Source: Phormidesmis priestleyi Ana
Lineage (GTDB): Bacteria; Cyanobacteriota; Cyanobacteriia; Phormidesmidales; Phormidesmidaceae
NCBI GenBank assembly: GCA_001314865.1
Contig: LJZR01000003.1
Span: 78,463 to 142,462 of the forward strand
Length of the DNA stretch: 64,000 nt
Reading direction: 5' to 3'
In this document: positions 1-64,000 of the stretch, piece by piece
Numbering within the stretch: position 1 is the stretch's first letter
Layout: each line of letters begins with the position of its first letter
The notes under the pieces: generated by a model
What the model saw: the letters and a program-made list of their open reading frames with translations, nothing else
Databases searched by the model: none
What the model was told of the DNA's origin: nothing
Translations under genes and position numbers: made by a program

Positions 1-326
1 CATTCCAACAGTTCACCCGCTTTGACCATTTGCTTAAAGCGATCTCTACTCACAAAAAAGTAGTGCTGACCCTCTATCTCTCCCGAGCGCGGCTGTCGCG
101 TTGTCACCGACACCGACACCTGAATGTCAGGATGCTTTTGGAGTAGGCGATTGAGTAAGGTGCCTTTGCCCACGCCGCTAGGCCCTGCCAAAACAATTAA
201 AGCGCCCGTTTGACGGCTGCGTTGAACCTCCAGACTTGTGGCATTTAAGGAATGCCGCGTCTGATTTGCTCTTTCATTTTCGGCCTCAACGGCAGACTCT
301 TTTTGTGGGCTAGGGAAAATGATCAT
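1..326 (-). CDS. gmk: Guanylate kinase, 3' end cut by the window edge
   Basis: Phosphorylates GMP to GDP with ATP in nucleotide metabolism (cytoplasm). The 108 codons visible on the minus strand give a poorly conserved N-terminal extension of about 40 residues, then a P-loop reading [10 protein letters not shown], and further on a [12 protein letters not shown] stretch, which is the GMP-binding lid region typical of guanylate kinases, followed by [10 protein letters not shown]. The start ATG at 326 is the first in-frame ATG after an upstream in-frame TAG at 335-333. The rest of the gene continues to the left of the window. The assignment rests on the P-loop plus the lid motif, so it is firm even though the protein is truncated here by the window and not by mutation. 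It is divergent from the TPR gene at 571. Confidence 0.93.
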
Positions 327-570
327 GATGAGCTAGTGAAAAGTAGCGTTACAAAAATATGCCCGATTGATTTGATGTCACACATCTTTAGGGGCTTTTG
401 TTTAGGCCACTAGCATAACAGTTCTAGTCAGCCTCCAAATTATTCCTGAGCAGCCTTTAATAACTAGAAGAGATTTAGTAAGTAAAGAGCACCACCCCTT
501 TGCCGTGTTTTCCCCCAGACCTTTGCCAATCTTCCTCTCCCTACCGTGAGTTTCATTTGGGGCATCAACT

Positions 571-3342
571 ATGATCGCGATTCAGCCAAAAACTCGTCAG
601 CTGCTCGGTGTTAACCAGCAGTCTTATCAGGCGCTCAAAGCCTCCATGAGCTTGAATTTGCGTCGTCAGCTGCTCATCGCCGTCTGTGACGATGTCAGAA
701 TGCAAAATCGGCTAGCAACTCAGCTCGAAGCCGATCTGGCGCAAGCTTTAGATCCTGCTTTTCCCATTTTAGAGGGCACCATTTGCCCTGCCGATACTGA
801 TCCGTCAGCTGATTTTCCGGGTCTCCAGCGACTGATGTTTGATCCTGAAGAGGGCAACTTGCCCCAACAGGTTGCACAGTGGGTCAGGCAAATAATGCTT
901 TCCCAGGGCTTGTCGGCGCAAGATGCGCTGCCTCAGTTGCAGGTTCTGGGCATTGAGCAAATGATCCACCAGCCTGCCATTACCCAAAACTACTTTTTGC
1001 GATCGCTCGAAAAAATTGAGGCGCTGCTCCCCCGGTTGAACACCAGCCTGTTGATATGGGTTCCTTGGCCTTGGCTACGGACTATTCAGCAATCTTCACC
1101 CACCTTTTGGAACTGGCGAAACGGCGTTTTTGAATTTGTCAGCGATCCAACGCCAACGGCCCCTCGTCAGGAATCAGTTCACGTAGAGTTTCCATTATTT
1201 AACGACAACTCAACGAATGCTCACCACAGCGATACTCAGAAACGCCTGTTTCCGACACCTATCCCGCCGCTTAACTCATCTGAGTCATCTGAGGGACTCT
1301 ACGGTGAAAGTGGAGAGAACGGCGGTGGAGAGAATGGTGGTGGAGAGAATGGCGAAAATGCTGTCGAGGTTCCCCCTACTGCCGTTCTGTTTAAAGCTCA
1401 ATCAGCAGCTCGCGAACTGATCAAAAAGCAGCCTCCCCCGGCACAGCCAATCGCTAATCTCGTGACATCTGGCAGAGCCGTCGAGAATTCCTCGCTTGAT
1501 GTCGAACTCCACACGCTGCTTTCTGAACAGTCGGCAAGTCCATCGGAAAGTCATCCAGAAAACCAGCTCGCCAGAAAGCTAGAAAGCCAGCCGGAAAGCC
1601 AGCCAGCCAGCCAGCTAGCTAGCCAGAAAGCCAGCCAGCCGGAAAGCCAGCCAGAAAGCCAGCCGACTCGGCAAACTATTGTACCTACCCAAAGAATTGT
1701 TGCTTCTCAGAACATCACTTCTTTAGGGGGATTGCAGTCAGTGGTGAGTCGGGTGGTGAGCCAGGAAGAGAATACTCTCCCTGAACTGACCGAGCTGCTC
1801 CATGACGAATCATCTGCCAATGCCCTTGTTGAAAAAGAGCTTTCTGAGCTGCATTGGGACGACTTTATTGATAGCTCAGTTTCTGACTCAGTCTCTATAT
1901 CAGCCACTGAGTCAGACTATGAGACAGAAAGCCTCGATTTTGACGCGGCTCGTGCTGAACTGCTGGAGTGGAACTCGGATGCTCCCCTGGATGATTCGCT
2001 TCAGGATAAGTCGAATGCTCAATCGAACCTTTTACTCGATCCTCAATTCGACGCTCAAGCGGATCAAGCTGAGGATCAATCCCATCCTGAACCAGAATCC
2101 AATGCTGAACCAGATGGTGAGCCTGGGCTTAAACCGGCGGCTGAAACGGAAGCTGAAAAGCGCACCCAGGCGGCCACTCATTTTGCCCTGGGGCTGAGCT
2201 ATCGCAATCGCATAGAGGCAGGTGAGCGCGGCTTAGAAGTGATTGAACCCGCTATTGCGGCTTATGAAAATGGGCTGAGTTGCCTGGGCGAGCCCCATTC
2301 AGACTGGGTGACTGGGCTCAATGACCTGGGTACGCTCTACTGGCTAAAAGCCCAGCAACAGCAGCCAGATCAGGCGATTGTCGCGATGAAGCGCAGTATT
2401 GAGCTCTATCAAGAGGCCATCACCAAAAGCGGTGTTGAACTACCAAATGGGCCATCGCTGGCGCTTCAACCGGGTGTAATTGGTCAGCTGTATAGCAACA
2501 TGGGCGCGGTTTATACCGTACTAGCAGCCTGTAATGATCCGCTCATCTATCTTCAGCAGGCTGTTGAAACCTACGAAAAAGCGTTGCCGATGGTTTCGCT
2601 AGCGCGCAGCCCTGGTGAGTACGCTACGCTACAAAATAGCCTGGGTTCAGTATATTGGAAGCTTTCTCATTACGATGCGGCAGCGGCCAACTTGCACCGG
2701 GCGATCGCTGCCTACAATGAGGCGCTGCTAGGCTACAAACCTGACCAAAAACCTTTGGAGTATGCCGCTGTTCAAAACAACCTGGGCATTACCTACTGGA
2801 GTTTGGCGAAGCATGAGCGCGCAGAATTTTTGTTGAAGCATGCGATCGCCTCCTATCGAGATGCGCTCAACTACCGTACTTCAGATGTAGACCCGGCAGG
2901 CTGTGCGATTTCTTACAACAATTTGGCCCTTGCCTACTGGGATCTCTCTAAACAAACGCATGCCGATATTGCTCAAAAGAGCCGGTATCAAAAAAACTCG
3001 ATTACCGCTTTCGAAGCCGCCCTCAATATCAGCAAGCTATCTGGCGTTCTCAACACTATGGATAGTGCTGCCATCTATCATTGCTTAGGCGATGTTCATG
3101 CGCAAATGCTTGAAACAGCCCCCTCCAAAGTAGAAGTTGCCGATAGCCTACAAAAGTCTTTGTACAGCTATATTCAGTCGCTCGATGGGTTATCCCCTGA
3201 GGCCGCTGCCTATCCGGGCCGATTCGCGGCAGTCATCGCCAATCTCAAACTCCATTATGAAAGGTTGGGTTTAGAGGGGCAGCAAGCAGCGCTCAATCAG
3301 ATTCCACCTACGCTATTGCCTCAGGTAATGCTGGCACTATAG
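571..3342 (+). CDS. Large tetratricopeptide-repeat protein with low-complexity linker
   Basis: A 923-residue protein of unknown specific role, probably a protein-protein scaffold. Residues 1 to about 190 form a globular domain of the type seen in cyanobacterial TPR and STAND-like proteins (LLIAVCDD near the start, later LLIWVPWPW and FWNWRNGVFEF), but no Walker A is visible. Residues 190-530 are an acidic, Ser/Gln/Glu-rich disordered linker containing DNA tandem repeats: GENGG-coding 15-bp units near 1318-1355 and Q-P-E-S-type repeats near 1540-1672. Residues about 535-905 contain several TPR-like helical hairpins with the N-LG-xYW pattern (NDLGTLYW, NSLGSVYW, NNLGITYW, NNLALAYW). No signal peptide or membrane segment is seen, so it is likely cytoplasmic. 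ATG at 571 is preceded by a GGGG purine run. Confidence 0.8.
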   Translation: MIAIQPKTRQLLGVNQQSYQALKASMSLNLRRQLLIAVCDDVRMQNRLATQLEADLAQALDPAFPILEGTICPADTDPSADFPGLQRLMFDPEEGNLPQQVAQWVRQIMLSQGLSAQDALPQLQVLGIEQMIHQPAITQNYFLRSLEKIEALLPRLNTSLLIWVPWPWLRTIQQSSPTFWNWRNGVFEFVSDPTPTAPRQESVHVEFPLFNDNSTNAHHSDTQKRLFPTPIPPLNSSESSEGLYGESGENGGGENGGGENGENAVEVPPTAVLFKAQSAARELIKKQPPPAQPIANLVTSGRAVENSSLDVELHTLLSEQSASPSESHPENQLARKLESQPESQPASQLASQKASQPESQPESQPTRQTIVPTQRIVASQNITSLGGLQSVVSRVVSQEENTLPELTELLHDESSANALVEKELSELHWDDFIDSSVSDSVSISATESDYETESLDFDAARAELLEWNSDAPLDDSLQDKSNAQSNLLLDPQFDAQADQAEDQSHPEPESNAEPDGEPGLKPAAETEAEKRTQAATHFALGLSYRNRIEAGERGLEVIEPAIAAYENGLSCLGEPHSDWVTGLNDLGTLYWLKAQQQQPDQAIVAMKRSIELYQEAITKSGVELPNGPSLALQPGVIGQLYSNMGAVYTVLAACNDPLIYLQQAVETYEKALPMVSLARSPGEYATLQNSLGSVYWKLSHYDAAAANLHRAIAAYNEALLGYKPDQKPLEYAAVQNNLGITYWSLAKHERAEFLLKHAIASYRDALNYRTSDVDPAGCAISYNNLALAYWDLSKQTHADIAQKSRYQKNSITAFEAALNISKLSGVLNTMDSAAIYHCLGDVHAQMLETAPSKVEVADSLQKSLYSYIQSLDGLSPEAAAYPGRFAAVIANLKLHYERLGLEGQQAALNQIPPTLLPQVMLAL
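1540..1672 (+). repeat. In-frame low-complexity repeat in the TPR protein linker
   Basis: Degenerate repeats built from CCAGCCGGAAAGC, CCAGCCAGC and CCAGAAAGC words code for runs such as ESQPESQ and SQPASQLASQ. All changes keep the reading frame, as expected for slippage within a disordered linker. A second set of three 15-bp units (GGAGAGAACGGCGGT type) lies at about 1317-1357. Confidence 0.75.
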
Positions 3343-3438
3343 GCGCATTTCTGCATAAATGCTTCCGATAGCATAGGGGCGCGTGCTCATCTCGCGTTAC
3401 TCTAAAAGAGCTGTTATCTGTAGCTCACGACTTTTGGA

Positions 3439-4332
3439 ATGCCCATTTTAATTGTTGCAGCGATTGTTATCGCCTTTTGTGCGATCGCCTTTGCCCTGCA
3501 AAACAATCAGCTAGTAGCGATCAACCTTTTGGTTTGGAACTATGAGGGATCGCTAGCGATTGTGCTGCTTTCTACGCTGGCCATTGGGGTTCTTATCGGC
3601 TTGCTGGTACTGCTGCCTGCGCTACTCAAACGGGGCTGGCGGATCTCGCGGGCCAAACGGCAAACAACTGTGCTAGAAGAACAAATCTCCCAGCGCGAGC
3701 ATCAGATTAACAATGAGGTCAGCAACGCTGAACGGCTGCGACAAAGTCATGAAAACCTTTTGCAAGCACTGAACCTAACTGATGCCAATACCGGGTTGCT
3801 AGATGCCAAGCTGCTCCCACAAACGCTCTCTGTGCTCATCAAGCAAATGAAGCTTCAGCCCGGAAACCCTCAGTTTGATTCGATTGGGCTCCTTGTGGTC
3901 GATGCTCGGCGCCAGCATCCTATTGGTGAGGTTGTAACGACTGCTCAGCAAAATGTTCAGCTTGATATCGCGATCGCCTCAGTCATTCGGCGCAGCGTTA
4001 CGCTCGATACCTGGCTGTACTGCGATAGCCAGGAGGACGCTGGGGCACAGTTTATGTGTGTGCTCACAGGCATGGATAAGGCTGGTCTCAGGCAATATGG
4101 TGAAACCCTCCGCTATGCCTTAACGGATGAGCCGCTGACGCTGACAGATGGGTCGATCGTGGCTGTAGATGTCAAAGTAGGGGGGGCATTGTGCGATCGC
4201 ACTCATCCAACTCATCAAGAAAAAATTATCATTAACAAGGCTTACCAAGCGCTCTTAGAAGCAGGTAAGCCTTCTTTAAATCCTATCAAAGGCAATCAGC
4301 CTATTAAGATCGTCCGCGTGACTGATCCCTAA
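3439..4332 (+). CDS. LapA-domain (DUF1049-like) membrane protein with GGDEF-like degenerate C-terminus
   Basis: A 297-residue protein. Two hydrophobic helices (about residues 1-22 and 36-62) flank the QNNQLVAINLLVW stretch characteristic of LapA/DUF1049 proteins; they are followed by a basic segment, a predicted coiled coil (about 70-112), and a C-terminal domain from about 115. That domain starts with TDANTGLLDAKLLPQTL and ends with KAYQALLEAGKPS; the two ends are spaced like a GGDEF (diguanylate cyclase) fold, but where the active-site GG(D/E)EF loop should be the sequence is DAGAQF (residues 200-205). It is therefore probably non-catalytic if the fold is right; that part is inference. It faces the convergent secG across a tandem repeat. 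Confidence 0.65.
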   Translation: MPILIVAAIVIAFCAIAFALQNNQLVAINLLVWNYEGSLAIVLLSTLAIGVLIGLLVLLPALLKRGWRISRAKRQTTVLEEQISQREHQINNEVSNAERLRQSHENLLQALNLTDANTGLLDAKLLPQTLSVLIKQMKLQPGNPQFDSIGLLVVDARRQHPIGEVVTTAQQNVQLDIAIASVIRRSVTLDTWLYCDSQEDAGAQFMCVLTGMDKAGLRQYGETLRYALTDEPLTLTDGSIVAVDVKVGGALCDRTHPTHQEKIIINKAYQALLEAGKPSLNPIKGNQPIKIVRVTDP

Positions 4333-4371
4333 GCCCAAGTGATTGCTCTACAAGCGAAAGTTGAGTTGGCA

Positions 4372-4469
4372 ACTGCAAATTGATGACTGCAAATTGATGA
4401 CTGCAAATTGATGACTGCAAATTGATGACTGCAAATTGACTACTGCGAATTGACTACTGCGAATTGACT
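4372..4469 (-). repeat. Seven 14-bp tandem repeats starting at the secG stop codon
   Basis: Seven contiguous 14-bp units, ACTGCAAATTGATG drifting to ACTGCGAATTGACT, end inside the secG stop codon (4468-4470). Read on the secG strand each unit starts with TAG or TCA, so the first units are copies of TAGTCAATTCGCAG beginning with the stop itself. The 14-bp unit is not a multiple of three. The array fills the whole gap to the convergent gene at 4332. Confidence 0.95.
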
Positions 4470-4707
4470 ATTGTGCGATCGCCTCTAGCCAGCCGCCACT
4501 CAGCAAAACCGTCAGCGCCATAAATACTATCGTGAGCAGCCAGGTCGCCCGGTTTAGCGTTTCTTCAGCACTTTTGGTGCTTGTGAACAGCTGCGCTTGG
4601 CCGCCCAAAGCACCCAAACCATCGCCTTTAGGACTGTGTAGCAATACCAATATGCAAACGCCGACGGCTGCAACTGCCCAAATAATTGTGATGACCGTTA
4701 TTATCAT
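4468..4707 (-). CDS. secG: Preprotein translocase subunit SecG
   Basis: A 79-residue membrane protein, the usual SecG length. It has a hydrophobic helix at residues about 4-22, the conserved loop LLHSPKGDGLGALGGQAQLF at about 23-42, and a second hydrophobic helix at about 56-76. SecG associates with SecYE and assists protein translocation in the plasma and thylakoid membranes. It lies downstream of gpmI on the same strand, 170 bp away; adjacency of gpmI and secG is common in cyanobacteria. The stop codon is embedded in a 14-bp tandem repeat array. Confidence 0.93.
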   Translation of the reverse strand: MIITVITIIWAVAAVGVCILVLLHSPKGDGLGALGGQAQLFTSTKSAEETLNRATWLLTIVFMALTVLLSGGWLEAIAQ

Positions 4708-4793
4708 GCCAACTTCCCTATATGTCCTTATTTTATTTTCCCTATCCTACCAACTAACTTCCTAACTTCGCCGATCTCCTGCCCCCTTCTATA

Positions 4794-4831
4794 AGGTTTT
4801 CGGTCAATAGGTTTTCGGTCAATAGGTTTTC
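4794..4831. repeat. Two and a half copies of a 15-bp repeat between gpmI and secG
   Basis: AGGTTTTCGGTCAAT occurs at 4794-4808 and 4809-4823 and partially from 4824. It lies in the 170-bp spacer between gpmI and secG, with no gene on either strand. Confidence 0.9.
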
Positions 4832-4877
4832 GCTAAAAGTGTTAGTACAGAGTTCGCTAGAGTGGGTTATTTTGCGG

Positions 4878-6488
4878 CTATCGCTGCAACGAAACTTTCA
4901 CCGGTGCGCGACTAGGCTTATATTCTGCCATGGGCTGCACAATCATCGACTTACCCGTCATATCTTCGGGGATCGGTAGCTGCAAAATGTGCAAAATGGT
5001 CGGCGCGACATCTGCTAAGCATCCTCCCTCGCGCAGATTTACCTCGCCGCCATGGCCAGGAATCTTCAGCCCCTCGCCTTCGACCAAAATAAACGGAACC
5101 GGATTAGTCGTATGCGCGGTCCAGGGTCTACCCTGCTCGTCATGCATGTATTCCGCGTTGCCATGATCCGCAATAATCAATGCCGTACCCCCAACCCGGC
5201 CAATCGCCGAAAGCAGCCGACCTAGCTCATGGTCTACTTCCTCCAGCGCCGTGATAGTGGCATCCATTTTGCCAGTATGGCCCACCATATCTGGATTCGC
5301 GTAGTTCATGACAATCAGCGAGTATTCGCCCTTATTGCAGGCGCGAATGCCTGAGTTAGTGACCTGCTTGGCTGACATTTTGGGTGCTTTGTCATAAGTG
5401 GCAACCATGGGGCTTTGAACCAAATCGCGGTCTTCTCCCGGAAACGGATCTTCAAGACCGCCGTTAAAAAAGTAGGTCACATGGGCATATTTTTCGGTCT
5501 CAGCAGTGCGAAACTGCTTCAGCTTATGCTGAGCAATCACCTCGCCCAAAATGTTTTTGAGGCTCTGCGGCTCAAAAGCAACCTTCACGGCTAAAGACTG
5601 GTCGTACTGCGTCATTGTGACAAACGTCAGCGGCAGAATGGGATCACGCTCAAACCCGGTAAACTCGCGTTTAACAAACGCCTGGGTGAGCTGACGGGCT
5701 CTGTCGGGACGAAAATTAAAAAAGATAACGCCATCATCAGCTTCAATAGCGCCGGGCGCTAGGCGTACTGGCTCTATAAATTCATCGGTGATACCTTCTG
5801 CGTAAGCGGCTTTTAGAACCTCTAACGCCGAGAGCTCTGGGGCATCGCTAGCGGATTCAGTGGTCATTACGCTGTACACCTTTTGGATGCGCTCCCATCG
5901 GTTGTCGCGATCCATCGCATAGTAACGACCGCTCAACGTCACCATTCGGCCAATGCCTATTTCATCAATTGCAGACTGCAGCTGTTTGAGCGATCGCTCC
6001 GCATCAGTCGGCTTCGTATCGCGCCCATCGGTAATCACATGGATACACACTTCTGATAGATCCTGCACCTTTGCCATTTCTAGCAGCCCAATCAGATGAT
6101 CGAGATGTGAGTGAACACCCCCATTCGAGCAAAGTCCAACCAGGTGAAGCTTACTGCCCGCGTAGCGAACCTTTTGGCAGACCTCCAATATGGCTGGGTT
6201 TTCCTGAATCGTTTTGTTTTCCACAGCGTCCGAAATCCTGACCAGCTCTTGCGGCACGACTCGACCTGCGCCAATGTTCAAATGACCCACTTCGGAGTTG
6301 CCCATCTGCCCTTTCGGCAGTCCAACGTCTTTACCAGATGTGTTGATGGTTGTGTGTGGATAGGTTTCCCATAGGCTGTCCATGACCGGCGTTTTGGCAT
6401 GGCTAATGGCGTTGCCGTTGCTATCTTCTCGGCAGCCCCACCCATCCAAAATCACAAGCACCATGGGAGAAACAGGCGAACTTGCCAT
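4878..6488 (-). CDS. gpmI: 2,3-bisphosphoglycerate-independent phosphoglycerate mutase
   Basis: Interconverts 3- and 2-phosphoglycerate in glycolysis, using two Mn ions (cytoplasm). The 536-residue length fits the family (about 510-540). Seen: the N-terminal metal motif VILDGWG with Asp15, the catalytic Ser65 in MGNSEVGHLNIGAGR, HVITDGRDTKP, the NFRPDRARQL motif, and the C-terminal metal site IADHGNAEYM. The ATG at 6488 follows a GAGG ribosome-binding site about nine bases upstream. It heads a gpmI-secG pair. Nothing looks damaged. Confidence 0.97.
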   Translation of the reverse strand: MASSPVSPMVLVILDGWGCREDSNGNAISHAKTPVMDSLWETYPHTTINTSGKDVGLPKGQMGNSEVGHLNIGAGRVVPQELVRISDAVENKTIQENPAILEVCQKVRYAGSKLHLVGLCSNGGVHSHLDHLIGLLEMAKVQDLSEVCIHVITDGRDTKPTDAERSLKQLQSAIDEIGIGRMVTLSGRYYAMDRDNRWERIQKVYSVMTTESASDAPELSALEVLKAAYAEGITDEFIEPVRLAPGAIEADDGVIFFNFRPDRARQLTQAFVKREFTGFERDPILPLTFVTMTQYDQSLAVKVAFEPQSLKNILGEVIAQHKLKQFRTAETEKYAHVTYFFNGGLEDPFPGEDRDLVQSPMVATYDKAPKMSAKQVTNSGIRACNKGEYSLIVMNYANPDMVGHTGKMDATITALEEVDHELGRLLSAIGRVGGTALIIADHGNAEYMHDEQGRPWTAHTTNPVPFILVEGEGLKIPGHGGEVNLREGGCLADVAPTILHILQLPIPEDMTGKSMIVQPMAEYKPSRAPVKVSLQR

Positions 6489-7010
6489 ATCAGAAAATCC
6501 TCTACAGTTTGCAACAGTTCAAAGGTGCTGTAGCAATGGACATTAGCGCTTTTATGACTTTTTTATTTATGAAAAGTGAAGCAAAATGACCGATTGCTCA
6601 GGGCTCTAAGCGAGATGACAAAAGTCAATTCCCGGCTTGAGTATAGTTGCGCCTTTGCGTATCTACTTATCCAGAATAAAAAATACTGAGCCTTGCTTAA
6701 ACATATCTAACAGCGGCTGATTATAGATATTGGCCACTTCTGTTAGATCTCCGCCTAGCTAGTGTTTGATCAATTCGTTAGCTAGCCAAGAGGGTCAGTG
6801 TCTTCTCTCGCTGGGGATCAGCTTGTGTTCAGCTAAGCTTTGATATAGCCTTGCCTTTCAGCGATCACCTGCACTAGAGCTCAACCCTGTAAAAGGCAAT
6901 CTTCTAGGCACGCATACTTAGTGCTGTGTCGTCAGTGTAGCTCTGCCCTCTGCTTTATGTGTCAGTTTTATAATTTCTCCGCTTTGTAGCGGTAATTTGT
7001 TATTTGGCAT

Positions 7011-7032
7011 TAATCGGCTAAGTAGCCGATTA
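7011..7032. promoter_or_regulatory. Perfect 10-bp inverted repeat, function unknown
   Basis: TAATCGGCTA, two bases, then TAGCCGATTA. The near-perfect symmetry and absence of a T-run argue for a protein-binding site or cruciform-like element rather than a terminator. Confidence 0.5.
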
Positions 7033-7342
7033 GCAGAGTTCCAATCCTAAAGCGTTTACCTAGGCTCAAAATAATCTGCCAATACTGGTCGTTTTTTAAT
7101 TTCGTTTTTAATTTCGTTCTTTCAATTCCGTTCTTTCAATTTCGTTCTCTATCCGTTCTCTAAGTGGGTCGCAAAATTGCAGGTTGCAAAATCATAATTT
7201 TTATTCAGAGAGGTTGAAGGAGCCCAAGTTGAAGGAGCCTAAATAGGCCCTAAACGCTAAAAAAGCAGTCTGTATAAAGGGAGTAATGTTAAAAAAGTTA
7301 GGATTCCGGATGATTTTAGGAATAAGCAGTACTACATGTCCC

Positions 7343-7375
7343 TCAATGGACTTGTATATAATAATTATTTAACAT
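7343..7375 (-). CDS. Possible 10-codon micro-ORF with consensus ribosome-binding site
   Basis: On the minus strand a perfect AGGAGG (7386-7381) lies five bases before an ATG at 7375-7373, followed by ten codons (MLNNYYIQVH) and TGA. The stop region overlaps an imperfect hairpin ACAAGTCC-GGACATGT. Nothing homologous is recognised. It could be a leader peptide or a chance ORF; the strong Shine-Dalgarno is the only support. Confidence 0.3.
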   Translation of the reverse strand: MLNNYYIQVH

Positions 7376-7398
7376 GAGTACCTCCTAAAATAAAGTCC

Positions 7399-7490
7399 TT
7401 GATCAAAGTTTGATCAAAATGACTGTTTAAATAAAGCGACTCAAACAGTCATTCTGTCATTCTATAGATAGATGTCTTGAGATACTCAAG
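7399..7490. promoter_or_regulatory. Cluster of three perfect inverted repeats downstream of the ABC-F gene
   Basis: Three adjacent elements: TTGATCAAA-G-TTTGATCAA (7399-7417); an 11-bp stem AATGACTGTTT with AAACAGTCATT, 14-base loop (7418-7453); and CTTGAG-ATA-CTCAAG (7476-7490). On the minus strand the second stem is followed by TTTTG, so it could terminate the ABC-F transcript. The first could be an operator for whatever starts near 7375. Confidence 0.55.
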
Positions 7491-7507
7491 ATGCTTTGAA
7501 AAGACTG

Positions 7508-9235
7508 TTAGCCTTTCGTAGTTGCTTGAGCCTTGCGCTTCTCGGCTTGCTTTTCACGCTGTTTTTGCCGCTTTTCAGCCGCTTTTTCTGCTTTTTGCGC
7601 TTCTATCGCTTCGAGGTGTACCCGTTCTTTTTCTTCGGCTACTTTATCTAAATAGTATCGATAGTCGCCGCGATACAGTCTGAGTTCGCCATCGCGCAGC
7701 TCCACTATTTTGTTAGCTACTTGCGAAATAAAGTATCGATCGTGAGAGACAATGAGCGCCGTACCGTCGTAGTTTTTGAGCGCGTTCTCTAGCATCTCTT
7801 TTGCAGGGATATCTAGGTGATTAGTCGGCTCATCTAGTATGAGTAGGTTGGCTGGCTGTAGCAGCATTTTTGCGAGGGCAAGTCGGGCTTTTTCGCCGCC
7901 ACTCAGTGCTTCTACTTTTTTAAATGCTGCGTCACCGCTGAACAAAAAGCGACCTAGCAATGTGCGAACTTCTTCATTCGTCCAGTCAGGAACTTCGTCA
8001 TGAATGGTATCCATGACTGTCTTGGCGAGGTTTAATGCCTCTGCCTGGTTTTGTTCAAAGTATCCTGGCAACACATTGTGTGCGCCCAGTTGCACGGTGC
8101 CGTCGTCGGCTTTTTCACTGCCGGTAATCAGCCTTAGTAGGGTTGATTTGCCTGCGCCGTTAGGGCCAACAAAAGCAATGCGATCGCCCCTTTCGACCTC
8201 TAGGGATGCCCCCAAAAATAGAATTTTATCGCCATAGGTATGCGTCATATCGGCGATGGTAACCACCTCTCTGCCGCTTCTAGGCGCTGGCTGAAACTGA
8301 AACTGAAGCCCACGCAGATCAGCCGTTGGCGCCTCTATTCGCTCAATTTTAGCCAGCTGTTTTTCTCTGCTTTTGGCCTGCGTGCTGCGGGTTGCACTGG
8401 CCCGAAACTTATCGACAAAGGTTTGCTGCTTGGCGAGTTCCTTTTGCTGTCGTTCGTAGGTGCTCATTTGAGCAACTTGGTTTTCTGCTTTCTGCGTTAG
8501 ATAGGCGCTGTAGTTACCCAGATAGGTGGTCGATACGCCGCGCTCAGTTTCTACAATGGAAGTACATAGCCGGTCTAAAAACTCTCGGTCATGAGAGATG
8601 ATGACCATCGGGATTGATAGTCCCTTTAGATAGGTCTCTAGCCACTCGATCGTCTCTAAATCTAGATGGTTAGTTGGCTCGTCTAGTAGGAGCAAGTCGG
8701 GCGATTGTAGTAAAACCTTACCTAACCCCATTCGCATCTGCCAGCCACCGCTATATGAGCTAACGAGTCGTTCACCTGCGTCGCTATCAAAGCCCATCTC
8801 TGGCAGAATCTTTTCAATGCGTGCTTCTAGCCCATAGCCGTCTAGGGCCTCAAACTGCCGCTGCTTTTTATCTAGCTGATGAATCAGCTGCTCTAACTCG
8901 TCAGGATCGGCGCTTTCCATTTTGACGGGGAGATCCGCGAGGGCTTTCTGAATTTTGTCGGCTTCTGTGAACACCGTCCAAAACTCCTCACGAACGGTGC
9001 GTCGGGGATCAACTTCAAATTCTTGGTTGAGCGCCGCAATATGCATTCCGTTAGGACGAATAATATTGCCGCTGGTGGGCTCTACTTCACCTTGAATAAT
9101 TTTGAGCTGAGTGGACTTGCCTGCGCCATTAACACCGACTAAGCCAATGCGTTCACCGGTTTTTACTTCCCAGTTAATGTCTTTAAGGACTTCTCCAGTT
9201 GGATATATCTTTGTGATCTTTTCTAAGCGCAGCAT
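7508..9235 (-). CDS. ABC-F family ATPase (ribosome-associated translation factor type)
   Basis: Soluble protein with two ABC ATPase domains and no membrane segment, as in the ABC-F family (EttA, Uup, YheS relatives) that act on ribosomes or, for Uup, DNA. Seen: first Walker A GVNGAGKST (residues 34-42), first signature SYSGGWQMR, Walker B LLLLDEPTNHLD, the linker (P-site tRNA-interaction motif region) rich in K/R/Q, second Walker A GPNGAGKST, second signature LSGGEKAR, second LLILDEPTNHLD, and a highly charged C-terminal coiled-coil tail of about 40 residues. Start chosen as ATG 9235 (MLRLEK) with GGAG eight bases upstream; an upstream TTG at 9292 would add 19 unconserved residues. The C-terminal charged tail is compatible with an Uup-like member; subtype uncertain. 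Confidence 0.9.
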   Translation of the reverse strand: MLRLEKITKIYPTGEVLKDINWEVKTGERIGLVGVNGAGKSTQLKIIQGEVEPTSGNIIRPNGMHIAALNQEFEVDPRRTVREEFWTVFTEADKIQKALADLPVKMESADPDELEQLIHQLDKKQRQFEALDGYGLEARIEKILPEMGFDSDAGERLVSSYSGGWQMRMGLGKVLLQSPDLLLLDEPTNHLDLETIEWLETYLKGLSIPMVIISHDREFLDRLCTSIVETERGVSTTYLGNYSAYLTQKAENQVAQMSTYERQQKELAKQQTFVDKFRASATRSTQAKSREKQLAKIERIEAPTADLRGLQFQFQPAPRSGREVVTIADMTHTYGDKILFLGASLEVERGDRIAFVGPNGAGKSTLLRLITGSEKADDGTVQLGAHNVLPGYFEQNQAEALNLAKTVMDTIHDEVPDWTNEEVRTLLGRFLFSGDAAFKKVEALSGGEKARLALAKMLLQPANLLILDEPTNHLDIPAKEMLENALKNYDGTALIVSHDRYFISQVANKIVELRDGELRLYRGDYRYYLDKVAEEKERVHLEAIEAQKAEKAAEKRQKQREKQAEKRKAQATTKG

Positions 9236-9784
9236 GGACAAAGCTCCGTAGTAAGTTAAGGAGTGATTAGGGTTCAGTAATTTAATAAGCAATGGTTAAG
9301 TAAATACATCGCCGCAGGTGAAGGGTCAGCGTCGAAGACCGCTTAACACGAGCAGGCAAGCATCTATACTGGTTATCTACTAGTTACCGAGCAATTAGAT
9401 AACCCGTCATGGGATCAGTGTTTGAAACTGGGCTTATTCCAGCTGGCGAATTAACCAAATGAGCGGCCAGCCAATTGAAGATGGGTACATACCAGAATGG
9501 GTGCGGGTGGGGTGCATCTTAAAGCTATTCAGGATCATTCCAGTTAAGGGCATGCAATCGCTGCACGACTACCACGACTACTTTGTTCGTGCGCTTCTAT
9601 CCTGGAATGCAATTCAGACTCAATTGCTTTTGCAATATCTTAACAAAAATGTTACAAAAACGATGAACTAAGTCGTTCTGTATAATTTTAGGCATGTGTT
9701 CGGTGGTGAGCATATTTGTCCAGTACGGGCGAATATGCCATTAGTTTGTCGCCTGATTCACCCCTCTTCTGGAAAGGCTTTTGT
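9236..9784. other. 549-bp spacer upstream of two divergent genes
   Basis: This is the divergent control region for the ABC-F gene and the secreted protein at 9785. It contains an 8-bp inverted repeat GGTTATCT (9371-9378) with AGATAACC (9397-9404), which could be a leader hairpin of the ABC-F mRNA. A 70-codon plus-strand ORF (9459-9671) has no good ribosome-binding site and no recognisable motif. A TATAAT hexamer lies at 9681-9686. Confidence 0.5.
9681..9686 (+). promoter_or_regulatory. Candidate -10 element (TATAAT) for the secreted-protein gene
   Basis: Perfect TATAAT immediately preceded by TG, about 99 bp before the ATG at 9785. No good -35 is seen at 17 +/- 2 bp, so it may be an extended -10 promoter or chance. 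Confidence 0.35.
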
Positions 9785-10399
9785 ATGATGTCAACCTTAC
9801 GACTATCTCTGCTCGGTATCTGTGGTGGCATTGTGAGCAGCTTGGCGACTTTGGCGCTGCCTGCGGCTGCTCAGGTATTGCCTGCGACTGCGCCTTTGGT
9901 TGCGCCAGCGGCGGCGGGCGAAACAACTCGCTATTCAGATGATTTGATGAGGGTTGATTTTCCGACTGACTGGAAAATTGACGTTTCAGACGAAGGGCTG
10001 ATGATTGCTAACGTCACGACTGAAGAGGCTCAGCTAGTGGCGACTCAAATTGCTCGCATTGCGGCTTCTCCCGGTGCTGTGGTCAATGCTAATATCGATA
10101 GCTTTATTGACGAGGGCGCTGCGGTCGGTCGCTATCGTGCTGTGACGATTGACGGCCAGGATGCGCTGGTGATATGGCTCTCTGAACGGCCAGGGGTGCT
10201 CAGTGATGCGATCGCTACCTTCATTGGCTACGGCAACGAGACGGTTTTGCTGTTTAGCCGATATTCTGCTGAAAATGCTACGGCTGAGGAATCGATTTTG
10301 CAGATGCACCTGTCATTCGCTAATTTGGCTTTAGAAAATCCGACTTTAGAAAATCCGATCTTAGAAGATCCGACTCTAGACAATGACTCGGCTGAGTAA
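9785..10399 (+). CDS. Secreted protein of unknown function, possibly PsbP/Mog1-like fold
   Basis: A 204-residue protein with an N-terminal signal peptide (MMSTLRLSLLGICGG... ending in LPAAAQ), hence periplasmic or lumenal. The mature part begins YSDDLMRVDFPTDWKID and continues with alternating strands, resembling the layout of PsbP/Mog1/DUF1795 proteins (inference; no diagnostic residue set recognised). The C-terminus is a five-residue repeat (LENPT, LENPI, LEDPT) produced by a 15-bp DNA repeat at 10328-10382. Start ATG 9785 with GGAAAGG about nine bases upstream is preferred over the TTG at 9716, which would precede the signal peptide with 23 hydrophilic residues. It is convergent with pyrB; only three bases separate the stop codons, with no terminator between. 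Confidence 0.7.
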   Translation: MMSTLRLSLLGICGGIVSSLATLALPAAAQVLPATAPLVAPAAAGETTRYSDDLMRVDFPTDWKIDVSDEGLMIANVTTEEAQLVATQIARIAASPGAVVNANIDSFIDEGAAVGRYRAVTIDGQDALVIWLSERPGVLSDAIATFIGYGNETVLLFSRYSAENATAEESILQMHLSFANLALENPTLENPILEDPTLDNDSAE

Positions 10400-10402
10400 T
10401 CG

Positions 10403-11419
10403 CTAGTGCTTAGCACCGCCCATTAGATACAGCAGGGCCATGCGAACAGCGACACCGCTAGCGACTTGCTTAGAAACCAGGCTTAGCTTCGGATCATCCA
10501 TCAGATCCGAGGTGATTTCTACCCCTCGATTGGTGGGGCCAGGATGAAGAATTTTAACATTGGGCGCGCAGTGTTTGAGGCGATCGCGCGTAATTCCAAA
10601 CTGCTGATGATACTCTCGCAAGCTAGGCAGCAAATGGCCACTCATCCGCTCTTTTTGCAGCCTCAGCGCCATTACAAAGTCCGCATTTTCAAGCGCGGGC
10701 AGCAGCTGCCAATGGACAAATACTTTACGTTCTATCGTTTGACCTGTCGGCGTTATTAACGGTGCTGAAAATGCCTCCAAAAATGCCTTAGGCAATAGGG
10801 TCGGAGGCGCTGCCAGATGAACCTCTGCGCCACAGGCTGTGAGGCTCCACAAGTTAGATCGAGCCACGCGCGAGTGCAAAATATCGCCGACGATGGCCAC
10901 CTTTTTGCCGCGCAAATCTTCAATAGAAGGCTGCTCCGGATTGAGGTCATTACACAATGTCAGCAGATCTAGCAGCGCCTGTGAAGGGTGCTCATGCTGA
11001 CCATCGCCAGCGTTGAGTACCCCCACGCCCACGCCTAATCTATCCATTTCTAGCGCAATTGTAGCGGGTACGCCCGAGCCGCTATGGCGAATCACCATCA
11101 AATCGGTTCCCATCGCCAGATAGGTTTTAGCCGTATCGAGGATGGTTTCACCCTTAGTCAGCGACGAGCTACCCGGTGAAAAGTTAAGCGTATCGGCAGA
11201 CAGTCGCTTAGCCGCAAGTTCAAAACTGCTGCGCGTGCGAGTAGACGGCTCAAAAAAAAGGTTGGCAACGACTTGTCCTTGAAGGGTCGGCACCTTTTTG
11301 GTTCGCCGCGCTAGCACACCCTGAAAGCTCAGCGCAGTTTGTAAAATGCTGTCATACTCAGCAGGGATAAAGTCGGCCAGTGAGATGATATGGTGCCGGT
11401 TCCAGGGAAGGTTAGTCAT
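10403..11419 (-). CDS. pyrB: Aspartate carbamoyltransferase, catalytic subunit
   Basis: Condenses carbamoyl phosphate and aspartate to carbamoyl aspartate, the committed step of pyrimidine synthesis (cytoplasm). The 338 residues from the ATG at 11419 match the family length. Seen: the carbamoyl-phosphate-binding motif [26 protein letters not shown], the [17 protein letters not shown] segment, [17 protein letters not shown], and the C-terminal [12 protein letters not shown] loop. ATG 11419 is chosen over TTG 11428. No pyrI-like regulatory subunit is next to it. The gene stands alone on this strand. Confidence 0.96.
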
Positions 11420-11545
11420 AAGACTCAAAATTTACCAGGCCAGTCTACTGGCACATGTGAACCTGAGTCTACAAGCTTTGCAAATTGGCACATAATTAGA
11501 ACTGGTCGGTCTTCTATTTTGTAGGATAAGGATATCTTTTATATA

Positions 11546-12271
11546 GTGCTGTACTCAGTATTTCGTCAGATGGTTCGGTTGCCAAAGTATTTTCCAGCGA
11601 GCTTTTTAGAGAGCGCCCCTTGTCAGTCCTCTGAGCGGCCCTCAGCCAAGCTTTCACCGTCGGAGCCTGCTAAAAAGACCGCAAAACGCCCGTTCAAAGT
11701 CTACGCTACCGGTCTTGCCCTGGCGCTGAGCCTAGTGGTCGGTGGCTGTGCTACAAACGCACCTGAGGAAGCGGTCGTAGATCCTTCTCCGAGTGTGACG
11801 CCAGTCGCACCCTCTAATCAAGCCAAACAGCCCGTTGACGCCGCCGGATCAGATAAAGAGCCAGCCGTTTCGGCGCAGCCCGATGGTGAAGGTCAGTCGG
11901 GCAAGCAGCCCGATGCCGAGAGCGAAATGGTGACCGTCTCGGTGTACACCATTGACGATCAGTGCAACGACTTTGTTGAGCAGTCAGTGCAGTTGCCGCG
12001 TGACAAGGCGATGGTCGAGGCTGTTGGCCAATCGGTAAACTCGGTTGACTACAACGCTTTTAAGTTGGAGGACTATCAGGTCAATATCAACGGCAACACC
12101 GCTGTGGTTGACATGAAGCTCTCTTCTGGCTCGGAGCGTCAGTTTGTCTCCCTCTCTAGCTGCGAGCAGCGAGCCCTCTTCGGTAGTATTGAAGAAACGC
12201 TACTAAAAAATCCCGATTGGGATATACAATCCGTCAAATTTACCAATGATGGGCAAGAAATTATTTTATAA
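11546..12271 (+). CDS. GerMN-domain lipoprotein
   Basis: A 241-residue protein from GTG 11546 (233 from ATG 11570; an AGGATAAGGATATC purine stretch favours the region just before 11546). It has an unusually long basic N-terminal segment (about 50 residues) before a hydrophobic helix ending in the lipobox VVGGC (Cys68), then a Pro/Asp/Gln-rich linker, then a domain from about residue 125 (VSVYTIDDQCNDF... VVDMKL... LFGSIEETLLKNP) that looks like the GerMN domain common in cyanobacterial and spore-germination lipoproteins. Probably anchored to the outer face of the plasma membrane. Function unknown. Its stop codon lies inside a 20-bp direct repeat. Confidence 0.65.
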   Translation: MLYSVFRQMVRLPKYFPASFLESAPCQSSERPSAKLSPSEPAKKTAKRPFKVYATGLALALSLVVGGCATNAPEEAVVDPSPSVTPVAPSNQAKQPVDAAGSDKEPAVSAQPDGEGQSGKQPDAESEMVTVSVYTIDDQCNDFVEQSVQLPRDKAMVEAVGQSVNSVDYNAFKLEDYQVNINGNTAVVDMKLSSGSERQFVSLSSCEQRALFGSIEETLLKNPDWDIQSVKFTNDGQEIIL

Positions 12272-12300
12272 GGCTTTAGGTATTTTTATAAGGCTTTAGG
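12261..12300 (+). repeat. 20-bp tandem duplication across the stop of the GerMN-domain gene
   Basis: The segments 12261-12280 and 12281-12300 match at 18 of 20 bases and share ATAAGGCTTTAGG. The first copy contains the TAA stop codon (12269-12271). Confidence 0.9.
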
Positions 12301-12392
12301 ACAAGGCTTAATCGTAGAATCAGAGTCGTAGAAGCAGGATTGGAGAAGCCGGCTTGCCAATATTCGCCAATATCCAATATAGAGACGTGTCA

Positions 12393-13040
12393 CTAAGCGT
12401 TTGAAACCGCTGTTTTGGTGGCTTTTTTCGATACCGCTGGACTGCCTTTTAGATACCATCGCCAGGGTTTTTCGACGGCTTGACTAATGCCGATCCGAGT
12501 GGTTTGTACAATGTCTGTGGCTGCAAGGGGTGTCTGCCGATGGGCTAGCCAAAGGCCGCTATCTGGGTGATAAGGCAGTCCGTCTAGCTGGCGGTCAATG
12601 TTGAGGGTTCTGCAAAGTTTTCCTGGCCCTGCGGCAATGCGGTGGGGCTTTGGGGTGTATTTGGGGTCTAGCGCGGGTGGCACGGTGTTTAAAGCTAGCG
12701 CTCGAATGAGGACGGCACTGCCAATCCCAACCGGTTCGGTTACAACGTTGAGACAGTGATACAGTCCGTAAATGAGATACACATAGCTATGGCCGGGTGG
12801 CCCAAACATGGCGGCATTGCGTTTGCTGGGGCCACGATAGGCGTGACAGGCAGGATCTGCGGGGGCGTAGGCTTCGGTCTCTACGATGACGGCGTCAATG
12901 ATGCTGCCGTCGGCCATTTGTCTTGCTAATGTGCAGCCAATGAGGTCTGGGGCGACTTGTACTGAGGGGCGATCGCACCATTCTGCGGTGATGATTTTGG
13001 AACTAGGCGATTGCTCTTGTTGTCGGGTCACATTTGTCAT
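12393..13040 (-). CDS. DNA-3-methyladenine glycosylase (AAG/MPG type)
   Basis: Removes alkylated purines to start base-excision repair. 215 residues. Seen: LARQMADGSIIDAVIVETEAYAP with the catalytic Glu, the DPACHAYRGPSKRNAAMFGPPGHSYVYLIYGLYHCLNVV block with the DNA-intercalating Tyr region, VLIRAL, and a GPGKLCRTLNID loop. These are the diagnostic blocks of the AAG family. ATG 13040 is a clear start. The N- and C-terminal ends are short, Ser/Lys-rich tails. It is transcribed away from the NdhP gene. Confidence 0.93.
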   Translation of the reverse strand: MTNVTRQQEQSPSSKIITAEWCDRPSVQVAPDLIGCTLARQMADGSIIDAVIVETEAYAPADPACHAYRGPSKRNAAMFGPPGHSYVYLIYGLYHCLNVVTEPVGIGSAVLIRALALNTVPPALDPKYTPKPHRIAAGPGKLCRTLNIDRQLDGLPYHPDSGLWLAHRQTPLAATDIVQTTRIGISQAVEKPWRWYLKGSPAVSKKATKTAVSNA

Positions 13041-13182
13041 AAAGCGTTAAGAATTGCCACCCTGTTGAATGGGAGTTGTTAGGATCAGCCCTGTTAGTTG
13101 ATTGTCAGTTGATTATTAGTTGATTGCTCTCGATTGATTGAATCTGAATTCTCTTTACCGTTTTACTTGGCTATTTTGACCT

Positions 13183-13305
13183 ATGGATATTAAGCTCGTT
13201 CTTTTTGTACTCACAGGTATGTTTGCAGTTGCCTGCCTTTTCTTTGGTACTCGCAATGGGTTTTACGATTCTGAAAACTACCATGGCAATGGTTCGGCGC
13301 ATTAA
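13183..13305 (+). CDS. ndhP: Small NDH-1 subunit, NdhP type
   Basis: A 40-residue protein below the length usually called. It has one membrane helix (residues about 4-21, KLVLFVLTGMFAVACLFFG) and a short hydrophilic tail (TRNGFYDSENYHGNGSAH). Size, single N-terminal helix and the G-(F/Y)YD...NGSAH ending match what I know of cyanobacterial NdhP, a small subunit that stabilises photosynthetic/respiratory NDH-1 complexes in the thylakoid membrane and supports cyclic electron flow. Recognition is by memory of the family, not by alignment. No strong ribosome-binding site is visible upstream of ATG 13183. Confidence 0.72.
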   Translation: MDIKLVLFVLTGMFAVACLFFGTRNGFYDSENYHGNGSAH

Positions 13306-13414
13306 TGCTGACTGAAAAGGTTGATTAAATGCCTATTAACGCCTATCAAAATTTGCCTAATTCGCCTGAACGACCCGCTTCAATTATTCTTTATGTCTCT
13401 TTGAAAGACTGTCT

Positions 13415-15088
13415 GTGACTGAACTGTCCTGCTTGCCCTACAGCGTAGGCTATGAAGATGAAGGGGTCTGTCTGAGTATTCGGATTGGCCCCTACTCTAT
13501 TTTGCTAGACTGCGGCCTTGCTGACATCGGCTCACTGAGGGAAGAAGCTGCTGATTTTGTGTTTTGCAGCCATGCGCATACCGATCACTGCCGGGGATTG
13601 CTGGCGCTGCATCGTAGCTTTCCCCATTTACCTATTTTTAGCAGTGATGTAACGGCTCGCCTCCTGCCGTTAAACTGGCCAGGGCAAGAAGATACGGCGT
13701 TTTGTCGGTCTTTGCCTTGGCGATCGCCCACAGAGCTAGCCCCTGGGCTTTCTGTGCGGCTTTGGCCATCGGGTCATTTACCGGGCGCTGCGGCATTTTT
13801 CATTACCTACAAAACGCCGCAGCGTACCTACAGCGTCTTTTATAGCGGCGACTGCTTTTTATCCAATGGTCGCCTTGTAGATGGCCTACCGCTGGCCGAG
13901 CTGCGTAACCTTAAGCCTGATGTATTGATTATTGAGGGTAGCTATGGCATAGAGCGGCATCCGCATCGCAAGCAGCAGGAAAACTATTTAGTAGACCGGC
14001 TGAGTCAGGCCTTGGTGAATCATGGCCGAGCTGTGTTTCCGAGTCCTTTGTTGGGCTTGGGACAAGAGCTGCTGATGCTGGTGCGTAGTCATCATCACTT
14101 CACTGGCCAGCCCATAGATGTGTGGGTAGATCCAGCGATCGCGGCAGGTTGTGACGCTTATTTGGGCTGTTTATCAGCACTGCCAGTGACGGTGCAAAAC
14201 TTTGCGCAGCACCAACCGCTTTTTTGGGATGAGCGAGTATTGCCCAGAGTGAGGCGGTTAGGGGGCATGGGGGGATATGAGGCAACGCCTAAAATGCCCG
14301 AGCCGGACTCTCCTGCTATTTTTATTGTGCATCCGGCTACGCATCCTAGTGCCTACTGTCAGGATGATCCCGCTCACTGGACGGTGTTTGTACCATCTTT
14401 AGAAGATATTGCGCTGTGGCAGAGCCAGCTAACGCAGCAAGGCTATGGCCCTCAGTTTGACTGGCCCGAGTTTGACTGGCTAGAGGAGATGCGATCGCAC
14501 ACTGCATCCGGCACTGCCGAAACAGAGCATTATATGCTCACCAACCACTCGGATGGCGGTGGCACCACTCAGCTCATTCACAACCTGAGACCTCAGCATG
14601 TGATTTTTGTGCATGGTCGTATGCGTCAGCTCGGCGACTTGGCCAGCTTAGACGATCTGCAAAGCCGTTATCAGCTGCACCTGCCAACACCTGAGCAAGT
14701 GATAGATTTGCCGCTAGCAGAGTCCTTTTGGCAGCCTGCGCCGCCTCGCGACATCCTGTATGAAGGAGAAGTCAATGCCACCGCTGAGCGCGTAACGCTG
14801 ACACTGCCAACCAGCTTAGAAGGCGATCCCCGCTGGACTCAGCTGGCTGATACCGGCATTGTAGAGGCGATGTGGCAGGGCGATCAGCTAGTCATTCGAG
14901 GCTTGAATCAGCAGGAACTGATGCGGACTACCCCCCGCGATCCAATCGCGGCTGCCCGTACCTGTTACTTTTGCCGTCATTTACGGGGGCAGCGTTGTCG
15001 CAATCCTGAGTCACCATTAGTGGGCTTGCAGGTTACTTCAGACGGCACCTGCGATGTGTTTGAGCGATCCGTACGATCTTTAGGCTGA
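13415..15088 (+). CDS. Metallo-beta-lactamase-fold hydrolase with C-terminal Cys cluster
   Basis: A 557-residue protein. The metal site HAHTDH (residues 53-58), the later His in WPSGHLPGAAAF, and Asp in YSGDCF fit the beta-CASP/RNase-J/CPSF-like branch of the metallo-beta-lactamase fold, which acts on nucleic acids; the substrate here is unknown. The C-terminal region (NLRPQHVIFVHG... QLGDLASLDDLQ) matches the closing part of the beta-CASP fold. The last 50 residues carry CYFCRHLRGQRC then GTCDVF, four Cys that could bind Zn or an Fe-S cluster. Start GTG 13415 is the only plausible one, since an ATG a few codons upstream hits a stop. The stop overlaps the first unit of a 16-bp repeat leading into the next gene. 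Confidence 0.85.
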   Translation: MTELSCLPYSVGYEDEGVCLSIRIGPYSILLDCGLADIGSLREEAADFVFCSHAHTDHCRGLLALHRSFPHLPIFSSDVTARLLPLNWPGQEDTAFCRSLPWRSPTELAPGLSVRLWPSGHLPGAAAFFITYKTPQRTYSVFYSGDCFLSNGRLVDGLPLAELRNLKPDVLIIEGSYGIERHPHRKQQENYLVDRLSQALVNHGRAVFPSPLLGLGQELLMLVRSHHHFTGQPIDVWVDPAIAAGCDAYLGCLSALPVTVQNFAQHQPLFWDERVLPRVRRLGGMGGYEATPKMPEPDSPAIFIVHPATHPSAYCQDDPAHWTVFVPSLEDIALWQSQLTQQGYGPQFDWPEFDWLEEMRSHTASGTAETEHYMLTNHSDGGGTTQLIHNLRPQHVIFVHGRMRQLGDLASLDDLQSRYQLHLPTPEQVIDLPLAESFWQPAPPRDILYEGEVNATAERVTLTLPTSLEGDPRWTQLADTGIVEAMWQGDQLVIRGLNQQELMRTTPRDPIAAARTCYFCRHLRGQRCRNPESPLVGLQVTSDGTCDVFERSVRSLG

Positions 15089-15145
15089 AATGAGTTTAGG
15101 CTGAAATGAGTTTGGGCTGAAATGAATTTGGGCTGAAATGAGCTT
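15082..15145 (+). repeat. Four 16-bp repeats carrying stop-start units between two genes
   Basis: Units at 15082, 15098, 15114 and 15130 (AGGCTGAAATGAGTTT, with A/G changes). The first contains the TGA stop of the metallo-beta-lactamase gene and the fourth contains the ATG (15138) of the next gene. Each of the first three units provides ATG plus three codons and a TGA, followed one base later by the next ATG. The 16-bp period shifts the frame by one at each unit. Confidence 0.95.
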
Positions 15146-15977
15146 TTGGTACGATGGTCAGCTAGTTGAAGAAGATAGGGTGGGCACCGCTTCAGCGGCA
15201 TCTTTGCCGCTAGATAATGTCGGGCTACGATTTGGGGCTACTGTGTTTACCACCATGCGAGTCTATGGCGATAACTTGCAGCATCCGCTGACACAGTGGC
15301 AGGCGCATTGCGATCGCCTCACTCGCTCTATTCAAGCCTTCGACTGGACGCCCCCTAGCTGGCTCTCTATATATAAAGGCTGTGAACAGCTGAAAACCGA
15401 ATATCCCATTTTGCGAATTACCCTTTTTCCAGATGGGCGAGAGTGGATCACAGGGCGCAGCTCTCATGTAACTACGGCTGATCGCAACGGCATTACCTGC
15501 TGGGTTGCGCCGCCTGTATATGCTCGCAGCCTACCCATGCATAAAACAGGCAACTATCTAGCCTGCTGGTTAGCCAAAACGCAGGCGCAAAAGGTCGGTG
15601 CGCAGGAAGCCATCTTGACAAGCGATCAAGGAGAATGGCTTGAAACTTCTACCGGAAATCTATGGGGTTGGAAGCGCAGCAATGGCGAGGGCAGCTGGCA
15701 TACCCCCATCCACAACCGCTGTCTACCGGGCATCATGCGTAATACTTTAAAGAAAATTTTAGAAAAAACTGGGCAACCTGTACACCTAGAACCCTGGTCG
15801 TCCCATCGACTGGTCAGTTTGCTGCCCGACTTTGAGGCCATGGCCTACAGCAATTGTGTGATTGGGCTTGCGCCAATTCACACAATATTAAACGGGGCAA
15901 CTACACTAGAATATAATCCCGAACATGCCAGTATCAAAGCCTTACAGAGACAGCTAACCCAATTAGCCAGTCACTAA
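15138..15977 (+). CDS. Aminotransferase class IV, aminodeoxychorismate lyase-like
   Basis: PLP enzyme of fold type IV, 279 residues; the family includes PabC (4-amino-4-deoxychorismate lyase, para-aminobenzoate/folate pathway) and branched-chain aminotransferases. Seen: FGATVFTTMRVYGD near the N-terminus, an Arg-rich strand ITLFPDGREW, the motif MHKTGNYLACWLAK with the likely Schiff-base Lys in the position of PabC (KTxNYL), and the E-(W/F)-LETSTGNLW loop. LP-GIMR closes the active site. The pabC role is the likeliest, but specificity cannot be settled from sequence. It is translationally close to the upstream gene through the 16-bp stop-start repeat. Confidence 0.8.
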   Translation: MSFWYDGQLVEEDRVGTASAASLPLDNVGLRFGATVFTTMRVYGDNLQHPLTQWQAHCDRLTRSIQAFDWTPPSWLSIYKGCEQLKTEYPILRITLFPDGREWITGRSSHVTTADRNGITCWVAPPVYARSLPMHKTGNYLACWLAKTQAQKVGAQEAILTSDQGEWLETSTGNLWGWKRSNGEGSWHTPIHNRCLPGIMRNTLKKILEKTGQPVHLEPWSSHRLVSLLPDFEAMAYSNCVIGLAPIHTILNGATTLEYNPEHASIKALQRQLTQLASH

Positions 15978-16156
15978 AACATACTGTTCAATCAACGCTC
16001 AGGACGATTGATAAAGTGATTCTTAGAAAATGCGTTAACATAAGTTAATAACACAGGAATACGCTGACGGTATTTGAGCTCGAACCCTGACACAGCTGGG
16101 CTACAGCTTTGAAACTTAGCATCCTTATCCAACTCTCAATAGGAGGCTTCCCCCCG

Positions 16157-17998
16157 GTGAACAAGCGCTGGAGAAACGCGGGTCTTTACGTACTACTCGT
16201 CGTTGTTGTCATTGCATTGGCAACTGCATTTTTCGATCAACCCCGTGTAGAGACACAACCTCTACGCTATAGCCAGTTTATTGACCAAGTTGAGCAAGGC
16301 CAGATTGAAAACGTCGTTCTGAGCTCTGACAAAACGCAGGCCCGATACGCAGCCCCGGACGGCATGGGTCGCGTCGTAGTCAATTTGCCTCAAGATCCTG
16401 ATCTCGTCAACATTTTAACCAGCAACAATGTTGACATCTCCGTACAGCCCACTCAGGATGAAAGCGCTCTTGTTAAGGTCTTCAGCGCCCTGGTAATTCC
16501 AGTTTTGCTGCTGGTTGCCCTGTTCTTCCTGTTCCGTCGGGCTTCCAATGGTCCCGGCTCTCAGGCCATGAATTTTGGCAAGTCTAAAGCGCGTGTGCAA
16601 ATGGAGCCTCAAACACAGGTAACCTTTGGCGACGTAGCGGGTATTGACCAAGCCAAGCTAGAGCTGGCTGAAGTTGTAGACTTTTTGAAGAACGCAGACC
16701 GCTTTACGGCGATTGGCGCAAAAATTCCCAAAGGCGTTTTGCTGGTTGGCCCCCCAGGTACAGGTAAAACCCTTCTTGCTAAGGCCGTTGCTGGAGAGGC
16801 TGGCGTTCCTTTCTTCTCTATATCGGGTTCTGAGTTTGTTGAGATGTTTGTGGGTGTGGGTGCTTCCCGCGTTCGCGACCTATTTGAGCAAGCCAAAACC
16901 AATGCACCTTGTATTGTATTTATTGACGAGATTGACGCAGTGGGGCGTCAGCGCGGCGCGGGCCTCGGTGGCGGTAACGATGAGCGCGAGCAAACGCTTA
17001 ACCAGCTGCTTACCGAGATGGATGGTTTTGAAGGTAACACTGGCATCATTATCATCGCAGCGACTAACCGCCCTGATGTACTTGATGCAGCCCTGCTACG
17101 CCCCGGTCGTTTTGACCGTCAAGTCGTGGTAGATCGTCCTGACTATGCAGGTCGTTTGGAAATCCTCAACGTTCACTCTCGCGGCAAGACCTTCTCCAAG
17201 GACGTGGATCTGGAGAAAATTGCACGTCGGACGCCTGGATTTACCGGTGCTGACCTTTCTAATCTGCTGAACGAAGCAGCTATTTTAGCGGCTCGTCGCA
17301 ACCTGACTGAGATTGCGATGGACGAAGTGAACGACGCGATTGACCGCGTGTTGGCTGGCCCAGAGAAGAAAGATCGGGTCATGAGCGAAAAGCGTAAGAC
17401 GCTGGTGGCTTACCACGAAGCCGGTCATGCACTGGTCGGTGCCTTAATGCCTGACTACGACCCTGTCCAAAAGATCAGCATTATTCCTCGCGGTCGTGCA
17501 GGTGGGTTGACTTGGTTTACCCCTAGCGAAGATCGTTTGGAGTCGGGTCTATACTCTCGCTCTTACTTACAGAACCAAATGGCGGTTGCGTTGGGTGGTC
17601 GCCTCGCTGAAGAAATCGTCTTCGGTGATGAGGAAGTGACGACGGGTGCGTCTAATGACCTTCAGCAGGTTGCTCGCGTTGCCCGCCAAATGGTGACTCG
17701 CTTTGGTATGAGTGATGTACTTGGGCCTGTAGCGCTTGGTCGTCAGCAAGGGAACCCCTTCTTGGGTCGTGACATTGCTAGCGAACGCGATTTCTCCGAG
17801 AAGACGGCAGCTTCTATTGATGCCGAGGTTCGCTCCCTGGTAGATCAGGCTTATGCTCGCTGTAAGACTGTACTGCTGGAGAATCGCCATATTCTCGATA
17901 AGCTCGCTGACATGCTGGTAGACAAAGAGACTGTAGATTCTGAAGAGCTACAGAACCTGTTGGCTACGAATGATGTAAAGATGGCCAGCATTGCCTAG
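16157..17998 (+). CDS. ftsH: ATP-dependent zinc metalloprotease FtsH (FtsH3 type)
   Basis: Membrane-anchored AAA protease that degrades damaged membrane proteins, in cyanobacteria acting in hetero-oligomers on photosystem II D1 turnover and regulators. The 613 residues begin at GTG 16157 ([14 protein letters not shown]), with AGGAGG at 16141-16146; the TTG at 16109 is less likely. Seen: two membrane helices (about 7-24 and 105-125), [17 protein letters not shown], Walker A GPPGTGKT (198-205), Walker [14 protein letters not shown], second region of homology ([17 protein letters not shown]), and the HEAGH zinc motif (420-424). The N-terminus and sequence match the FtsH3 homolog (Synechocystis slr1604 type) from memory; FtsH3 is the essential partner in both hetero-complexes. 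Confidence 0.96.
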
Positions 17999-18006
17999 CA
18001 TTGCTG
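17987..18006 (+). repeat. 10-bp duplication across the ftsH stop codon
   Basis: AGCATTGCCT (17987) and AGCATTGCTG (17997) are adjacent; the TAG stop (17996-17998) sits at their junction. Another 14-bp doublet, AAGCTAGCTCACT, lies at 18067-18093. Confidence 0.85.
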
Positions 18007-18110
18007 TGCTATAGCTGACGCTCTCCGGTTTAACTGGGTCTTAACTGGCCTGGTTTAACTGGGAAAAAGCTAGCTCACTAAAGCTAGCTCACTAACCGCT
18101 TCTCTATAGC

Positions 18111-18157
18111 CCTAAAAAAAGCCGCCTCTGGTAAAGTCAGAGGCGGCTTTTTTTAGG
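18111..18157. terminator. Bidirectional Rho-independent terminator between ftsH and the queD-like gene
   Basis: A perfect 20-bp stem (18111-18130 with 18138-18157) around a 7-base loop, with a GC-rich core GCCGCCTCTG flanked by a 7-A tract on one side and 7-T on the other. It can terminate both converging transcripts. Confidence 0.95.
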
Positions 18158-18206
18158 ACTTTTTAGAAAAAAGCCCTAAAAATCTTCGGAAGAGAGGGTT
18201 TATGAG

Positions 18207-19097
18207 TTAGATAACCGCTGCAAGCGAGCGGGACTGTGAGATTTTAAGATCCATCAACTCCTCGGCTAAAACCTCAGCCGAATTGTTAGGACTCTCAATG
18301 AGTTTGACTTTATGCAATGTCGCGCCGATATCTTCAATTGGCTGATAGAGCAACTGGCAAATACGAATAACGATATTTTCTGCGGTTGGTACCGTTTCCA
18401 CAAAGTAGGGGACGTCTTTGTTGAGGAAAGTGTGGTCAAAGGGCTCGATGACGTGATGGTCTATCACGTTTTGAAGGGCGACTAAATCTACCAGCATTCC
18501 TGTACGCGGATGAACGTCGCCTTTAACGGTGACCTCTACTCGATAGTTATGGCCGTGACCATTGGGCCTGGCACATTTGCCGTAAATCTCACAGTTTTGC
18601 TCATAGCTGAGTTCGGGTAGGGCAAGGCGGTGGGCGGCACTAAAGTGGGCTGCTACGGTCAAATAGGCATTCATTCCATTTCCTTGTCTGTTTTCTGGAT
18701 AACTGGCCCACAGGTTTGGGGTTTCGTAAAGTTCGATATTAGTAAGACGCAGCGGGGCCGGTAAGTGCGGCACAAGCCGATGCCAGATCACGCGGGCGAT
18801 GTTCTCGGTGGTTGGTAGCGTTTGCGCGAACTCATCCCAAGCATCGTTGAGATAGGAAAAGTCCAAGGGTTCAATGATTTCTCTTTGAATAATGGCTTTT
18901 GCTTCAGTGAGGTTAAGTACCATGCCGTGGGCGTCCAACTCGCTAGTAATCGCGGCATGAAGCACGTAGTTGTGGCCATGACCGGGGGCGCGGGTGCATT
19001 TGCCAAACAGCCGTAAGTTTTCGCTTTCGCTCAGCTCAGGAAGCCAGTAGCGATGGCTGGCACAGAACTGAGATCGCCGATTGATTGTGCATTTCAT
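18207..19097 (-). CDS. Tandem-domain 6-carboxytetrahydropterin / 6-pyruvoyltetrahydropterin synthase
   Basis: A 296-residue protein made of two PTPS/QueD domains (about 1-140 and 145-285), each the size of the usual free-standing enzyme (about 120-150). Family members use a Zn ion bound by three His to convert dihydroneopterin triphosphate, feeding queuosine, folate-like or tetrahydrobiopterin-glycoside synthesis. In domain 1 the ligands are His15 (FCASHRYW) and His40/His42 (GHGHNY) with Cys34; domain 2 has the same set (HFSAAH, YGKC, GHGHNY). Both copies therefore keep the zinc and cysteine motifs and probably both remain active. The C-x5-HGHN spacing resembles the PTPS type more than E. coli QueD, so substrate is uncertain. 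Confidence 0.8.
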   Translation of the reverse strand: MKCTINRRSQFCASHRYWLPELSESENLRLFGKCTRAPGHGHNYVLHAAITSELDAHGMVLNLTEAKAIIQREIIEPLDFSYLNDAWDEFAQTLPTTENIARVIWHRLVPHLPAPLRLTNIELYETPNLWASYPENRQGNGMNAYLTVAAHFSAAHRLALPELSYEQNCEIYGKCARPNGHGHNYRVEVTVKGDVHPRTGMLVDLVALQNVIDHHVIEPFDHTFLNKDVPYFVETVPTAENIVIRICQLLYQPIEDIGATLHKVKLIESPNNSAEVLAEELMDLKISQSRSLAAVI

Positions 19098-19528
19098 AGA
19101 GAAAGATTGCTGTGACGAAAGCTAACTGTTAAGAACCAATAAGGCTTGTGAATAAACTCTGTTTTAACACGCTCTATAAAAAGGCTACAACCCTTTTATA
19201 TCAATAGGAAAGGGGCGGTTATCCGTATGTCATGAATGCTTGTCATAGCGGAGAAAAACTGTAAAACTGTATACAGAAAAAAGATGTGGTTACGTTCATC
19301 TCTGGCTGTATAGCTAAGACCTGTATAGCTAAGACGGAAGTAAGGGGTTCTATTGGAATCTGGTTCTATTTAAATTCAATAGGCTGATCCAATAGGCTGA
19401 TCGAGTCTGATTGCTTAATTAGATTTTAGACGGCCCTTGAAGGAACGCATGACCTCACAAAATCTTTTGATTTTCCCATTGTTGGGCCAAATCCAGTGTT
19501 GGGCCAAATTTTTTTGAGGCATGAAACT
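19098..19528. other. 431-bp spacer between the PTPS gene and the DUF4278 gene
   Basis: No gene seen. It is made of repeat doublets: CTGTATAGCTAAGAC twice in tandem (19306-19335), CAATAGGCTGATC twice (19377-19402) and TGTTGGGCCAAAT twice (19480-19509). No riboswitch was recognised on the minus strand upstream of the PTPS gene. Confidence 0.6.
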
Positions 19529-19996
19529 ATGAAACTGACTTATCGCGGTGTGGAATACGACTCTAATCCTCCTATGTTGGAGGTGACTGAAAGTGAGATG
19601 GGCGGCAAGTATCGCGGCCAACCGTTTCGCTATACCTATGTACGGCATGTGCCTATCCCTCAGCCCGTTGAACGGTTGACTTATCGTGGTGCGGCTTACC
19701 AAACAACCCGTCAGGGACAAATTTTACAAGTTTCAGATGGCGGACAAGTATCGAATGCTTCTGTTGTGGATAAGAGCCAACAGCGTCAGGCAGGTATGAG
19801 TTTTGCTAACCTGCGCGATAAGTTGGTGAACAACAGCCCTGCTGCTGCTGCTCGCCGTCAATTATTGCAAGAGTCTAGCCGCTTGCATCGAGAAAATATT
19901 GCTCGCTCGTTAGAGCATCGCCTGAGTATTGCCGAGTCGCAGGGCAATGAGGGCTTAGTTCAACAATTAAGACTAGAAATGAGCCAAAGTCTCTAA
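19529..19996 (+). CDS. DUF4278 domain protein
   Basis: A 155-residue protein with MKLTYRGVEYDSNPPMLEV at the start and a second LTYRGAAYQ copy near residue 55; this strand motif is the hallmark of DUF4278, a short domain restricted to cyanobacteria. The rest (from about residue 85) is helical and Arg/Gln/Ser-rich (HRENIARSLEHRLSIAESQ). No catalytic residues are recognised and no signal peptide is present. Start ATG 19529 with GAGG upstream is preferred over an upstream start at 19496 that lies in a repeat. Role unknown. Confidence 0.75.
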   Translation: MKLTYRGVEYDSNPPMLEVTESEMGGKYRGQPFRYTYVRHVPIPQPVERLTYRGAAYQTTRQGQILQVSDGGQVSNASVVDKSQQRQAGMSFANLRDKLVNNSPAAAARRQLLQESSRLHRENIARSLEHRLSIAESQGNEGLVQQLRLEMSQSL

Positions 19997-20361
19997 TAAG
20001 CTTTAAAAAAATACAAGCTTTAGAAAATCAGTGCTGGTAAAATAGCCATGAAAAGGGCTGATCGGTAAAATTTCGCATAGATCATTGTCGGTAAATAAGG
20101 GGGAGAGCAGTTGTTCTCCCCCTTTTTGCTACCTGTGGTTTAAAGCTTTGCTAGCTTACACTGCTAGCTTACAAAAGATAAATGAATTTGCTTTTGTTGT
20201 TAGAACGCTTACGCCTTTGCCAACACTGAATTTAAAGAATTGTCTTAGCCGTCAAAACAGAATTAGTGACGGGCATGAATGGAGCATAGAGATGAGCGAC
20301 TTTTGTCTGTATGAGCCTCGTTAAGACGTTCAAAGCGCATTCTAAAGAGAGCTGCTTAAGT
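19997..20361. other. Spacer between the DUF4278 and TerB-like genes
   Basis: Apart from the terminator at 20097-20127 and a 12-bp direct repeat TGCTAGCTTACA at 20149 and 20162, nothing is recognised. Promoter of the TerB-like gene presumably lies in the AT-rich stretch 20170-20330. Confidence 0.5.
20097..20127 (+). terminator. Rho-independent terminator downstream of the DUF4278 gene
   Basis: Perfect 10-bp stem AAGGGGGAGA / TCTCCCCCTT with an 8-base loop, followed by a T-run. Confidence 0.93.
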
Positions 20362-20802
20362 ATGAGTATTTTTAAAGTTTTTGGTGCGAAGTCGGAAGTA
20401 AAGGTGGCGATGAATTCGGCGGAGGCGTTTGCCTCGATTTGTCTGGTGGCGATCGCCTCTGATGGCTACCTGTCAGAAACAGAAGCGACCGAGATGAAAA
20501 TGCGTTTGAGTCGGATGAAGCTGTTTCAAGATCATCTCGATAGTTTGGATCGAATGAGGACTTATCTACTTGATAATCTCAAAAAGCATGGGCCAAATGA
20601 GCTAATAAAAAGTGCAAAGTCTTCGCTGCCGCCTGCCTTGGCGGCCACTGCTTTTACGATTGCCGTTGATTTAGTCTTTTCAGACGGCACGGTTTCTGCT
20701 GGAGAGCAGGCTTTTATTGACGATCTGCGAAAAATTTTAGAGATTCCAGACGACTTGGCCCTGAAAATTCTTGAGGTGATGACCATTAAGAACCAAGGCT
20801 AA
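20362..20802 (+). CDS. TerB-like (tellurite-resistance/TerB family) protein
   Basis: A 146-residue all-helical protein. Two acidic metal-binding-type loops, ASDGYLSETEATEM and FSDGTVSAGEQAFID, each start a helix pair; this D-G-x-(V/L)-S-x-x-E pattern is typical of TerB and related domains. Function of single TerB proteins in cyanobacteria is unknown. Start ATG 20362 (MSIFKVFG) is chosen over an upstream ATG at 20311. The stop codon sits in the loop of a 14-bp hairpin. Confidence 0.75.
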   Translation: MSIFKVFGAKSEVKVAMNSAEAFASICLVAIASDGYLSETEATEMKMRLSRMKLFQDHLDSLDRMRTYLLDNLKKHGPNELIKSAKSSLPPALAATAFTIAVDLVFSDGTVSAGEQAFIDDLRKILEIPDDLALKILEVMTIKNQG

Positions 20803-20818
20803 ATGGTTCTTAATGGTC
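20781..20818 (+). terminator. Hairpin over the stop codon of the TerB-like gene
   Basis: A perfect 14-bp stem GACCATTAAGAACC (20781-20794) with GGTTCTTAATGGTC (20805-20818) and a 10-base loop containing the TAA. Half of the stem is coding. It is followed by a weak T/C-rich run, so it could be a terminator or a 3'-end stabiliser. Confidence 0.7.
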
Positions 20819-20878
20819 TCTTATGAGTTCTCTCTTATAGCTTATTTTCTGTGGATAGCTTTTCCTCTGGGGAGAAAA

Positions 20879-21691
20879 TCAGGTCAATGGTTTTTTCCCT
20901 GGTACGCCCACTGCTCTGGGAAAGTCTTTAGGGGTAGGGGCGTTTTTGTGAATGAAAATGCAGTGGCGCTGGCTTTGGCTCAGCGGTGTTTGCCAGCTTT
21001 GTACGTCGGTGAGTTCGCCGCCTAGCAAATCAACTACGGGCATGAGGGCTTCGGTGTCATCGGTGCTCCACTGGCCGCGAAAGAGCACTGCCTGTCCGCC
21101 TAGCTTAAGGAAGGGAAGGGCGTATTCGGTGCAGGTGGCGGCTGATCCAACTGCGCGGACTAGGGCCAGATCGTACTGCTCTCGATGGATGGGCTGACGG
21201 GCGAGGGCTTCGGCGCGTTCGGCAATGCAGGTAGCCGGTATTTGCATGTTGGCGCATAGCGCTTCGAGGAACTGGATTTTTTTGCGGGTGGCGTCGAGTA
21301 GGGTGAGGTCTATTTTGGGAAATAGCGGGGCTAGTGCGATCGCTGCCGGAATTCCCGGCATGCCGCCACCGGTACCGATATCAATGATCCGAATTGGGAT
21401 ATCTTGATCGGTCTCTTCAGGGTCTTCTGATGGCGCCAATTCTATCGACTCTTGTGGGTCGAGATCTGCTGCTGTGCGATCGCACAGCCAAGGCGAAAGC
21501 CCGCTCATAGAATCCCAAAGATGTTTTTCCCAAAAGTCTTCGGGCGTAATAATGCGGGTGATATTTAGCTGCTGATTGCCCGCGACAATTTGCTCATAAA
21601 ACTGCTGAAAAAGGGCCTGTTGCGCTTCGCTTGGCTGCCAGCCAAGCGTTTGCTGCCAGAGTTTAGCGTGATTGGGAAGGACATCGGGCAT
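20879..21691 (-). CDS. rsmG: 16S rRNA (guanine-527-N7)-methyltransferase RsmG
   Basis: SAM-dependent methylation of G527 in 16S rRNA (the modification whose loss gives streptomycin resistance). 270 residues from ATG 21691 (MPDVLPNHAKLWQ). Seen: the QQLNITRIITPEDFWEKHLWDS segment near the N-terminus, the SAM motif IIDIGTGGGMPGIP, LLDATRKKIQFLE, and the conserved RAVGS loop. An insertion of about 20 acidic residues separates the first part from the SAM motif. It follows the ECF-type ATPase on the same strand, 140 bp apart. Confidence 0.93.
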   Translation of the reverse strand: MPDVLPNHAKLWQQTLGWQPSEAQQALFQQFYEQIVAGNQQLNITRIITPEDFWEKHLWDSMSGLSPWLCDRTAADLDPQESIELAPSEDPEETDQDIPIRIIDIGTGGGMPGIPAAIALAPLFPKIDLTLLDATRKKIQFLEALCANMQIPATCIAERAEALARQPIHREQYDLALVRAVGSAATCTEYALPFLKLGGQAVLFRGQWSTDDTEALMPVVDLLGGELTDVQSWQTPLSQSQRHCIFIHKNAPTPKDFPRAVGVPGKKPLT

Positions 21692-21786
21692 AGCAAGTCG
21701 CTGGAGTGGGCTCAATGAATGGGCTCAGATAGATCAATAGATCAAGAACAAGAGCATCTCACAGGATCAGCTCTAAAAACTAGGCA

Positions 21787-21842
21787 ATCTTATTAAACGC
21801 TTTTTATCAAACGTTTTTTATTAAATGCTCTTTAAACGCTTT
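21787..21842 (-). repeat. Imperfect 13-bp repeats at the 3' end of the ECF-type ATPase gene
   Basis: On the gene strand the last codons AGCGTTTAA are followed by AGCATTTAATAAA, AAACGTTTGATAAA and AAGCGTTTAATAAG. The array starts with the stop codon and each copy contains a further stop. Confidence 0.7.
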
Positions 21843-22524
21843 GGTTCAGCGCTTTGGTCAGGGCTCTGGCCGTAATGCCGCTGCGCAGCTTGTCAGCTTC
21901 TACCGGGCTCAGCTGGCCGTGGTCAATCGTCCAGCAATGGTCAGCAATGTCGATTAAGTCTTCAGCATCGTGAGATACGATTAGCAGGCTCCATTTTTGC
22001 TTCAGCTCGGCTAGCAAGCTCACTAACTGCTGGCGCATTGACCAGTCTAGTCCGGCAGTTGGTTCGTCAAGCAATAGCAAATAGGGCTGGCGAATGAGCT
22101 GCACGGCCAGCGCTAGTCGCCGCTGTTGACCGCCGCTGAGCCTTTGCGGAGAAGCCTGCAACGATAAGGCGTCTAGGCCCACGGCCTGTAGTGCCTCGTA
22201 TACCCGGTCTGAGCTGAGCTCTGGATGGCCCAGCCGAAGCTCTTCAAAAATGGTATGACCGCAGAAGTGCCGCTCAGGAAACTGAAAGACAATTCCACCA
22301 AGCTGTTGAAGCGATTCAGGTGTAAGCAGCTGCTCGCGCCATAAAATTTGACCGCTATTGGGTTGGGCGAGTCCGGCGAGGATTTCGAGCAGGGTGCTTT
22401 TGCCCGATCCGCTAGGGCCGACGATCAGGCCAAGTTGCTCAGGGGCGAGGTCAAAGGAGATGTCTTTGAGAATAGGGACGGCGGAAGCGGCGGGATGATA
22501 GGTAAGGTTGCGCAGGTGGAGCAT
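21832..22524 (-). CDS. ECF-type / CbiO-like ABC transporter ATPase
   Basis: A 230-residue ATPase subunit. Seen: Walker A GPSGSGKST, the Q-loop FQFPERHF characteristic of energy-coupling-factor (vitamin, cobalt, nickel) ATPases, signature LSGGQQRR, Walker B LLLLDEPTAGLD, and the switch His in IVSHDAED. It would drive a membrane uptake complex, but no permease or substrate-binding gene lies beside it. The substrate cannot be inferred. ATG 22524 is the natural start. Confidence 0.85.
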   Translation of the reverse strand: MLHLRNLTYHPAASAVPILKDISFDLAPEQLGLIVGPSGSGKSTLLEILAGLAQPNSGQILWREQLLTPESLQQLGGIVFQFPERHFCGHTIFEELRLGHPELSSDRVYEALQAVGLDALSLQASPQRLSGGQQRRLALAVQLIRQPYLLLLDEPTAGLDWSMRQQLVSLLAELKQKWSLLIVSHDAEDLIDIADHCWTIDHGQLSPVEADKLRSGITARALTKALNQSV

Positions 22525-22717
22525 GGCTTCGATTCTGTTGCTGCCACTGGGATAGCAGGAGCGGGTATTTAGGGTGAGCAGAGAGCGGGCACCAGGTGGT
22601 TTTTAATTGTAAGGCTTCGGCTATGAAAAAATAGGATGTACGGTTGCGGCTGTATAGTTCATAGTGTGACTTGTGTCCGTTGTTTGTTTACCTTTCGCTT
22701 GTTGGGACTTATTGTCT

Positions 22718-23164
22718 GTGAATGTTCAGTTTCGTGAGTGCGACTTTTTTAATATCTGGATTTGGCTGGAGTTTGAAATGGTACCTTCGACTGCTGAACA
22801 GCAGTATGTAGAGGAAATTTTTACATCCTGGTTTTTTATTGGCAAGTTAGGGGGCTTTAACGCTGAAAACTTGCAGGTACAAGAAACCGGGGTTGATATT
22901 AGCTATTTTGATTATGACGAAGATTCCTCGGAGCGATCGCTACTTTCGCTCATGCACAATATGGGCGAAGTAGAGTTCAAAGGGCTGTGGGCCCGCTGCT
23001 GGTTTGACTTAGGCACAACTGATGCGCTAGCGCTAGATGTGCTGGTGAACACCGTCCGCCAGTTTAGTGAGGACTTTGTCGAAATTCGCAGCATTTATAT
23101 CGGCGGCGAAAATGAAGACTGGCCGACGCCGGCTGAAAATCCAGAAGCGGCTTTCCCAGACTAG
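22718..23164 (+). CDS. DUF3531 family protein
   Basis: A 148-residue conserved cyanobacterial/plastid protein of unknown function. The start VNVQFRECDFFNIWIWLEFE at GTG 22718 fits the family's usual beginning (M-x-V-Q-F-R-E-x-x-x-F-N-x-W-I-W-L-E-F) and is preferred over an upstream reading from 22673. The middle holds ISYFDYDEDSSERSLLSLMHNMGEVEF and ARCWFDLGTTDALALDVL. The domain is soluble and acidic. The Nudix gene follows after 28 bp, on the same strand. Confidence 0.8.
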   Translation: MNVQFRECDFFNIWIWLEFEMVPSTAEQQYVEEIFTSWFFIGKLGGFNAENLQVQETGVDISYFDYDEDSSERSLLSLMHNMGEVEFKGLWARCWFDLGTTDALALDVLVNTVRQFSEDFVEIRSIYIGGENEDWPTPAENPEAAFPD

Positions 23165-23192
23165 CGGCGCTTGAGGTGGAGATCTAAACGCG

Positions 23193-23618
23193 ATGGCTAA
23201 ACGTATTCGACCGATTGCTTTAGGCTTGATTGAGCATGAGGGCCATATTTTTGTCAGTCAGGGCAAAAATGCCGGTGAGACCTTTTATCGGTTTTTAGGA
23301 GGAGGGATTGACTTTGGTGAGACGAGCGCCGCTGCGTTGGCGCGCGAGTTTATGGAGGAAATTAATGCGGCGCTGACAGATATTGAATATGTGACCTGTT
23401 TGGATAACATTTTTATCTACAACGGAAAGCCTAAGCACGAAATGATTCAGCTGTTTCGGGCTCGCTTTGTCAATGAGTCGTTTTATCAGCTGACGAAAAC
23501 CTTTCCACTGGTGGAGGGCGATCGCACTACTGAGGCATTTTGGCTAGAAACGCAGCAGATTTTAACCGGAAAGTGTCGCTTAGTGCCCGAAAGCTGCTTA
23601 CAGTACCTCAGCAAATAG
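23193..23618 (+). CDS. Nudix hydrolase
   Basis: Hydrolyses nucleoside diphosphates linked to another group; substrate unknown. 141 residues. The Nudix box is present as GGGIDFGETSAAALAREFMEEINA: G-x5-E-x7-R-E-x2-E-E, with the final Gly replaced by Asn (NA in place of G-U). The metal-binding Glu residues are intact, so activity is likely. ATG 23193 has GAGGTGGAG upstream. It is likely co-transcribed with the DUF3531 gene. Confidence 0.85.
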   Translation: MAKRIRPIALGLIEHEGHIFVSQGKNAGETFYRFLGGGIDFGETSAAALAREFMEEINAALTDIEYVTCLDNIFIYNGKPKHEMIQLFRARFVNESFYQLTKTFPLVEGDRTTEAFWLETQQILTGKCRLVPESCLQYLSK

Positions 23619-23640
23619 CGCTGGGTCTCTCTATTGCTGA

Positions 23641-23728
23641 TTCTCTGGCGCTGATTCTCTAAATGTAAATTCTCTATTGCTGATTCTCTAAATGTAAATT
23701 CTCTAAATGTAAATTCTTATTCATTAAC
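23641..23728 (+). repeat. Mixed 14-bp repeats downstream of the Nudix gene
   Basis: ATTCTCTAAATGTAA-type units occur three times, interleaved with CTCTATTGCTG and GCGCTGATT words, starting about 20 bp after the Nudix stop. They fill most of the gap to the next gene. Confidence 0.8.
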
Positions 23729-23856
23729 GCTATTCACTAAAAAACGGCTACCTGCTTTCAGCTACTAGCCAATTCACGAACAGTATCTGTAGTAGTTCGG
23801 ATGCTGGCTAAACATTTCTTTAACCCCTGTTTCCTGAACGGAATGAGGATTCTCTG

Positions 23857-25971
23857 GTGCGCGCTTTTAACCGTTTGAGCATTCAATCTAAGCTGATGAC
23901 GATGCTGCTTGCAGTGAGCATTAGCTCTATTTCAGTCATCGCCTATGAGGGTTATCGGAGTGGCCGCGCGGCAATTCAAGAGAGCGTTGTTAAGCAGTTG
24001 ATTGGGCTAAGAACATCAAAGGCCAATCAAATAGAGAGCTACTTTAATGACTTGAGAAGTGAGATGAAGGTGCTGGGTAAATCTTTAGAGACTGCCACCG
24101 CCATGAGAGATTTTGCCGCTGCCTATGGTGTGGTCTTAGGCGAGTCCAAATCTATTGATGGGGCTCAAGTCGGCAAGCTGCGCACATTTTACAAAGAAGA
24201 GTTTGCACCTAGATTCACTGAGAAAACGGGCGTAGCGATCAACTCAGATGCCTATTTGCCAGCCTCTATTTTGGCGCGCTACTTGCAAGTTGAATATATT
24301 GTTGATAATCCCAATCCGATTGGCGAAAAGAGCAAGCTAGAGACTGTCGAAGATGGATCTAAGTATAGCCAGCTGCATCAGCGGTATCATCCTATCTTTA
24401 AAGAAATTGTTGATGAGTTTGGCTATTACGATCTTTTTTTGATCGATAACGGCGGCAATATTGTTTACTCGGTTGCCAAAGAAGTCGATTTTGCCACAAG
24501 TTTACTGCTAGGGCCTTTTGCTCAGTCTAATTTGGCTCAGGTTTACAAAGATGCGCAAAAGCAAAACAGTGGCTATGTTGCCATCTCTGACTTTGATTTT
24601 TATGCGCCATCCTATGGCAGCCCGTCGGCCTTTATGGCAACGCCGATTTATCAAGGCACCGATTTGATTGGCGTCATGGCTATTCAGCTGCCTGTTGATA
24701 AAATCGCAGGGGTGATGACCAACAATCAAAATTGGGAGCAGGATGGTTTAGGCAAGAGTGGTGAAACCTTTTTGGTTGGCGCTGACGATACGCCCCGGAT
24801 GCGCTCCGATTCACGGCTGCTACTGCAACAGCCTGAAGAATACTTTGCTGCGCTAGAGCAAGGCCAAGTGAGTCCTGATATATTAGAGCGGATTAAGCGG
24901 CTGAATACTGCTGTGCTGAATCAACCAGCGCAAAGCGATGCGATCAAAAAGGCGATCGCTGGTCAAACCGGGTGGGAGACTTCAACCAACTATCTGGGCA
25001 ATCCAGTTCTTAGCGCCTACGCGCCTTTAAACATCCGAGGCGTAGACTGGGTAATTGTTTCGGAAATGGACAGAGCTGAAATTTTTCAGCCGATTACCAA
25101 CTTTGCACAACGAGTATTAATCGCTGCTTCTGGACTGGTGTTTCTCATTACGCTAGCCTCGCTATGGCTCGCGAAGTCCTTCTTAAAGCCGGTGAACTTA
25201 TTAAGTGACGGCTTTAGCCGCTTAGCGCAAGGCCACAAAGATGTTTCGGTAGAGATACTCGCCGAAGACGAACTAGGGGAACTCGGCAAGTCGTTTAACC
25301 ATATGGTGAAAAAGAATCGCAAAACGAGTGAGCTGGTGCTGAAAAAAGGGCAAGAGACCGAAGCGCTGCTGCTCAATATGTTTCCGTCGTCTGTGGCTAA
25401 CCGGCTTAAAAAGGGATCGACCTTAATCGCCGATGAGGCTGAAAGTGTGACGGTGATGTTTGCTAACGTGCTGAACTTTCAACAGCTCACCGAATCTCTT
25501 AAGCCCAAAAAAGCGATTGAGATTTTAAACGAGATTGTTAAAGCACTAGACGAAGCGACCGAGACCCATGGGGTCGAAAAAATTAAAACGACAGGTAGTG
25601 AGTACTTAGCGGTTAGCGGTCTGTCGGTGGCTAGGTTAGACCATACCCAGCGAATTATTGATTTTGCGGTAGAAGCTATTCGCGTTGTCAATCAGGTGAG
25701 TCGCGAATGGGATGTGGATCTCAAAATGAAGGTGGGCGTCCATGATGGCGGCATCATGGCTGGTACGGTGGGCTCACAGCGGCTGATTTATGATATTTGG
25801 GGCGATACCGTGGTAAAAGCGCACTATGTGCAGTCGGCGGCGGCGCCCAATAGCATCTATGTCACTGAGTCTGTCGTTAATAGCTTGGTTGATATTTATG
25901 AGTTTGAACCGGTTGGCGAAGTTATGGCGCGGGGCGGTGAGCCGCTGTCAATTTTTCGCGTCAAAATTTAG
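23857..25971 (+). CDS. Membrane sensor with a degenerate class III adenylate/guanylate cyclase domain
   Basis: A 704-residue protein: one membrane helix (about 12-28), a large extracytoplasmic sensor region (about 40-410, dCache-like), a second helix near 420-440, a HAMP domain (about 440-490), a linker, then a cyclase-homology domain (about 505-704). The domain keeps the fold landmarks VTVMFA, MKVGVHDGGIMAGTVGSQRLIYDIWGDT but lacks the catalytic set: the first metal Asp is Asn537 (FAN instead of FAD), the second is Ser581/Glu582 (GSEY instead of GDAY), and the transition-state Asn and Arg are Val653 and Tyr657. A lone dimer therefore lacks a complete active site. Start GTG 23857 with GAGG upstream. 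It is followed 34 bp later by the MscS-cNMP gene. Confidence 0.85.
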   Translation: MRAFNRLSIQSKLMTMLLAVSISSISVIAYEGYRSGRAAIQESVVKQLIGLRTSKANQIESYFNDLRSEMKVLGKSLETATAMRDFAAAYGVVLGESKSIDGAQVGKLRTFYKEEFAPRFTEKTGVAINSDAYLPASILARYLQVEYIVDNPNPIGEKSKLETVEDGSKYSQLHQRYHPIFKEIVDEFGYYDLFLIDNGGNIVYSVAKEVDFATSLLLGPFAQSNLAQVYKDAQKQNSGYVAISDFDFYAPSYGSPSAFMATPIYQGTDLIGVMAIQLPVDKIAGVMTNNQNWEQDGLGKSGETFLVGADDTPRMRSDSRLLLQQPEEYFAALEQGQVSPDILERIKRLNTAVLNQPAQSDAIKKAIAGQTGWETSTNYLGNPVLSAYAPLNIRGVDWVIVSEMDRAEIFQPITNFAQRVLIAASGLVFLITLASLWLAKSFLKPVNLLSDGFSRLAQGHKDVSVEILAEDELGELGKSFNHMVKKNRKTSELVLKKGQETEALLLNMFPSSVANRLKKGSTLIADEAESVTVMFANVLNFQQLTESLKPKKAIEILNEIVKALDEATETHGVEKIKTTGSEYLAVSGLSVARLDHTQRIIDFAVEAIRVVNQVSREWDVDLKMKVGVHDGGIMAGTVGSQRLIYDIWGDTVVKAHYVQSAAAPNSIYVTESVVNSLVDIYEFEPVGEVMARGGEPLSIFRVKI

Positions 25972-26005
25972 CCGAAGCTCAGGCAGTTGTTAAGGCCAAT
26001 ATCTT

Positions 26006-27484
26006 ATGAGCATATCTTTGTCAGAACAATGGCTGCTGTGGGGCTTGGGTATGATGGTGGGTTTTCCCTTGGTGATGGTGGCTTTGGGAGAGCTGGTGTT
26101 GCAGTTGGACAAGCGCCATCACCCCATGGTGAAGGTGGCACGGGAGGTTCGCAATTGGGTGATGCCGACAGCGGCTTTGTTCTTTTTGCTGACGCGCGTT
26201 TTAAGAATTGATGATTCGCTTGCTGGGATTAAGCTGGTGGAAACGCTGGCCTGGATGTCTTTAATTGCGGCGGCGCTGTCGTTGGTGAATGTGCTGCTGT
26301 TTACCGGTGCTAAAAAAGATTCTTGGCAGGCTGAAATGCCTAAGCTATTCCGCGATTTGGTGCGCACTTTTTTGATTGCGGTGGGGGGTGCTATTGTTCT
26401 TTCTCAAGTATTTGAGCAAGATTTGGGTGGCTTAATTACGGCGCTGGGTGTGGGCTCGGTGGTGATTGGTTTGGCCCTGCAAGATACGCTGGGGAACTTG
26501 TTTTCGGGGGTTGCTTTGTTGTTTGAGCGGCCCTTTCAGGTAGGCGATTGGCTAGAGGTTGATGGTTGTACAGGCAAAGTTGTTGAGGTGAACTGGCGCT
26601 CGGTGCATATTATGACGCGCGAGCTAGAGATGCTGATTGTGCCTAATTCAGTACTTTCTCAGGCGGTAATTCGCAACTACAACCGGCCTGAGGCTCAGCA
26701 TGTGGAGCCGGTAGATATTGGGTTTTCTTACAATGATGCGCCGAATACGGTGAAACGAGTGATGCGTGAAGCTGCGCTTGACACGCCGGGTGTGCTGAGC
26801 CATCCGGCGCCGGTGGTGCAGACGATTTCGTATGATGATTCTTCAATTTCCTATCGGGTGCGGTTGTTTTTGGCTGACTACAGCCAGGTTCCGAAGATTC
26901 GCGATGAGTTTGTCACGCGCATTTGGTACACGGCAAGGCGAAATGGTCTTTCGATTCCGTTCCCTATTCGCGATGTGTTTCATCATCAGGTGCCTAGAGT
27001 AAAGGGCGATGAGACGTTGCAGCGGCTAGCGAACTATATGAAGTCGCTGCCGAGTTTAGCGATGGTGGCTGATGATGTGCTTGAGGAGATGGCGAGTCAG
27101 GTGACGCTGGGTCACTATGGACGAGGGGAGTCGGCAATTTTTCAGGGACAAAGTAATGTGAAGCTGCATTTTGTGCTGGCAGGGAGTGCGATCGCTACCA
27201 CTCAAGACAGCATTGGCCGTGAGCACAAGATTGCTGAAATGACCCGAGGCGATTTTTTTGGCTACTCAGCGCTGCTGGCCAATGAGCCGAGCCCGATGAC
27301 AGTAACGGCCTCAGAAGACTTAGAAGTGCTTGTGCTAGAAATTGACGGTGTTCAAAAAATGCTGAACAAAACGCCCCGATTCTCTCAGCAGCTCGGCAGT
27401 GTCATCGCTGCTCGGCAGCAAAAGCTCAAATCTATTAAACTCGACCCTCAAAGAAACGGCTCCTTACTTTCCACCTCAGACTAG
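26006..27484 (+). CDS. MscS-type mechanosensitive channel with a C-terminal cNMP-binding-like domain
   Basis: A 492-residue inner-membrane protein. Several membrane helices occupy residues about 1-135; the MscS pore-lining and beta-domain region follows (GSVVIGLALQDTLGNLFSGVALLFERPFQVGDWLEV), then a cyclic-nucleotide-binding-like domain at about 345-480. In the phosphate-binding cassette the canonical FGE...PR is FGYSALLANEPSPM (residues 418-431), so the Glu that holds the ribose and the Arg that holds the phosphate are both missing (Tyr420, Ser429). Binding of cAMP or cGMP is doubtful. Probably an osmotic-stress channel in an operon with the upstream degenerate cyclase sensor. Confidence 0.88.
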   Translation: MSISLSEQWLLWGLGMMVGFPLVMVALGELVLQLDKRHHPMVKVAREVRNWVMPTAALFFLLTRVLRIDDSLAGIKLVETLAWMSLIAAALSLVNVLLFTGAKKDSWQAEMPKLFRDLVRTFLIAVGGAIVLSQVFEQDLGGLITALGVGSVVIGLALQDTLGNLFSGVALLFERPFQVGDWLEVDGCTGKVVEVNWRSVHIMTRELEMLIVPNSVLSQAVIRNYNRPEAQHVEPVDIGFSYNDAPNTVKRVMREAALDTPGVLSHPAPVVQTISYDDSSISYRVRLFLADYSQVPKIRDEFVTRIWYTARRNGLSIPFPIRDVFHHQVPRVKGDETLQRLANYMKSLPSLAMVADDVLEEMASQVTLGHYGRGESAIFQGQSNVKLHFVLAGSAIATTQDSIGREHKIAEMTRGDFFGYSALLANEPSPMTVTASEDLEVLVLEIDGVQKMLNKTPRFSQQLGSVIAARQQKLKSIKLDPQRNGSLLSTSD

Positions 27485-27628
27485 GGGCGCAGCGCAGGAT
27501 GTTCACCATCTTTTGATGTGATAAATAGCGATCGCTGTATCAAATTCTGCAACCAGATTTAAGGCCGCAGAAATTTTGAATATCTTAGATGAACGCGACA
27601 ACAGCCCCCATGCTGTAAGGATGTTTTT

Positions 27629-28780
27629 ATGGTGTCTCTTCGAACTGCTGGTATATACGCTAGCTTAATGATTTTAGTCGGCAGTGTCTCTGCGGTTGCC
27701 TCTTCTGAGTCTTCTACAGCGGTATCTTCTACCTCTCTCACGATGCCTGCTGAAGAAATTGCTCAATCTACCCGAACCCCATCGCGTTGGATGACTCGCC
27801 GAGTTCAGCGTGACCTCGCTAACAGACTCAATGTTGCCCCCAGAAGTCTCCAAGTTGTTGAAACGACCGCTCAAACTTGGCCTGATCAGTGTTTTGGTTT
27901 AGCTCGCCCGAATGAGCGCTGTATGGGCGGAGAAATTCAAGGTTGGCAGGTGCAGGTAGCCAGTGGTCAGCAGATGTGGACGTATCGGACTGACCGTACC
28001 GGCCAGCGGCTGCGCCTAGAGCCGCTATTAGGAACCGCTGATTTTGGGCGAGGAGATTTTTCGGCCGAAGTCAGCCAGCAACTGCTCAAAACTGTGGCTC
28101 AGCAGGTTCAACAACCCATGGCTAATCTGACGGTTTTAGAAGTACAGGCCGCTGTTTGGGATGGTTGTTTGGGCATTTTTGAGCCGGATACCTTTTGCAC
28201 TCAAATAGCCATTGCTGGGTTTAGAACAATCGTTAGCGATGGCCAAACGAGCTGGGTGTATCATTTGAGTGAAGATGGGACTCAGATCGCTCAAAACGTG
28301 ACTGCAAGCGGTGCTCAGCGCCCGATAAGCACGCTGTTTGCGCCTATAGAAACCGAGCGAGAATCTGAAGAACTGGCTCCCGACATTATCTTTCAAAGTC
28401 AGCTCAGCGGTGATTTGGCAGGTTCTGTCCAAACAACAGCGCTCACAGCCGATGGTACGCTCTACCGCGAACAGTCTAGCTTGAGAACGGGAGGAGCCCC
28501 TGTGCGAACAGTGATTCGTCAGCTTGCGCCCGCAGAAGTTAATGCCTTTCAGACCGTTTTACAACAGCAGCGGCTTCCTAATCTTAATCGGATGCGCTAC
28601 CTGACGGAGGCGGCTTTTGCTGACTACCCCACTACTCGCTTAGAAATGCCGGGAACGAGAGTTGAATACATTGATTTGGAGGAAGAGAGTCTGCCGGTTA
28701 GTTTGAAAAATGTGATTGCGGCTTGGCAGGCGATCGCATCCACATCCACTGAGGCTATGCTCCCTAATACCTCTGATTAG
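27629..28780 (+). CDS. Secreted protein with duplicated Cys-containing domain, function unknown
   Basis: A 383-residue exported protein: signal peptide (residues 1-24, ending VSAVAS), then two copies of a roughly 70-residue unit, WPDQCFGLARPNERCMGGEIQG... and WDGCLGIFEPDTFCTQIAIAG..., each with a Cys pair and a following (W/F)-x-V-x-x-G-x-x-x-W-x-Y strand (WTYRTDRTGQ, WVYHLSEDGT). A third domain follows (QLSGDLAGSVQ... FQTVLQQQRLPNLN). The unit seems specific to cyanobacterial secreted proteins. ATG 27629 has an AAGGA ribosome-binding site. Role unknown. Confidence 0.65.
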   Translation: MVSLRTAGIYASLMILVGSVSAVASSESSTAVSSTSLTMPAEEIAQSTRTPSRWMTRRVQRDLANRLNVAPRSLQVVETTAQTWPDQCFGLARPNERCMGGEIQGWQVQVASGQQMWTYRTDRTGQRLRLEPLLGTADFGRGDFSAEVSQQLLKTVAQQVQQPMANLTVLEVQAAVWDGCLGIFEPDTFCTQIAIAGFRTIVSDGQTSWVYHLSEDGTQIAQNVTASGAQRPISTLFAPIETERESEELAPDIIFQSQLSGDLAGSVQTTALTADGTLYREQSSLRTGGAPVRTVIRQLAPAEVNAFQTVLQQQRLPNLNRMRYLTEAAFADYPTTRLEMPGTRVEYIDLEEESLPVSLKNVIAAWQAIASTSTEAMLPNTSD

Positions 28781-28804
28781 CTAGCAACCTAGCAACCTAG
28801 CAAC
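28781..28804 (+). repeat. Three 8-bp repeats directly after a stop codon
   Basis: CTAGCAAC repeats three times perfectly, starting at the base after the TAG stop (28778-28780) of the secreted-protein gene; the stop region TTAGCTAG overlaps the unit. Confidence 0.93.
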
Positions 28805-28915
28805 CGCATTATCGACAATAGCGTTGAGCATCACTTGTTTGTTCGAGTCTCTGATGATTGGCCAGTTTTACTGGCTTGTTAATCTACCGTTGTTCAATTC
28901 AGACTGTTTAATTTT

Positions 28916-29416
28916 ATGAAATCTTGTTTGAGCTTGTTAATGGCGATCGCCTTGGCTGGCTGTGCCCTTTCCCCTGTTTCTGACGCTCAAGAATCGCCGT
29001 CAGAGAGCCTCCCTAGCGTACCTTGGCAAACCGCAATTGAGCCTAACGTTTCATTCGAGGTAAAGGCCGAATCAGGCACTTGCCCTGAAATGGTTGATCT
29101 TTGGGAGTTGCTTTGGGGCTTTGAAGGTGGCGCTGATCACACCGTTGTTGTGAATACCCCTGCGATCGCCGCTGCGCCGCCGCAAATTTTGCGCTCAACC
29201 GATCGGGCAGTGACCTACCAAGCACCTTTGAACGATCAATATGCTACCTGCGTAGGCACAGCCCAATCGGACTACTTGAGGATGTATACCTTTCGCTTTG
29301 CGCGTGGCACTGTAGCGTTTGATATAGATTTAAGCGCTGATGACGGGTTCCGAGAGATTCGCTATGCCGATATTTCGGCCAATCGTCCCTATGTTCACTG
29401 GCGAGCGGCTGAATAA
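28916..29416 (+). CDS. Small lipoprotein of unknown function
   Basis: A 166-residue protein with a lipoprotein signal (MKSCLSLLMAIALAGC, Cys16 in the lipobox LAGC). The mature part is a single domain with ESGTCPEMVDLWELLWGFEGGADHTVVV and later YATCVGTAQSDYLRMYTFRFARG. Two Cys (from TCPE and ATCVG) may form a disulfide. No family is recognised. ATG 28916 follows 135 bp after the upstream gene. It is probably anchored to the plasma-membrane outer face or outer membrane. Confidence 0.6.
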   Translation: MKSCLSLLMAIALAGCALSPVSDAQESPSESLPSVPWQTAIEPNVSFEVKAESGTCPEMVDLWELLWGFEGGADHTVVVNTPAIAAAPPQILRSTDRAVTYQAPLNDQYATCVGTAQSDYLRMYTFRFARGTVAFDIDLSADDGFREIRYADISANRPYVHWRAAE

Positions 29417-29441
29417 ATTTGCCCTAGAAAATAGACACTGG

Positions 29442-29789
29442 CTACCAGCCTTTCTCTGACTGATCTTGAACATAGGCAGCGACATCCTCAATTTGAGCAT
29501 CGGTGAGTCGGCCCTGGAAAGAAGGCATCGCCCCTTTGCCGTTGGTAACTTGATAGACGATGGCTGTAGTCGCGTGCTCTGTGCCATAGCCCTCTAGGTA
29601 TTGCTCTAACGCATCTTGCTTAAGCGTTTTGTTAGACATCACAACGTTGCCACCGCCAACATGACAGGCCGCACAGCTTGCCGAAAATACCTGTGCGCCT
29701 TGGCCTAAGTCGGCAGCGATCGCAGGTGGAATCAGCGGCAGCAAAATTCCGATTACAACTGCAAGAATGGTGGAAAATAAGGCTTTCAT
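29442..29789 (-). CDS. petJ: Cytochrome c6 (soluble c-type, lumenal)
   Basis: Carries electrons from cytochrome b6f to photosystem I or cytochrome oxidase in the thylakoid lumen. 115 residues from ATG 29789: signal peptide (MKALFSTILAVVIGILLPLIPPAIA), mature start ADLGQGAQVF, haem site CAACH (residues 39-43), axial Met in GAMPSF, and the C-terminal VAAYVQDQSEKGW. The mature part is about 88 residues, typical. In many cyanobacteria petJ is expressed when copper is scarce, as alternative to plastocyanin. Upstream TTG 29795 is less likely as start. Confidence 0.95.
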   Translation of the reverse strand: MKALFSTILAVVIGILLPLIPPAIAADLGQGAQVFSASCAACHVGGGNVVMSNKTLKQDALEQYLEGYGTEHATTAIVYQVTNGKGAMPSFQGRLTDAQIEDVAAYVQDQSEKGW

Positions 29790-29821
29790 TCGCAAAATAC
29801 TCTCTCAAAACAACAGACACG

Positions 29822-29857
29822 ACAGTTACTGTAAGTTTGATCTTTTGCCACCGTCAA
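29822..29857 (-). promoter_or_regulatory. Putative petJ promoter with palindrome over the -10
   Basis: On the minus strand TTGACG (29857-29852) and TACAGT (29833-29828) are 18 bp apart, a fair sigma-70-like promoter. ACAGTTACTGT (29822-29832), a perfect 11-bp palindrome with an odd centre, overlaps the -10 fully, a typical repressor position. CopY/BlaI-type repressors, which control petJ in other cyanobacteria, bind TACA/TGTA-type palindromes; assignment here is inference. Confidence 0.45.
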
Positions 29858-29904
29858 AAGACAGCTTGTCGTAGGGGTGTTGTCAATAGGGATATTTTGC
29901 TACG

Positions 29905-29968
29905 TCTTTACAAGCGGTCTTCACAAGCGGTCTTTACAAGCGGATCTTTACAAGCGGTCTTCACAGGC
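29905..29968 (-). repeat. Five 13-bp repeats around the moaE stop codon
   Basis: TCTT(T/C)ACAAGCGG repeats at 29905, 29918, 29931, 29945 and, partly, 29958. On the moaE strand they are copies of CCGCTTGTAAAGA, the last codons plus the TAA (29950-29948). The final unit is coding. Confidence 0.93.
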
Positions 29969-30445
29969 ACCGATGCTGACCCAGCTAGTGGAGCCGTCTT
30001 GCCAGTGCTCCTTTTTCCAGATGGGGGCGTTGTGCTTAAGGGTGTCGATAGCATACTGGCAGGCGGCGAATGCTTCACTGCGATGGGGGCTACCGATGGC
30101 AACCAAAACGCTGATTTCACCGACAGATAGTTTGCCGGTTCGATGGTGAATGACGATGCGGGTAATGTCGGGCCACTGCTGACGGATTTGGCTGGCGATT
30201 TGTTTGAATACTGCTAGGGCCATGGGTTCGTAGGCTTGGTATTCAAGGGCGATGACAGGCTGGCCGTCGGTTTGGTTGCGCACCATGCCGCTGAAAAGCG
30301 CGATCGCACCGTTCCGGCCATCGTCGGCTAGTTCATAGGCCGCTGCAAGTGAAAGCGGGGCAAAGGCAAATTTGAAGCTGTCTGTGGGGCGATCGCTCAG
30401 ATGCGTATGCTGCGTATTGAGATCGGAGGTAAGGCCAACGGTCAT
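29948..30445 (-). CDS. moaE: Molybdopterin synthase catalytic subunit MoaE
   Basis: Large subunit of molybdopterin synthase; with MoaD it inserts the dithiolene sulfurs into precursor Z for molybdenum cofactor. 165 residues from ATG 30445 (MTVGLTSDLN). Seen: the GAIALFSGMVRNQTDGQPVIALEYQAYEPMA strand-turn block, IVIHHRTGKLSVGEISVLVAIGSPHR, and the Lys motif PIWKKEHWQDG that contributes the active-site Lys. The TTG 30526 start would add 27 residues. No moaD neighbour is seen. The 3' end overlaps a 13-bp tandem repeat. Confidence 0.9.
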   Translation of the reverse strand: MTVGLTSDLNTQHTHLSDRPTDSFKFAFAPLSLAAAYELADDGRNGAIALFSGMVRNQTDGQPVIALEYQAYEPMALAVFKQIASQIRQQWPDITRIVIHHRTGKLSVGEISVLVAIGSPHRSEAFAACQYAIDTLKHNAPIWKKEHWQDGSTSWVSIGACEDRL

Positions 30446-30845
30446 AGCAAATGCGTGGGGGGAGGGTTTACCTGAAAAGCTCACCAAAACGGTAACAAAC
30501 CCAAAGTAGCTTTTACGACCTCTCAACGCGTTAGTAAATAATTTTTGAAAAAAACATCATATTTATCCAGATCTTCACAGACAGCATTTATTTTGCTCAG
30601 TGAGGACGCTCAATCGCTTGATCTAGCTTGTGAAATAGCTTTTTGAAAAGTTTATATAAACCGCATTTATCCGCAAACAAGGGGCGTTGTGAACATCGGT
30701 ATTAGGTATGAATTCGTAGGAAAGATCAGCATAATTACCAAACTCTTTTAGAATTCTTAAATAGGGTGCTGAAGATAGATGGCCTAATACATTTTCTTTG
30801 ATCGACCGTTTTGTTCGCTTGAGCGTCACAAGGACTGTAAACCCA
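30446..30845. other. 400-bp spacer upstream of the first exopolysaccharide operon
   Basis: AT-rich; holds no convincing gene. A minus-strand ORF of 87 codons (30623-30886) overlaps the Wzc start and has no known motif. A TATATAAA stretch near 30652-30660 is a possible -10 element, but without a clear -35. Confidence 0.5.
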
Positions 30846-33290
30846 GTGAGAAAATCTTCGTCCCGCACGGCTTTATCTCCTTTCAAACGCTACTGGTGGG
30901 TTGCGATCCCAGCGTTTTTGCTTTCTTTGAGCGGTGCGATCGCCTACTTGATTCTGTCTCCCAAACTATATGAGGCAGTGGCCCGCCTTTCAGTAGAAGA
31001 CGAGCGCGCCAGTGTTTCGGACATTGGCCGAACGATTACAGAAACCGATGATTTGGGGGGCGCTAACCCGATTGTGACGCAAGCTGAGGTGGTGAAATCT
31101 CAAGGTGTTTTGCAATCGGCCTTGGAGATATATCAAGAACGCTCAGGCGTGGCGACTAATCCATCGGCTAGCAACTTGGTTGATAGCTCGACCTGGCAGT
31201 CTGGATGGCAGTCGGAGACACAGGCCGATGCCGCTGACTCAGCCGTGGAGAGTCCCATTCGCAACGATGTGCCTTCTGTGCAGTCTTTGGCGCAGGCGCT
31301 TCAGGTCAATATTATTCCGGCGACCAATATCTTAGAGGTGAGCTATCAGAGCGATAGTCCGCAGCAGGCGGCGGCGATTGTGAATGCGGTGGTGCAAGCC
31401 GCAGTGACCGAAAACGTAGAGAACATCAATGTAGAAGCCTCGGCAGTGCGCGAATTTTTGGAGTCACAGCTGCCGTCTTTGCAGAGCCGTTTGCGGCAAG
31501 CTGAGCTTAGGGAGAGCCAGTACCGGCAGTCGAGTGGTTTGCTGGCAGTAGATGCGCAAAATCAGCAGATGGTGGGTTCGCTAGCCGCGCTAGAGCAGGA
31601 TGAGCGGGCCCTGGCCTCGGCGCTAGAAGAAGTGGCGACGCGTGGGCAGCAGCTGAAAGCTGTGACTGGTATTAGTTCGCCGGAAGTCGCTTATGCCATT
31701 TCGCGCGTGGGGCAAGATCCTCAGTTGCAAACGCTGCGATCGCAAATCACCAATACCGACGTGACTCTGGCTGAAGCTCGCTCCAAACTGGGTGACATTC
31801 ACCCAGAGCTGCTGGCCCTTCAAGACCAGCTAGCGGGACTACAAGGGCTGTATCAGCAGCGACTAACCCAGCTGACTCCTCGCAAATTTGCCGATGCTTT
31901 CGGCGCTGAATTTGGCAATGTTGCCGCTAATTTGGCCAGCAATGATCTTAGCCAGCAGCTGATTGCCGACTCTATTACCAATGCGATTGAGCAAGAAGCC
32001 CTGAGCGATCGCCTCGCCTTGGTACGCGCCGACCTAGCGCAAATGCGCAATCAACTGACAGCACAGCCCTCGCTTCAGCAGCCGCTAGCTGCCCTATCCC
32101 GAGAGCGCCAGGAGGCTGAAGAATCGCTAGATCTGATTAAAACCAAGTTAGAAGAAGCTCGCATCGCTGAGGCTCAGCTGGTGAGCAATGTGCGTGTGGT
32201 GGGTTTGGCTGAGCCAGCGGCAGTACCCGTTGCGCCTAAGCCGTTTGCCATTTTGGTGATGGGGGCGATCGCAGGCGCGATTCTGTCGGTAGCGGGCATT
32301 TTGCTGCTGGATTTACTAGATGTGTCTTTGCAAAGCGGCGACGAGGTTGAAAAGCTCGTGAAGCTACCAGTATTGGGCTATTTGCCTCGCCTGTCGGCTG
32401 ACCTGGTGGATATTGAAGGGTTGGACACCTTTTTAGACAATCCGCGTCACGTAGAGCCCTACCGTGCCCTGTTAAAGACGCTTGAGTCGCGGCAGCGGTT
32501 TTCCCGAGGAGAGTCTTTGCCATCACGAGCAGCAGCAGCGGTCACTGGCGCTGCCAGTAGTTCTGCTAGTGGTTCTGCCAGTGGTTCTGCCAGTGGTTCT
32601 GCCAGTGGTTCTGCCAGTGGTTCTATAGGTACTACCGGCAATGGTTCTAGCAGTGCCAGAGGTTCTATCAGTGGCCGGAGCCCTAACCGTCAGCGGACTT
32701 CTCAGGTAGTCGTGATTAGTAGCCCCACGCATAACGAGGGCAAATCCTCGGTGGCGACCTGCTTGGGGGCAGTGTCGGCGATGTTGGGCCGCCGGACGCT
32801 GATTGTTGAGGCCGATCCGCATCAGCCGGTTCAGCATCTTTACTTGCAGGTAGAACTTCAGCCCGGTCTGACCGATGTTATCAATCAAAATCAGCCGTTG
32901 TCGGAGGCAATTCAGCTTACGACGATTGGTCGCCTCTCCGTGCTGCCTTATGGACAGGCACTTAACCGGCCTTCAACGGTAACCGAATCTTCATCGATGC
33001 AGGTGCTGCTAGAGTCTTTGTCTCGTGAGTACGACTTAGTTTTGGTCGATACCGCCACGGTTGATACCTCAGCGGACGCGGCCACGGTGAGCCAAATGAC
33101 AGATGGCTTGCTGCTGGTGACCCGTCCGGGTTACACGCCGCGCAGCGTATTGTCAGACACAGTGCAGCAGCTGCGTAAGAGTGGCGCGCCACTGCTAGGT
33201 ATCGCCATGAACGAAACCATTTTGCCGGAAGAACAGTTAGGGCGGCTGCCCAGACCATCGATTAATGCGTCAGTGACGAGCCGTTCTTAG
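30846..33290 (+). CDS. Wzc-like polysaccharide co-polymerase, tyrosine-kinase-type ATPase with altered motifs (copy 1)
   Basis: An 814-residue membrane protein: Wzz/PCP domain with a first helix (WWVAIPAFLLSLSGAIAYLIL), a long periplasmic coiled-coil region, a second helix near residue 480, a Ser/Gly/Ala linker, and a ParA/BY-kinase-like domain. The kinase motifs are partly changed: Walker A SPTHNEGKSS, Walker A' LIVEADPHQP (Glu in place of the first Asp), Walker B LVLVDTAT. No C-terminal tyrosine cluster: the last 50 residues contain no Tyr. Start GTG 30846 with AAGGA upstream is preferred; TTG 30798 would add 16 residues. It probably sets chain length and helps export, with weak or no kinase activity. 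It leads a wzc-wza-wzy-wzx-sulfotransferase operon. Confidence 0.85.
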   Translation: MRKSSSRTALSPFKRYWWVAIPAFLLSLSGAIAYLILSPKLYEAVARLSVEDERASVSDIGRTITETDDLGGANPIVTQAEVVKSQGVLQSALEIYQERSGVATNPSASNLVDSSTWQSGWQSETQADAADSAVESPIRNDVPSVQSLAQALQVNIIPATNILEVSYQSDSPQQAAAIVNAVVQAAVTENVENINVEASAVREFLESQLPSLQSRLRQAELRESQYRQSSGLLAVDAQNQQMVGSLAALEQDERALASALEEVATRGQQLKAVTGISSPEVAYAISRVGQDPQLQTLRSQITNTDVTLAEARSKLGDIHPELLALQDQLAGLQGLYQQRLTQLTPRKFADAFGAEFGNVAANLASNDLSQQLIADSITNAIEQEALSDRLALVRADLAQMRNQLTAQPSLQQPLAALSRERQEAEESLDLIKTKLEEARIAEAQLVSNVRVVGLAEPAAVPVAPKPFAILVMGAIAGAILSVAGILLLDLLDVSLQSGDEVEKLVKLPVLGYLPRLSADLVDIEGLDTFLDNPRHVEPYRALLKTLESRQRFSRGESLPSRAAAAVTGAASSSASGSASGSASGSASGSASGSIGTTGNGSSSARGSISGRSPNRQRTSQVVVISSPTHNEGKSSVATCLGAVSAMLGRRTLIVEADPHQPVQHLYLQVELQPGLTDVINQNQPLSEAIQLTTIGRLSVLPYGQALNRPSTVTESSSMQVLLESLSREYDLVLVDTATVDTSADAATVSQMTDGLLLVTRPGYTPRSVLSDTVQQLRKSGAPLLGIAMNETILPEEQLGRLPRPSINASVTSRS
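32571..32618 (+). repeat. Four perfect 12-bp repeats in the Wzc-1 linker
   Basis: GGTTCTGCCAGT occurs four times without a mismatch at 32571, 32583, 32595 and 32607, flanked by near copies. It codes GSAS units in the linker before the kinase-like domain. The perfect identity indicates recent expansion. Confidence 0.95.
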
Positions 33291-33314
33291 AGTCGTTCTC
33301 AGAGCCGTTTTTAG
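33279..33314 (+). repeat. Three 12-bp repeats across the stop codon of the Wzc-1 gene
   Basis: AGCCGTTCTTAG (with the stop), AGTCGTTCTCAG, AGCCGTTTTTAG, contiguous. The unit length is a multiple of three, and the second unit has lost its stop while the third regained one. Confidence 0.92.
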
Positions 33315-33344
33315 ATCATTGTTCATCTTTGTTGGCTCTTTTTA

Positions 33345-34631
33345 ATGGCGCTCTTCAGTTTAGATAATGTATTCCTCGCTATGAAATTAGGTGTAATCCA
33401 GTCCAGATTCCAACCCAGATTTCGATTGATGAGCCTCTTGCTCATGGGCTCTCTGATAGGCACGGCGGGTTCTATGGGACTGTTTGTGAAAGGCGCGATC
33501 GCTCAAGATATCTCGCCAGACGTTTCACCTGCCGCTCCACCACCTGTTTCAGAAGGGTTACCTGCCCTACAAAGCCCCGCTACGCTAGATATCTCGCCTG
33601 CTCAGCCCCTTAACGAGCAAGCACCCGTTCCCTTTCGTGCCATCGTACAGCCGACCCAGACTCAGCCGCCGATTGCTGCACCTTTGTCCCCGCCCATAGC
33701 ACCCGCGATCGCTTACAACACCAGTGACCCGCTCAAGCCCGGAGATGTCGTTTCGATTAATGTACTGGGCTTTCAGAACCTCTCAGGGCAGCAGCAAATT
33801 AGCAGCACTGGTACGATTCAGCTGCCATTGGGTGGGCCAATTTTTGTGGCAGGCTATACCCCAACAGAAGTCAGCGGGCCGCTTGCTCAAGCGCTATTGC
33901 CCTATATTCGGCGGCCCCAGGTAACCGTGGCGCTGGTGAATGCGAGCCCTTTACGGATTAGCGTCAGTGGTGAAGTGATGCGCCCCGGCCCTCGCCTGCT
34001 AGACCCGACAAATTCTGAAAATCAGGCGCAGCGGCTACCCCCTACTTTAAGTACAGCGCTAATGGCATCGGGTGGAATTACGCCCAGCGCTGACCTCCGA
34101 AATATTGTGATTCGGCGAGCGGTCGCGCCCCAGGTCGCAGGCAATCCGGTAACCTACGGTGAGTTTCGGGTGAATTTGTGGGAGGCGGTGAGTCGAGGCG
34201 ATTTGGCCTCTGATCCGCGCGTTTATAGCGGGGATGAGATTATTGTGCCAGCGGCAGCAGTGGCTAATATTGACCAGCGCACGCTGTTGACTTCTACCGT
34301 AGCGCCTAGCGAAATTACAGTGCAGGTCGCTGGCGAGGTGAACCGCCCTGGGCAAATTACGGTGAGCCCTATGGTCGGTGTGAGCGGCGCGGTAGCCGCT
34401 GCGGGTGGCCTCACGGTCGATGCCGATGCTGAGGAAGTGGTGCTGCTGCGAATGATGCCGGATGGTCGCCTAGAAGAGCTGTTGTATACCTTTGGAGAGG
34501 CGTCAGAGCCTTTGATTGCTGGGGATGTGGTGGTGGTTCAGCCCTCTGGTCGAGGCAATGTGGGCGGCGTATTTGACTTTCTCGGTCGTATCTTGAGCCC
34601 GTTCAGCAGCTTCTTAAATCTGGTTCGCTGA
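33345..34631 (+). CDS. Wza-like polysaccharide export protein with SLBB domains (copy 1)
   Basis: Outer-membrane/periplasmic export channel component, 428 residues. N-terminal export signal around residues 28-52, a Pro-rich linker, then the polysaccharide-export domain (from YNTSDPLKPGDVVSINVLGF), two SLBB-type segments (VSGEVMRPGPRLL, VAGEVNRPGQITV), and a short amphipathic tail (VFDFLGRILSPFSSFL). No lipobox Cys is present. ATG 33345 is the first start, with no strong ribosome-binding site; ATG 33381 is an alternative. The stop codon overlaps the start of the next gene (TGATG). Confidence 0.9.
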   Translation: MALFSLDNVFLAMKLGVIQSRFQPRFRLMSLLLMGSLIGTAGSMGLFVKGAIAQDISPDVSPAAPPPVSEGLPALQSPATLDISPAQPLNEQAPVPFRAIVQPTQTQPPIAAPLSPPIAPAIAYNTSDPLKPGDVVSINVLGFQNLSGQQQISSTGTIQLPLGGPIFVAGYTPTEVSGPLAQALLPYIRRPQVTVALVNASPLRISVSGEVMRPGPRLLDPTNSENQAQRLPPTLSTALMASGGITPSADLRNIVIRRAVAPQVAGNPVTYGEFRVNLWEAVSRGDLASDPRVYSGDEIIVPAAAVANIDQRTLLTSTVAPSEITVQVAGEVNRPGQITVSPMVGVSGAVAAAGGLTVDADAEEVVLLRMMPDGRLEELLYTFGEASEPLIAGDVVVVQPSGRGNVGGVFDFLGRILSPFSSFLNLVR

Positions 34632-36166
34632 TGGAAAAGATAAAGAACCTGTGGACGGAGATCGTGATTGGCATTTTGCTGATGCGAAGTTCGTTGGATT
34701 TATATTCAGGCAAAGGCGTGCCTGCGGCATTCGCGATCGCAGTCAATTTCCTCGTTCTCATCTATGTTGGCCGCCAGTTCATTTTGCGCCAGCCAATTCA
34801 TACCGACCGCTTTTGGTGGCTACTCATGAGCTGGGTGGCACTGCAAGGTATTTGGGTGGTTTTACTGCCCACCGGAGCGCTAGGCGGTACGGCTTTTATG
34901 ACCTATGAGGCAATGCGGGAGTGGGTGAGATTTTTGTCGTTGGGCTTGGTCTATTTGCTGACGATGCAGCTGCGCGATCGCATTTCGCCTGATCGGCTCG
35001 CTTCACTGCTTCTTTTGAGCCTAGTGATGCCTTTATTTCTAGCTGCTTTACAGATTTCTCGGATAGATTTACCTGGCTTTTTGCAGAGCAATGTAGGCTG
35101 GAAAGATTTTGCGGGCACGGGCGATCGCATCAACAGCACGCTGGGGCATTACAACAGCTTTGCCACCTTTACTCTGCTGTTTATGGCGCTGAGCCTGTGG
35201 CGAATGCAAATGTCGCGGCGTCCTTGGATATGGGCTCCGCTGGTTGGCGGGCTACTGTACTGCCTGGTGGCGACCAAGTCGCTGACGGGGCTCGTGATGC
35301 TGATGGTATTTGGGGCGCTGTACTTTTTGCCGCGTTTGCGGGGGAAGGGCTTGTTCGGGGCGATCGCCCTGACCGGGACGCTAGTGGTTTTGCTCTCTAG
35401 CGAGCTAGGCCAAGCGCGATTGATGGAGCTAAACCAAACGCCGCTGTTGAATCCTGACCTGAGTGTAGAAAGAGCAATGGCCTTACAGGCCGCCGATATC
35501 AAAGAGTTTCGCAACAGCTTTAACTGGCGACTGTTGCAGTGGCACGATTTGCTACTGCAATGGCAGCGGCACCCCTGGCTAGGCTATGGCCTGGCTTCTA
35601 ATAAAGAACTCAGCACTTTCAACACAACTTCTCACAACGACTATGTACGTTTTTTGGTGGAAGAAGGCATTGTTGGACTCGGCCTATTTCTGTTGTTTTT
35701 GCTGGCGCAGATAGGTCGTGTGCTACAGGTGATGCGCAGTAGCTTGCCGGGGTCGCCGCAGCGAGCACTGTCTCAAGCGCTGTTTCCTTTTTCGGTGGCG
35801 ATGGTGGTTGGCATGGCCGCTGGCAATGTGATGGTGCATACGGCTTTGTTTTTTTATTGGTGGGTTTTACTGGCGCTGCTCGGTTGGCCGTGGCCCGCTC
35901 AGTTTGGTAGCGCTCAGCCAAATCAGATGGCGGATCAGGTGGCCGCGACTAATAATAATGCCGCATGTAGCTATTTGCCGTATGGCTGTGTGCCGTATGA
36001 TACAGAGCTGTATGACGATATTGAGATAGACAGCGCTCAGGCCTATGGTTTGGCTGTTTACAATGCGGAAGTTTATTCCTCTGAAGAATATGATTTTTCT
36101 GAAGAATATGATTTTCAAGAGGATTTAGATAGAGAGGAGGTGGACGAAGCATACACCGCTTTGTAA
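34631..36166 (+). CDS. O-antigen-ligase/Wzy-type polymerase with acidic Tyr-rich tail (copy 1)
   Basis: A 511-residue integral membrane protein with about ten to twelve hydrophobic helices. The Wzy_C/O-antigen-ligase motif THSHNDYVRFLVEEGIVGLGLF is represented by SHNDYVRFLVEEGIVGLGL at about residues 337-356. Expected role: polymerise lipid-linked repeat units on the periplasmic face. The last 65 residues form an unusual cytoplasmic tail: ten Tyr among many Asp/Glu, including a doubled SEEYDF unit from an exact 18-bp DNA repeat (36080-36115). Its start overlaps the upstream stop by one base, indicating translational coupling. Confidence 0.85.
   Translation: MEKIKNLWTEIVIGILLMRSSLDLYSGKGVPAAFAIAVNFLVLIYVGRQFILRQPIHTDRFWWLLMSWVALQGIWVVLLPTGALGGTAFMTYEAMREWVRFLSLGLVYLLTMQLRDRISPDRLASLLLLSLVMPLFLAALQISRIDLPGFLQSNVGWKDFAGTGDRINSTLGHYNSFATFTLLFMALSLWRMQMSRRPWIWAPLVGGLLYCLVATKSLTGLVMLMVFGALYFLPRLRGKGLFGAIALTGTLVVLLSSELGQARLMELNQTPLLNPDLSVERAMALQAADIKEFRNSFNWRLLQWHDLLLQWQRHPWLGYGLASNKELSTFNTTSHNDYVRFLVEEGIVGLGLFLLFLLAQIGRVLQVMRSSLPGSPQRALSQALFPFSVAMVVGMAAGNVMVHTALFFYWWVLLALLGWPWPAQFGSAQPNQMADQVAATNNNAACSYLPYGCVPYDTELYDDIEIDSAQAYGLAVYNAEVYSSEEYDFSEEYDFQEDLDREEVDEAYTAL
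36080..36115 (+). repeat. Exact 18-bp in-frame duplication in the Wzy tail
   Basis: TCTGAAGAATATGATTTT occurs twice in tandem, duplicating SEEYDF in the Tyr-rich tail. A 13-bp doublet (TTATTTAGTGGGT) follows the gene at 36205-36231. Confidence 0.95.
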
Positions 36167-36242
36167 GTGAGGTTTTTGGTCGTGTGGTTTTTATCACGTT
36201 GTGATTATTTAGTGGGTTTTATTTAGTGGGTGCCGCTCTCCA

Positions 36243-37724
36243 ATGTCCGAGCCTAAAGATCAAGATCGCCCGTTAAAAGTAGACGCCTTAAAAAAATCTC
36301 AGCTATCAGAAAAATCACTCAAGCACAAAGTCGTGAAGGGAGGGCTGTACCTGGCGCTGCGTCAGCTGGTTTCGGTAGGGCTCTCTGTGCTGAGCATTTT
36401 GGTGATTGCGCGAGTGCTAGGCACGACCAATTACGGCATTTTGGTCAATGCGCTAGGAATTTTTTACTTTATTACCTGGACAGGCAAGCTGGGCCTGCAT
36501 GTGTATTTGATTCAGCAGCCAGACTTGCCCGAAGATGCGCCAGAGCAGGTGCTGGCCTTCTTGAGCTGGATGAGCTTAGGGATTGGGCTGGCATTGTGGA
36601 TGCTCGCGCCTGCGATTGGGCAGTGGACTCAGGAACCGGCTGTGGCAGATTTGGTGCGATCGCTCCCCCTGCCGATTGCGGTGGATTTCGCAGCTAGCGT
36701 TTCTATTGCCATGCTAGAGCGCAGGCTGGCTTTTGCTGAAGTGGGGCTAATTGAGATTGTGGCGCAGGTGACTAACTATTTAGTCGCGCTGCCGTTGGTT
36801 ATTTATGGTTGGAGCTATTGGGGGCCAATTGTCGGTTTAGGCATCAGAGGCGTAGCCATGCTAGTTGGCGCACAGTACCTGTATCGAGTCGCTTTGCGCT
36901 GGCGGCTTCGTTGGGATTTTTTGCGACCTGCGTTGCGCTATGGCCTCACCTTTTCGTTGTCTCATTGGGTCATTTCACTGCGATCGCTGACGATTCCGGT
37001 TCTAATAACGCCAATTGCTGGGCTAGAGGCCGCTGGGTTGGTGAGCATTGCGATTCGTTTGGTAGAGCAGCTTTCGACGCTACGGATGGTGGTGCGCCGA
37101 ATGTCTATTAGCGTCATGGCCAAGCTGATGGGCGATCCGGCAGCGGTGCGGCGAACGGTGAGCCGAGGGATGGCCTATCAGGCGCTGCTCATTGGCTCGG
37201 TATGTTCGGCGTTTGCCTGTTTAGATAGCTGGATTGTACCGAAGCTATTTGGTGATGACTGGCTGCAAAGCACTCACATTTTTCCGTTGATTGCGCTCTC
37301 TGCGATGGTTCGAGCTATGTTTGATCTGCATTCGGGGGCGCTGTATGCGGTAGATCGTAATGCCGAAGTAACGAAGTCATATGTAGTGTATATGGCGCTG
37401 TTGTGGGTCGGCTGTGGCCTTTTGCTGCCGGTATTTGGCCTATGGGGCTATGGCTTGGCTGAGCTGCTGACGGTGCTGAGCAACGTGTGGCTGCATCGCG
37501 CCCTGACTAAAATATACGGTGCGCCAAAGTACACGGCAGCGGCCTGGCTAACGGTAGCGGCAATGCTGCCTATCTTGGGCAGTTTGGTTTCCGCCACTGT
37601 GGGAATTGTGGCATTTGTATTGAGCTATGCTCTGGTGCTGCTGGTGCCGGAGGTTAGAGCGGTGCCGCAGGAGTTGTTTCATGCCGTGATGTCTCGCCGT
37701 CGCAAAGTCTCTGAAATTAGTTAA
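36243..37724 (+). CDS. Wzx-type oligosaccharide flippase
   Basis: A 493-residue membrane protein with about 12-14 hydrophobic helices and the N-terminal block KVVKGGLYLALRQLVSVGLSVLSILVIARVLG... typical of MOP-superfamily polysaccharide flippases. It should flip undecaprenyl-linked sugar units across the plasma membrane for the adjacent Wzy. The start ATG 36243 has no strong Shine-Dalgarno. It is the third gene of the operon. The stop is within a 15-bp repeat (37720-37749). Confidence 0.85.
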   Translation: MSEPKDQDRPLKVDALKKSQLSEKSLKHKVVKGGLYLALRQLVSVGLSVLSILVIARVLGTTNYGILVNALGIFYFITWTGKLGLHVYLIQQPDLPEDAPEQVLAFLSWMSLGIGLALWMLAPAIGQWTQEPAVADLVRSLPLPIAVDFAASVSIAMLERRLAFAEVGLIEIVAQVTNYLVALPLVIYGWSYWGPIVGLGIRGVAMLVGAQYLYRVALRWRLRWDFLRPALRYGLTFSLSHWVISLRSLTIPVLITPIAGLEAAGLVSIAIRLVEQLSTLRMVVRRMSISVMAKLMGDPAAVRRTVSRGMAYQALLIGSVCSAFACLDSWIVPKLFGDDWLQSTHIFPLIALSAMVRAMFDLHSGALYAVDRNAEVTKSYVVYMALLWVGCGLLLPVFGLWGYGLAELLTVLSNVWLHRALTKIYGAPKYTAAAWLTVAAMLPILGSLVSATVGIVAFVLSYALVLLVPEVRAVPQELFHAVMSRRRKVSEIS

Positions 37725-37749
37725 ATAGATACACGTTAAATAGAAAGCC
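37720..37749 (+). repeat. 15-bp repeat across the Wzx stop codon
   Basis: GTTAAATAGATACAC and GTTAAATAGAAAGCC are adjacent. The TAA stop (37722-37724) is inside the first unit. Confidence 0.85.
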
Positions 37750-37767
37750 GCTTTAACGGCCTCTGCT

Positions 37768-38721
37768 ATGCCTAAATCCATCCTAATTCTCTCTAATAAA
37801 TCTTCGGGGTCTAGTGCGGTGCAGCGATTGCTAGCGCAGGCCGTGGATTTAAAATGCGTGGAGAAAACACGACACTTTGAAAATGAGTCGCTGTATTGGA
37901 CCAAGGCGGCATCAGCACTCCAAATGCCTCAGCAGGACATGTTAGACAGTGAGGTTCCGATTGAAGCCATGGCGGCTCGGCATGATTTGGTTCAGCTGTT
38001 GCGGGATAATTTGCCTGCCCATCGGCTGCCAAATTACGCAGATTATTTAGCGACGACAGCGACGACAGCAGCTCAGGATAGGGCGTTTATTTTTGCTGGG
38101 TGGCAGCGACTATGCGAGCAATACACACCCATTTTTTTAGAAAAGTCGCCGCATCATCTGGTGCAGTGGTCGGCGCTCTCGCTCATCGTAGACTGCATGG
38201 AACAGCTGCAAGGAGAGGTGGATTTTTTGCTGGTTGGTTTGGTTCGTAACCCAATGGATACGCTGTATTCGGCTTTTCGTCGCTGGAAAACCCCGCCTGA
38301 AGCGTTGCAGTATGAGTGGCTAATGGCCTATACCCATTTGCAACGGTTAGCAGAAATGTTGGGGACGCGTACAAGGGTAAATCCTGCGGGTCGGGTCGTG
38401 ATTGTGCGCTACGAAGATTTGGCCGTTTCGTTAGCACCGCTAGCGCCAGTGTTTGACTTTTGCGGTACATCACCGAGTGCAGATGCGCCTTGCCTAAACC
38501 GCAGGTCATTGCTGAAGTGGCAGCAGGATCGGTTTTTTGGGTTTTCGCTCGCGCCGGAGGTGAAGGCGCTGGCAATGCAGTATGGCTACCGCGATGCGGA
38601 TTTGGACAATCGCGATCGCCCCTTATGGCCTCTATATCGAGATGTGCGCAGAAGCCTGCATCACAGTACGCGTTGGGGCAAAAATTTGTATTGGTATTTG
38701 AAGCGATCGCGACAGATTTAA
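37768..38721 (+). CDS. Sulfotransferase
   Basis: Transfers sulfate from PAPS to a hydroxyl of a sugar or polysaccharide. 317 residues. The 5'-phosphosulfate loop near the start reads LSNKSSGSSAVQRLL, and the 3'-phosphate site is LVRNPMDTLYSAFRRW (Arg and Ser in the usual R-x7-S spacing). This is the layout of the carbohydrate sulfotransferase family. Its position at the end of the wzc-wza-wzy-wzx operon suggests sulfated exopolysaccharide. Confidence 0.85.
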   Translation: MPKSILILSNKSSGSSAVQRLLAQAVDLKCVEKTRHFENESLYWTKAASALQMPQQDMLDSEVPIEAMAARHDLVQLLRDNLPAHRLPNYADYLATTATTAAQDRAFIFAGWQRLCEQYTPIFLEKSPHHLVQWSALSLIVDCMEQLQGEVDFLLVGLVRNPMDTLYSAFRRWKTPPEALQYEWLMAYTHLQRLAEMLGTRTRVNPAGRVVIVRYEDLAVSLAPLAPVFDFCGTSPSADAPCLNRRSLLKWQQDRFFGFSLAPEVKALAMQYGYRDADLDNRDRPLWPLYRDVRRSLHHSTRWGKNLYWYLKRSRQI

Positions 38722-38743
38722 CTAATGTTCGCGACAGGTTTAG

Positions 38744-38784
38744 CTGAGTCGCTTAGCTAGAGATGCTTGGCTAGAGTCGCTTGG
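38744..38784 (-). repeat. Three 14-bp repeats at the 3' end of a glycosyltransferase gene
   Basis: On the minus strand: CCAAGCGACTCTAG (38784-38771, with the stop codon TAG), CCAAGCATCTCTAG (38770-38757), CTAAGCGACTCAG (38756-38744). The first unit is coding plus stop. Confidence 0.92.
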
Positions 38785-39955
38785 AGCCAATTTTCTGGGG
38801 CGATCGTGCGCTTACCCTCATGGGTAGCAGCGACTCGTACAGGTGAATGTACTTGCGAGTAATGGTTTCCCAGTTATGGTGCGATCGCACATACACCCCT
38901 GCCCTATCTGCCATTTGGCTCATCTGCCGTGGATGCATTACCGCCCAGCCTAAGCGGTCCTGAAAGTCGTTCAAACTCCCTGTTTTAAACGTGAGTCCCC
39001 GGTCAATGCCCACCATTTGACGATGCACCGCAATATCGCTCACTACCGCCGGGATGTTTTCCTGCATGGCTTCTAACAGTGCGAGCGGCAAGCCTTCCAC
39101 ATCCGAAGGCAGCACAAATAGCCCTGCGCCTCGTACAATTTCGGCTAGCAGCGGGCCTTGAAGCTCACCGGTAAAAACAATGTTGGGATTGTTATCGGCT
39201 AGCTGTAGCAGCTCAGCAGTAAAGCTATCAGTATCGCTTTTATCGCCCACTAACACGAGTTTCCAGCCCTTGGGCCGCAGTCTTTGAAAGGTTTTTAATA
39301 ACAAATCCACTCGTTTTTCAGGCACCAGCCGACCGACAAACACCATGTACTTTTGCGGCGTGAGCCCTAACGAATGGCCATAGAGAAAGTGACGGTCTGA
39401 ATGGGCATAGGCAACGGGTGCGTTTTCAATATAGGTTGCTTCTTTGCCATAGGTTTTGTAAAAGTAGTCCCGCAGGGCTTCAGAAACAACAACCAAGTGA
39501 TCAGCAAAGCGCACGGCAGTTTGTTCTCCCGTTTTGATCACACTGCTAGAGAAATTACCCCATTTGGCTCGCTGCCAGTCGAGACCGTGGCAGGTGGTGA
39601 GAATTTTGGCACTAGAAAATAGTTTGGGCAGTGGGGTAAAGAGCGAAGGCCCAAGCGCATGGAAATGAATAATGTCGTAAGGACGACCTTGGGGGCGTTT
39701 AAGGGCTGCGATCGCAGCCGATAGACCTGAGCAAGCTAGGGCATCAACGCCTCTAAGCCGAATGGAAGGCACGGTAATGACGCGCACACCTTTATAGCTA
39801 ATGGCTCTGGCCATATTTGGATTGTAGGAAGATCGGGCGTATAAATCGACGCTGTGACCGGCTGCCACAATTCGAGGATAAATTTCGGCACAATGGTGCT
39901 CTATTCCCCCCTGATGTGGCGGTAGTCCTTTGGAGCCAATAACAGCAATTCTCAT
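38771..39955 (-). CDS. Glycosyltransferase family 4 (rhamnosyltransferase-like)
   Basis: A 394-residue GT-B retaining enzyme. N-terminal domain starts MRIAVIGSKGLPPHQGGIEHHCAEIYPRI (GT4 phosphate/acceptor loop region with G-G-I-E); C-terminal domain carries KYMVFVGRLVPEKRVDLL and the E-x7-E donor site FVLPSDVEGLPLALLEAM. This subset often transfers rhamnose (inference). The gene overlaps the upstream GT4 by four bases (ATGA). Confidence 0.88.
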   Translation of the reverse strand: MRIAVIGSKGLPPHQGGIEHHCAEIYPRIVAAGHSVDLYARSSYNPNMARAISYKGVRVITVPSIRLRGVDALACSGLSAAIAALKRPQGRPYDIIHFHALGPSLFTPLPKLFSSAKILTTCHGLDWQRAKWGNFSSSVIKTGEQTAVRFADHLVVVSEALRDYFYKTYGKEATYIENAPVAYAHSDRHFLYGHSLGLTPQKYMVFVGRLVPEKRVDLLLKTFQRLRPKGWKLVLVGDKSDTDSFTAELLQLADNNPNIVFTGELQGPLLAEIVRGAGLFVLPSDVEGLPLALLEAMQENIPAVVSDIAVHRQMVGIDRGLTFKTGSLNDFQDRLGWAVMHPRQMSQMADRAGVYVRSHHNWETITRKYIHLYESLLPMRVSARSPQKIGSKRL

Positions 39956-41265
39956 AGCGTCTGGTAAGAGGTGAGCAGCGGATCAATCTGGGCCGATGGA
40001 GCCTGCTGGGTTTGCCATTGGCTCAGCAGCTCGCCATACAAAGCTTCCACCACTCGGCGCGCTTCAAAGGGCTCCGTCACCTGAGTGCAGGCTGCAGCTG
40101 GAAAACGCTCTGGCTGCTGAAGCACCTGCTGCCAGCAGTGGGCAATTTCAACGGCAGACCTGCCACAAACCAAACCGCTTTGTGCCGTCAAAAAATTAGG
40201 CGTTTCGCCTGCCTGGGTCGTCACCACTGGCGTACCGCAGGCGAGGGCTTCTAAGCTGCCCCGTGCGAGCCCTTCGTAGGCGCTCGTCAAAACGAACAAA
40301 TCACATACTTTGTATAGTTCGGCGAGCTCATGCTGAGGCAGTGATCCGAGCAACGTGACCTGCTGGTCTAAGTTCAGCCGCTTAATTTCGCTTCTCACTG
40401 CGCCTTCTAGCTCGCCGCTACCGACAATGAGGAGATGTGAGAGGAAAGGTGAGAGAAGATGTGCCTCTGGGGGTGTATTTGCTAGTTGCGTCAGCTGTTT
40501 TTGGAGCTCAGCCATTGCCTGAATGAGTAAAACAGGCTGCTTTTGGGGGTGGAGGCGTCCGGCAAACAGGATGAGCTTGGTATGCGCCTTTAGCCCCAAC
40601 CGCTGGAGGAGTTGACTCTTTGCCTGAGCTTTGAACTGAGCACTCAAGGGGAAAAACAGCTCGCTGTCGTAGGTGTTGCGCAGGTAAGACACGCGCTGTG
40701 CGATCGCTGGATACTGCTGCTGATACAGCCTGACCGACTCAGAATTACAGGACAAAATGCGGTCAAACTGAGACACTAGCCGCCGCTCTAGTGCAAAGTA
40801 GGCCCAGGGAAATCGTTTCCACAAAATGCCGCCTTTTTGGCCGCCCTTTACTTCCTGATAGATATCATTGTGAATGTAAAGTAGCTTAGTCCCGTGCAAT
40901 GCTTTAGCAAATACCGTTGGCTCAATCCGATGAAACTGATAAAAATCTGAGGAAATCTCGTTTTTTGTCAGGTATTGCCTAAGCGCAAGTGTATATCTGA
41001 GCGTGGTGGGCACCACACCGCGTATGTTGTCATCAGCAATCTGCAACAAGGGCAAAAAAGCGAACTCACGACCATGCAGCCGCGCCGTTTGCCACCGGCC
41101 CACTGCCGATTTTTCCTGGGTGATGCCCACCAGCTGAATATGAAACGCTACAGGTGCATACTTAAGAATATATTTAATGCAGGTTTGAATGCCGCCAATC
41201 GTTGGATTGAACGGATCGAGCTGAAAAAAAATGGTCAGAACAGGAGATCGGTAGAGATTGCTCAC
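39952..41265 (-). CDS. Glycosyltransferase family 4
   Basis: A 437-residue GT-B enzyme. N-terminal: FFQLDPFNPTIGGIQTCIKYI; C-terminal: KLILFAGRLHPQKQPVLL and FVLTSAYEGLARGSLEALACGTPVV with the E-x7-E donor motif. The ring of basic residues around 60-110 suggests a membrane-associated enzyme using lipid-linked acceptors. Start GTG 41265. It is translationally coupled to the following GT4 (overlap ATGA). Acceptor and donor unknown. Confidence 0.87.
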   Translation of the reverse strand: MSNLYRSPVLTIFFQLDPFNPTIGGIQTCIKYILKYAPVAFHIQLVGITQEKSAVGRWQTARLHGREFAFLPLLQIADDNIRGVVPTTLRYTLALRQYLTKNEISSDFYQFHRIEPTVFAKALHGTKLLYIHNDIYQEVKGGQKGGILWKRFPWAYFALERRLVSQFDRILSCNSESVRLYQQQYPAIAQRVSYLRNTYDSELFFPLSAQFKAQAKSQLLQRLGLKAHTKLILFAGRLHPQKQPVLLIQAMAELQKQLTQLANTPPEAHLLSPFLSHLLIVGSGELEGAVRSEIKRLNLDQQVTLLGSLPQHELAELYKVCDLFVLTSAYEGLARGSLEALACGTPVVTTQAGETPNFLTAQSGLVCGRSAVEIAHCWQQVLQQPERFPAAACTQVTEPFEARRVVEALYGELLSQWQTQQAPSAQIDPLLTSYQTL

Positions 41266-41634
41266 GATTCAGCGTCGGGACTTAAGTCCTTTGAGAATGT
41301 TAAAACGAATACCTCATGGGTCTTCAGAGCACTTGCTTGAGTAATTATGCGGGTACGGAGGGACTCTCGTCATACACACAGAATATATTTCGATGGAATA
41401 TGCTTGCCAAGTAGCGTTTTATGTCAATAACTCCTTAATATTGACATAGCCTTGACATAGCGCCTCCTCATCGTTTCTATCAAACCATGACCTGCTATAC
41501 TCCGTAAATTTACGGAGGCTATTCGTTCTCCAACCTGTTCTACAGACTAATTTTGTCTGCCGACTAATTTCTAGGGTCTAAATTGTTGAGACGTCGATGA
41601 TGAGCGTTTTAAGCCTGCTTATTCGTCTGCTGCT
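41266..41634. promoter_or_regulatory. Spacer with two perfect inverted repeats upstream of the GT4 pair
   Basis: An 18-bp perfect palindrome CTCCGTAAATTTACGGAG at 41500-41517 preceded by TATA, and a 10-bp stem TATGTCAATA (41420-41429) / TATTGACATA (41439-41448) with a 9-base loop. On the minus strand these lie 150-250 bp upstream of the GT4 pair and downstream of the GT4 at 41635. No T-tract follows, so they look like operators rather than terminators. Confidence 0.6.
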
Positions 41635-42786
41635 TCAAGCTCCTTGACTCATCGAATAAGCGCTTCTAGCAGGTGTGGCTAGCCTATCGTACAGTTGCTC
41701 TAGCAGGATGATATTTTTGCTTAGGGTATAGCGCTCTAGCACACGGGCTCTGGCTTTTTGCCCCAGGAGGGCAGTAATTTCAGGGTGCTCGCGAAACAGC
41801 GGCAGTAGGGTTTTCATTTGGCTAGAGACTTTTTGCGTGCTGAGGATAACGCCTGCGCCCTGATCTAAAACTTCACCATCTGCGCCTGCGTCGGTGGCAA
41901 CGCAGGCCGTTCCACAGGCCATTGCTTCTAGCAGCGACAGCGACAGCCCTTCTACTAACGATGGCAAAATGAAACAGTCAGCGCCGCGCAGAATTTCAAT
42001 TCGCCGCTCCTCACTGGCGACAAACCCTAACCAGATGATGTTGTCTTCTGAGTAAAAGGTTTTGAGTGAGGCTTCTAGCGGCCCACTGCCTACAATCACG
42101 AGTTTATTGTGAGAACCCATTTCAGCGCTTTTCCAGCCTTTTAGCAGCGACTCTACGTTTTTTTCAATGGCGAGTCGCCCCTGATATACATAGAGCTGGC
42201 GCGCGTTGAGCTGCTGCTTAATGCTAGAAGGCCCAGGGGCGTAGCGACTGATTTCGACCCCATTTGGAATCACCGCAATGCGCTCGGCGGGAACGCCTAG
42301 TTTGGTGAGCAGGTTGCGCTGAATTTTAGAAAAAACGATTACTTTGTCGTAATTGGCCAAACGAGGTGCATATACCTGGTAGGCAAAATGCTGCGTGCTC
42401 GAAGACAAGTTGCGGCGTTTGCGATCAAATGCGGGGTGGAAGGTCGCTACTAGCGGAATGCCTAGGCTATGGCAGATTTCAGGCAGCTTGAGATCGAGTG
42501 GCGAGAGGATTAAAGAGGCATGAACAAGGTCGGGTTTTAGCTTTTGGAGGGTTTCGGCAAGCAGCTTAGCAGACCCTAGCGTGGGAATTGTGAGGATTTG
42601 GGACTTGAAGATAAAGGGGAGCGAAACCTCTTCATATCCAAACTGATCTTCGGCGGCGGCTTCTGGCTGAGCAAAGTGAATAAAGGTGACTCGGTGCCCA
42701 CGATCTAGCAGTAAATTGGTGATTTCTCGGCCATAGGTGACGTTGCCACAGAATGGAGTTTTTTTCCCAAGCCACACAATATGCAT
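41635..42786 (-). CDS. Glycosyltransferase family 4
   Basis: A 383-residue GT-B enzyme. N-terminal MHIVWLGKKTPFCGNVTYGREITNLLLDRGHRV, acceptor-binding region LVHASLILSP, C-terminal QLYVYQGRLAIEKNVESLL and donor motif FILPSLVEGLSLSLLEAMACGTACV (E-x7-E). Likely transfers a hexose in exopolysaccharide assembly. Start ATG 42786. It forms part of a three-GT4 block on the minus strand, but lies 369 bp upstream of the other two, so may have a separate transcript. Confidence 0.87.
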   Translation of the reverse strand: MHIVWLGKKTPFCGNVTYGREITNLLLDRGHRVTFIHFAQPEAAAEDQFGYEEVSLPFIFKSQILTIPTLGSAKLLAETLQKLKPDLVHASLILSPLDLKLPEICHSLGIPLVATFHPAFDRKRRNLSSSTQHFAYQVYAPRLANYDKVIVFSKIQRNLLTKLGVPAERIAVIPNGVEISRYAPGPSSIKQQLNARQLYVYQGRLAIEKNVESLLKGWKSAEMGSHNKLVIVGSGPLEASLKTFYSEDNIIWLGFVASEERRIEILRGADCFILPSLVEGLSLSLLEAMACGTACVATDAGADGEVLDQGAGVILSTQKVSSQMKTLLPLFREHPEITALLGQKARARVLERYTLSKNIILLEQLYDRLATPARSAYSMSQGA

Positions 42787-42920
42787 TTATTGACACGATG
42801 CTTCTTAAAGGGTTTTCACAGGCGGGTTTGGTAAGTTTAATTACTTACTTATTAGTAGTATATGCGCAGGTGTCATGTGTCTATGCTGGCTTTTGTACAG
42901 CGATCCCCAACAGGTAAATT

Positions 42921-44606
42921 CTATGGGGCAATGTCTCTCTGGGGGACATTTTGGACTGTGTTTTCGCTTAAAGCAGCCTGAACTAGCGACCAGGTAAAGA
43001 ATCCGCCAACTGCAACCAGCATCGCGAGCAGCCCAAATACCACGCGCAACCCTAAAAAAGTTTCGGCAATGCCTGCTAAGGCCAGCGGCAGACTCAGGGC
43101 GATGTTGACCACGTTGTTTTGTAGGCCAAATACTTTGCCGCGCATGTCTTCGGGGGTTTCTTCTTGAATGGTGGTTTGCATGGGGATGCCCACCATTGCA
43201 CCGAATAGCCCCAGACCGCCAATTAGAATAAGGCTGGGCCATAGTTGCATAGGTGCCAGGGAGAGGCCGCTAAGCATGAGGGCCATTCCTAATGAGCCTG
43301 CAATACCCAGTTGCGATCGCGAAAATCGCTGACCAAACTGCCCAATCGCAATTGCTCCAATGGCCAAACCAATCCCGCCTGCGGCTAGCAAAAAGCCAAA
43401 CTGCGACGAGCGAATAGTCGGAATTACCTCGGCTAGCCGTACGGCCAAAACGGCCAACGCGGCAAACACTGAGAACAGTACAACCAGCTGAATGAGGGCG
43501 GCACGAACCTGTACTTGCTTTTGCAGATAAGCGATGCCGTCTTTAATATCTTCCCAGGGGTGAGCCTGCTCTATGCTAGGGTCTGTTTTGGCTTCATGGG
43601 GGTTCATGAGTAGGAGCAAAATGCCTGCGATCGCATAGCTAATGCCTACTAATACCGACTTGCCTACACCGGTTCCCTTATCAATCGGAGCGAGGAGCGT
43701 ATCGGCGAGGGCCAGCAGCGGGTCTCCTACGGCGAAGCCGACAATCACCGAGGCCATCATGGTTGTGGTGTACAGCGAGTTAGCAGGCAGCAGATTTTGC
43801 TCTTTAACAATCAGCGGAATCACAGCCTGCTCTGCGGGGGCAAAAAACTGCGTCAAGGTAGAGACCAAAAAGGTCACCACCAGCAAAATGTAGAATCCAA
43901 CCGGCAGTCCGGCGATGCTCCATCCTTGAGTAATCCACAGCATAACCGGCAGTATGGCCACCAACAGGCCGCGCAGCAGGTTGGTGAGTACGAGTACGGG
44001 CTTTTTGCGCCAGCGATCTACATACACGCCTGCTAAAGAGCCAAACAGCACGGCGGGAATGGTAAAGGCGATCATAATGGCCGATACCCAGCCGCTAATC
44101 GTTTGATCGGGTGACTTAAAGTTGGTGCTGATAATCGCAATCATCAGCACGAGGTAAATTTTATCGGCAATTTGTGAGAAAACCTGACCGCTCCACAGGG
44201 TCAAAAAATTGCGGTTACGAAAAACGGGCCACAAGCCTTCTGCTTCAAACGGCTTAGCGATCGCTTCCGACTTTTCTAATGAAACCTTCTTGTTCTTTTC
44301 AGTCGCATTTTCGGTCGCACTTTCGGTCGCATGGTTCAAGCCGTCATTGACCACGGGGTTTTGAACGTTGTCCTCTGTGGCCTGTTGCTCAATATTAGGC
44401 TGCTCAATATTAGGCTGCTCAACATTAGCCAGATCAGCTGAGCTAGTTGGCTCAATCGCTGCCTCAGTGCCTGGCTCAGTGTCCAGTTCAGTGCCTAAAG
44501 GCTGAGTGTCACGCTTATGGTAAGAAGCGCCATTAGTAGGATTACTAGAAGCGCTGTCAGGAGCGTCAATATTCGATTCAGAAATAGGCTCAGACTCGCG
44601 CAGCAT
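42921..44606 (-). CDS. MFS transporter with long disordered N-terminus
   Basis: A 561-residue major-facilitator protein. Twelve membrane helices from about residue 130; seen NFLTLWSGQVFSQIADKIYLV, the GSLAGVYVDRWRKKPVLVLTNLLRG motif between helices 2 and 3, and a Pro/Gly-rich tail. The first 120 residues are acidic and repeated: NIEQP units from a 15-bp repeat near 44390-44430. Substrate unknown. The start overlaps recO by 17 bases, so it is translated as part of the deoC-recO-MFS operon. Confidence 0.82.
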   Translation of the reverse strand: MLRESEPISESNIDAPDSASSNPTNGASYHKRDTQPLGTELDTEPGTEAAIEPTSSADLANVEQPNIEQPNIEQQATEDNVQNPVVNDGLNHATESATENATEKNKKVSLEKSEAIAKPFEAEGLWPVFRNRNFLTLWSGQVFSQIADKIYLVLMIAIISTNFKSPDQTISGWVSAIMIAFTIPAVLFGSLAGVYVDRWRKKPVLVLTNLLRGLLVAILPVMLWITQGWSIAGLPVGFYILLVVTFLVSTLTQFFAPAEQAVIPLIVKEQNLLPANSLYTTTMMASVIVGFAVGDPLLALADTLLAPIDKGTGVGKSVLVGISYAIAGILLLLMNPHEAKTDPSIEQAHPWEDIKDGIAYLQKQVQVRAALIQLVVLFSVFAALAVLAVRLAEVIPTIRSSQFGFLLAAGGIGLAIGAIAIGQFGQRFSRSQLGIAGSLGMALMLSGLSLAPMQLWPSLILIGGLGLFGAMVGIPMQTTIQEETPEDMRGKVFGLQNNVVNIALSLPLALAGIAETFLGLRVVFGLLAMLVAVGGFFTWSLVQAALSENTVQNVPQRDIAP

Positions 44607-45774
44607 AGCTTGGGGAAGTAAAGCAGGTGTCTATCAGTGCAGCAGACTTTATGGGCCTGTCGAACTGGTATTGGGCGTATTGGCGGAGAAACTGTTCGAT
44701 GTGCCGCCACATTAAATGTGGTTCAGATTCTTCTAGCCCTGAGTTGGCCATAAATTTAGGCGCAGTTGTTCTATCGGCTCGGGTAATGCCTGATTGTATT
44801 GTGCCTGATTTTGCGGCGAATTGTGGGTCAGCCTCTGAGCTAGCTTGAGAATTCGTCGCTCGCATAGTTGGCGCTAGCCCAGCAGATGACATCACCAGTT
44901 CAGGCTTGCTGAGTTGCTGCATCAAAGCCAGTTCTGCGGCGCTAAGGTAGCCTACGATACCCAAATTGCGTTTGACTTCTTGGGCGACTTTGGCCCGTAG
45001 CGCTGTTTGCCAGGGTTGGGTGTTCTGGCTGTTTTGAGCATATGGCGCACCTCGGCTTATCTCTTTTTCTCTGACCCGATAGCTATCTGTAGTTTGATCG
45101 CTAGTTTGATCGCTGTCTGTAAAAGCTGTCGCGCCGGCCCTTTGATTGTGCCATTCGCGCTCGATATGCTCTATTTCACGCAGACGATCGCACTCCAACC
45201 GCTCAATTTCTGCTAGGTCAATAGCGCCGCCCGAAGAGACGCTAAATCCGACTCTCCAGTCGGGGTTACCCAATTGGGCAGTGAGGTGCGATCGCGAAAG
45301 ACAGCAGCGAAATACGTCGGGTGCAACCCCAGCAAGGGCCAGCATATGAAACGTCGCCTGCGCTAAACAAGCCAGAATATCGGGCTTGGCAGCGGCTTCT
45401 AGGCGCGTGAGATGCTCTATTAATAGATAGTACAGATCCTCTTGAGGTTGATCGGTAAGGGCTTGGGCCAAGGCAATTTCGGCTAGATATTGACTGGCTG
45501 TAAGCTTTGCTAAATTTTGGCTCAGCCCTGGAAAGGATTTGACCGTTTCGGCTTGGATCAGTTTGTCAAGAGATTTGCCCTTGCTAAATAGCGAATCGTT
45601 GACAACAAATAACCCCGAACGACCGCCCAGCTTAGACTTATGCTTGCGAGCGCCAGGCGCAATGACCCGCAAGAGGCCGCGCTCTTTGGTGAGCACAGTG
45701 ACGAGCCGATCAAATTCGCCCATGGGCACAGCTTTGAGATTAATGCCGACGGCTTTATAGCTGCGTTGATTCAT
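44590..45774 (-). CDS. recO: DNA repair protein RecO
   Basis: Promotes RecA loading in RecF-pathway recombination by annealing and SSB displacement. 394 residues, longer than the usual 240-300. Seen: the OB-fold start NQRSYKAVGINLKAVPMGEFDRLVTVLTKERGLLRVIAPGARKHKSKLGG, the helical middle (ASQYLAEIALAQALTDQPQEDLYYLL), and a final region RHIEQFLRQYAQYQFDRPIKSAALI. Two low-complexity insertions (about 205-255 and 300-345) account for the extra length. The Cys typical of some RecO zinc sites are not seen in the usual spacing. Part of the deoC-recO-MFS operon. Confidence 0.88.
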   Translation of the reverse strand: MNQRSYKAVGINLKAVPMGEFDRLVTVLTKERGLLRVIAPGARKHKSKLGGRSGLFVVNDSLFSKGKSLDKLIQAETVKSFPGLSQNLAKLTASQYLAEIALAQALTDQPQEDLYYLLIEHLTRLEAAAKPDILACLAQATFHMLALAGVAPDVFRCCLSRSHLTAQLGNPDWRVGFSVSSGGAIDLAEIERLECDRLREIEHIEREWHNQRAGATAFTDSDQTSDQTTDSYRVREKEISRGAPYAQNSQNTQPWQTALRAKVAQEVKRNLGIVGYLSAAELALMQQLSKPELVMSSAGLAPTMRATNSQASSEADPQFAAKSGTIQSGITRADRTTAPKFMANSGLEESEPHLMWRHIEQFLRQYAQYQFDRPIKSAALIDTCFTSPSYAARV

Positions 45775-45900
45775 TCAGGCTCGACAAGGTAAGACAGGGA
45801 CAATGAAAGTTAGATCGTATCTTGTCAGACGGGCATTTTGCCTAGCTCGGATGACCGAATTATGTGATGGACTATCCCTGTGGCGCAGTTTGAGAATACA

Positions 45901-46635
45901 TCAATCACCCGCCTCAGAGATCTCATGCATGATATTGACTCCACGAGAGGTGCCCAGCCGGTTTGCGCCTGCTTCCACCAAGGCCATTGCCTGTTCGAGA
46001 GTGCGGATGCCGCCTGATGCTTTGATGCCAACGCGATCGCCGCCGATTTGTCGTAGCAGCTGAACATCTTCTACCGTCGCGCCGCCCTGCCAACCCGTGC
46101 TGGTCTTTAAAAACCTTGCGCCTGCATCCAGGCACACCTCAGCGGCCAAACGCTTCTCATCTAAGGTCAGTAGCGCGGTCTCTAAAATGGCTTTGACTGG
46201 CTGACCGGTTAACTCCACAATGGCGGCGATATCAGCATGTAGCCTACGGGTATCGCCCATTTTGAGCCAGCTGAGATTAATCACCACATCAAGCTCGTCG
46301 GCCCCATTGTCAACTGCTTCTTGGGCTTCGTACAGCTTGGTTGCAGAGGTGGTCGCACCACTGGGAAAACCGATCACCGTGCAAACCTGAGGTCTTTTGT
46401 TGTGCAGCCGCTCGACAGCGGTAGACACATGCACCGGATAGATGCACACCGTCGCAAAGCCGTAGCGCTCAGCTTCATCGCACAGCTGTAAGATCTGTTC
46501 TGTTTGGGCCGCCGGGGTTAGCAGCGTATGGTCTATCAAAGGAGCCAGTTCTATCTCAGTGTGCATTTGACTTCTACTATTATTTGAGCGATTTGAGCGA
46601 TTTGAGCGATTTGAGCGATTTGAGCGATTATTCAT
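45901..46635 (-). CDS. deoC: Deoxyribose-phosphate aldolase DeoC
   Basis: Cleaves 2-deoxyribose-5-phosphate to acetaldehyde and glyceraldehyde-3-phosphate. 244 residues from ATG 46635. Seen: [30 protein letters not shown], the Schiff-base Lys in RFLKTSTGW, and [10 protein letters not shown]. The core from MHTEIE (ATG 46566) is a full aldolase; the N-terminal addition is an RSN repeat (9-bp units, 46586-46630) without homology, so ATG 46566 may be the true start. Earlier GTG 46671 is also open. It is the first gene of the operon with recO. Confidence 0.92.
46586..46630 (-). repeat. Five 9-bp repeats in the deoC 5' region
   Basis: GAGCGATTT five times (last unit GAGCGATTA). It codes RSN units if the start at 46635 is used; if the start is 46566 the array is in the leader just upstream of the start codon. 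Confidence 0.93.
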
Positions 46636-46840
46636 GGACGGTGAGTTTACCGATGTTTTACAGGAAAACACTGAATTTTGATGTCGTAAAAGTTCAGCCT
46701 AAGCTTATATATTGACTATATTGATGACTATATTGACGGTGGCACAGTCGCCAACTCCCCTGCGCCTATTATCTTTTAAGTAAAGAGAAAATTAGCCGTT
46801 GTAACGGGCAATCTTGATGTATCTGTCTTAAGTATCTGCT

Positions 46841-48841
46841 ATGGCCGATCCGCTGATTTCAGCTATTATTTGCACTCACAATCGTGAGCAGTATTTGGGT
46901 GCAGCCATCGATAGCCTGCTAAATCAGACGCTCTCTGGTCAGACGCTTTCTGGTCAGATGCCAGATGCTCAAACGTCAGATGCTCAAACGTCAGATGCTC
47001 AAATGCCAGCCGGCTATGAAGTCATTGTGGTAGACAACGCTTCTACCGATAGCACTGCTCAGATTGCTAGGGCTCATCTGGCAAAGTTTAGCGATTCTTC
47101 TCAATCAACCTATATTCAAGCAACCTACATCTATGAGCCTACACTAGGTTTGTCAGTGGCTCGAAATACGGGTGCAGCGGCTGCAAAAGGGCAAATACTG
47201 GCGTACTTAGATGATGATGCTGAGGCCAGCACAGAATGGCTCACAGAGCTGGTGAAAATATTTGAGGGAAATGAAAAGGTCGCGATCGCAGGTGGCAAAG
47301 TCACCCTCATTTGGCCGCCCAATACACAGCCGCCAAGCTGGCTCTCCAAAGACCTATCTAGCGCGCTAGGCGCTTACGACCTGGGCGACATGCCGGTATC
47401 TATTCAGCAGCCTGCCCTCACGCCACGCGGCCTCAACTACGCCGTTCGCAAACATTTTCTCCAGTCGGTCGGCGGCTTTGACACACATCTGGGCCGAGTT
47501 GGCACCAACCTGCTCTCTAACGAAGAGCAGCAAATGACCCGTATGGCCCTAGATCGCGGCTGGCAGGTCATGTATGTCCCGACTGCCCTAGCTGCTCACA
47601 ACGTCTCCCCTGCTCGAATGAAACCCGGTTGGTTTTTGCGCCGTAGCTGGTGGCAGGGCATCAGCGAAAGCTATCGAGAGCAAGCCAGCAGCACGACCGG
47701 CCTATGGCAGCTACGCAGCGGCGGCGAGCGCTTAGTTCGAGGCGTTTATAAAACCATTAAATACTGCCACCGGCCCGATCAGCGATTTGAAAATTTAGCC
47801 TACGCTTATGGTCAAATTGCTTATTTAGGCAGCGTTATCGGCTCTTTAACTGGCGCCTCAACCCAGTGCCCTACTCCCCCCAGTTCCCCCATGACGATTA
47901 CCCCTGGATCTATTCCTATTTCCGTTTTAATCCCAGCTAAAAACGAGGAAGAAAATCTACCTGCCTGTTTGGCTAGCCTCGTGCAGGCCGATGAAGTGTT
48001 TGTAGTAGATTCTCAAAGCGAGGATCAATCGGTTGCGATCGCCGAGAGTTTGGGCGCTAAAGTTGTTCAATTTGAGTTCAACGGACGCTGGCCCAAAAAG
48101 AAAAACTGGTCGCTAGACACCCTGCCATTTCGCAATGAATGGGTGCTAATTGTAGACTGCGATGAGCGTATTACGCCCGAGTCATGGGCTGAAATTGCCG
48201 AGCGGATTAAAAATCCAGATTTAGACGGCTACTACATCAATCGGCGGGTGTTCTTCCTAGGTAAGTGGATTCGCCATGGTGGTAAATATCCCGACTGGAA
48301 CCTGCGCCTGTTTCGCCATGCCAAAGGCCGCTACGAAAACTTAAACACCGAAGACATCCGCAACACGGGTGACAACGAAGTGCATGAGCATGTGATGATT
48401 CCCCATGAAAAAGTGGGCTATCTCAAAGAAGACATGCTGCATGAAGACTTCCGCGATTTGTACCATTGGCTAGCCCGCCACAATCGCTACTCTAATTGGG
48501 AGGCGCGAGTGTATTACAACCTACTGACTGGAATGGGTGATGATGGCACCATTGGTGCCAACCTATTTGGCGATGCGGTACAGCGCAAGCGCTTTTTAAA
48601 AAAGATTTGGGTCAGGCTGCCCTTTAAGCCATTTTTGCGCTTTGTGTTGTTTTACATTTTGCGCTTGGGCTTTTTAGATGGCTATGCGGGCTATGTATAT
48701 GGGCGACTGCTCAGCCAGTACGAGTATCAAATTGGCGTTAAGCTCTATGAGCTAAAGTTCGGCGGGCGTTTGAATATTCAATCAAAGCCTCCTGAGTCCT
48801 TGCCGACGCAGGCACGTCCGGCTGAGGCCAACCTTTCTTGA
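46841..48841 (+). CDS. Bifunctional protein with two GT2 glycosyltransferase domains
   Basis: A 666-residue protein. Domain 1 (about 1-300): PLISAIICTHNREQYLGAAIDSLL, then VIVVDNASTDSTAQIA, DDDAEAS donor motif and a membrane-proximal tail. Domain 2 (about 365-650): ISVLIPAKNEEENLPACLASL, FVVDSQSEDQS, donor metal motif VDCDERITPESW, in the WaaE/KdtX-like arrangement. Between the first strand and VIVVDNAS of domain 1 is an insertion of about 25 residues (TLSGQ and QTSDA repeats from a 15-bp DNA repeat near 46926-47010). Two sugars may be added by one protein. A 30-residue linker joins the domains. Confidence 0.83.
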   Translation: MADPLISAIICTHNREQYLGAAIDSLLNQTLSGQTLSGQMPDAQTSDAQTSDAQMPAGYEVIVVDNASTDSTAQIARAHLAKFSDSSQSTYIQATYIYEPTLGLSVARNTGAAAAKGQILAYLDDDAEASTEWLTELVKIFEGNEKVAIAGGKVTLIWPPNTQPPSWLSKDLSSALGAYDLGDMPVSIQQPALTPRGLNYAVRKHFLQSVGGFDTHLGRVGTNLLSNEEQQMTRMALDRGWQVMYVPTALAAHNVSPARMKPGWFLRRSWWQGISESYREQASSTTGLWQLRSGGERLVRGVYKTIKYCHRPDQRFENLAYAYGQIAYLGSVIGSLTGASTQCPTPPSSPMTITPGSIPISVLIPAKNEEENLPACLASLVQADEVFVVDSQSEDQSVAIAESLGAKVVQFEFNGRWPKKKNWSLDTLPFRNEWVLIVDCDERITPESWAEIAERIKNPDLDGYYINRRVFFLGKWIRHGGKYPDWNLRLFRHAKGRYENLNTEDIRNTGDNEVHEHVMIPHEKVGYLKEDMLHEDFRDLYHWLARHNRYSNWEARVYYNLLTGMGDDGTIGANLFGDAVQRKRFLKKIWVRLPFKPFLRFVLFYILRLGFLDGYAGYVYGRLLSQYEYQIGVKLYELKFGGRLNIQSKPPESLPTQARPAEANLS

Positions 48842-48862
48842 ACCTCGCGTAAACCTCGTTTA
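48830..48862 (+). repeat. Three 11-bp repeats across the GT2-fusion stop codon
   Basis: AACCTTTCTTG, AACCTCGCGTA and AACCTCGTTTA; the TGA stop (48839-48841) sits at the first junction. The 11-bp period is not a multiple of three. Confidence 0.88.
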
Positions 48863-48919
48863 AACATTTGAACGTCTAGTTAAACCGAATCACCGTTAGA
48901 TATACATAGAAGAAAAGAT

Positions 48920-49654
48920 GTGGATGCATCAGACGGCCTAAAAGCAGCAGAACAATTAGCCCGGGAACAATCAGCTCCAGAACAATCAGCCCCAGAAAAA
49001 TTAGTAGAACAATCAGCCCCAGAAAAATTAGTAGAACAATCAGCCATCAACTTGAATCCTATCGACGGTAGTATCGGTGCGCCGCCTTTTATGGACTTGA
49101 GCCAGTATCATCAGCCCGGTTACTCGGCGGGTGGCTCGCGGGTGGCGATGCTGCTGTGGTGGTTGGTGCAGGCGATCGCATTCCCCCTAACGCTGCATAC
49201 TGCCCATGGCATTCGCTGCACGCTACTACGCTGGTTTGGGGCCAAAGTGGGCCAGCATGTGATCATTCGGCCCACCGCTCGCTTTACCTATCCGTGGAAT
49301 ATTGAAATTGGCGACTACAGCTGGATCGGCGACGACGTAGTGCTGTACAGCCTAGCCCCGATCAAACTAGGGCAGCACTGCGTAATTTCGCAAAAAAGCT
49401 ACCTTTGTACAGGCAGTCATGACATTAGCGACCCTAGATTTGGCCTAGTCACAGGCCAAATTGTGATTGAAAATGGCGCATGGGTTGCCACCGACTGCTT
49501 CATTGGCCCAGATGTTCGGATTGGGGCTAATGCGGTTATTGGCACGCGCAGCACGGTATTGCGATCAATGCCGCCAGGACAAATTTGCCTAGGGACACCC
49601 TGCCGCCCTGTTAAGCCCAGGCCGATGTTCAGCCCCATGACTACTAAACCATGA
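48920..49654 (+). CDS. WcaF-like LbH acetyltransferase
   Basis: A 244-residue left-handed beta-helix acyltransferase. From about residue 110 the hexapeptide repeats run: GQHVIIRPTARFTYPWNIEIGDYSWIGDDVVL, with His and Cys-bearing turns (SHDISDP, GPDVRIGANAVIG). Related to WcaF (colanic-acid acetyltransferase). It would acetylate a sugar of the exopolysaccharide. The first 55 residues are a repeat (SAPEKLVEQ) due to a 27-bp DNA duplication at about 48981-49044, of no evident function. Start GTG 48920. Confidence 0.83.
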   Translation: MDASDGLKAAEQLAREQSAPEQSAPEKLVEQSAPEKLVEQSAINLNPIDGSIGAPPFMDLSQYHQPGYSAGGSRVAMLLWWLVQAIAFPLTLHTAHGIRCTLLRWFGAKVGQHVIIRPTARFTYPWNIEIGDYSWIGDDVVLYSLAPIKLGQHCVISQKSYLCTGSHDISDPRFGLVTGQIVIENGAWVATDCFIGPDVRIGANAVIGTRSTVLRSMPPGQICLGTPCRPVKPRPMFSPMTTKP

Positions 49655-49703
49655 GACTAGATTTCTGGACTAAACCACTCGGCTAAACCGCCCGACTAAA
49701 CCA
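49643..49703 (+). repeat. ACTAAACCA repeats across and after the acetyltransferase stop
   Basis: Copies at 49643, 49669, 49681 (GGCTAAACC) and 49695, spaced 12-26 bp. The first includes the last codons before the TGA stop (49652-49654). Confidence 0.75.
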
Positions 49704-49841
49704 CTGTCATCGCCGGGTTTTGTTGCGGCTACTCTCAGCGATACCAAGAAGTGCTGACTAGGAAACATTGTCGTTTCTTAACCGTCTTTTACTTGAGCGA
49801 ACGCTTCTGTTCTCTGAAAAGTAAAGGGTCACGGCATTTAG

Positions 49842-52085
49842 ATGATTTACGAAGAGCGGATTGAAGAAATTGACTTGCAGCGCTACTGGCTAGTGCTTAA
49901 GCGTCGCTGGCGACCCGCTACAGGGGTATTTATTACAACGGTGCTGGCAGCATTTGCTTCGGCAGCCTCGCCTGAGTCGTTGTATCAGGCATCTGCTAAG
50001 CTGCTGCTACGTACTGACCAAACCGCTGCACTGACCGGCATTCAAGACCTGGGCGAGCTAAAGACACTCAAGCAAACGAGTGACCCGCTGGCGACCCAGG
50101 CGGAGATTATCTTCTCTCTGCCCATTTTAGAAGACACGATTCGCGTACTCGATCTTAAAGATGCTGAGAATGTTCTAGTCAGCCCTTCGGATCTGGCTAA
50201 AAACTTAAGTGTAGAACCCTTAGAAGAGACGGATTTAATTGCAGTTTCCTATCGCTCGGGTCAGCCAGAGCTGTCAGCAGCTGTGGTCAACCAAATCATG
50301 CGCTCTTACATAGAGGCCAATGTGAGCAGCAACCGCTCCGAGGTTACGGCAGCTCGTCGCTTTTTAGAAGATGAACTGCCCCGTGCCAAGGCTGAAGCGG
50401 ATGCAGTTAGTGCTGCTCTAAGAGACTTTGATGAAGCAAACAACATTGTTGCATTGCCCGAAGAAGCCGGTGCGGCAGTCGCTGCGATCGCCAATTTAGA
50501 CAACCAGATACACCAGGCCAAAGTTGCCCTGGTCGCGACCGAAAGTCAGGCAACTCAATTATCTCGGCAGCTGGGTATGAGTGCTCAGCAGGCCTTGGCG
50601 CTTGCAAGCCTCAACCAATCGCCAGCGATTCAATCATCGCTCGCCGAGCTGCAAGCAGTGCGCTCCGAACTAGCGACTACCCGCACTCGCTACACTGCCG
50701 CGCATCCTGCTGTGCGGGCGCTAGAGCGTAAAGAGGCGGCACTGAGCAGCGTTTTAGGCAGTCGAGTATCGACTGAGACCGGTGGTGTGCCGGGGCAGGC
50801 CATCAATACTGGCGCCCTGAGCATGAGTTCCATTGATGAGAAGCTGGCGGAGCAGCTAGTTGAGGCTGAAGTTGCTAGAGTGAGTAACTACAACCAACTG
50901 GCGACGTTGGTCGCTACCCGAGATGCTTACCAGGAGCAGAGCAGCATTTTCCCTGGATTAAAAAAGACTCAGACTGAGCTGGAACAGCGACAGGCATCGG
51001 CCCAGAGAAACTACGAAACGTTGCGCTTGCGCTTGCAAGAAATTAAGCTAGCGGAAAACCGCAATGTGGGTAATGCCCGGATTGTTGAGTTTGCAGTACC
51101 ACCAGAGCTGCCGACAGTTGAAGGGGCTACGAAGCCGCTATTAGCGGGCGCGGTAGTCGGCGTCTTTTTAGGAATTGCGACGGCCTTTTTCTTAGACCTG
51201 ATTGATCGCACATTGAAGACGGTGAAAGATGGGGAGAAAATATTTGGCTATACGCTGCTAGGTGTGATTCCTTACTTTGAGTTGCCGAGTGGTTACGAGC
51301 TGCCTGAAGATTCAGCGGAGGAAGACGGCATGCCCTCTCGCCGCATTATTACCCTGGAGAGCATCTATCCGATTTTGTCAGGTGCCTACCAGATGTTGCA
51401 AGCCAATTTGCGCTTTATTAGCTCTGATCAGAGGCTGAAGGCTCTCTCAATTACCAGTTCTGTGGCGGGCGAAGGTAAGTCGGAAGTCTGTGCCAACTTG
51501 GCGACTACAGTGGCCCAAACCAATCGCCGCGTGCTGCTGGTTGATGCCGATATGCGATCGCCTAGTCAGCATCACCTCTGGAACCTAATCAACGCGGTAG
51601 GTCTAAGCCATGTGCTGGTTGGCGAAGGTAGCCTAGAGCGAGCACTACAGCCGGTGACCGACAACCTCACCATCATGACGGCAGGCGTGGTACCACCTAA
51701 CCCTATGGCCCTGCTCGACTCGGAACGAATGGCGAGCTTAATTGAGCTGTTCCGCGAGCAGTTTGACTACATTATTTTTGACACACCATCGCTGACTGGT
51801 TCAGCTGACGCCGCTGTGCTCGGCAACCTGACCGATGGTGTGCTGATGGTGATGCGGCCTCGTCAGGTGACCTACGATCGGGCGATCGCAGCAAAGTCTC
51901 TGCTAGACCGCTCAGGAGCCAACGTGCTGGGCATGATCGCCAACGGTGTTGACAGCAAAAATGACTTTGGTGAGTACTCCTACGATGCCCGTGAACTCAC
52001 AGACTTGGCGAGCCGCACCGCCCGGATTGCGTCCGAGCGCCTGCAAAACGGTCGCCAGACAGTCGCAGTTAATGGTCGCCGCTAG
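49842..52085 (+). CDS. Wzc-like polysaccharide co-polymerase / BY-kinase (copy 2)
   Basis: A 747-residue membrane protein: PCP/Wzz domain with helices at about 26-46 and 425-445, coiled coil between them, and a cytoplasmic BY-kinase domain with intact motifs: Walker A SSVAGEGKSEV, Walker A' LLVDADMRSP, Walker B YIIFDTPS. Unlike copy 1 the kinase motifs look canonical. The C-terminus has only GEYSYDA near the end and no large Tyr cluster. Likely controls chain length and, through the kinase, export. Followed 77 bp later by its Wza partner. Confidence 0.9.
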   Translation: MIYEERIEEIDLQRYWLVLKRRWRPATGVFITTVLAAFASAASPESLYQASAKLLLRTDQTAALTGIQDLGELKTLKQTSDPLATQAEIIFSLPILEDTIRVLDLKDAENVLVSPSDLAKNLSVEPLEETDLIAVSYRSGQPELSAAVVNQIMRSYIEANVSSNRSEVTAARRFLEDELPRAKAEADAVSAALRDFDEANNIVALPEEAGAAVAAIANLDNQIHQAKVALVATESQATQLSRQLGMSAQQALALASLNQSPAIQSSLAELQAVRSELATTRTRYTAAHPAVRALERKEAALSSVLGSRVSTETGGVPGQAINTGALSMSSIDEKLAEQLVEAEVARVSNYNQLATLVATRDAYQEQSSIFPGLKKTQTELEQRQASAQRNYETLRLRLQEIKLAENRNVGNARIVEFAVPPELPTVEGATKPLLAGAVVGVFLGIATAFFLDLIDRTLKTVKDGEKIFGYTLLGVIPYFELPSGYELPEDSAEEDGMPSRRIITLESIYPILSGAYQMLQANLRFISSDQRLKALSITSSVAGEGKSEVCANLATTVAQTNRRVLLVDADMRSPSQHHLWNLINAVGLSHVLVGEGSLERALQPVTDNLTIMTAGVVPPNPMALLDSERMASLIELFREQFDYIIFDTPSLTGSADAAVLGNLTDGVLMVMRPRQVTYDRAIAAKSLLDRSGANVLGMIANGVDSKNDFGEYSYDARELTDLASRTARIASERLQNGRQTVAVNGRR

Positions 52086-52099
52086 TCACCGTTAGTAGC
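52080..52099 (+). repeat. 10-bp repeat across the Wzc-2 stop codon
   Basis: CGCTAGTCAC followed by CGTTAGTAGC, with the TAG stop at 52083-52085 in the first unit. Seven of ten bases match. Confidence 0.6.
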
Positions 52100-52161
52100 G
52101 CCCCTTTGCGATTAACTTGATGCGTTTTTTGGGGCCAGAAATCTTTTAGGATAGTTCCTCT

Positions 52162-53307
52162 ATGTCACGCTTCTTTGCTTTTACCACATCGGCTCTGGCG
52201 ACTGTGCTGATCACAGGATTGGATGGTTCGGTTCTCGCTCAAATCACTGGTCAGCCGACTAATAATCCAAATTCACTGCCTAATTCAATCTCTAACTCGC
52301 TTCAACAGCCGATCGGTCAATCTGTTTCGCCGAATCCTACAGCAGCATTAGGGCGTAGTAATGCAACCTATATTCTGGGCGCGGGCGATCAAATTTCGCT
52401 CTCGGTTATTGGCTACCCTGAATTCACAGGTACGCTGGCTATTTTGTCGGACGGGACAATTACGCTGCCCTTAGTTGGCCCCCTGCGAGTTAGCGGGCTC
52501 ACACCCAATCAGCTGAGTTTGGCGTTGACTCAGCGTCTTAGAACCTACTTGATAGATCCAGTGGTGAGTGTAGGACTAGCGGTGACCAGACCTGTGGTGG
52601 TCACAATCGCAGGAGAAGTTCATCGTCCTGGCCCCATTCAGCTCAGTGGTTTAAGCAGTATAAACAGCAATCCATTAGGCATTTCAGGCACCACTGCGGC
52701 CGGCACCGATTCCCTGTTGCTAGATCGGCCTGCGCTGCCAACGTTGAGCTCGGCAGTTTTACTCGCTGGCGGCGTCACCCGAGATGCCGACATCAGGCAG
52801 GTGTCTATTCGTCGACCGTTGCCTGATGGCCGGGTTGAAAACCTAACGCTAAATCTCTGGGAAGCAATGACTTCTGATGCAGGCATTGCCGATATTGGGC
52901 TGCGAGACGGTGATACTATTTTCATTCCCCCGCTATCTGGTGATGAAATTGATCGGCGTACAGTCGCTCGCTCTAGTTTGGCGCCTAGGACGGTACGAGT
53001 AAAGGTTGTCGGTGAAGTGGTTTCGCCGGGAGAAGTGGCGGTTCCGCCCGATAGCTCGGTGTCGAGTGCCGTTGCGATCGCTGGTGGCCCAACCTCAGAT
53101 GCTCAGCTGTCTAGCGTCAGTCTAGTGCGTCAAGATGAGACCGGGAAAATCGTTGAGGAAGAGATCGACTTGAGAAACTTGGTAGACGACTATCAGGTGC
53201 AAGATGGCGATGTGGTCGTGGTTGCTAAGCGTGGCTATCTGTCGGTGGTTGATGGCATTGGTCGGGTGCTAAATCCGGTGAATTGGTTCCGAATTTTAGG
53301 TTTTTGA
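52162..53307 (+). CDS. Wza-like polysaccharide export protein with SLBB domains (copy 2)
   Basis: A 381-residue export protein with a signal peptide (residues 1-26, ending SVLAQ), an Asn/Ser/Pro-rich linker, the polysaccharide-export domain from YILGAGDQISLSVIGYPEF, two SLBB-like segments (IAGEVHRPGPIQL, VVGEVVSPGEVAV) and a tail (VVDGIGRVLNPVNWFRIL) very like that of copy 1. ATG 52162 is preceded by AGGATAG. Part of the second wzc-wza set. Confidence 0.9.
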   Translation: MSRFFAFTTSALATVLITGLDGSVLAQITGQPTNNPNSLPNSISNSLQQPIGQSVSPNPTAALGRSNATYILGAGDQISLSVIGYPEFTGTLAILSDGTITLPLVGPLRVSGLTPNQLSLALTQRLRTYLIDPVVSVGLAVTRPVVVTIAGEVHRPGPIQLSGLSSINSNPLGISGTTAAGTDSLLLDRPALPTLSSAVLLAGGVTRDADIRQVSIRRPLPDGRVENLTLNLWEAMTSDAGIADIGLRDGDTIFIPPLSGDEIDRRTVARSSLAPRTVRVKVVGEVVSPGEVAVPPDSSVSSAVAIAGGPTSDAQLSSVSLVRQDETGKIVEEEIDLRNLVDDYQVQDGDVVVVAKRGYLSVVDGIGRVLNPVNWFRILGF

Positions 53308-53319
53308 TTAGGTTTTAGA
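53296..53319 (+). repeat. 12-bp repeat across the Wza-2 stop codon
   Basis: TTAGGTTTTTGA (with the TGA stop) and TTAGGTTTTAGA, contiguous, 11 of 12 identical. Confidence 0.92.
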
Positions 53320-53382
53320 GCGTTTATGCCTGCTTCAGTCTTGTTTGTATAGTCTGCTGTTTTCGCTGAGGAGCCTTTTGAA

Positions 53383-54585
53383 ATGCTGACCCAACTTCCT
53401 TTTCTCCTGGTTGCGATCGCGCTGCTCATTTCCTGTGCAACGCTGCTCGTCGAATGTCTTAGTGCAGTTTTGCGCACTTTCTCGGTTCGTTCTACGCAGG
53501 GAATTCTACCCAGTAAAGACTTCTCGATAGCTGTGCTTATGCCTGCTCATAACGAAGCTGAGGTGATTGGCGAAACGCTGATCTCGCTGACGCCGCAGTT
53601 AGGCCCTCAAGATCGGTTGATTGTAGTTGCTGATAACTGCACAGATGAAACTGCACAGCTCGCCAGAAACGCAGGGGCAACGGTTCTAGAGCGCACAGAC
53701 GATACTCAGTTAGGGAAAGGATTTGCCTTGGACTGCGGTCTCCGGTTTATAGCGGCAGCACCCCCTGATGTTGTGGTGATGGTTGATGCTGACTGTCAGT
53801 TTCGGCAGGGATCTATTCGTCAGCTAGCTAGCAATGCGATTGCTCATCAGCGCCCCGTACAAGGCGTATACCTGCTAGATCGTCCGGCCCAGCCTAGCCT
53901 CAAGGAATCAGTGTCTGCATTTGCTTTTAAGGTGAAAAATTTAGTGCGACCGCTGGGCTTAGCGCAGCTCGGCTTGCCCTGTCTGCTTACAGGCACTGGT
54001 ATGGCATTTCCCTGGTCGGTAATGACTACGGTGGATTTGGCCAATCGCTCGATTGTAGAAGATATGAAGCTAGGCTTTGACCTAGCGATTGCCGGAACGC
54101 CGCCAATGCTTTGTTCTAATGTGATAGTTGCGGGGCCATTGCCCCCTAGCGATGATGCTGCTAAAACTCAGCGAACCCGCTGGGAGCATGGACACTTACA
54201 GCTAATTACGCATTATTTTCCCAAGCTGTTTGGACAGGCGATCGCCCAGGGCAGGCTAGATTTGTTTGCGATCGCACTCGATTTGGTCATTCCACCGCTC
54301 TCGCTTCTGGTCATTCTGTGGCTTGGTATGACTGCCCTCATCACTTTCAGCTCATTTCTGACAGGTATTTGGCTCCCGTCATTGATTTGCTATGCAGCGG
54401 GTGCGGCCCTTGTCTTTGCAATCCTTTCATCCTGGGCCCGATTCGCCCAAAGCGATCTTTCCCTGAAAATGCTGCTGCGTATACCCTTCTATATTCTGTG
54501 GAAAATTCCGGTGTATCTAAAGTTTATCACCGAGCCCCAAGTTGAATGGGTGCGCACAAGTCGGCAGGTTCAGCGCAATAAATAA
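53383..54585 (+). CDS. Membrane glycosyltransferase family 2 with QxxRW motif
   Basis: A 400-residue inverting GT2: N-terminal helix, then FSIAVLMPAHNEAEVIGETL, the donor motif VDADCQF, the catalytic-base site SIVEDMKLG, and QRTRWEHG (the Q-x2-RW motif of processive enzymes such as cellulose and hyaluronan synthases), followed by three or four membrane helices. A processive or membrane-translocating polysaccharide synthase is possible. ATG 53383 with AGGAG upstream. It follows wzc-wza on the same strand. Confidence 0.85.
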   Translation: MLTQLPFLLVAIALLISCATLLVECLSAVLRTFSVRSTQGILPSKDFSIAVLMPAHNEAEVIGETLISLTPQLGPQDRLIVVADNCTDETAQLARNAGATVLERTDDTQLGKGFALDCGLRFIAAAPPDVVVMVDADCQFRQGSIRQLASNAIAHQRPVQGVYLLDRPAQPSLKESVSAFAFKVKNLVRPLGLAQLGLPCLLTGTGMAFPWSVMTTVDLANRSIVEDMKLGFDLAIAGTPPMLCSNVIVAGPLPPSDDAAKTQRTRWEHGHLQLITHYFPKLFGQAIAQGRLDLFAIALDLVIPPLSLLVILWLGMTALITFSSFLTGIWLPSLICYAAGAALVFAILSSWARFAQSDLSLKMLLRIPFYILWKIPVYLKFITEPQVEWVRTSRQVQRNK

Positions 54586-54909
54586 TCCATATGAAACTCC
54601 TTATAAACGTTCGTTCTTAGGCTAACCCTGCCAGAGGAAGCTATTCCTTCTGAGGGTTCAGACAACGGGATGCGGTGTAGACAGTTGAAGGCGATTTATT
54701 TTATGCAAGCTCCTGCTCTTGGTTCTGTTTCCCTGAAGCTTGTCTTCTAGCAGCCGCACTGGAGTACTTTTCTGTCGGCGGTTGTGGGACTGTGTGGCCG
54801 GTTGGTTGGAGCGATTGTTTACCGATTATCGCTTGTACTTTGACTATCGCTTGTACTTTGACTATCGCTTGTACTTTGACTATCGCTTGTACTTTGACTA
54901 TCGCTTTGA
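54586..54909. other. Convergent spacer with hairpin and 18-bp repeat array
   Basis: An imperfect hairpin AACCCT ... AGGGTT (54624-54658) could terminate the upstream GT2. The rest is taken up by the repeat at 54824-54925. Confidence 0.6.
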
Positions 54910-54925
54910 TTATTGCTTGTACTCA
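54824..54925 (-). repeat. 18-bp tandem array overlapping the 3' end of a GT2 gene
   Basis: Units of 18 bp, ACTATCGCTTGTACTTTG (54843, 54861, 54879), with diverged copies on both ends. On the gene strand these are copies of the last codons of the GT2 gene (AGTACAAGCAATAA at 54923-54910), each ending with a new TAG. The plus-strand reading (DYRLYF units) is a shadow. Confidence 0.93.
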
Positions 54926-55929
54926 ATAAGTGTTGCAGGCTTTTGCTGCCAACGGTTGAGCCAGTATTTGCCTTGGCCAATAGCCTGGGGTACTTTGGAA
55001 ATTGTACAGAAAAGCGCATAGAGAAAGGCTTGTTGGGTATCTGCCTTGAGTGCTTGACGGTACTTAAAAATTTTCAATAAAAGGAGGCCGTAGACCGCGA
55101 AAAGACCTATCGTGAGGCCGTGGGTAGGGACGACTGCACCGAGGGCCACTAGGGGCAGGGCTGCGCCCCAAATCCAGCCACTGATACTTTCGTGGCGCAT
55201 GTAATTCTCTGGGGCACTGCCGTACATTGCTGCGCCTTCGGCAACGGCCCAACCGCCTCGGACAGATCGTTTCCACCACTGGCTGAAGTGGTGCATGTCC
55301 ATGTCGTGAATAGCCATATCGGTGTCAATTCGCCGCAGCTTCCACCCCTGGCGCCGCAGGCGAATGCACAGTTCAGGCTCTTCGCCGCAAATCATTGATT
55401 CGTTGAATCCACCGAGGGTTGTGACTGGTGCGGTGCGCATGAGGGAAATGCCGCCGCAAGCGGTGGCCTCCCCGACAGGAACATCCCATTCGATGTCGGC
55501 AAGCTGATTATAGGGTGAGGCCTCGGGAAATCGCTCATGCAGCCTGCCGAAGACAACGGCTAATTCAGGAGAAGCTCGTAGGGAGGCGATCGCACTCTCT
55601 ACCCATTGATCCAACAGCTCGCAGTCACCATCTATAAACTGCACATACTGCGTTTGCGGATGTTGCTGCATAAGATGATTCAATCCGGCATTTCTAGCGC
55701 GCGCACCTGTGAATGGAATGGACATATCCAGTTCAATCACACTGACGTTTCGGGCCTGTGCTTCGGCGACGCTGTGGTCGGTAGACCCAGAATCTACATA
55801 GATGATAGGGACAGTGTCGGGTAAATGCTGCTTTAAAGAATCTAAGCAGCGGATGAGTCGCTCTCCCTCATTACGTCCAATGGCGACGACACCTAACTTT
55901 TCGATATGACTGGTAGTAGCGTTGTTCAT
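54910..55929 (-). CDS. Glycosyltransferase family 2, probably membrane-associated
   Basis: A 339-residue GT2: LGVVAIGRNEGERLIRCLDSL, YVDSGSTDHS, DGDCEL donor motif, AIHDMDMHH, and two hydrophobic segments near the C-terminus. The start ATG 55929 overlaps the upstream polymerase gene by four bases (ATGA). An initiating or side-chain sugar transferase is likely. Its 3' end is amplified as an 18-bp repeat. Confidence 0.83.
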   Translation of the reverse strand: MNNATTSHIEKLGVVAIGRNEGERLIRCLDSLKQHLPDTVPIIYVDSGSTDHSVAEAQARNVSVIELDMSIPFTGARARNAGLNHLMQQHPQTQYVQFIDGDCELLDQWVESAIASLRASPELAVVFGRLHERFPEASPYNQLADIEWDVPVGEATACGGISLMRTAPVTTLGGFNESMICGEEPELCIRLRRQGWKLRRIDTDMAIHDMDMHHFSQWWKRSVRGGWAVAEGAAMYGSAPENYMRHESISGWIWGAALPLVALGAVVPTHGLTIGLFAVYGLLLLKIFKYRQALKADTQQAFLYALFCTISKVPQAIGQGKYWLNRWQQKPATLIEYKQ

Positions 55930-57260
55930 ATTGTTGGGGCGATAAAATCTTCACGACTGGTTCGCTTAGGCCAAATGCGCAGCGATAAAAATATCACCAT
56001 ATACATTACCCAGTAAGGAGATGTGCGAGTGATTAAAACAGTTTCGGTCATATTGCTGATTACCATCAGCGTGAGAAAAGTAAAGGGCCATAGATCCTCC
56101 GGTTCACGAGCCTGATAGGCGCGGCGTAAGGCGATTATATAAGTTGGAATTAAACTCATTACGAGCAGGCCTAGTCCCACTAGACCTAGTTCTAGGGCAA
56201 CGTCAATAAAGCCATTGTGGGCATGAGCCGGCACGAATCCTTTGTAAGCTAATGCACCGACATCCCACGCGGGAGCACTGTCAGGTACCCAAAAGGCAGC
56301 TCGGCCATAGCCTAGCAGTGGCTCTTGAATGATTTTTTGGATGGAGCCGCTCCAAATGTAGGTTCGAGCTGATAGGGTTGGGTCTCTGCCCATGCCGATG
56401 ACGATAGACTGCCAGGTAACAGACAGTACTGCGCCCAAACTCAGTAGCACCAAGCTGCTCACGTCTAAAATGAGGATGCTACGACGACCTTGCCAGCGAA
56501 ACATCCGAGAGATGAGCACCACAATTAGCATGGTGATGAAGACAATGAGACCGGACCTGGAGGTGGAAAGAATAATTAGCGCGATCGAAAAGAGCAGGCC
56601 GCCGATGGCGAGTCGGCGCTCTTTGCGATCGCGGTTGACTAAGCTGAGGACAAAAAAGACCAGCATCGTCAGGGTCATCGTGGTTGAAAAGTTGTTCTTT
56701 TGGGCATAGATGCCTTTCCATGCGCCGTCAAATTGACCGCCAATGTGACGACCGATTGAGGGGATAGCTATTGCATAAAACAGCGACAGCAATGCTCCAA
56801 TACCTAGCGTGATTGCCACCATTTGCATTTGCTCACGAATATTAAACCGTGAGGCAAAGTAAAGCGCAAAGGCCGTCATCGGCAGCACCTCGCCCCGGAG
56901 GCTGTCCATCGTATAGCTAGGCGAGATTGACCAAGCGAGCGAGACGAACATCATACCGATAAAGACCCAGAGGAGCCCGCCCTTAGCAAATGCCCTAAGC
57001 GTTCCGCGCCAGCGAGCAGCCATGAGTAGCAGTGCGATGAGCAAAATGCTGTATCGCAGTAGCTTCAAGATTGGTTCATTCTCATTGAGAACAGTGCTAA
57101 TGCCGTTGCAAAAAAACAGCCAGCACACAATGCTGTAGCCCTTTTCAAACAAGGTAATTCGCGCTTGGCCCGTCGTTGGACAAGCCCGAGCATAGCCTGT
57201 TGCCGATGAGCGCAGCGTCGATGAATTGGAAAGTGATGAATTTAGAGGAGTGCTGTTCAA
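55926..57260 (-). CDS. O-antigen-ligase/Wzy-type polymerase (copy 2)
   Basis: A 444-residue membrane protein with about ten helices, and the Wzy_C motif HAHNGFIDVALELGLVGLGLLVM in the last third. It should polymerise or ligate lipid-linked saccharides. The first 35 residues are hydrophilic, Ser/Thr-rich and may be a repeat-rich extension. ATG 57260. Forms a translationally coupled pair with the GT2 gene downstream. Confidence 0.85.
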   Translation of the reverse strand: MNSTPLNSSLSNSSTLRSSATGYARACPTTGQARITLFEKGYSIVCWLFFCNGISTVLNENEPILKLLRYSILLIALLLMAARWRGTLRAFAKGGLLWVFIGMMFVSLAWSISPSYTMDSLRGEVLPMTAFALYFASRFNIREQMQMVAITLGIGALLSLFYAIAIPSIGRHIGGQFDGAWKGIYAQKNNFSTTMTLTMLVFFVLSLVNRDRKERRLAIGGLLFSIALIILSTSRSGLIVFITMLIVVLISRMFRWQGRRSILILDVSSLVLLSLGAVLSVTWQSIVIGMGRDPTLSARTYIWSGSIQKIIQEPLLGYGRAAFWVPDSAPAWDVGALAYKGFVPAHAHNGFIDVALELGLVGLGLLVMSLIPTYIIALRRAYQAREPEDLWPFTFLTLMVISNMTETVLITRTSPYWVMYMVIFLSLRIWPKRTSREDFIAPTI

Positions 57261-57369
57261 ATCCTGTACTGTTTTTAGCTCTAGTACTTTCCCTTAAGGC
57301 GTTTCCCCTTAAGTTATTATAGATATGTAGAAGAATTTAGCGGCCTGAAAGTTTCTCTATTTTTCCCGA

Positions 57370-57402
57370 AACCACAGCCAAACCTGTAGCCTAAACCTAT
57401 AG
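57370..57402 (-). repeat. Imperfect 12-13-bp repeats at the 3' end of the GT4-like gene
   Basis: On the minus strand CTATAGGTTTAGG (with the stop TAG), CTACAGGTTTGG and CTGTGGTTTCGGG follow each other. Confidence 0.6.
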
Positions 57403-58701
57403 TTGGGTATAGCGGCCAGACGATACAGCCCAGTTGCGCAGCTGTTGATACTTGTCTTTTCCAGCGGGCATGGTTTTCCCGGAGTGTAGCCAATAGTCAA
57501 TTAGCTGTGTCCAGCGGGCAGGCACTTTTGCCCTATGTAGAGCAAGTTCCAAGGCTTCTGAAATCTGGGCATACAGCTGAGGTTGGCTCATGATGCGTTC
57601 GATCCGATGGGCCATTGATTTGGCGTTACCTACCGGGAAAATCATCGCATTAATACCATGGCATAAATGTTCGCGGGTAGTAGGATGGTCGGCGGCGATG
57701 ATGGGCGTGCGTGCGGCCATCGCTAAGCGGAGGATGCGCAGCGAGCCGATTTGGTTTGGTACCACGACCAGATCGGCCGCTCTCATTTGCTGGAGCATGG
57801 CGTGTTCGTTCAAAGCCGCTGCAAAGGTGACGGTTTTATAGAGGTTGAAGGTTTGAATATGCGATCGCAGCATTGTCAAATCTTGCTCTGCGGCTGCTTG
57901 GATACCAATCTTTATGTCCTCTACATCGTTCTCTATTCCATTTTCTACTCCCTTACCTCCTCTATTGAGGTTGTCGGCGGCGGCGTAGAGCAGGGTGAGC
58001 TGAATGGCCTTGCCTTTGTGCTGGAGATAGTCAACCGCTAGCAGCAGATCAAGGACTTTAGATTCGGCATTGACTGCGCCAATGTAGACCAGTTCGATAG
58101 TGTCGTGATCACAGCGATAGCGGAGCTGTTTGGGCGGATACTGCGCTGGTGGATCGATTTCAGACCACTCCCAGGGAATGAGCTTGCTCGAAGAAATGCC
58201 ACTAGTCGCCAAAATTTGGCAGGCTTCAATCCCGTGACTGCCTACCCATTCAACGCTGGGGTGATTGAGCTGTTTAATGAGTTTGGCGTGCTGCCGCTGT
58301 TTCATCCAGCCGAGGGGTTCATTCCAGTCATTTAGGAGTACAACGCTGGAGATACGATTGCGGTTGGCCCAAGTTAAAACAGTTAAATCGGCAGTGCAAA
58401 ATATAATGTGAGTGGGGCAAAAGTCGGCGACTAGCCGATCTTTTTGGCGATTGCTCAAAAAATCATGATCAGGCGACAGGCCACTGCCCATGAGCCGAAT
58501 GCCTGAATCCGTATCAAGGCTGTAGAGCGTTGTTGAATAGGTTGAAAAAATAGCGATGTCCTGCATTTGCGATCGCCAATGGGCAGTCAAACTGAGAATA
58601 TTCCAATCAGCGGCTTCTAGTCTTTGAGATGAATGGGCAAAATGTGGACGGTAGTCTTTATCTTTAACGACAATTAGCAGACGTGCATTCTCAATATTCA
58701 T
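57397..58701 (-). CDS. Glycosyltransferase, GT4-like
   Basis: A 434-residue protein with GT-B-like layout: VDLLLAVDYLQHKGK-like region, YIGAVNAESKVLDLLLAVDYL, and ADLVVVPNQIGSLRILRLAMAARTPIIAAD in place of a typical E-x7-E. The donor Glu pair is not clear, so it may be a divergent or inactive enzyme. The N-terminal half has IFSTYSTTLYSL and CTADLTVL. ATG 58701 is the start. Lies 137 bp from the polymerase gene. Confidence 0.65.
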   Translation of the reverse strand: MNIENARLLIVVKDKDYRPHFAHSSQRLEAADWNILSLTAHWRSQMQDIAIFSTYSTTLYSLDTDSGIRLMGSGLSPDHDFLSNRQKDRLVADFCPTHIIFCTADLTVLTWANRNRISSVVLLNDWNEPLGWMKQRQHAKLIKQLNHPSVEWVGSHGIEACQILATSGISSSKLIPWEWSEIDPPAQYPPKQLRYRCDHDTIELVYIGAVNAESKVLDLLLAVDYLQHKGKAIQLTLLYAAADNLNRGGKGVENGIENDVEDIKIGIQAAAEQDLTMLRSHIQTFNLYKTVTFAAALNEHAMLQQMRAADLVVVPNQIGSLRILRLAMAARTPIIAADHPTTREHLCHGINAMIFPVGNAKSMAHRIERIMSQPQLYAQISEALELALHRAKVPARWTQLIDYWLHSGKTMPAGKDKYQQLRNWAVSSGRYTQL

Positions 58702-58945
58702 GTGCTCTATTCGCCTTCCTTTCAGTTTCTAGGACAGGTGCTAAACACTGTTTTATTCTGTTTTATCCACTCAAATGTGCCGATGCTGCCAAGGCATCCC
58801 TGATCGACTGCATCTTGCCTACATCTTTAAGAGAATATCAGCGCCAGTCGAAATTATTTAAAGATCCGCCTGTGTCTGGAACTATTTTTTTAATAGAAAC
58901 TTCTGTTGTGGTGTAAGCATTGGAATTTTATCGGAATTTTTATCT

Positions 58946-60067
58946 ATGACCGCCGTGCTTAATCCGACTGCTCAGGCCCTTTCAAAATCGACACCTAAGC
59001 CGGTGCTCAAAGCAGCTGTTATCGGCACGGGAGTGATCTCTAAGCAGCATCTCTCTTTTTTGCAGACTTGTGATCGCGCTGCGCTAGTGGGCGTTTGTGA
59101 TCTTTCCCCTGCCGCTGTTGACTATGCGGTAAAGACCTTTCAGTCGGGGAAGGGTTACACTGACTACACCCAAATGCTAGCGCATGAAAAGCCAGACATT
59201 GTTCATATTTTGACCCCGCCGCAGACCCACCTGCCGATTGCGACCGACTGTCTGCGAGCAGGGGCGCATGTGATTTGTGAGAAGCCCATTGCGCCGACCT
59301 ACAAAGAGTTTAAGGATCTGTGGCAAATTTCTCGGGAGTGTGATCGCTACTTAATTGAAGATCACAACTATCGCTTTAACGGACCTGTGCGATCGCTTCA
59401 GGCGCTGATTGAAGACGGTACCTTGGGTGAAGTGCAGGAAGTAGAAATCCGCATGGCGCTAGATTTACGCAGCGGTGGCCGGTATGCCGATGAAAATCTG
59501 CCGAGCCCAATTCACAAAATGCCCGCTGGTGTGATTCACGACTTTATTACTCACCTGAGCTATCTGTTGCTTTCGCTGATGCCCCATACCGACCACCCCG
59601 AAGGCTTTGATCGCGTCTCGGCAGCCTGGAGTAATCATGGCGGTGGCGACCTATTTAAATACGACGATTTAGACGCGCTGGTGATTTCAGGTCAGGCTCA
59701 TGGCCGCATTCGTTTTAGCAGCTACACTGCGCCTGACTGCTTTGCAATTACAGTACGAGGCTCACGGGGCTATGCCGAAACCGACTTGTTTCAGCCCTAT
59801 TTGCGTTGTGTGGTGCCTCGCAGCGTCGGTAAGCAGCTATCACCCTTGGTGAACCACTTTTACAGTGGTTGGGAGCTGATGTCAGCGAGCGTCCGTAACT
59901 TTCGTAGCAAAATTATGCAGCGCAATGCCTACGACGGCCTGCACTACCTACTCGGCGAAACCTACGCAGCGCTGAGTGAAGGCAAAGCGCCGCTGATTGG
60001 ATTTGAAGACATGGCCCGCACCAGTCGTCTGGTTGAGGCCCTACTTGCACAGGAGAACCGACTATGA
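58946..60067 (+). CDS. Gfo/Idh/MocA-family oxidoreductase
   Basis: NAD(P)-dependent dehydrogenase of nucleotide sugars or inositol-like substrates. 373 residues: Rossmann start VLKAAVIGTGVISKQHLSFLQ, DIVHILTPPQTHLP, the EKPI motif (CEKPIAPTY), and C-terminal domain with IHDFITHLSYLL. Starts at ATG 58946 after a 244-bp spacer. It overlaps the next gene by four bases. Probably modifies a sugar precursor for the exopolysaccharide. Confidence 0.88.
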   Translation: MTAVLNPTAQALSKSTPKPVLKAAVIGTGVISKQHLSFLQTCDRAALVGVCDLSPAAVDYAVKTFQSGKGYTDYTQMLAHEKPDIVHILTPPQTHLPIATDCLRAGAHVICEKPIAPTYKEFKDLWQISRECDRYLIEDHNYRFNGPVRSLQALIEDGTLGEVQEVEIRMALDLRSGGRYADENLPSPIHKMPAGVIHDFITHLSYLLLSLMPHTDHPEGFDRVSAAWSNHGGGDLFKYDDLDALVISGQAHGRIRFSSYTAPDCFAITVRGSRGYAETDLFQPYLRCVVPRSVGKQLSPLVNHFYSGWELMSASVRNFRSKIMQRNAYDGLHYLLGETYAALSEGKAPLIGFEDMARTSRLVEALLAQENRL

Positions 60068-61224
60068 ATCGCGATGTCAATATGATGAACCCTACGGCGG
60101 GTGTGGCTGCGAATATTCAGGTAGGCCCCAAGAAGGTCTTTATCACTGGGGCGGCTGGATTTGTAGGGCAGTATGTGGTGGCTGCCGTGCTGCGTGCAGG
60201 TCATGAGGTGCTCGCGAACATCCGTGCCAAAACTGACGTCGAGCGTATTAGCTGGCATGATCATCCGAATGTGACGTTTGTGCGGCAAGATTTGCGTCAG
60301 CGCCGAGGCTTGGTCGATGCTGTGGCTCCGGCTGATGCGGTGATTCATTTGGCGGCAGTCAAGTCGGGCGACTTTTACGATCAGTTTGCGGGCACGGTGA
60401 TTGCAACTGAAAATTTACTTTGGGCAATGCGGTCGGCAGGCATTAAGCAGCTGGTAGCCATTAGTACGTTCTCTGTATACGACTTTTTAAACATGAAGCC
60501 CAAGCGGCTGCTAGATGAAAATTCGCCAATTGAGAGCAGTCCTCAAAACCGGGATGAGTATGCTCAAACCAAGCTGATTCAAGAGCAGCTTTATCGGGCT
60601 TTTGCGGCTGACGCCTCTGAGGTAGCTGAGGGCGCTAAACCTATTCAGAATGCTGTGACAATTTTGCGTCCTGGCATGATTTACGGTCGTGATAATTTGT
60701 GGCATGCCCTCATTGGCGCAGAAGTCGGTGGAAATCGGATGCTAAAAATTGGCGGTAAGGCGACGCTGCCGATGACCTATGTTGAAAATTGTGCTGAAGC
60801 GATCGCGCTAGCCCTTAATGCCCCCCAAGCCGTTGGCCAAACGATCAACCTCGTAGATGACAACCTACCGACTCAAAAGGCCTATCTCGCTCAGCTATTG
60901 GCCTATACCCCAGAGCCCCCCAAGCTGATTCCGGTGAGCTGGTTTGTAATGCGCTCGGTCGCGAACCTGGCCTGGTGGTACAACCAAACCTTTCTGTCAG
61001 GTCAGGCCAAGCTCCCTGGCATTCTGGTACCTGCTAAGCTACAAGGCCGCTTCAAGCCGTTGAAGTACAACAACAATCAGGCTAAGGCATTACTGAACTG
61101 GGCTCCTCAATACAGCTTGGAAACTGCTTTTCGCCGCAGCTGTAGCGCCCTAGATTTGGTGGCGGTTCCACTTCCGGATTCACCAGAGATTCCCGAAGGT
61201 ATTCCCATTCAAGTTGGGTGTTAG
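60064..61224 (+). CDS. NAD-dependent epimerase/dehydratase (SDR family)
   Basis: A 386-residue extended SDR. Seen: KVFITGAAGFVGQYVV (GxxGxxG), VIHLAAVKSG, ISTFSVY, and YAQTK (Y-x3-K), with a C-terminal domain of about 150 residues. It epimerises or dehydrates a nucleotide sugar. ATG 60064 overlaps the upstream TGA. It is immediately followed by the GT4 gene (ATG 61225 abuts TAG 61222-61224). Confidence 0.87.
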   Translation: MNRDVNMMNPTAGVAANIQVGPKKVFITGAAGFVGQYVVAAVLRAGHEVLANIRAKTDVERISWHDHPNVTFVRQDLRQRRGLVDAVAPADAVIHLAAVKSGDFYDQFAGTVIATENLLWAMRSAGIKQLVAISTFSVYDFLNMKPKRLLDENSPIESSPQNRDEYAQTKLIQEQLYRAFAADASEVAEGAKPIQNAVTILRPGMIYGRDNLWHALIGAEVGGNRMLKIGGKATLPMTYVENCAEAIALALNAPQAVGQTINLVDDNLPTQKAYLAQLLAYTPEPPKLIPVSWFVMRSVANLAWWYNQTFLSGQAKLPGILVPAKLQGRFKPLKYNNNQAKALLNWAPQYSLETAFRRSCSALDLVAVPLPDSPEIPEGIPIQVGC

Positions 61225-62589
61225 ATGAGTAAAGATTTTTCAAACAAAACTCAGGATAACTCACCCTTGCGTATTGCTTATTTAACAGGGGAGTATCCAC
61301 GGGTAACCGATACCTTTATTCAGCGCGAAGTGGCTGCTTTGCGTCAGCAAGGCGAGGTTAACGAGACAACTGTACAGACGTTTTCGGTGCGACTGCCTCA
61401 GTCTTACGAATCGTTGAGTACGGCCCAAAAAGAAGAGAGCGATCGCACTCGCTATCTATTGCCCGTGCAGCCACTAGAGCTGCTAACCGCCCATAGCTTG
61501 CTGTTGTTCACTCGGCCCAGACGTTACCTGAAAACACTGCGTTTGGCCTGGAAAACTCGGCAGCTTGGCGTTCGCGGTACGATCTATCAGTTGATTTACT
61601 TTTTAGAGGCGGGCATCCTGACTCGCTGGCTGCATCACCTGGGTATTGAGCACTTACACAATCACTTTGGGGATTCAAGTGGGACAGTGACAATGCTGGC
61701 TTCGGCGCTGGGTGACTTTGGCTATAGCATGACGCTCCATGGGCCTGCGATTTTCTTTGAGCCCTATCGGTGGCAACTTTCTGAAAAGATTAGCCGGGCA
61801 AAATTTGTCAGCTGCATTAGTTATTTCTGCCGCTCCCAGGCGATGATTTTTGCGCCACTTTCCGCTTGGCCTAATCTACATATTGTTCACTGTGGGATTG
61901 ATCCGAAGGCGTTTGCAGAGCGAGCATTTGCAGATGTTGAAACGCTAACGAGCGCTCAACGCACGGGGCATCGCTTACTGTTTGTGGGGCGTTTGGCTGC
62001 GGCAAAAGGTCTGCCAATTTTGCTGCAAAGCATGGCTGAACTCAAGCTGACCTGCGATGATATTCAACTAACGGTGGTTGGTGATGGTGAAGACCGAGCT
62101 GTGCTAGAAGCCCAGGTGAGTGCGCTGAATCTTACTGAGTCAGTTGATTTTGTGGGCTATCAGTCACCTGATGCAGTGCAGGGCTACTTGCGGCAGTCTG
62201 ACATTTTTGTAATGTCGAGTTTTGCTGAGGGTGTGCCCGTTGTACTGATGGAGGCAATGATGGCGGGGTTGCCCGTGGTGGCAACTCAGATTGCTGGCAT
62301 CAGTGAACTGGTAGAGGAAGGTGTGAATGGATTTATTGTGCCGCCGGGGGATATTCCATCTTTGACGGCGCGAATCCAACGGCTGATGGCTGACGGTGAC
62401 TTGCGGCGGCAACTAGGCGATCGCGGCAGAGTGAAGGTGAGTGAATCGTTTAATATTCACCATGAGGCGAAGAAACTACATCAGCTAATGTTGTCTAGCT
62501 ATGGCCTCTCGCCAGGAATATCAAGGCAAGCTTCTACCCCGCCCAATACACCTAGTTCTCCTCCAAAATCCAAGGTAGGTGCTTTTTAA
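61225..62589 (+). CDS. Glycosyltransferase family 4
   Basis: A 454-residue GT-B enzyme: LRIAYLTGEYPRVTDTFIQREVAAL, a helix-rich N-terminal domain with HNHFGDSSGTVTMLAS, C-terminal RLLFVGRLAAAKGLPILLQ and donor motif FVMSSFAEGVPVVLMEAMMAGLPVV (E-x7-E). The last 20 residues are a Pro/Ser-rich tail. Directly follows the epimerase gene (stop and start adjacent). Probably adds a sugar on the way to the ABC exporter downstream. Confidence 0.87.
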   Translation: MSKDFSNKTQDNSPLRIAYLTGEYPRVTDTFIQREVAALRQQGEVNETTVQTFSVRLPQSYESLSTAQKEESDRTRYLLPVQPLELLTAHSLLLFTRPRRYLKTLRLAWKTRQLGVRGTIYQLIYFLEAGILTRWLHHLGIEHLHNHFGDSSGTVTMLASALGDFGYSMTLHGPAIFFEPYRWQLSEKISRAKFVSCISYFCRSQAMIFAPLSAWPNLHIVHCGIDPKAFAERAFADVETLTSAQRTGHRLLFVGRLAAAKGLPILLQSMAELKLTCDDIQLTVVGDGEDRAVLEAQVSALNLTESVDFVGYQSPDAVQGYLRQSDIFVMSSFAEGVPVVLMEAMMAGLPVVATQIAGISELVEEGVNGFIVPPGDIPSLTARIQRLMADGDLRRQLGDRGRVKVSESFNIHHEAKKLHQLMLSSYGLSPGISRQASTPPNTPSSPPKSKVGAF

Positions 62590-62731
62590 AGTGTTTCCAA
62601 CTCCAAGTATTTTCGACTCAGTGCTTGACTGAAGTGCTTGATTTAATCGTTTTAATTGACAACTAAATTAATAATCTCTTGACCGATTTCAACTAAAAGC
62701 GGTTCAGGTTTATGAAGGGAAGTTATTTCTA

Positions 62732-64000
62732 ATGTTGCAGTACTTATCAAAAATTTTGTATGTTCTGTCGGGCAGCCGCCTTCAGCTAGGATTGTTGGTC
62801 GGTTCGTTTGTGTTTTCTTCGGTACTAGAGGCGTTAGGCGTTGGATTGATTGCGCCTTTTTTGGCGATCGCAGCTAACCCCGGTATTGCCCGCGATGGCT
62901 TTTTACAGGGTCTGCTACAAGTCCTAAATTTGCAAACAGACTCGCAGATTGTAACGGGCCTCGCGATTATTCTAATTGTTCTATTTTGCCTGAAAACAGC
63001 TGTTTACTTTTTATGCAAGCTCTATATTCTTAAATACAGTTACTGGCAAAAGAACCAGCTAGAGTCTCGGTTGATGCGCACCTATCTGCGTATTCCCTAC
63101 ATTTTTCACTTGAATAAAAATAGCGCGGTGTTGATTAAGAACATCGCAATTGAGTCGCATCAATTTACGACCAACAGCCTGATTCCGCTGCTGGAAATTA
63201 TTGCTAATGTGATCGTGATGCTTGTTCTGCTAGTTTTGCTGGCCTACAGCGAAATCTCGCTACTGATTGTAGCGTTGGTAATTATTTTGCCAACTATTGC
63301 TGTGTTTGCGCGACTCAGTCGGCGGGTAAGGCGGTGGGGCGAGGTCATGAGTACCTCAAATCACAATATGATTGCGGCGGTGAACCACGGTTTGGGCGGG
63401 CTTAAAGAAACCAAGGTAATTGGCTGTGAAACCCACTTTGAAAATGAGCTAGATGTATATTCTAAGGAATATGCCGCTGCTGCCGTTTGGGCCGATGGCT
63501 TTAGAGTACTGCCTCGCGTTTCCATTGAAGCCATCCTAGTGATTTTTCTGATGGTATTCATTGTGTACTCTCAGCTGATCGGAGGGCGTAGCCTGAGCGA
63601 CCTTACGGCTGTGATGGGTATGTTTGCGGTTGCTTCTATTCGCTTGGTGCCAGCGGTAAGCCAAATTTTATGTGCGATAGGACAAATTCGCTTTTCTCTG
63701 TTCGCGCTAGATATGCTCTGTATGGATCTCAAGGAGATTGAGCAGTATCAACATCAGGGACTACTTCCCAGTGGAATATCTGATGAGAGTTTGTCGATTC
63801 AAAGTCAAGCTTTGCCGTTTAAGTACGAGGTTTCTGTAGAAGGCATTACCTATCGCTATCCGGCTGCGGATAAGCCTGCGATTGAGAACTTTTCGCTCAC
63901 CCTGCGCAAGGGTGAATCGATTGCACTGGTCGGTAAATCAGGATCGGGGAAAACGACGCTGGTTGATATTTTGCTAGGTTTGCTAGCGCCAGAATCGGGT
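62732..64000 (+). CDS. ABC exporter with fused membrane and ATPase domains, cut by the right edge
   Basis: 423 codons are visible, uninterrupted to the window edge; a stop is not reached. Six or so membrane helices in the first 320 residues, then the ATPase domain: ITYRYPAADKPAIENFSLTL and Walker A LVGKSGSGKTTLVDIL at the very end. It fits the MsbA/PglK-type half transporters that move lipid-linked oligosaccharides. Start ATG 62732; a six-codon ORF (62712-62732) ends in TAATG overlapping this start, with AAGGGAAG upstream. Confidence 0.85.
   Translation, partial: MLQYLSKILYVLSGSRLQLGLLVGSFVFSSVLEALGVGLIAPFLAIAANPGIARDGFLQGLLQVLNLQTDSQIVTGLAIILIVLFCLKTAVYFLCKLYILKYSYWQKNQLESRLMRTYLRIPYIFHLNKNSAVLIKNIAIESHQFTTNSLIPLLEIIANVIVMLVLLVLLAYSEISLLIVALVIILPTIAVFARLSRRVRRWGEVMSTSNHNMIAAVNHGLGGLKETKVIGCETHFENELDVYSKEYAAAAVWADGFRVLPRVSIEAILVIFLMVFIVYSQLIGGRSLSDLTAVMGMFAVASIRLVPAVSQILCAIGQIRFSLFALDMLCMDLKEIEQYQHQGLLPSGISDESLSIQSQALPFKYEVSVEGITYRYPAADKPAIENFSLTLRKGESIALVGKSGSGKTTLVDILLGLLAPESG

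Follow-up and report, generated by a model that had tools for sequence, protein, structure and literature searches.

Bacterial cyclic nucleotide-gated (bCNG) MscS channels are reportedly the subject of work by Caldwell et al. in 2010 and Malcolm et al. in 2012 (both cited in PMC4560390). In the window analysed here, a stretch of 64,000 nucleotides from Phormidesmis priestleyi Ana, we find a channel gene of the same architecture, an MscS pore with a C-terminal CNB domain, directly downstream of a gene for a membrane sensor with a class III cyclase fold. Unlike bCNG, the clade of paired channels lacks the PBC Arg and exhibits Ser-x-Val/Ile instead, the channel of the window is devoid of the Glu as well, and it is gene-linked to a dCache pseudo-cyclase. 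The sensor resembles Rv1625c, 5o5k and mammalian AC9 in its fold, its base-selecting Lys/Asp pair, its YDIWGDT motif and its HAMP/S-helix input, but differs from them in the absence of both metal-binding Asp and both transition-state residues. Cyclase genes beside MscS-CNB genes also occur in Gemmatimonadetes (L140, L143, L144) and in Synechococcus-like genomes (L257, L259–L262): in contrast to the window, these couples comprise a CHASE2 or other intact class IIIb cyclase with all four catalytic residues and a CNB domain with intact Glu and Arg; furthermore, the sensor domain of Gemmatimonadetes L140 differs from that of the window, and in the Synechococcus-like cases the cyclase lies downstream of the channel. 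These look like ordinary cyclase/channel couples and serve as a natural control. Pseudoenzymes are known chiefly among kinases and phosphatases, whilst, to our knowledge, there are hardly any descriptions of bacterial pseudo-cyclases that are conserved and can be assigned a partner; in the open-access papers searched we found no description of this sensor-channel pair.

The sensor gene (23857–25971, 704 aa, GTG start; all features lie on the forward strand) encodes TM1, a periplasmic dCache domain, TM2, a HAMP domain, an S-helix linker and the class III pseudo-cyclase. Pfam matched the dCache ligand domain as dCache_1 (residues 189–402 for the Pfam part, 24421–25062) with 40.9 bits, a value under the family's 45-bit cut-off, the HAMP domain at residues 437–486 (25165–25314) and the catalytic domain as Guanylate_cyc (PF00211, E 7.5e-41). 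The AF2 model of the sensor has a pLDDT of 87.9, and Foldseek superposes the cyclase-fold domain (residues 526–696, 25432–25944) on 5o5k with a TMt of 0.92 and 1.8 Å, so that both the homology and the fold of a class III catalytic domain are present. Alignment with AC9 places Asn537 (25465–25467) at the first metal Asp (FADIVGF becomes FANVLNF), Ser581 (25597–25599) at the second (TLGDCY becomes TTGSEY), and Val653 (25813–25815) and Tyr657 (25825–25827) at the transition-state Asn and Arg (IWGDTVNIASR becomes IWGDTVVKAHY); an independent alignment with cyclases of related genomes gave identical residue placement. The base-selecting residues Lys577 (25585–25587) and Asp646 (25792–25794), which correspond to Lys296 and Asp365 of Rv1625c (PMC4174876), are retained.

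The channel gene (26006–27484, 492 aa) follows after 34 bp and encodes extra TM helices, the MscS pore, beta and C-terminal domains and a C-terminal CNB-fold domain; Pfam detects MS_channel and cNMP_binding (E 1.1e-13), the AF2 model has a pLDDT of 86.7 and the Foldseek matches are MscS, MscK and YnaI. Within the CNB-fold domain (Pfam, residues 370–455, 27113–27370) we compared FFGYSALLANEPSPMTV with the CRP sequence FIGELGLFEEGQERSAW: Tyr420 (27263–27265) stands at the position of the ribose-binding Glu, which is retained in 105/119 family members, and Ser429 at that of the PBC Arg. In the family alignment, Ser429-Pro430-Met431 (27290–27298) represents a signature S-x-[VIFM] in place of R-[ST]-A: Ser429 is found in 114 and V/I/F/M/L431 in 108 of the 119 paired-type channels, as against R429 and A431 in 37/37 Arg-type channels each, and this consistency suggests that the pocket was replaced rather than left to random decay. 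The same genome also contains an ordinary MscS-CNB channel with intact FVGEFSLMLGVPRTVTI, which does not adjoin any cyclase. An earlier sequence-only reading had described the two open reading frames, their spacing and the lack of these cyclase and CNB residues, all of which our alignments confirm, with the refinement that Ser581 alone occupies the metal position and Glu582 is its neighbour; the retention of Lys577 and Asp646 was left unmentioned there.

The same pair was found in other genomes. Among 390 near-complete cyanobacterial genomes of the window's class, 71 encode the sensor and 72 the channel without the Arg; both were found in 69, only the channel in 3, only the sensor in 2 and neither in 316 (Fisher p=2.5e-70). 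Both partners are thus present in 69 of the 74 genomes having either, mostly as adjacent genes, and about 18% of the sampled genomes, or about one in five, have the pair. It is also present in Bacteroidota, Chloroflexota, Verrucomicrobiota and Ignavibacteriota. The exceptions to co-occurrence are contig ends or a broken contig (G011, G118, G006), a sensor fragment (G061) and a sensor fused to a chemoreceptor (G245). Some S-type channels are located apart from their sensor gene; where a channel had no adjoining sensor (six genomes checked, together with G241, G389 and G317), a full or, as in G389, interrupted sensor was found elsewhere in all cases. Three congeneric genomes, whose genes are 66–76% identical, exhibit NSVH, NSIH and NSVY at the four catalytic positions of the sensor and Tyr420 in the channel, and these matching changes argue that the residue losses are not a sequencing accident. 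Clustering the neighbours of 104 pairs revealed no clear third conserved partner gene, the largest clusters resembling spurious antisense ORFs or common genes.

The sequence-only reading had further proposed that both ends of the couple lost their chemistry together. Across the family this is true of the outcome, since the CNB Arg is found in 0/98 distinct channels beside a degenerate cyclase; it does not hold as a single step. On the channel tree Arg to Ser amounts to two state changes, joined by Ala431 to Val/Ile, and is essentially one ancient event, whilst each cyclase catalytic residue changed 8–11 times and was lost piecemeal. At least one of the four cyclase residues is absent in 98/104 adjacent pairs, and in the other six pairs all four are present beside an Arg-less CNB. 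The family includes a Nostoc-like version with DDNR and a Pseudanabaena-like version with DDNA at the four positions. The single old change in the channel as against the repeated losses in the cyclase, together with these six pairs, suggests that the receiver changed first. Eight channels that still have the CNB Arg adjoin an intact cyclase that belongs to a different subtype; what separates Arg-type from Ser-type channels is their clade. With essentially a single event on the tree, the Arg loss was not accepted as independent statistical evidence. Both metal Asp together with Lys577 and Asp646 are retained in 40/104 sensors, and this, along with the six pairs, indicates that some family members may still make or bind nucleotide.

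In spite of the lost chemistry, dN/dS of the cyclase domain, determined for the 13 pairs in which dS was usable, is 0.016–0.13 in 12 of them and 0.167 in the remaining one, similar to the dCache domain (0.022–0.18). Judged from the sequences, the cyclase domain is under purifying selection and retains its fold devoid of the class III catalytic residues, the CNB domain likewise retains its fold with a phosphate pocket rewritten across the clade (Arg429 to Ser with Ala431 to Val/Ile), and sensor and channel are inherited together as one conserved unit. Mirror-tree comparison of sensor and channel gave r 0.96, and for paralogous pairs within one genome the own partner fitted better than the swapped one in 22/22 comparisons. 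Interprotein mutual information, calculated from 66 effective sequences and with hub columns that track clade splits, placed cyclase-CNB pairs at 56 of the top 300 vs 24 expected, with cyclase-TM pairs equally enriched, so we set this signal aside. Co-occurrence and coevolution show a functional link and not contact as such. Direct domain contact is favoured by the paralog-specific coevolution and by one fused gene, a single ORF (L090, 689–3406; one contig of one metagenome-assembled genome) in which dCache-HAMP is joined to MscS-CNB and the cyclase domain is gone.

As the chemistry is lost at both ends whilst the pair is kept under strong selection, the sensor most probably acts on the channel in another way, perhaps by direct contact. 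We therefore lean, with a little better than even confidence, towards a two-gene receptor-channel module that derives from a cyclase/cNMP-channel couple and has since become independent of cNMP, the signal most probably being passed on by direct contact. The ancestor is assumed to have paired a receptor cyclase making cNMP with a cNMP-gated MscS channel; the channel pocket would have changed first, leaving the cyclase chemistry free to erode lineage by lineage. In the present module, ligand binding to the periplasmic dCache domain would move TM2/HAMP and the S-helix, the movement of which would alter the arrangement of the pseudo-cyclase dimer, and this dimer could act as a protein-protein transmitter making contact with the MscS-type heptamer, at its CNB ring or at the overlying cage, and thereby bias the channel towards the open or the closed state. 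The pseudo-active-site partner domains of mammalian AC and soluble guanylate cyclase are similar in that a cyclase fold with an incomplete site acts through the dimer interface. We give an even chance to a widespread receptor class in which the pseudo-cyclase directly gates an MscS-type channel via a pseudo-CNB domain, the ligand site of the receiver having changed before the chemistry of the maker eroded.

A diffusible link is the rather unlikely alternative to such contact: the remodelled CNB domain would bind some small molecule distinct from cNMP, such as a nucleoside, and the cyclase-like domain would produce, bind or release this compound. The replacing residues (Ser429, hydrophobic 431) are indeed conserved, the ribose-binding Glu persists in most of the family, Arg470 in the last helix is retained in 116/119 paired-type channels and Lys577 with Asp646 in 71/104 sensors. 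There is also a precedent: the regulatory subunits of trypanosomatid PKA no longer carry the PBC Arg and show nanomolar affinity for purine nucleosides (PMC10959531), and the channels resemble them in the change of this Arg to a polar residue (Ser429) and in the first Glu kept in most members. However, the change that defines the trypanosomatid proteins, Ala202 to Glu, is absent: the window has Ala422 (A/T/S/V in the family) and the bulky residue, a Val, lies one position further, and we claim no common descent; moreover, the Glu itself is Tyr in the window's genus. Wherever Glu420 is lost (13 of 13 losses), the paired cyclase has also lost a metal Asp (naive p=0.0005), but we do not claim this association, because it is not significant once kinship is considered (P=0.14 with branch lengths taken into account, p 0.25 with independent pairs). 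We regard it as improbable that the cyclase-like domain binds ATP without cyclising it, with or without metal, and in the manner of a pseudokinase reports the energy state or locks the dimer while contacting the channel: the intact fold and the base-selecting pair, in the window as in the sensors counted above, are consistent with this, yet 21/104 sensors have lost both the metal pair and the base-selecting pair and the window lacks both metal ligands.

That canonical cAMP signalling survives, through an active cyclase elsewhere or because residues were misplaced and the two proteins go on producing and sensing cNMP, is very improbable. The genome does encode five class III cyclases besides the sensor, and as the catalytic residues of four of them seem complete, the cell probably contains cAMP; but all five lack the YDxWGD-type Asp motif and belong to another subtype, the residue placement agrees in both alignments, and the CNB Arg is absent throughout the clade, here together with the Glu. 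The heterodimer with an active cyclase suggested by the sequence-only reading thus finds no support: whereas mammalian AC and soluble guanylate cyclase obtain the missing residues from the partner domain, no partner of the sensor's subtype was found in the window's genome, and a search of this and related genomes (G000, G041, G058, G059) at E<=1e-30 gave one match each and no second close cyclase. Functionless drift of genes paired by common ancestry only, to which the repeated catalytic losses and a few broken copies (the interrupted G389, the fragmentary G061) might point, can be dismissed for the family given dN/dS of mostly 0.02–0.13, frames intact across phyla, joint gain and loss, and residues invariant in 77 sensors, mostly within dCache (Y112, Y147, Y170, Y204, K208, D211, D245, G308, D310, R316, S317, E408), with Gly588 and Gly649 of the cyclase domain also invariant.

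Automatic annotation labels the two proteins adenylate cyclase and cyclic-nucleotide-gated channel, and such labels would distort the number of cAMP enzymes counted in cyanobacteria. With the intact couples elsewhere and the intact MscS-CNB channel in the same genome as natural controls, the pair makes CNB gating without cyclic nucleotide, and the cyclase fold as a purely mechanical transmitter, directly testable.

The draft genome of P. priestleyi Ana (5.93 Mb, 98.8% complete; congeneric with Cf. Phormidesmis sp. LEGE 11477, locus L085) encodes in the window a sensor of 704 aa (23857-25971, +), comprising TM1, dCache, TM2, HAMP, a helical linker and a class III cyclase domain, and, after a spacing of 34 bp, an MscS-type channel of 492 aa (26006-27484, +) with additional N-terminal helices and a C-terminal CNB domain. 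The dCache match (40.9 bits) falls a little below the Pfam cut-off; AF2 models of sensor and channel, built on alignments of 77 and 76 relatives, reached mean pLDDT values of 87.9 and 86.7, and the modelled cyclase domain superposed on the solved bacterial adenylyl cyclase 5o5k with 1.8 Å and a TM-score of 0.92 by target. Short imperfect direct repeats (attctctaaatgtaa / gctgattctct; 23640-23720) lie immediately 5' of the sensor gene; a small cytochrome c-like protein (29442-29795, -), whose c-type haem motif reads CAACH, bears no relation to the pair.

The sequence-only reading had described the cyclase domain as lacking both metal Asp and both transition-state residues, and alignments with AC9 and with cyclases of related genomes agreed: the metal positions are Asn537 and Ser581, the transition-state Asn/Arg positions Val653 and Tyr657. 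Base-selecting Lys577 and Asp646, whose equivalents are known in Rv1625c (PMC4174876), are kept. The claimed loss of the canonical Glu and Arg from the CNB phosphate cassette was likewise seen, with Tyr420 and Ser429 in their places. Residues were placed against an E. coli CRP sequence; the same register follows from the Pfam match, from 37 Arg-type channels and from the genome's own second MscS-CNB. The cassette of the latter, which is encoded at another site (L276), is intact (FVGEFSLMLGVPRTVTI), and its 4.1-kb locus contains no cyclase. The two proteins share the folds of class III cyclases and of MscS channels of the bCNG type; the residues that define catalysis and ligand binding in those families are absent in the window, so neither functional name is warranted. 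The couple looks as if it arose from a receptor cyclase paired with a channel gated by cNMP, but neither member would be expected to carry out that chemistry in the window.

A search for the same pair in other genomes, also proposed with that reading, recovered both genes in 69 of 390 genomes of the window's class (each at least 90% complete), the channel only in 3, the sensor only in 2 and neither in 316 (p=2.5e-70, which ignores kinship of the genomes and so overstates independence). Genomes with both span more than 10 families; named cyanobacterial loci include Xenococcaceae, Pseudanabaenaceae, Nostocaceae, Cyanobium and others, and the pair also occurs in Saprospiraceae, another Bacteroidetes genome, Chloroflexota, Ignavibacteriota and Verrucomicrobiota. 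Within the order to which the window belongs, sensors and channels of this kind, both full-length, share genomes and are mostly adjacent. Most pairs are close or overlapping (gap -1 in ten), some overlaps being uncertain as ORF starts were set mechanically; the order is reversed in a few loci and divergent in L133, and in the genomes checked for it a channel without a local sensor had one elsewhere. The pair is old and widespread; this evidence, like all of the rest, is comparative. A search of open-access papers found no description of it.

The pair is under selection: where closely related pairs gave a usable dS, the cyclase domain had a dN/dS of 0.016-0.167, in the range of dCache (0.022-0.178), like CNB (0.024-0.203) and somewhat higher than the MscS core (0.009-0.084). 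Gly588 and Gly649 never vary among the 104 cyclase domains compared; Trp648 is retained in 97 of them and Cys587, which marks this family, in 93. Invariant sensor residues concentrate in dCache, as expected if the ligand is common to all phyla. The sensor half is modular, judging from a G245 gene (L269:3794-6238) that joins the same dCache-HAMP family to a methyl-accepting chemotaxis output domain within a chemotaxis cluster. In L211 (G389; about 2564-3659) roughly 1.1 kb, possibly a mobile element, interrupts the cyclase domain, the flanking pieces still aligning; L224 has, downstream of its channel, another copy of the sensor (G256:C182:3916-5289; 469-aa frame) that stops after residue 461 and lacks the cyclase domain and the end of HAMP.

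The CNB Arg is absent from 119 of 156 distinct channels. Degenerate cyclases (at least one of four catalytic residues replaced) neighbour 98 channels without Arg and none with it, a contrast that ignores relatedness and is essentially one clade versus the rest. Intact cyclases (DDNR at the metal and transition-state positions) neighbour 8 channels with Arg, these cyclases all being of class IIIb type, and 6 channels without (Nostoc-like L102, L106, L239, L241 and L242; Saprospiraceae L127); 29 channels with Arg and 15 without have no cyclase within 500 bp. In Limnofasciculus baicalensis (L105:3-5860), three tandem class III cyclase genes precede the channel, the nearest degenerate (DDSA). Ordinary-type channels carry R429 and A431 (37/37 each), Arg-less ones S429 (114/119), V/I/F/M/L431 (108/119) and Glu420 (105/119); the Arg-less cassette is a positive signature, and its pocket looks rebuilt, not ruined. 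The Arg state changed only twice on the channel tree, the four cyclase positions 11, 9, 9 and 8 times on a tree of 101 pairs. Since all channels paired with this sensor type have a changed cassette and DDNR persists in two distant clades, the simplest order, by parsimony with an uncertain root, is channel first and cyclase later.

Sensor and channel trees mirror each other (r = 0.96), and paralogous pairs in nine genomes prefer their own partner in 22/22 comparisons. In Xenococcaceae cyanobacterium MO_234.B1 a 906-aa single ORF (L090:689-3406), either a Rosetta-stone fusion or an assembly error, fuses the sensor's TM-dCache-TM-HAMP part (residues 1 to ~488) with residues 65-489 of the channel; it lacks the cyclase domain as well as the first ~64 channel residues, with the channel's first helix. 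Together with the strong linkage, these observations favour direct sensor-channel coupling, in which a signal would pass from dCache through HAMP and the cyclase dimer to the CNB ring and the pore. The main rival is a different small ligand for the CNB pocket, in keeping with its rebuilt appearance and with trypanosomatid PKA, whose CNB, also without Arg, turned nucleoside receptor (PMC10959531); however, the lack here of the second Glu found in that receptor's pocket speaks against a close likeness. The 71 of 104 sensors that keep both K577 and D646 may bind ATP through their cyclase fold.

Six pairs retain intact cyclase residues, so inactivity may not extend to the whole family. One Synechococcus-like genome (G167; L217 and L259) holds both modules, the degenerate one with cyclase DDKS and CNB Ser, the intact one with cyclase DDNR downstream and CNB Arg, and would be a good organism for testing the two side by side.
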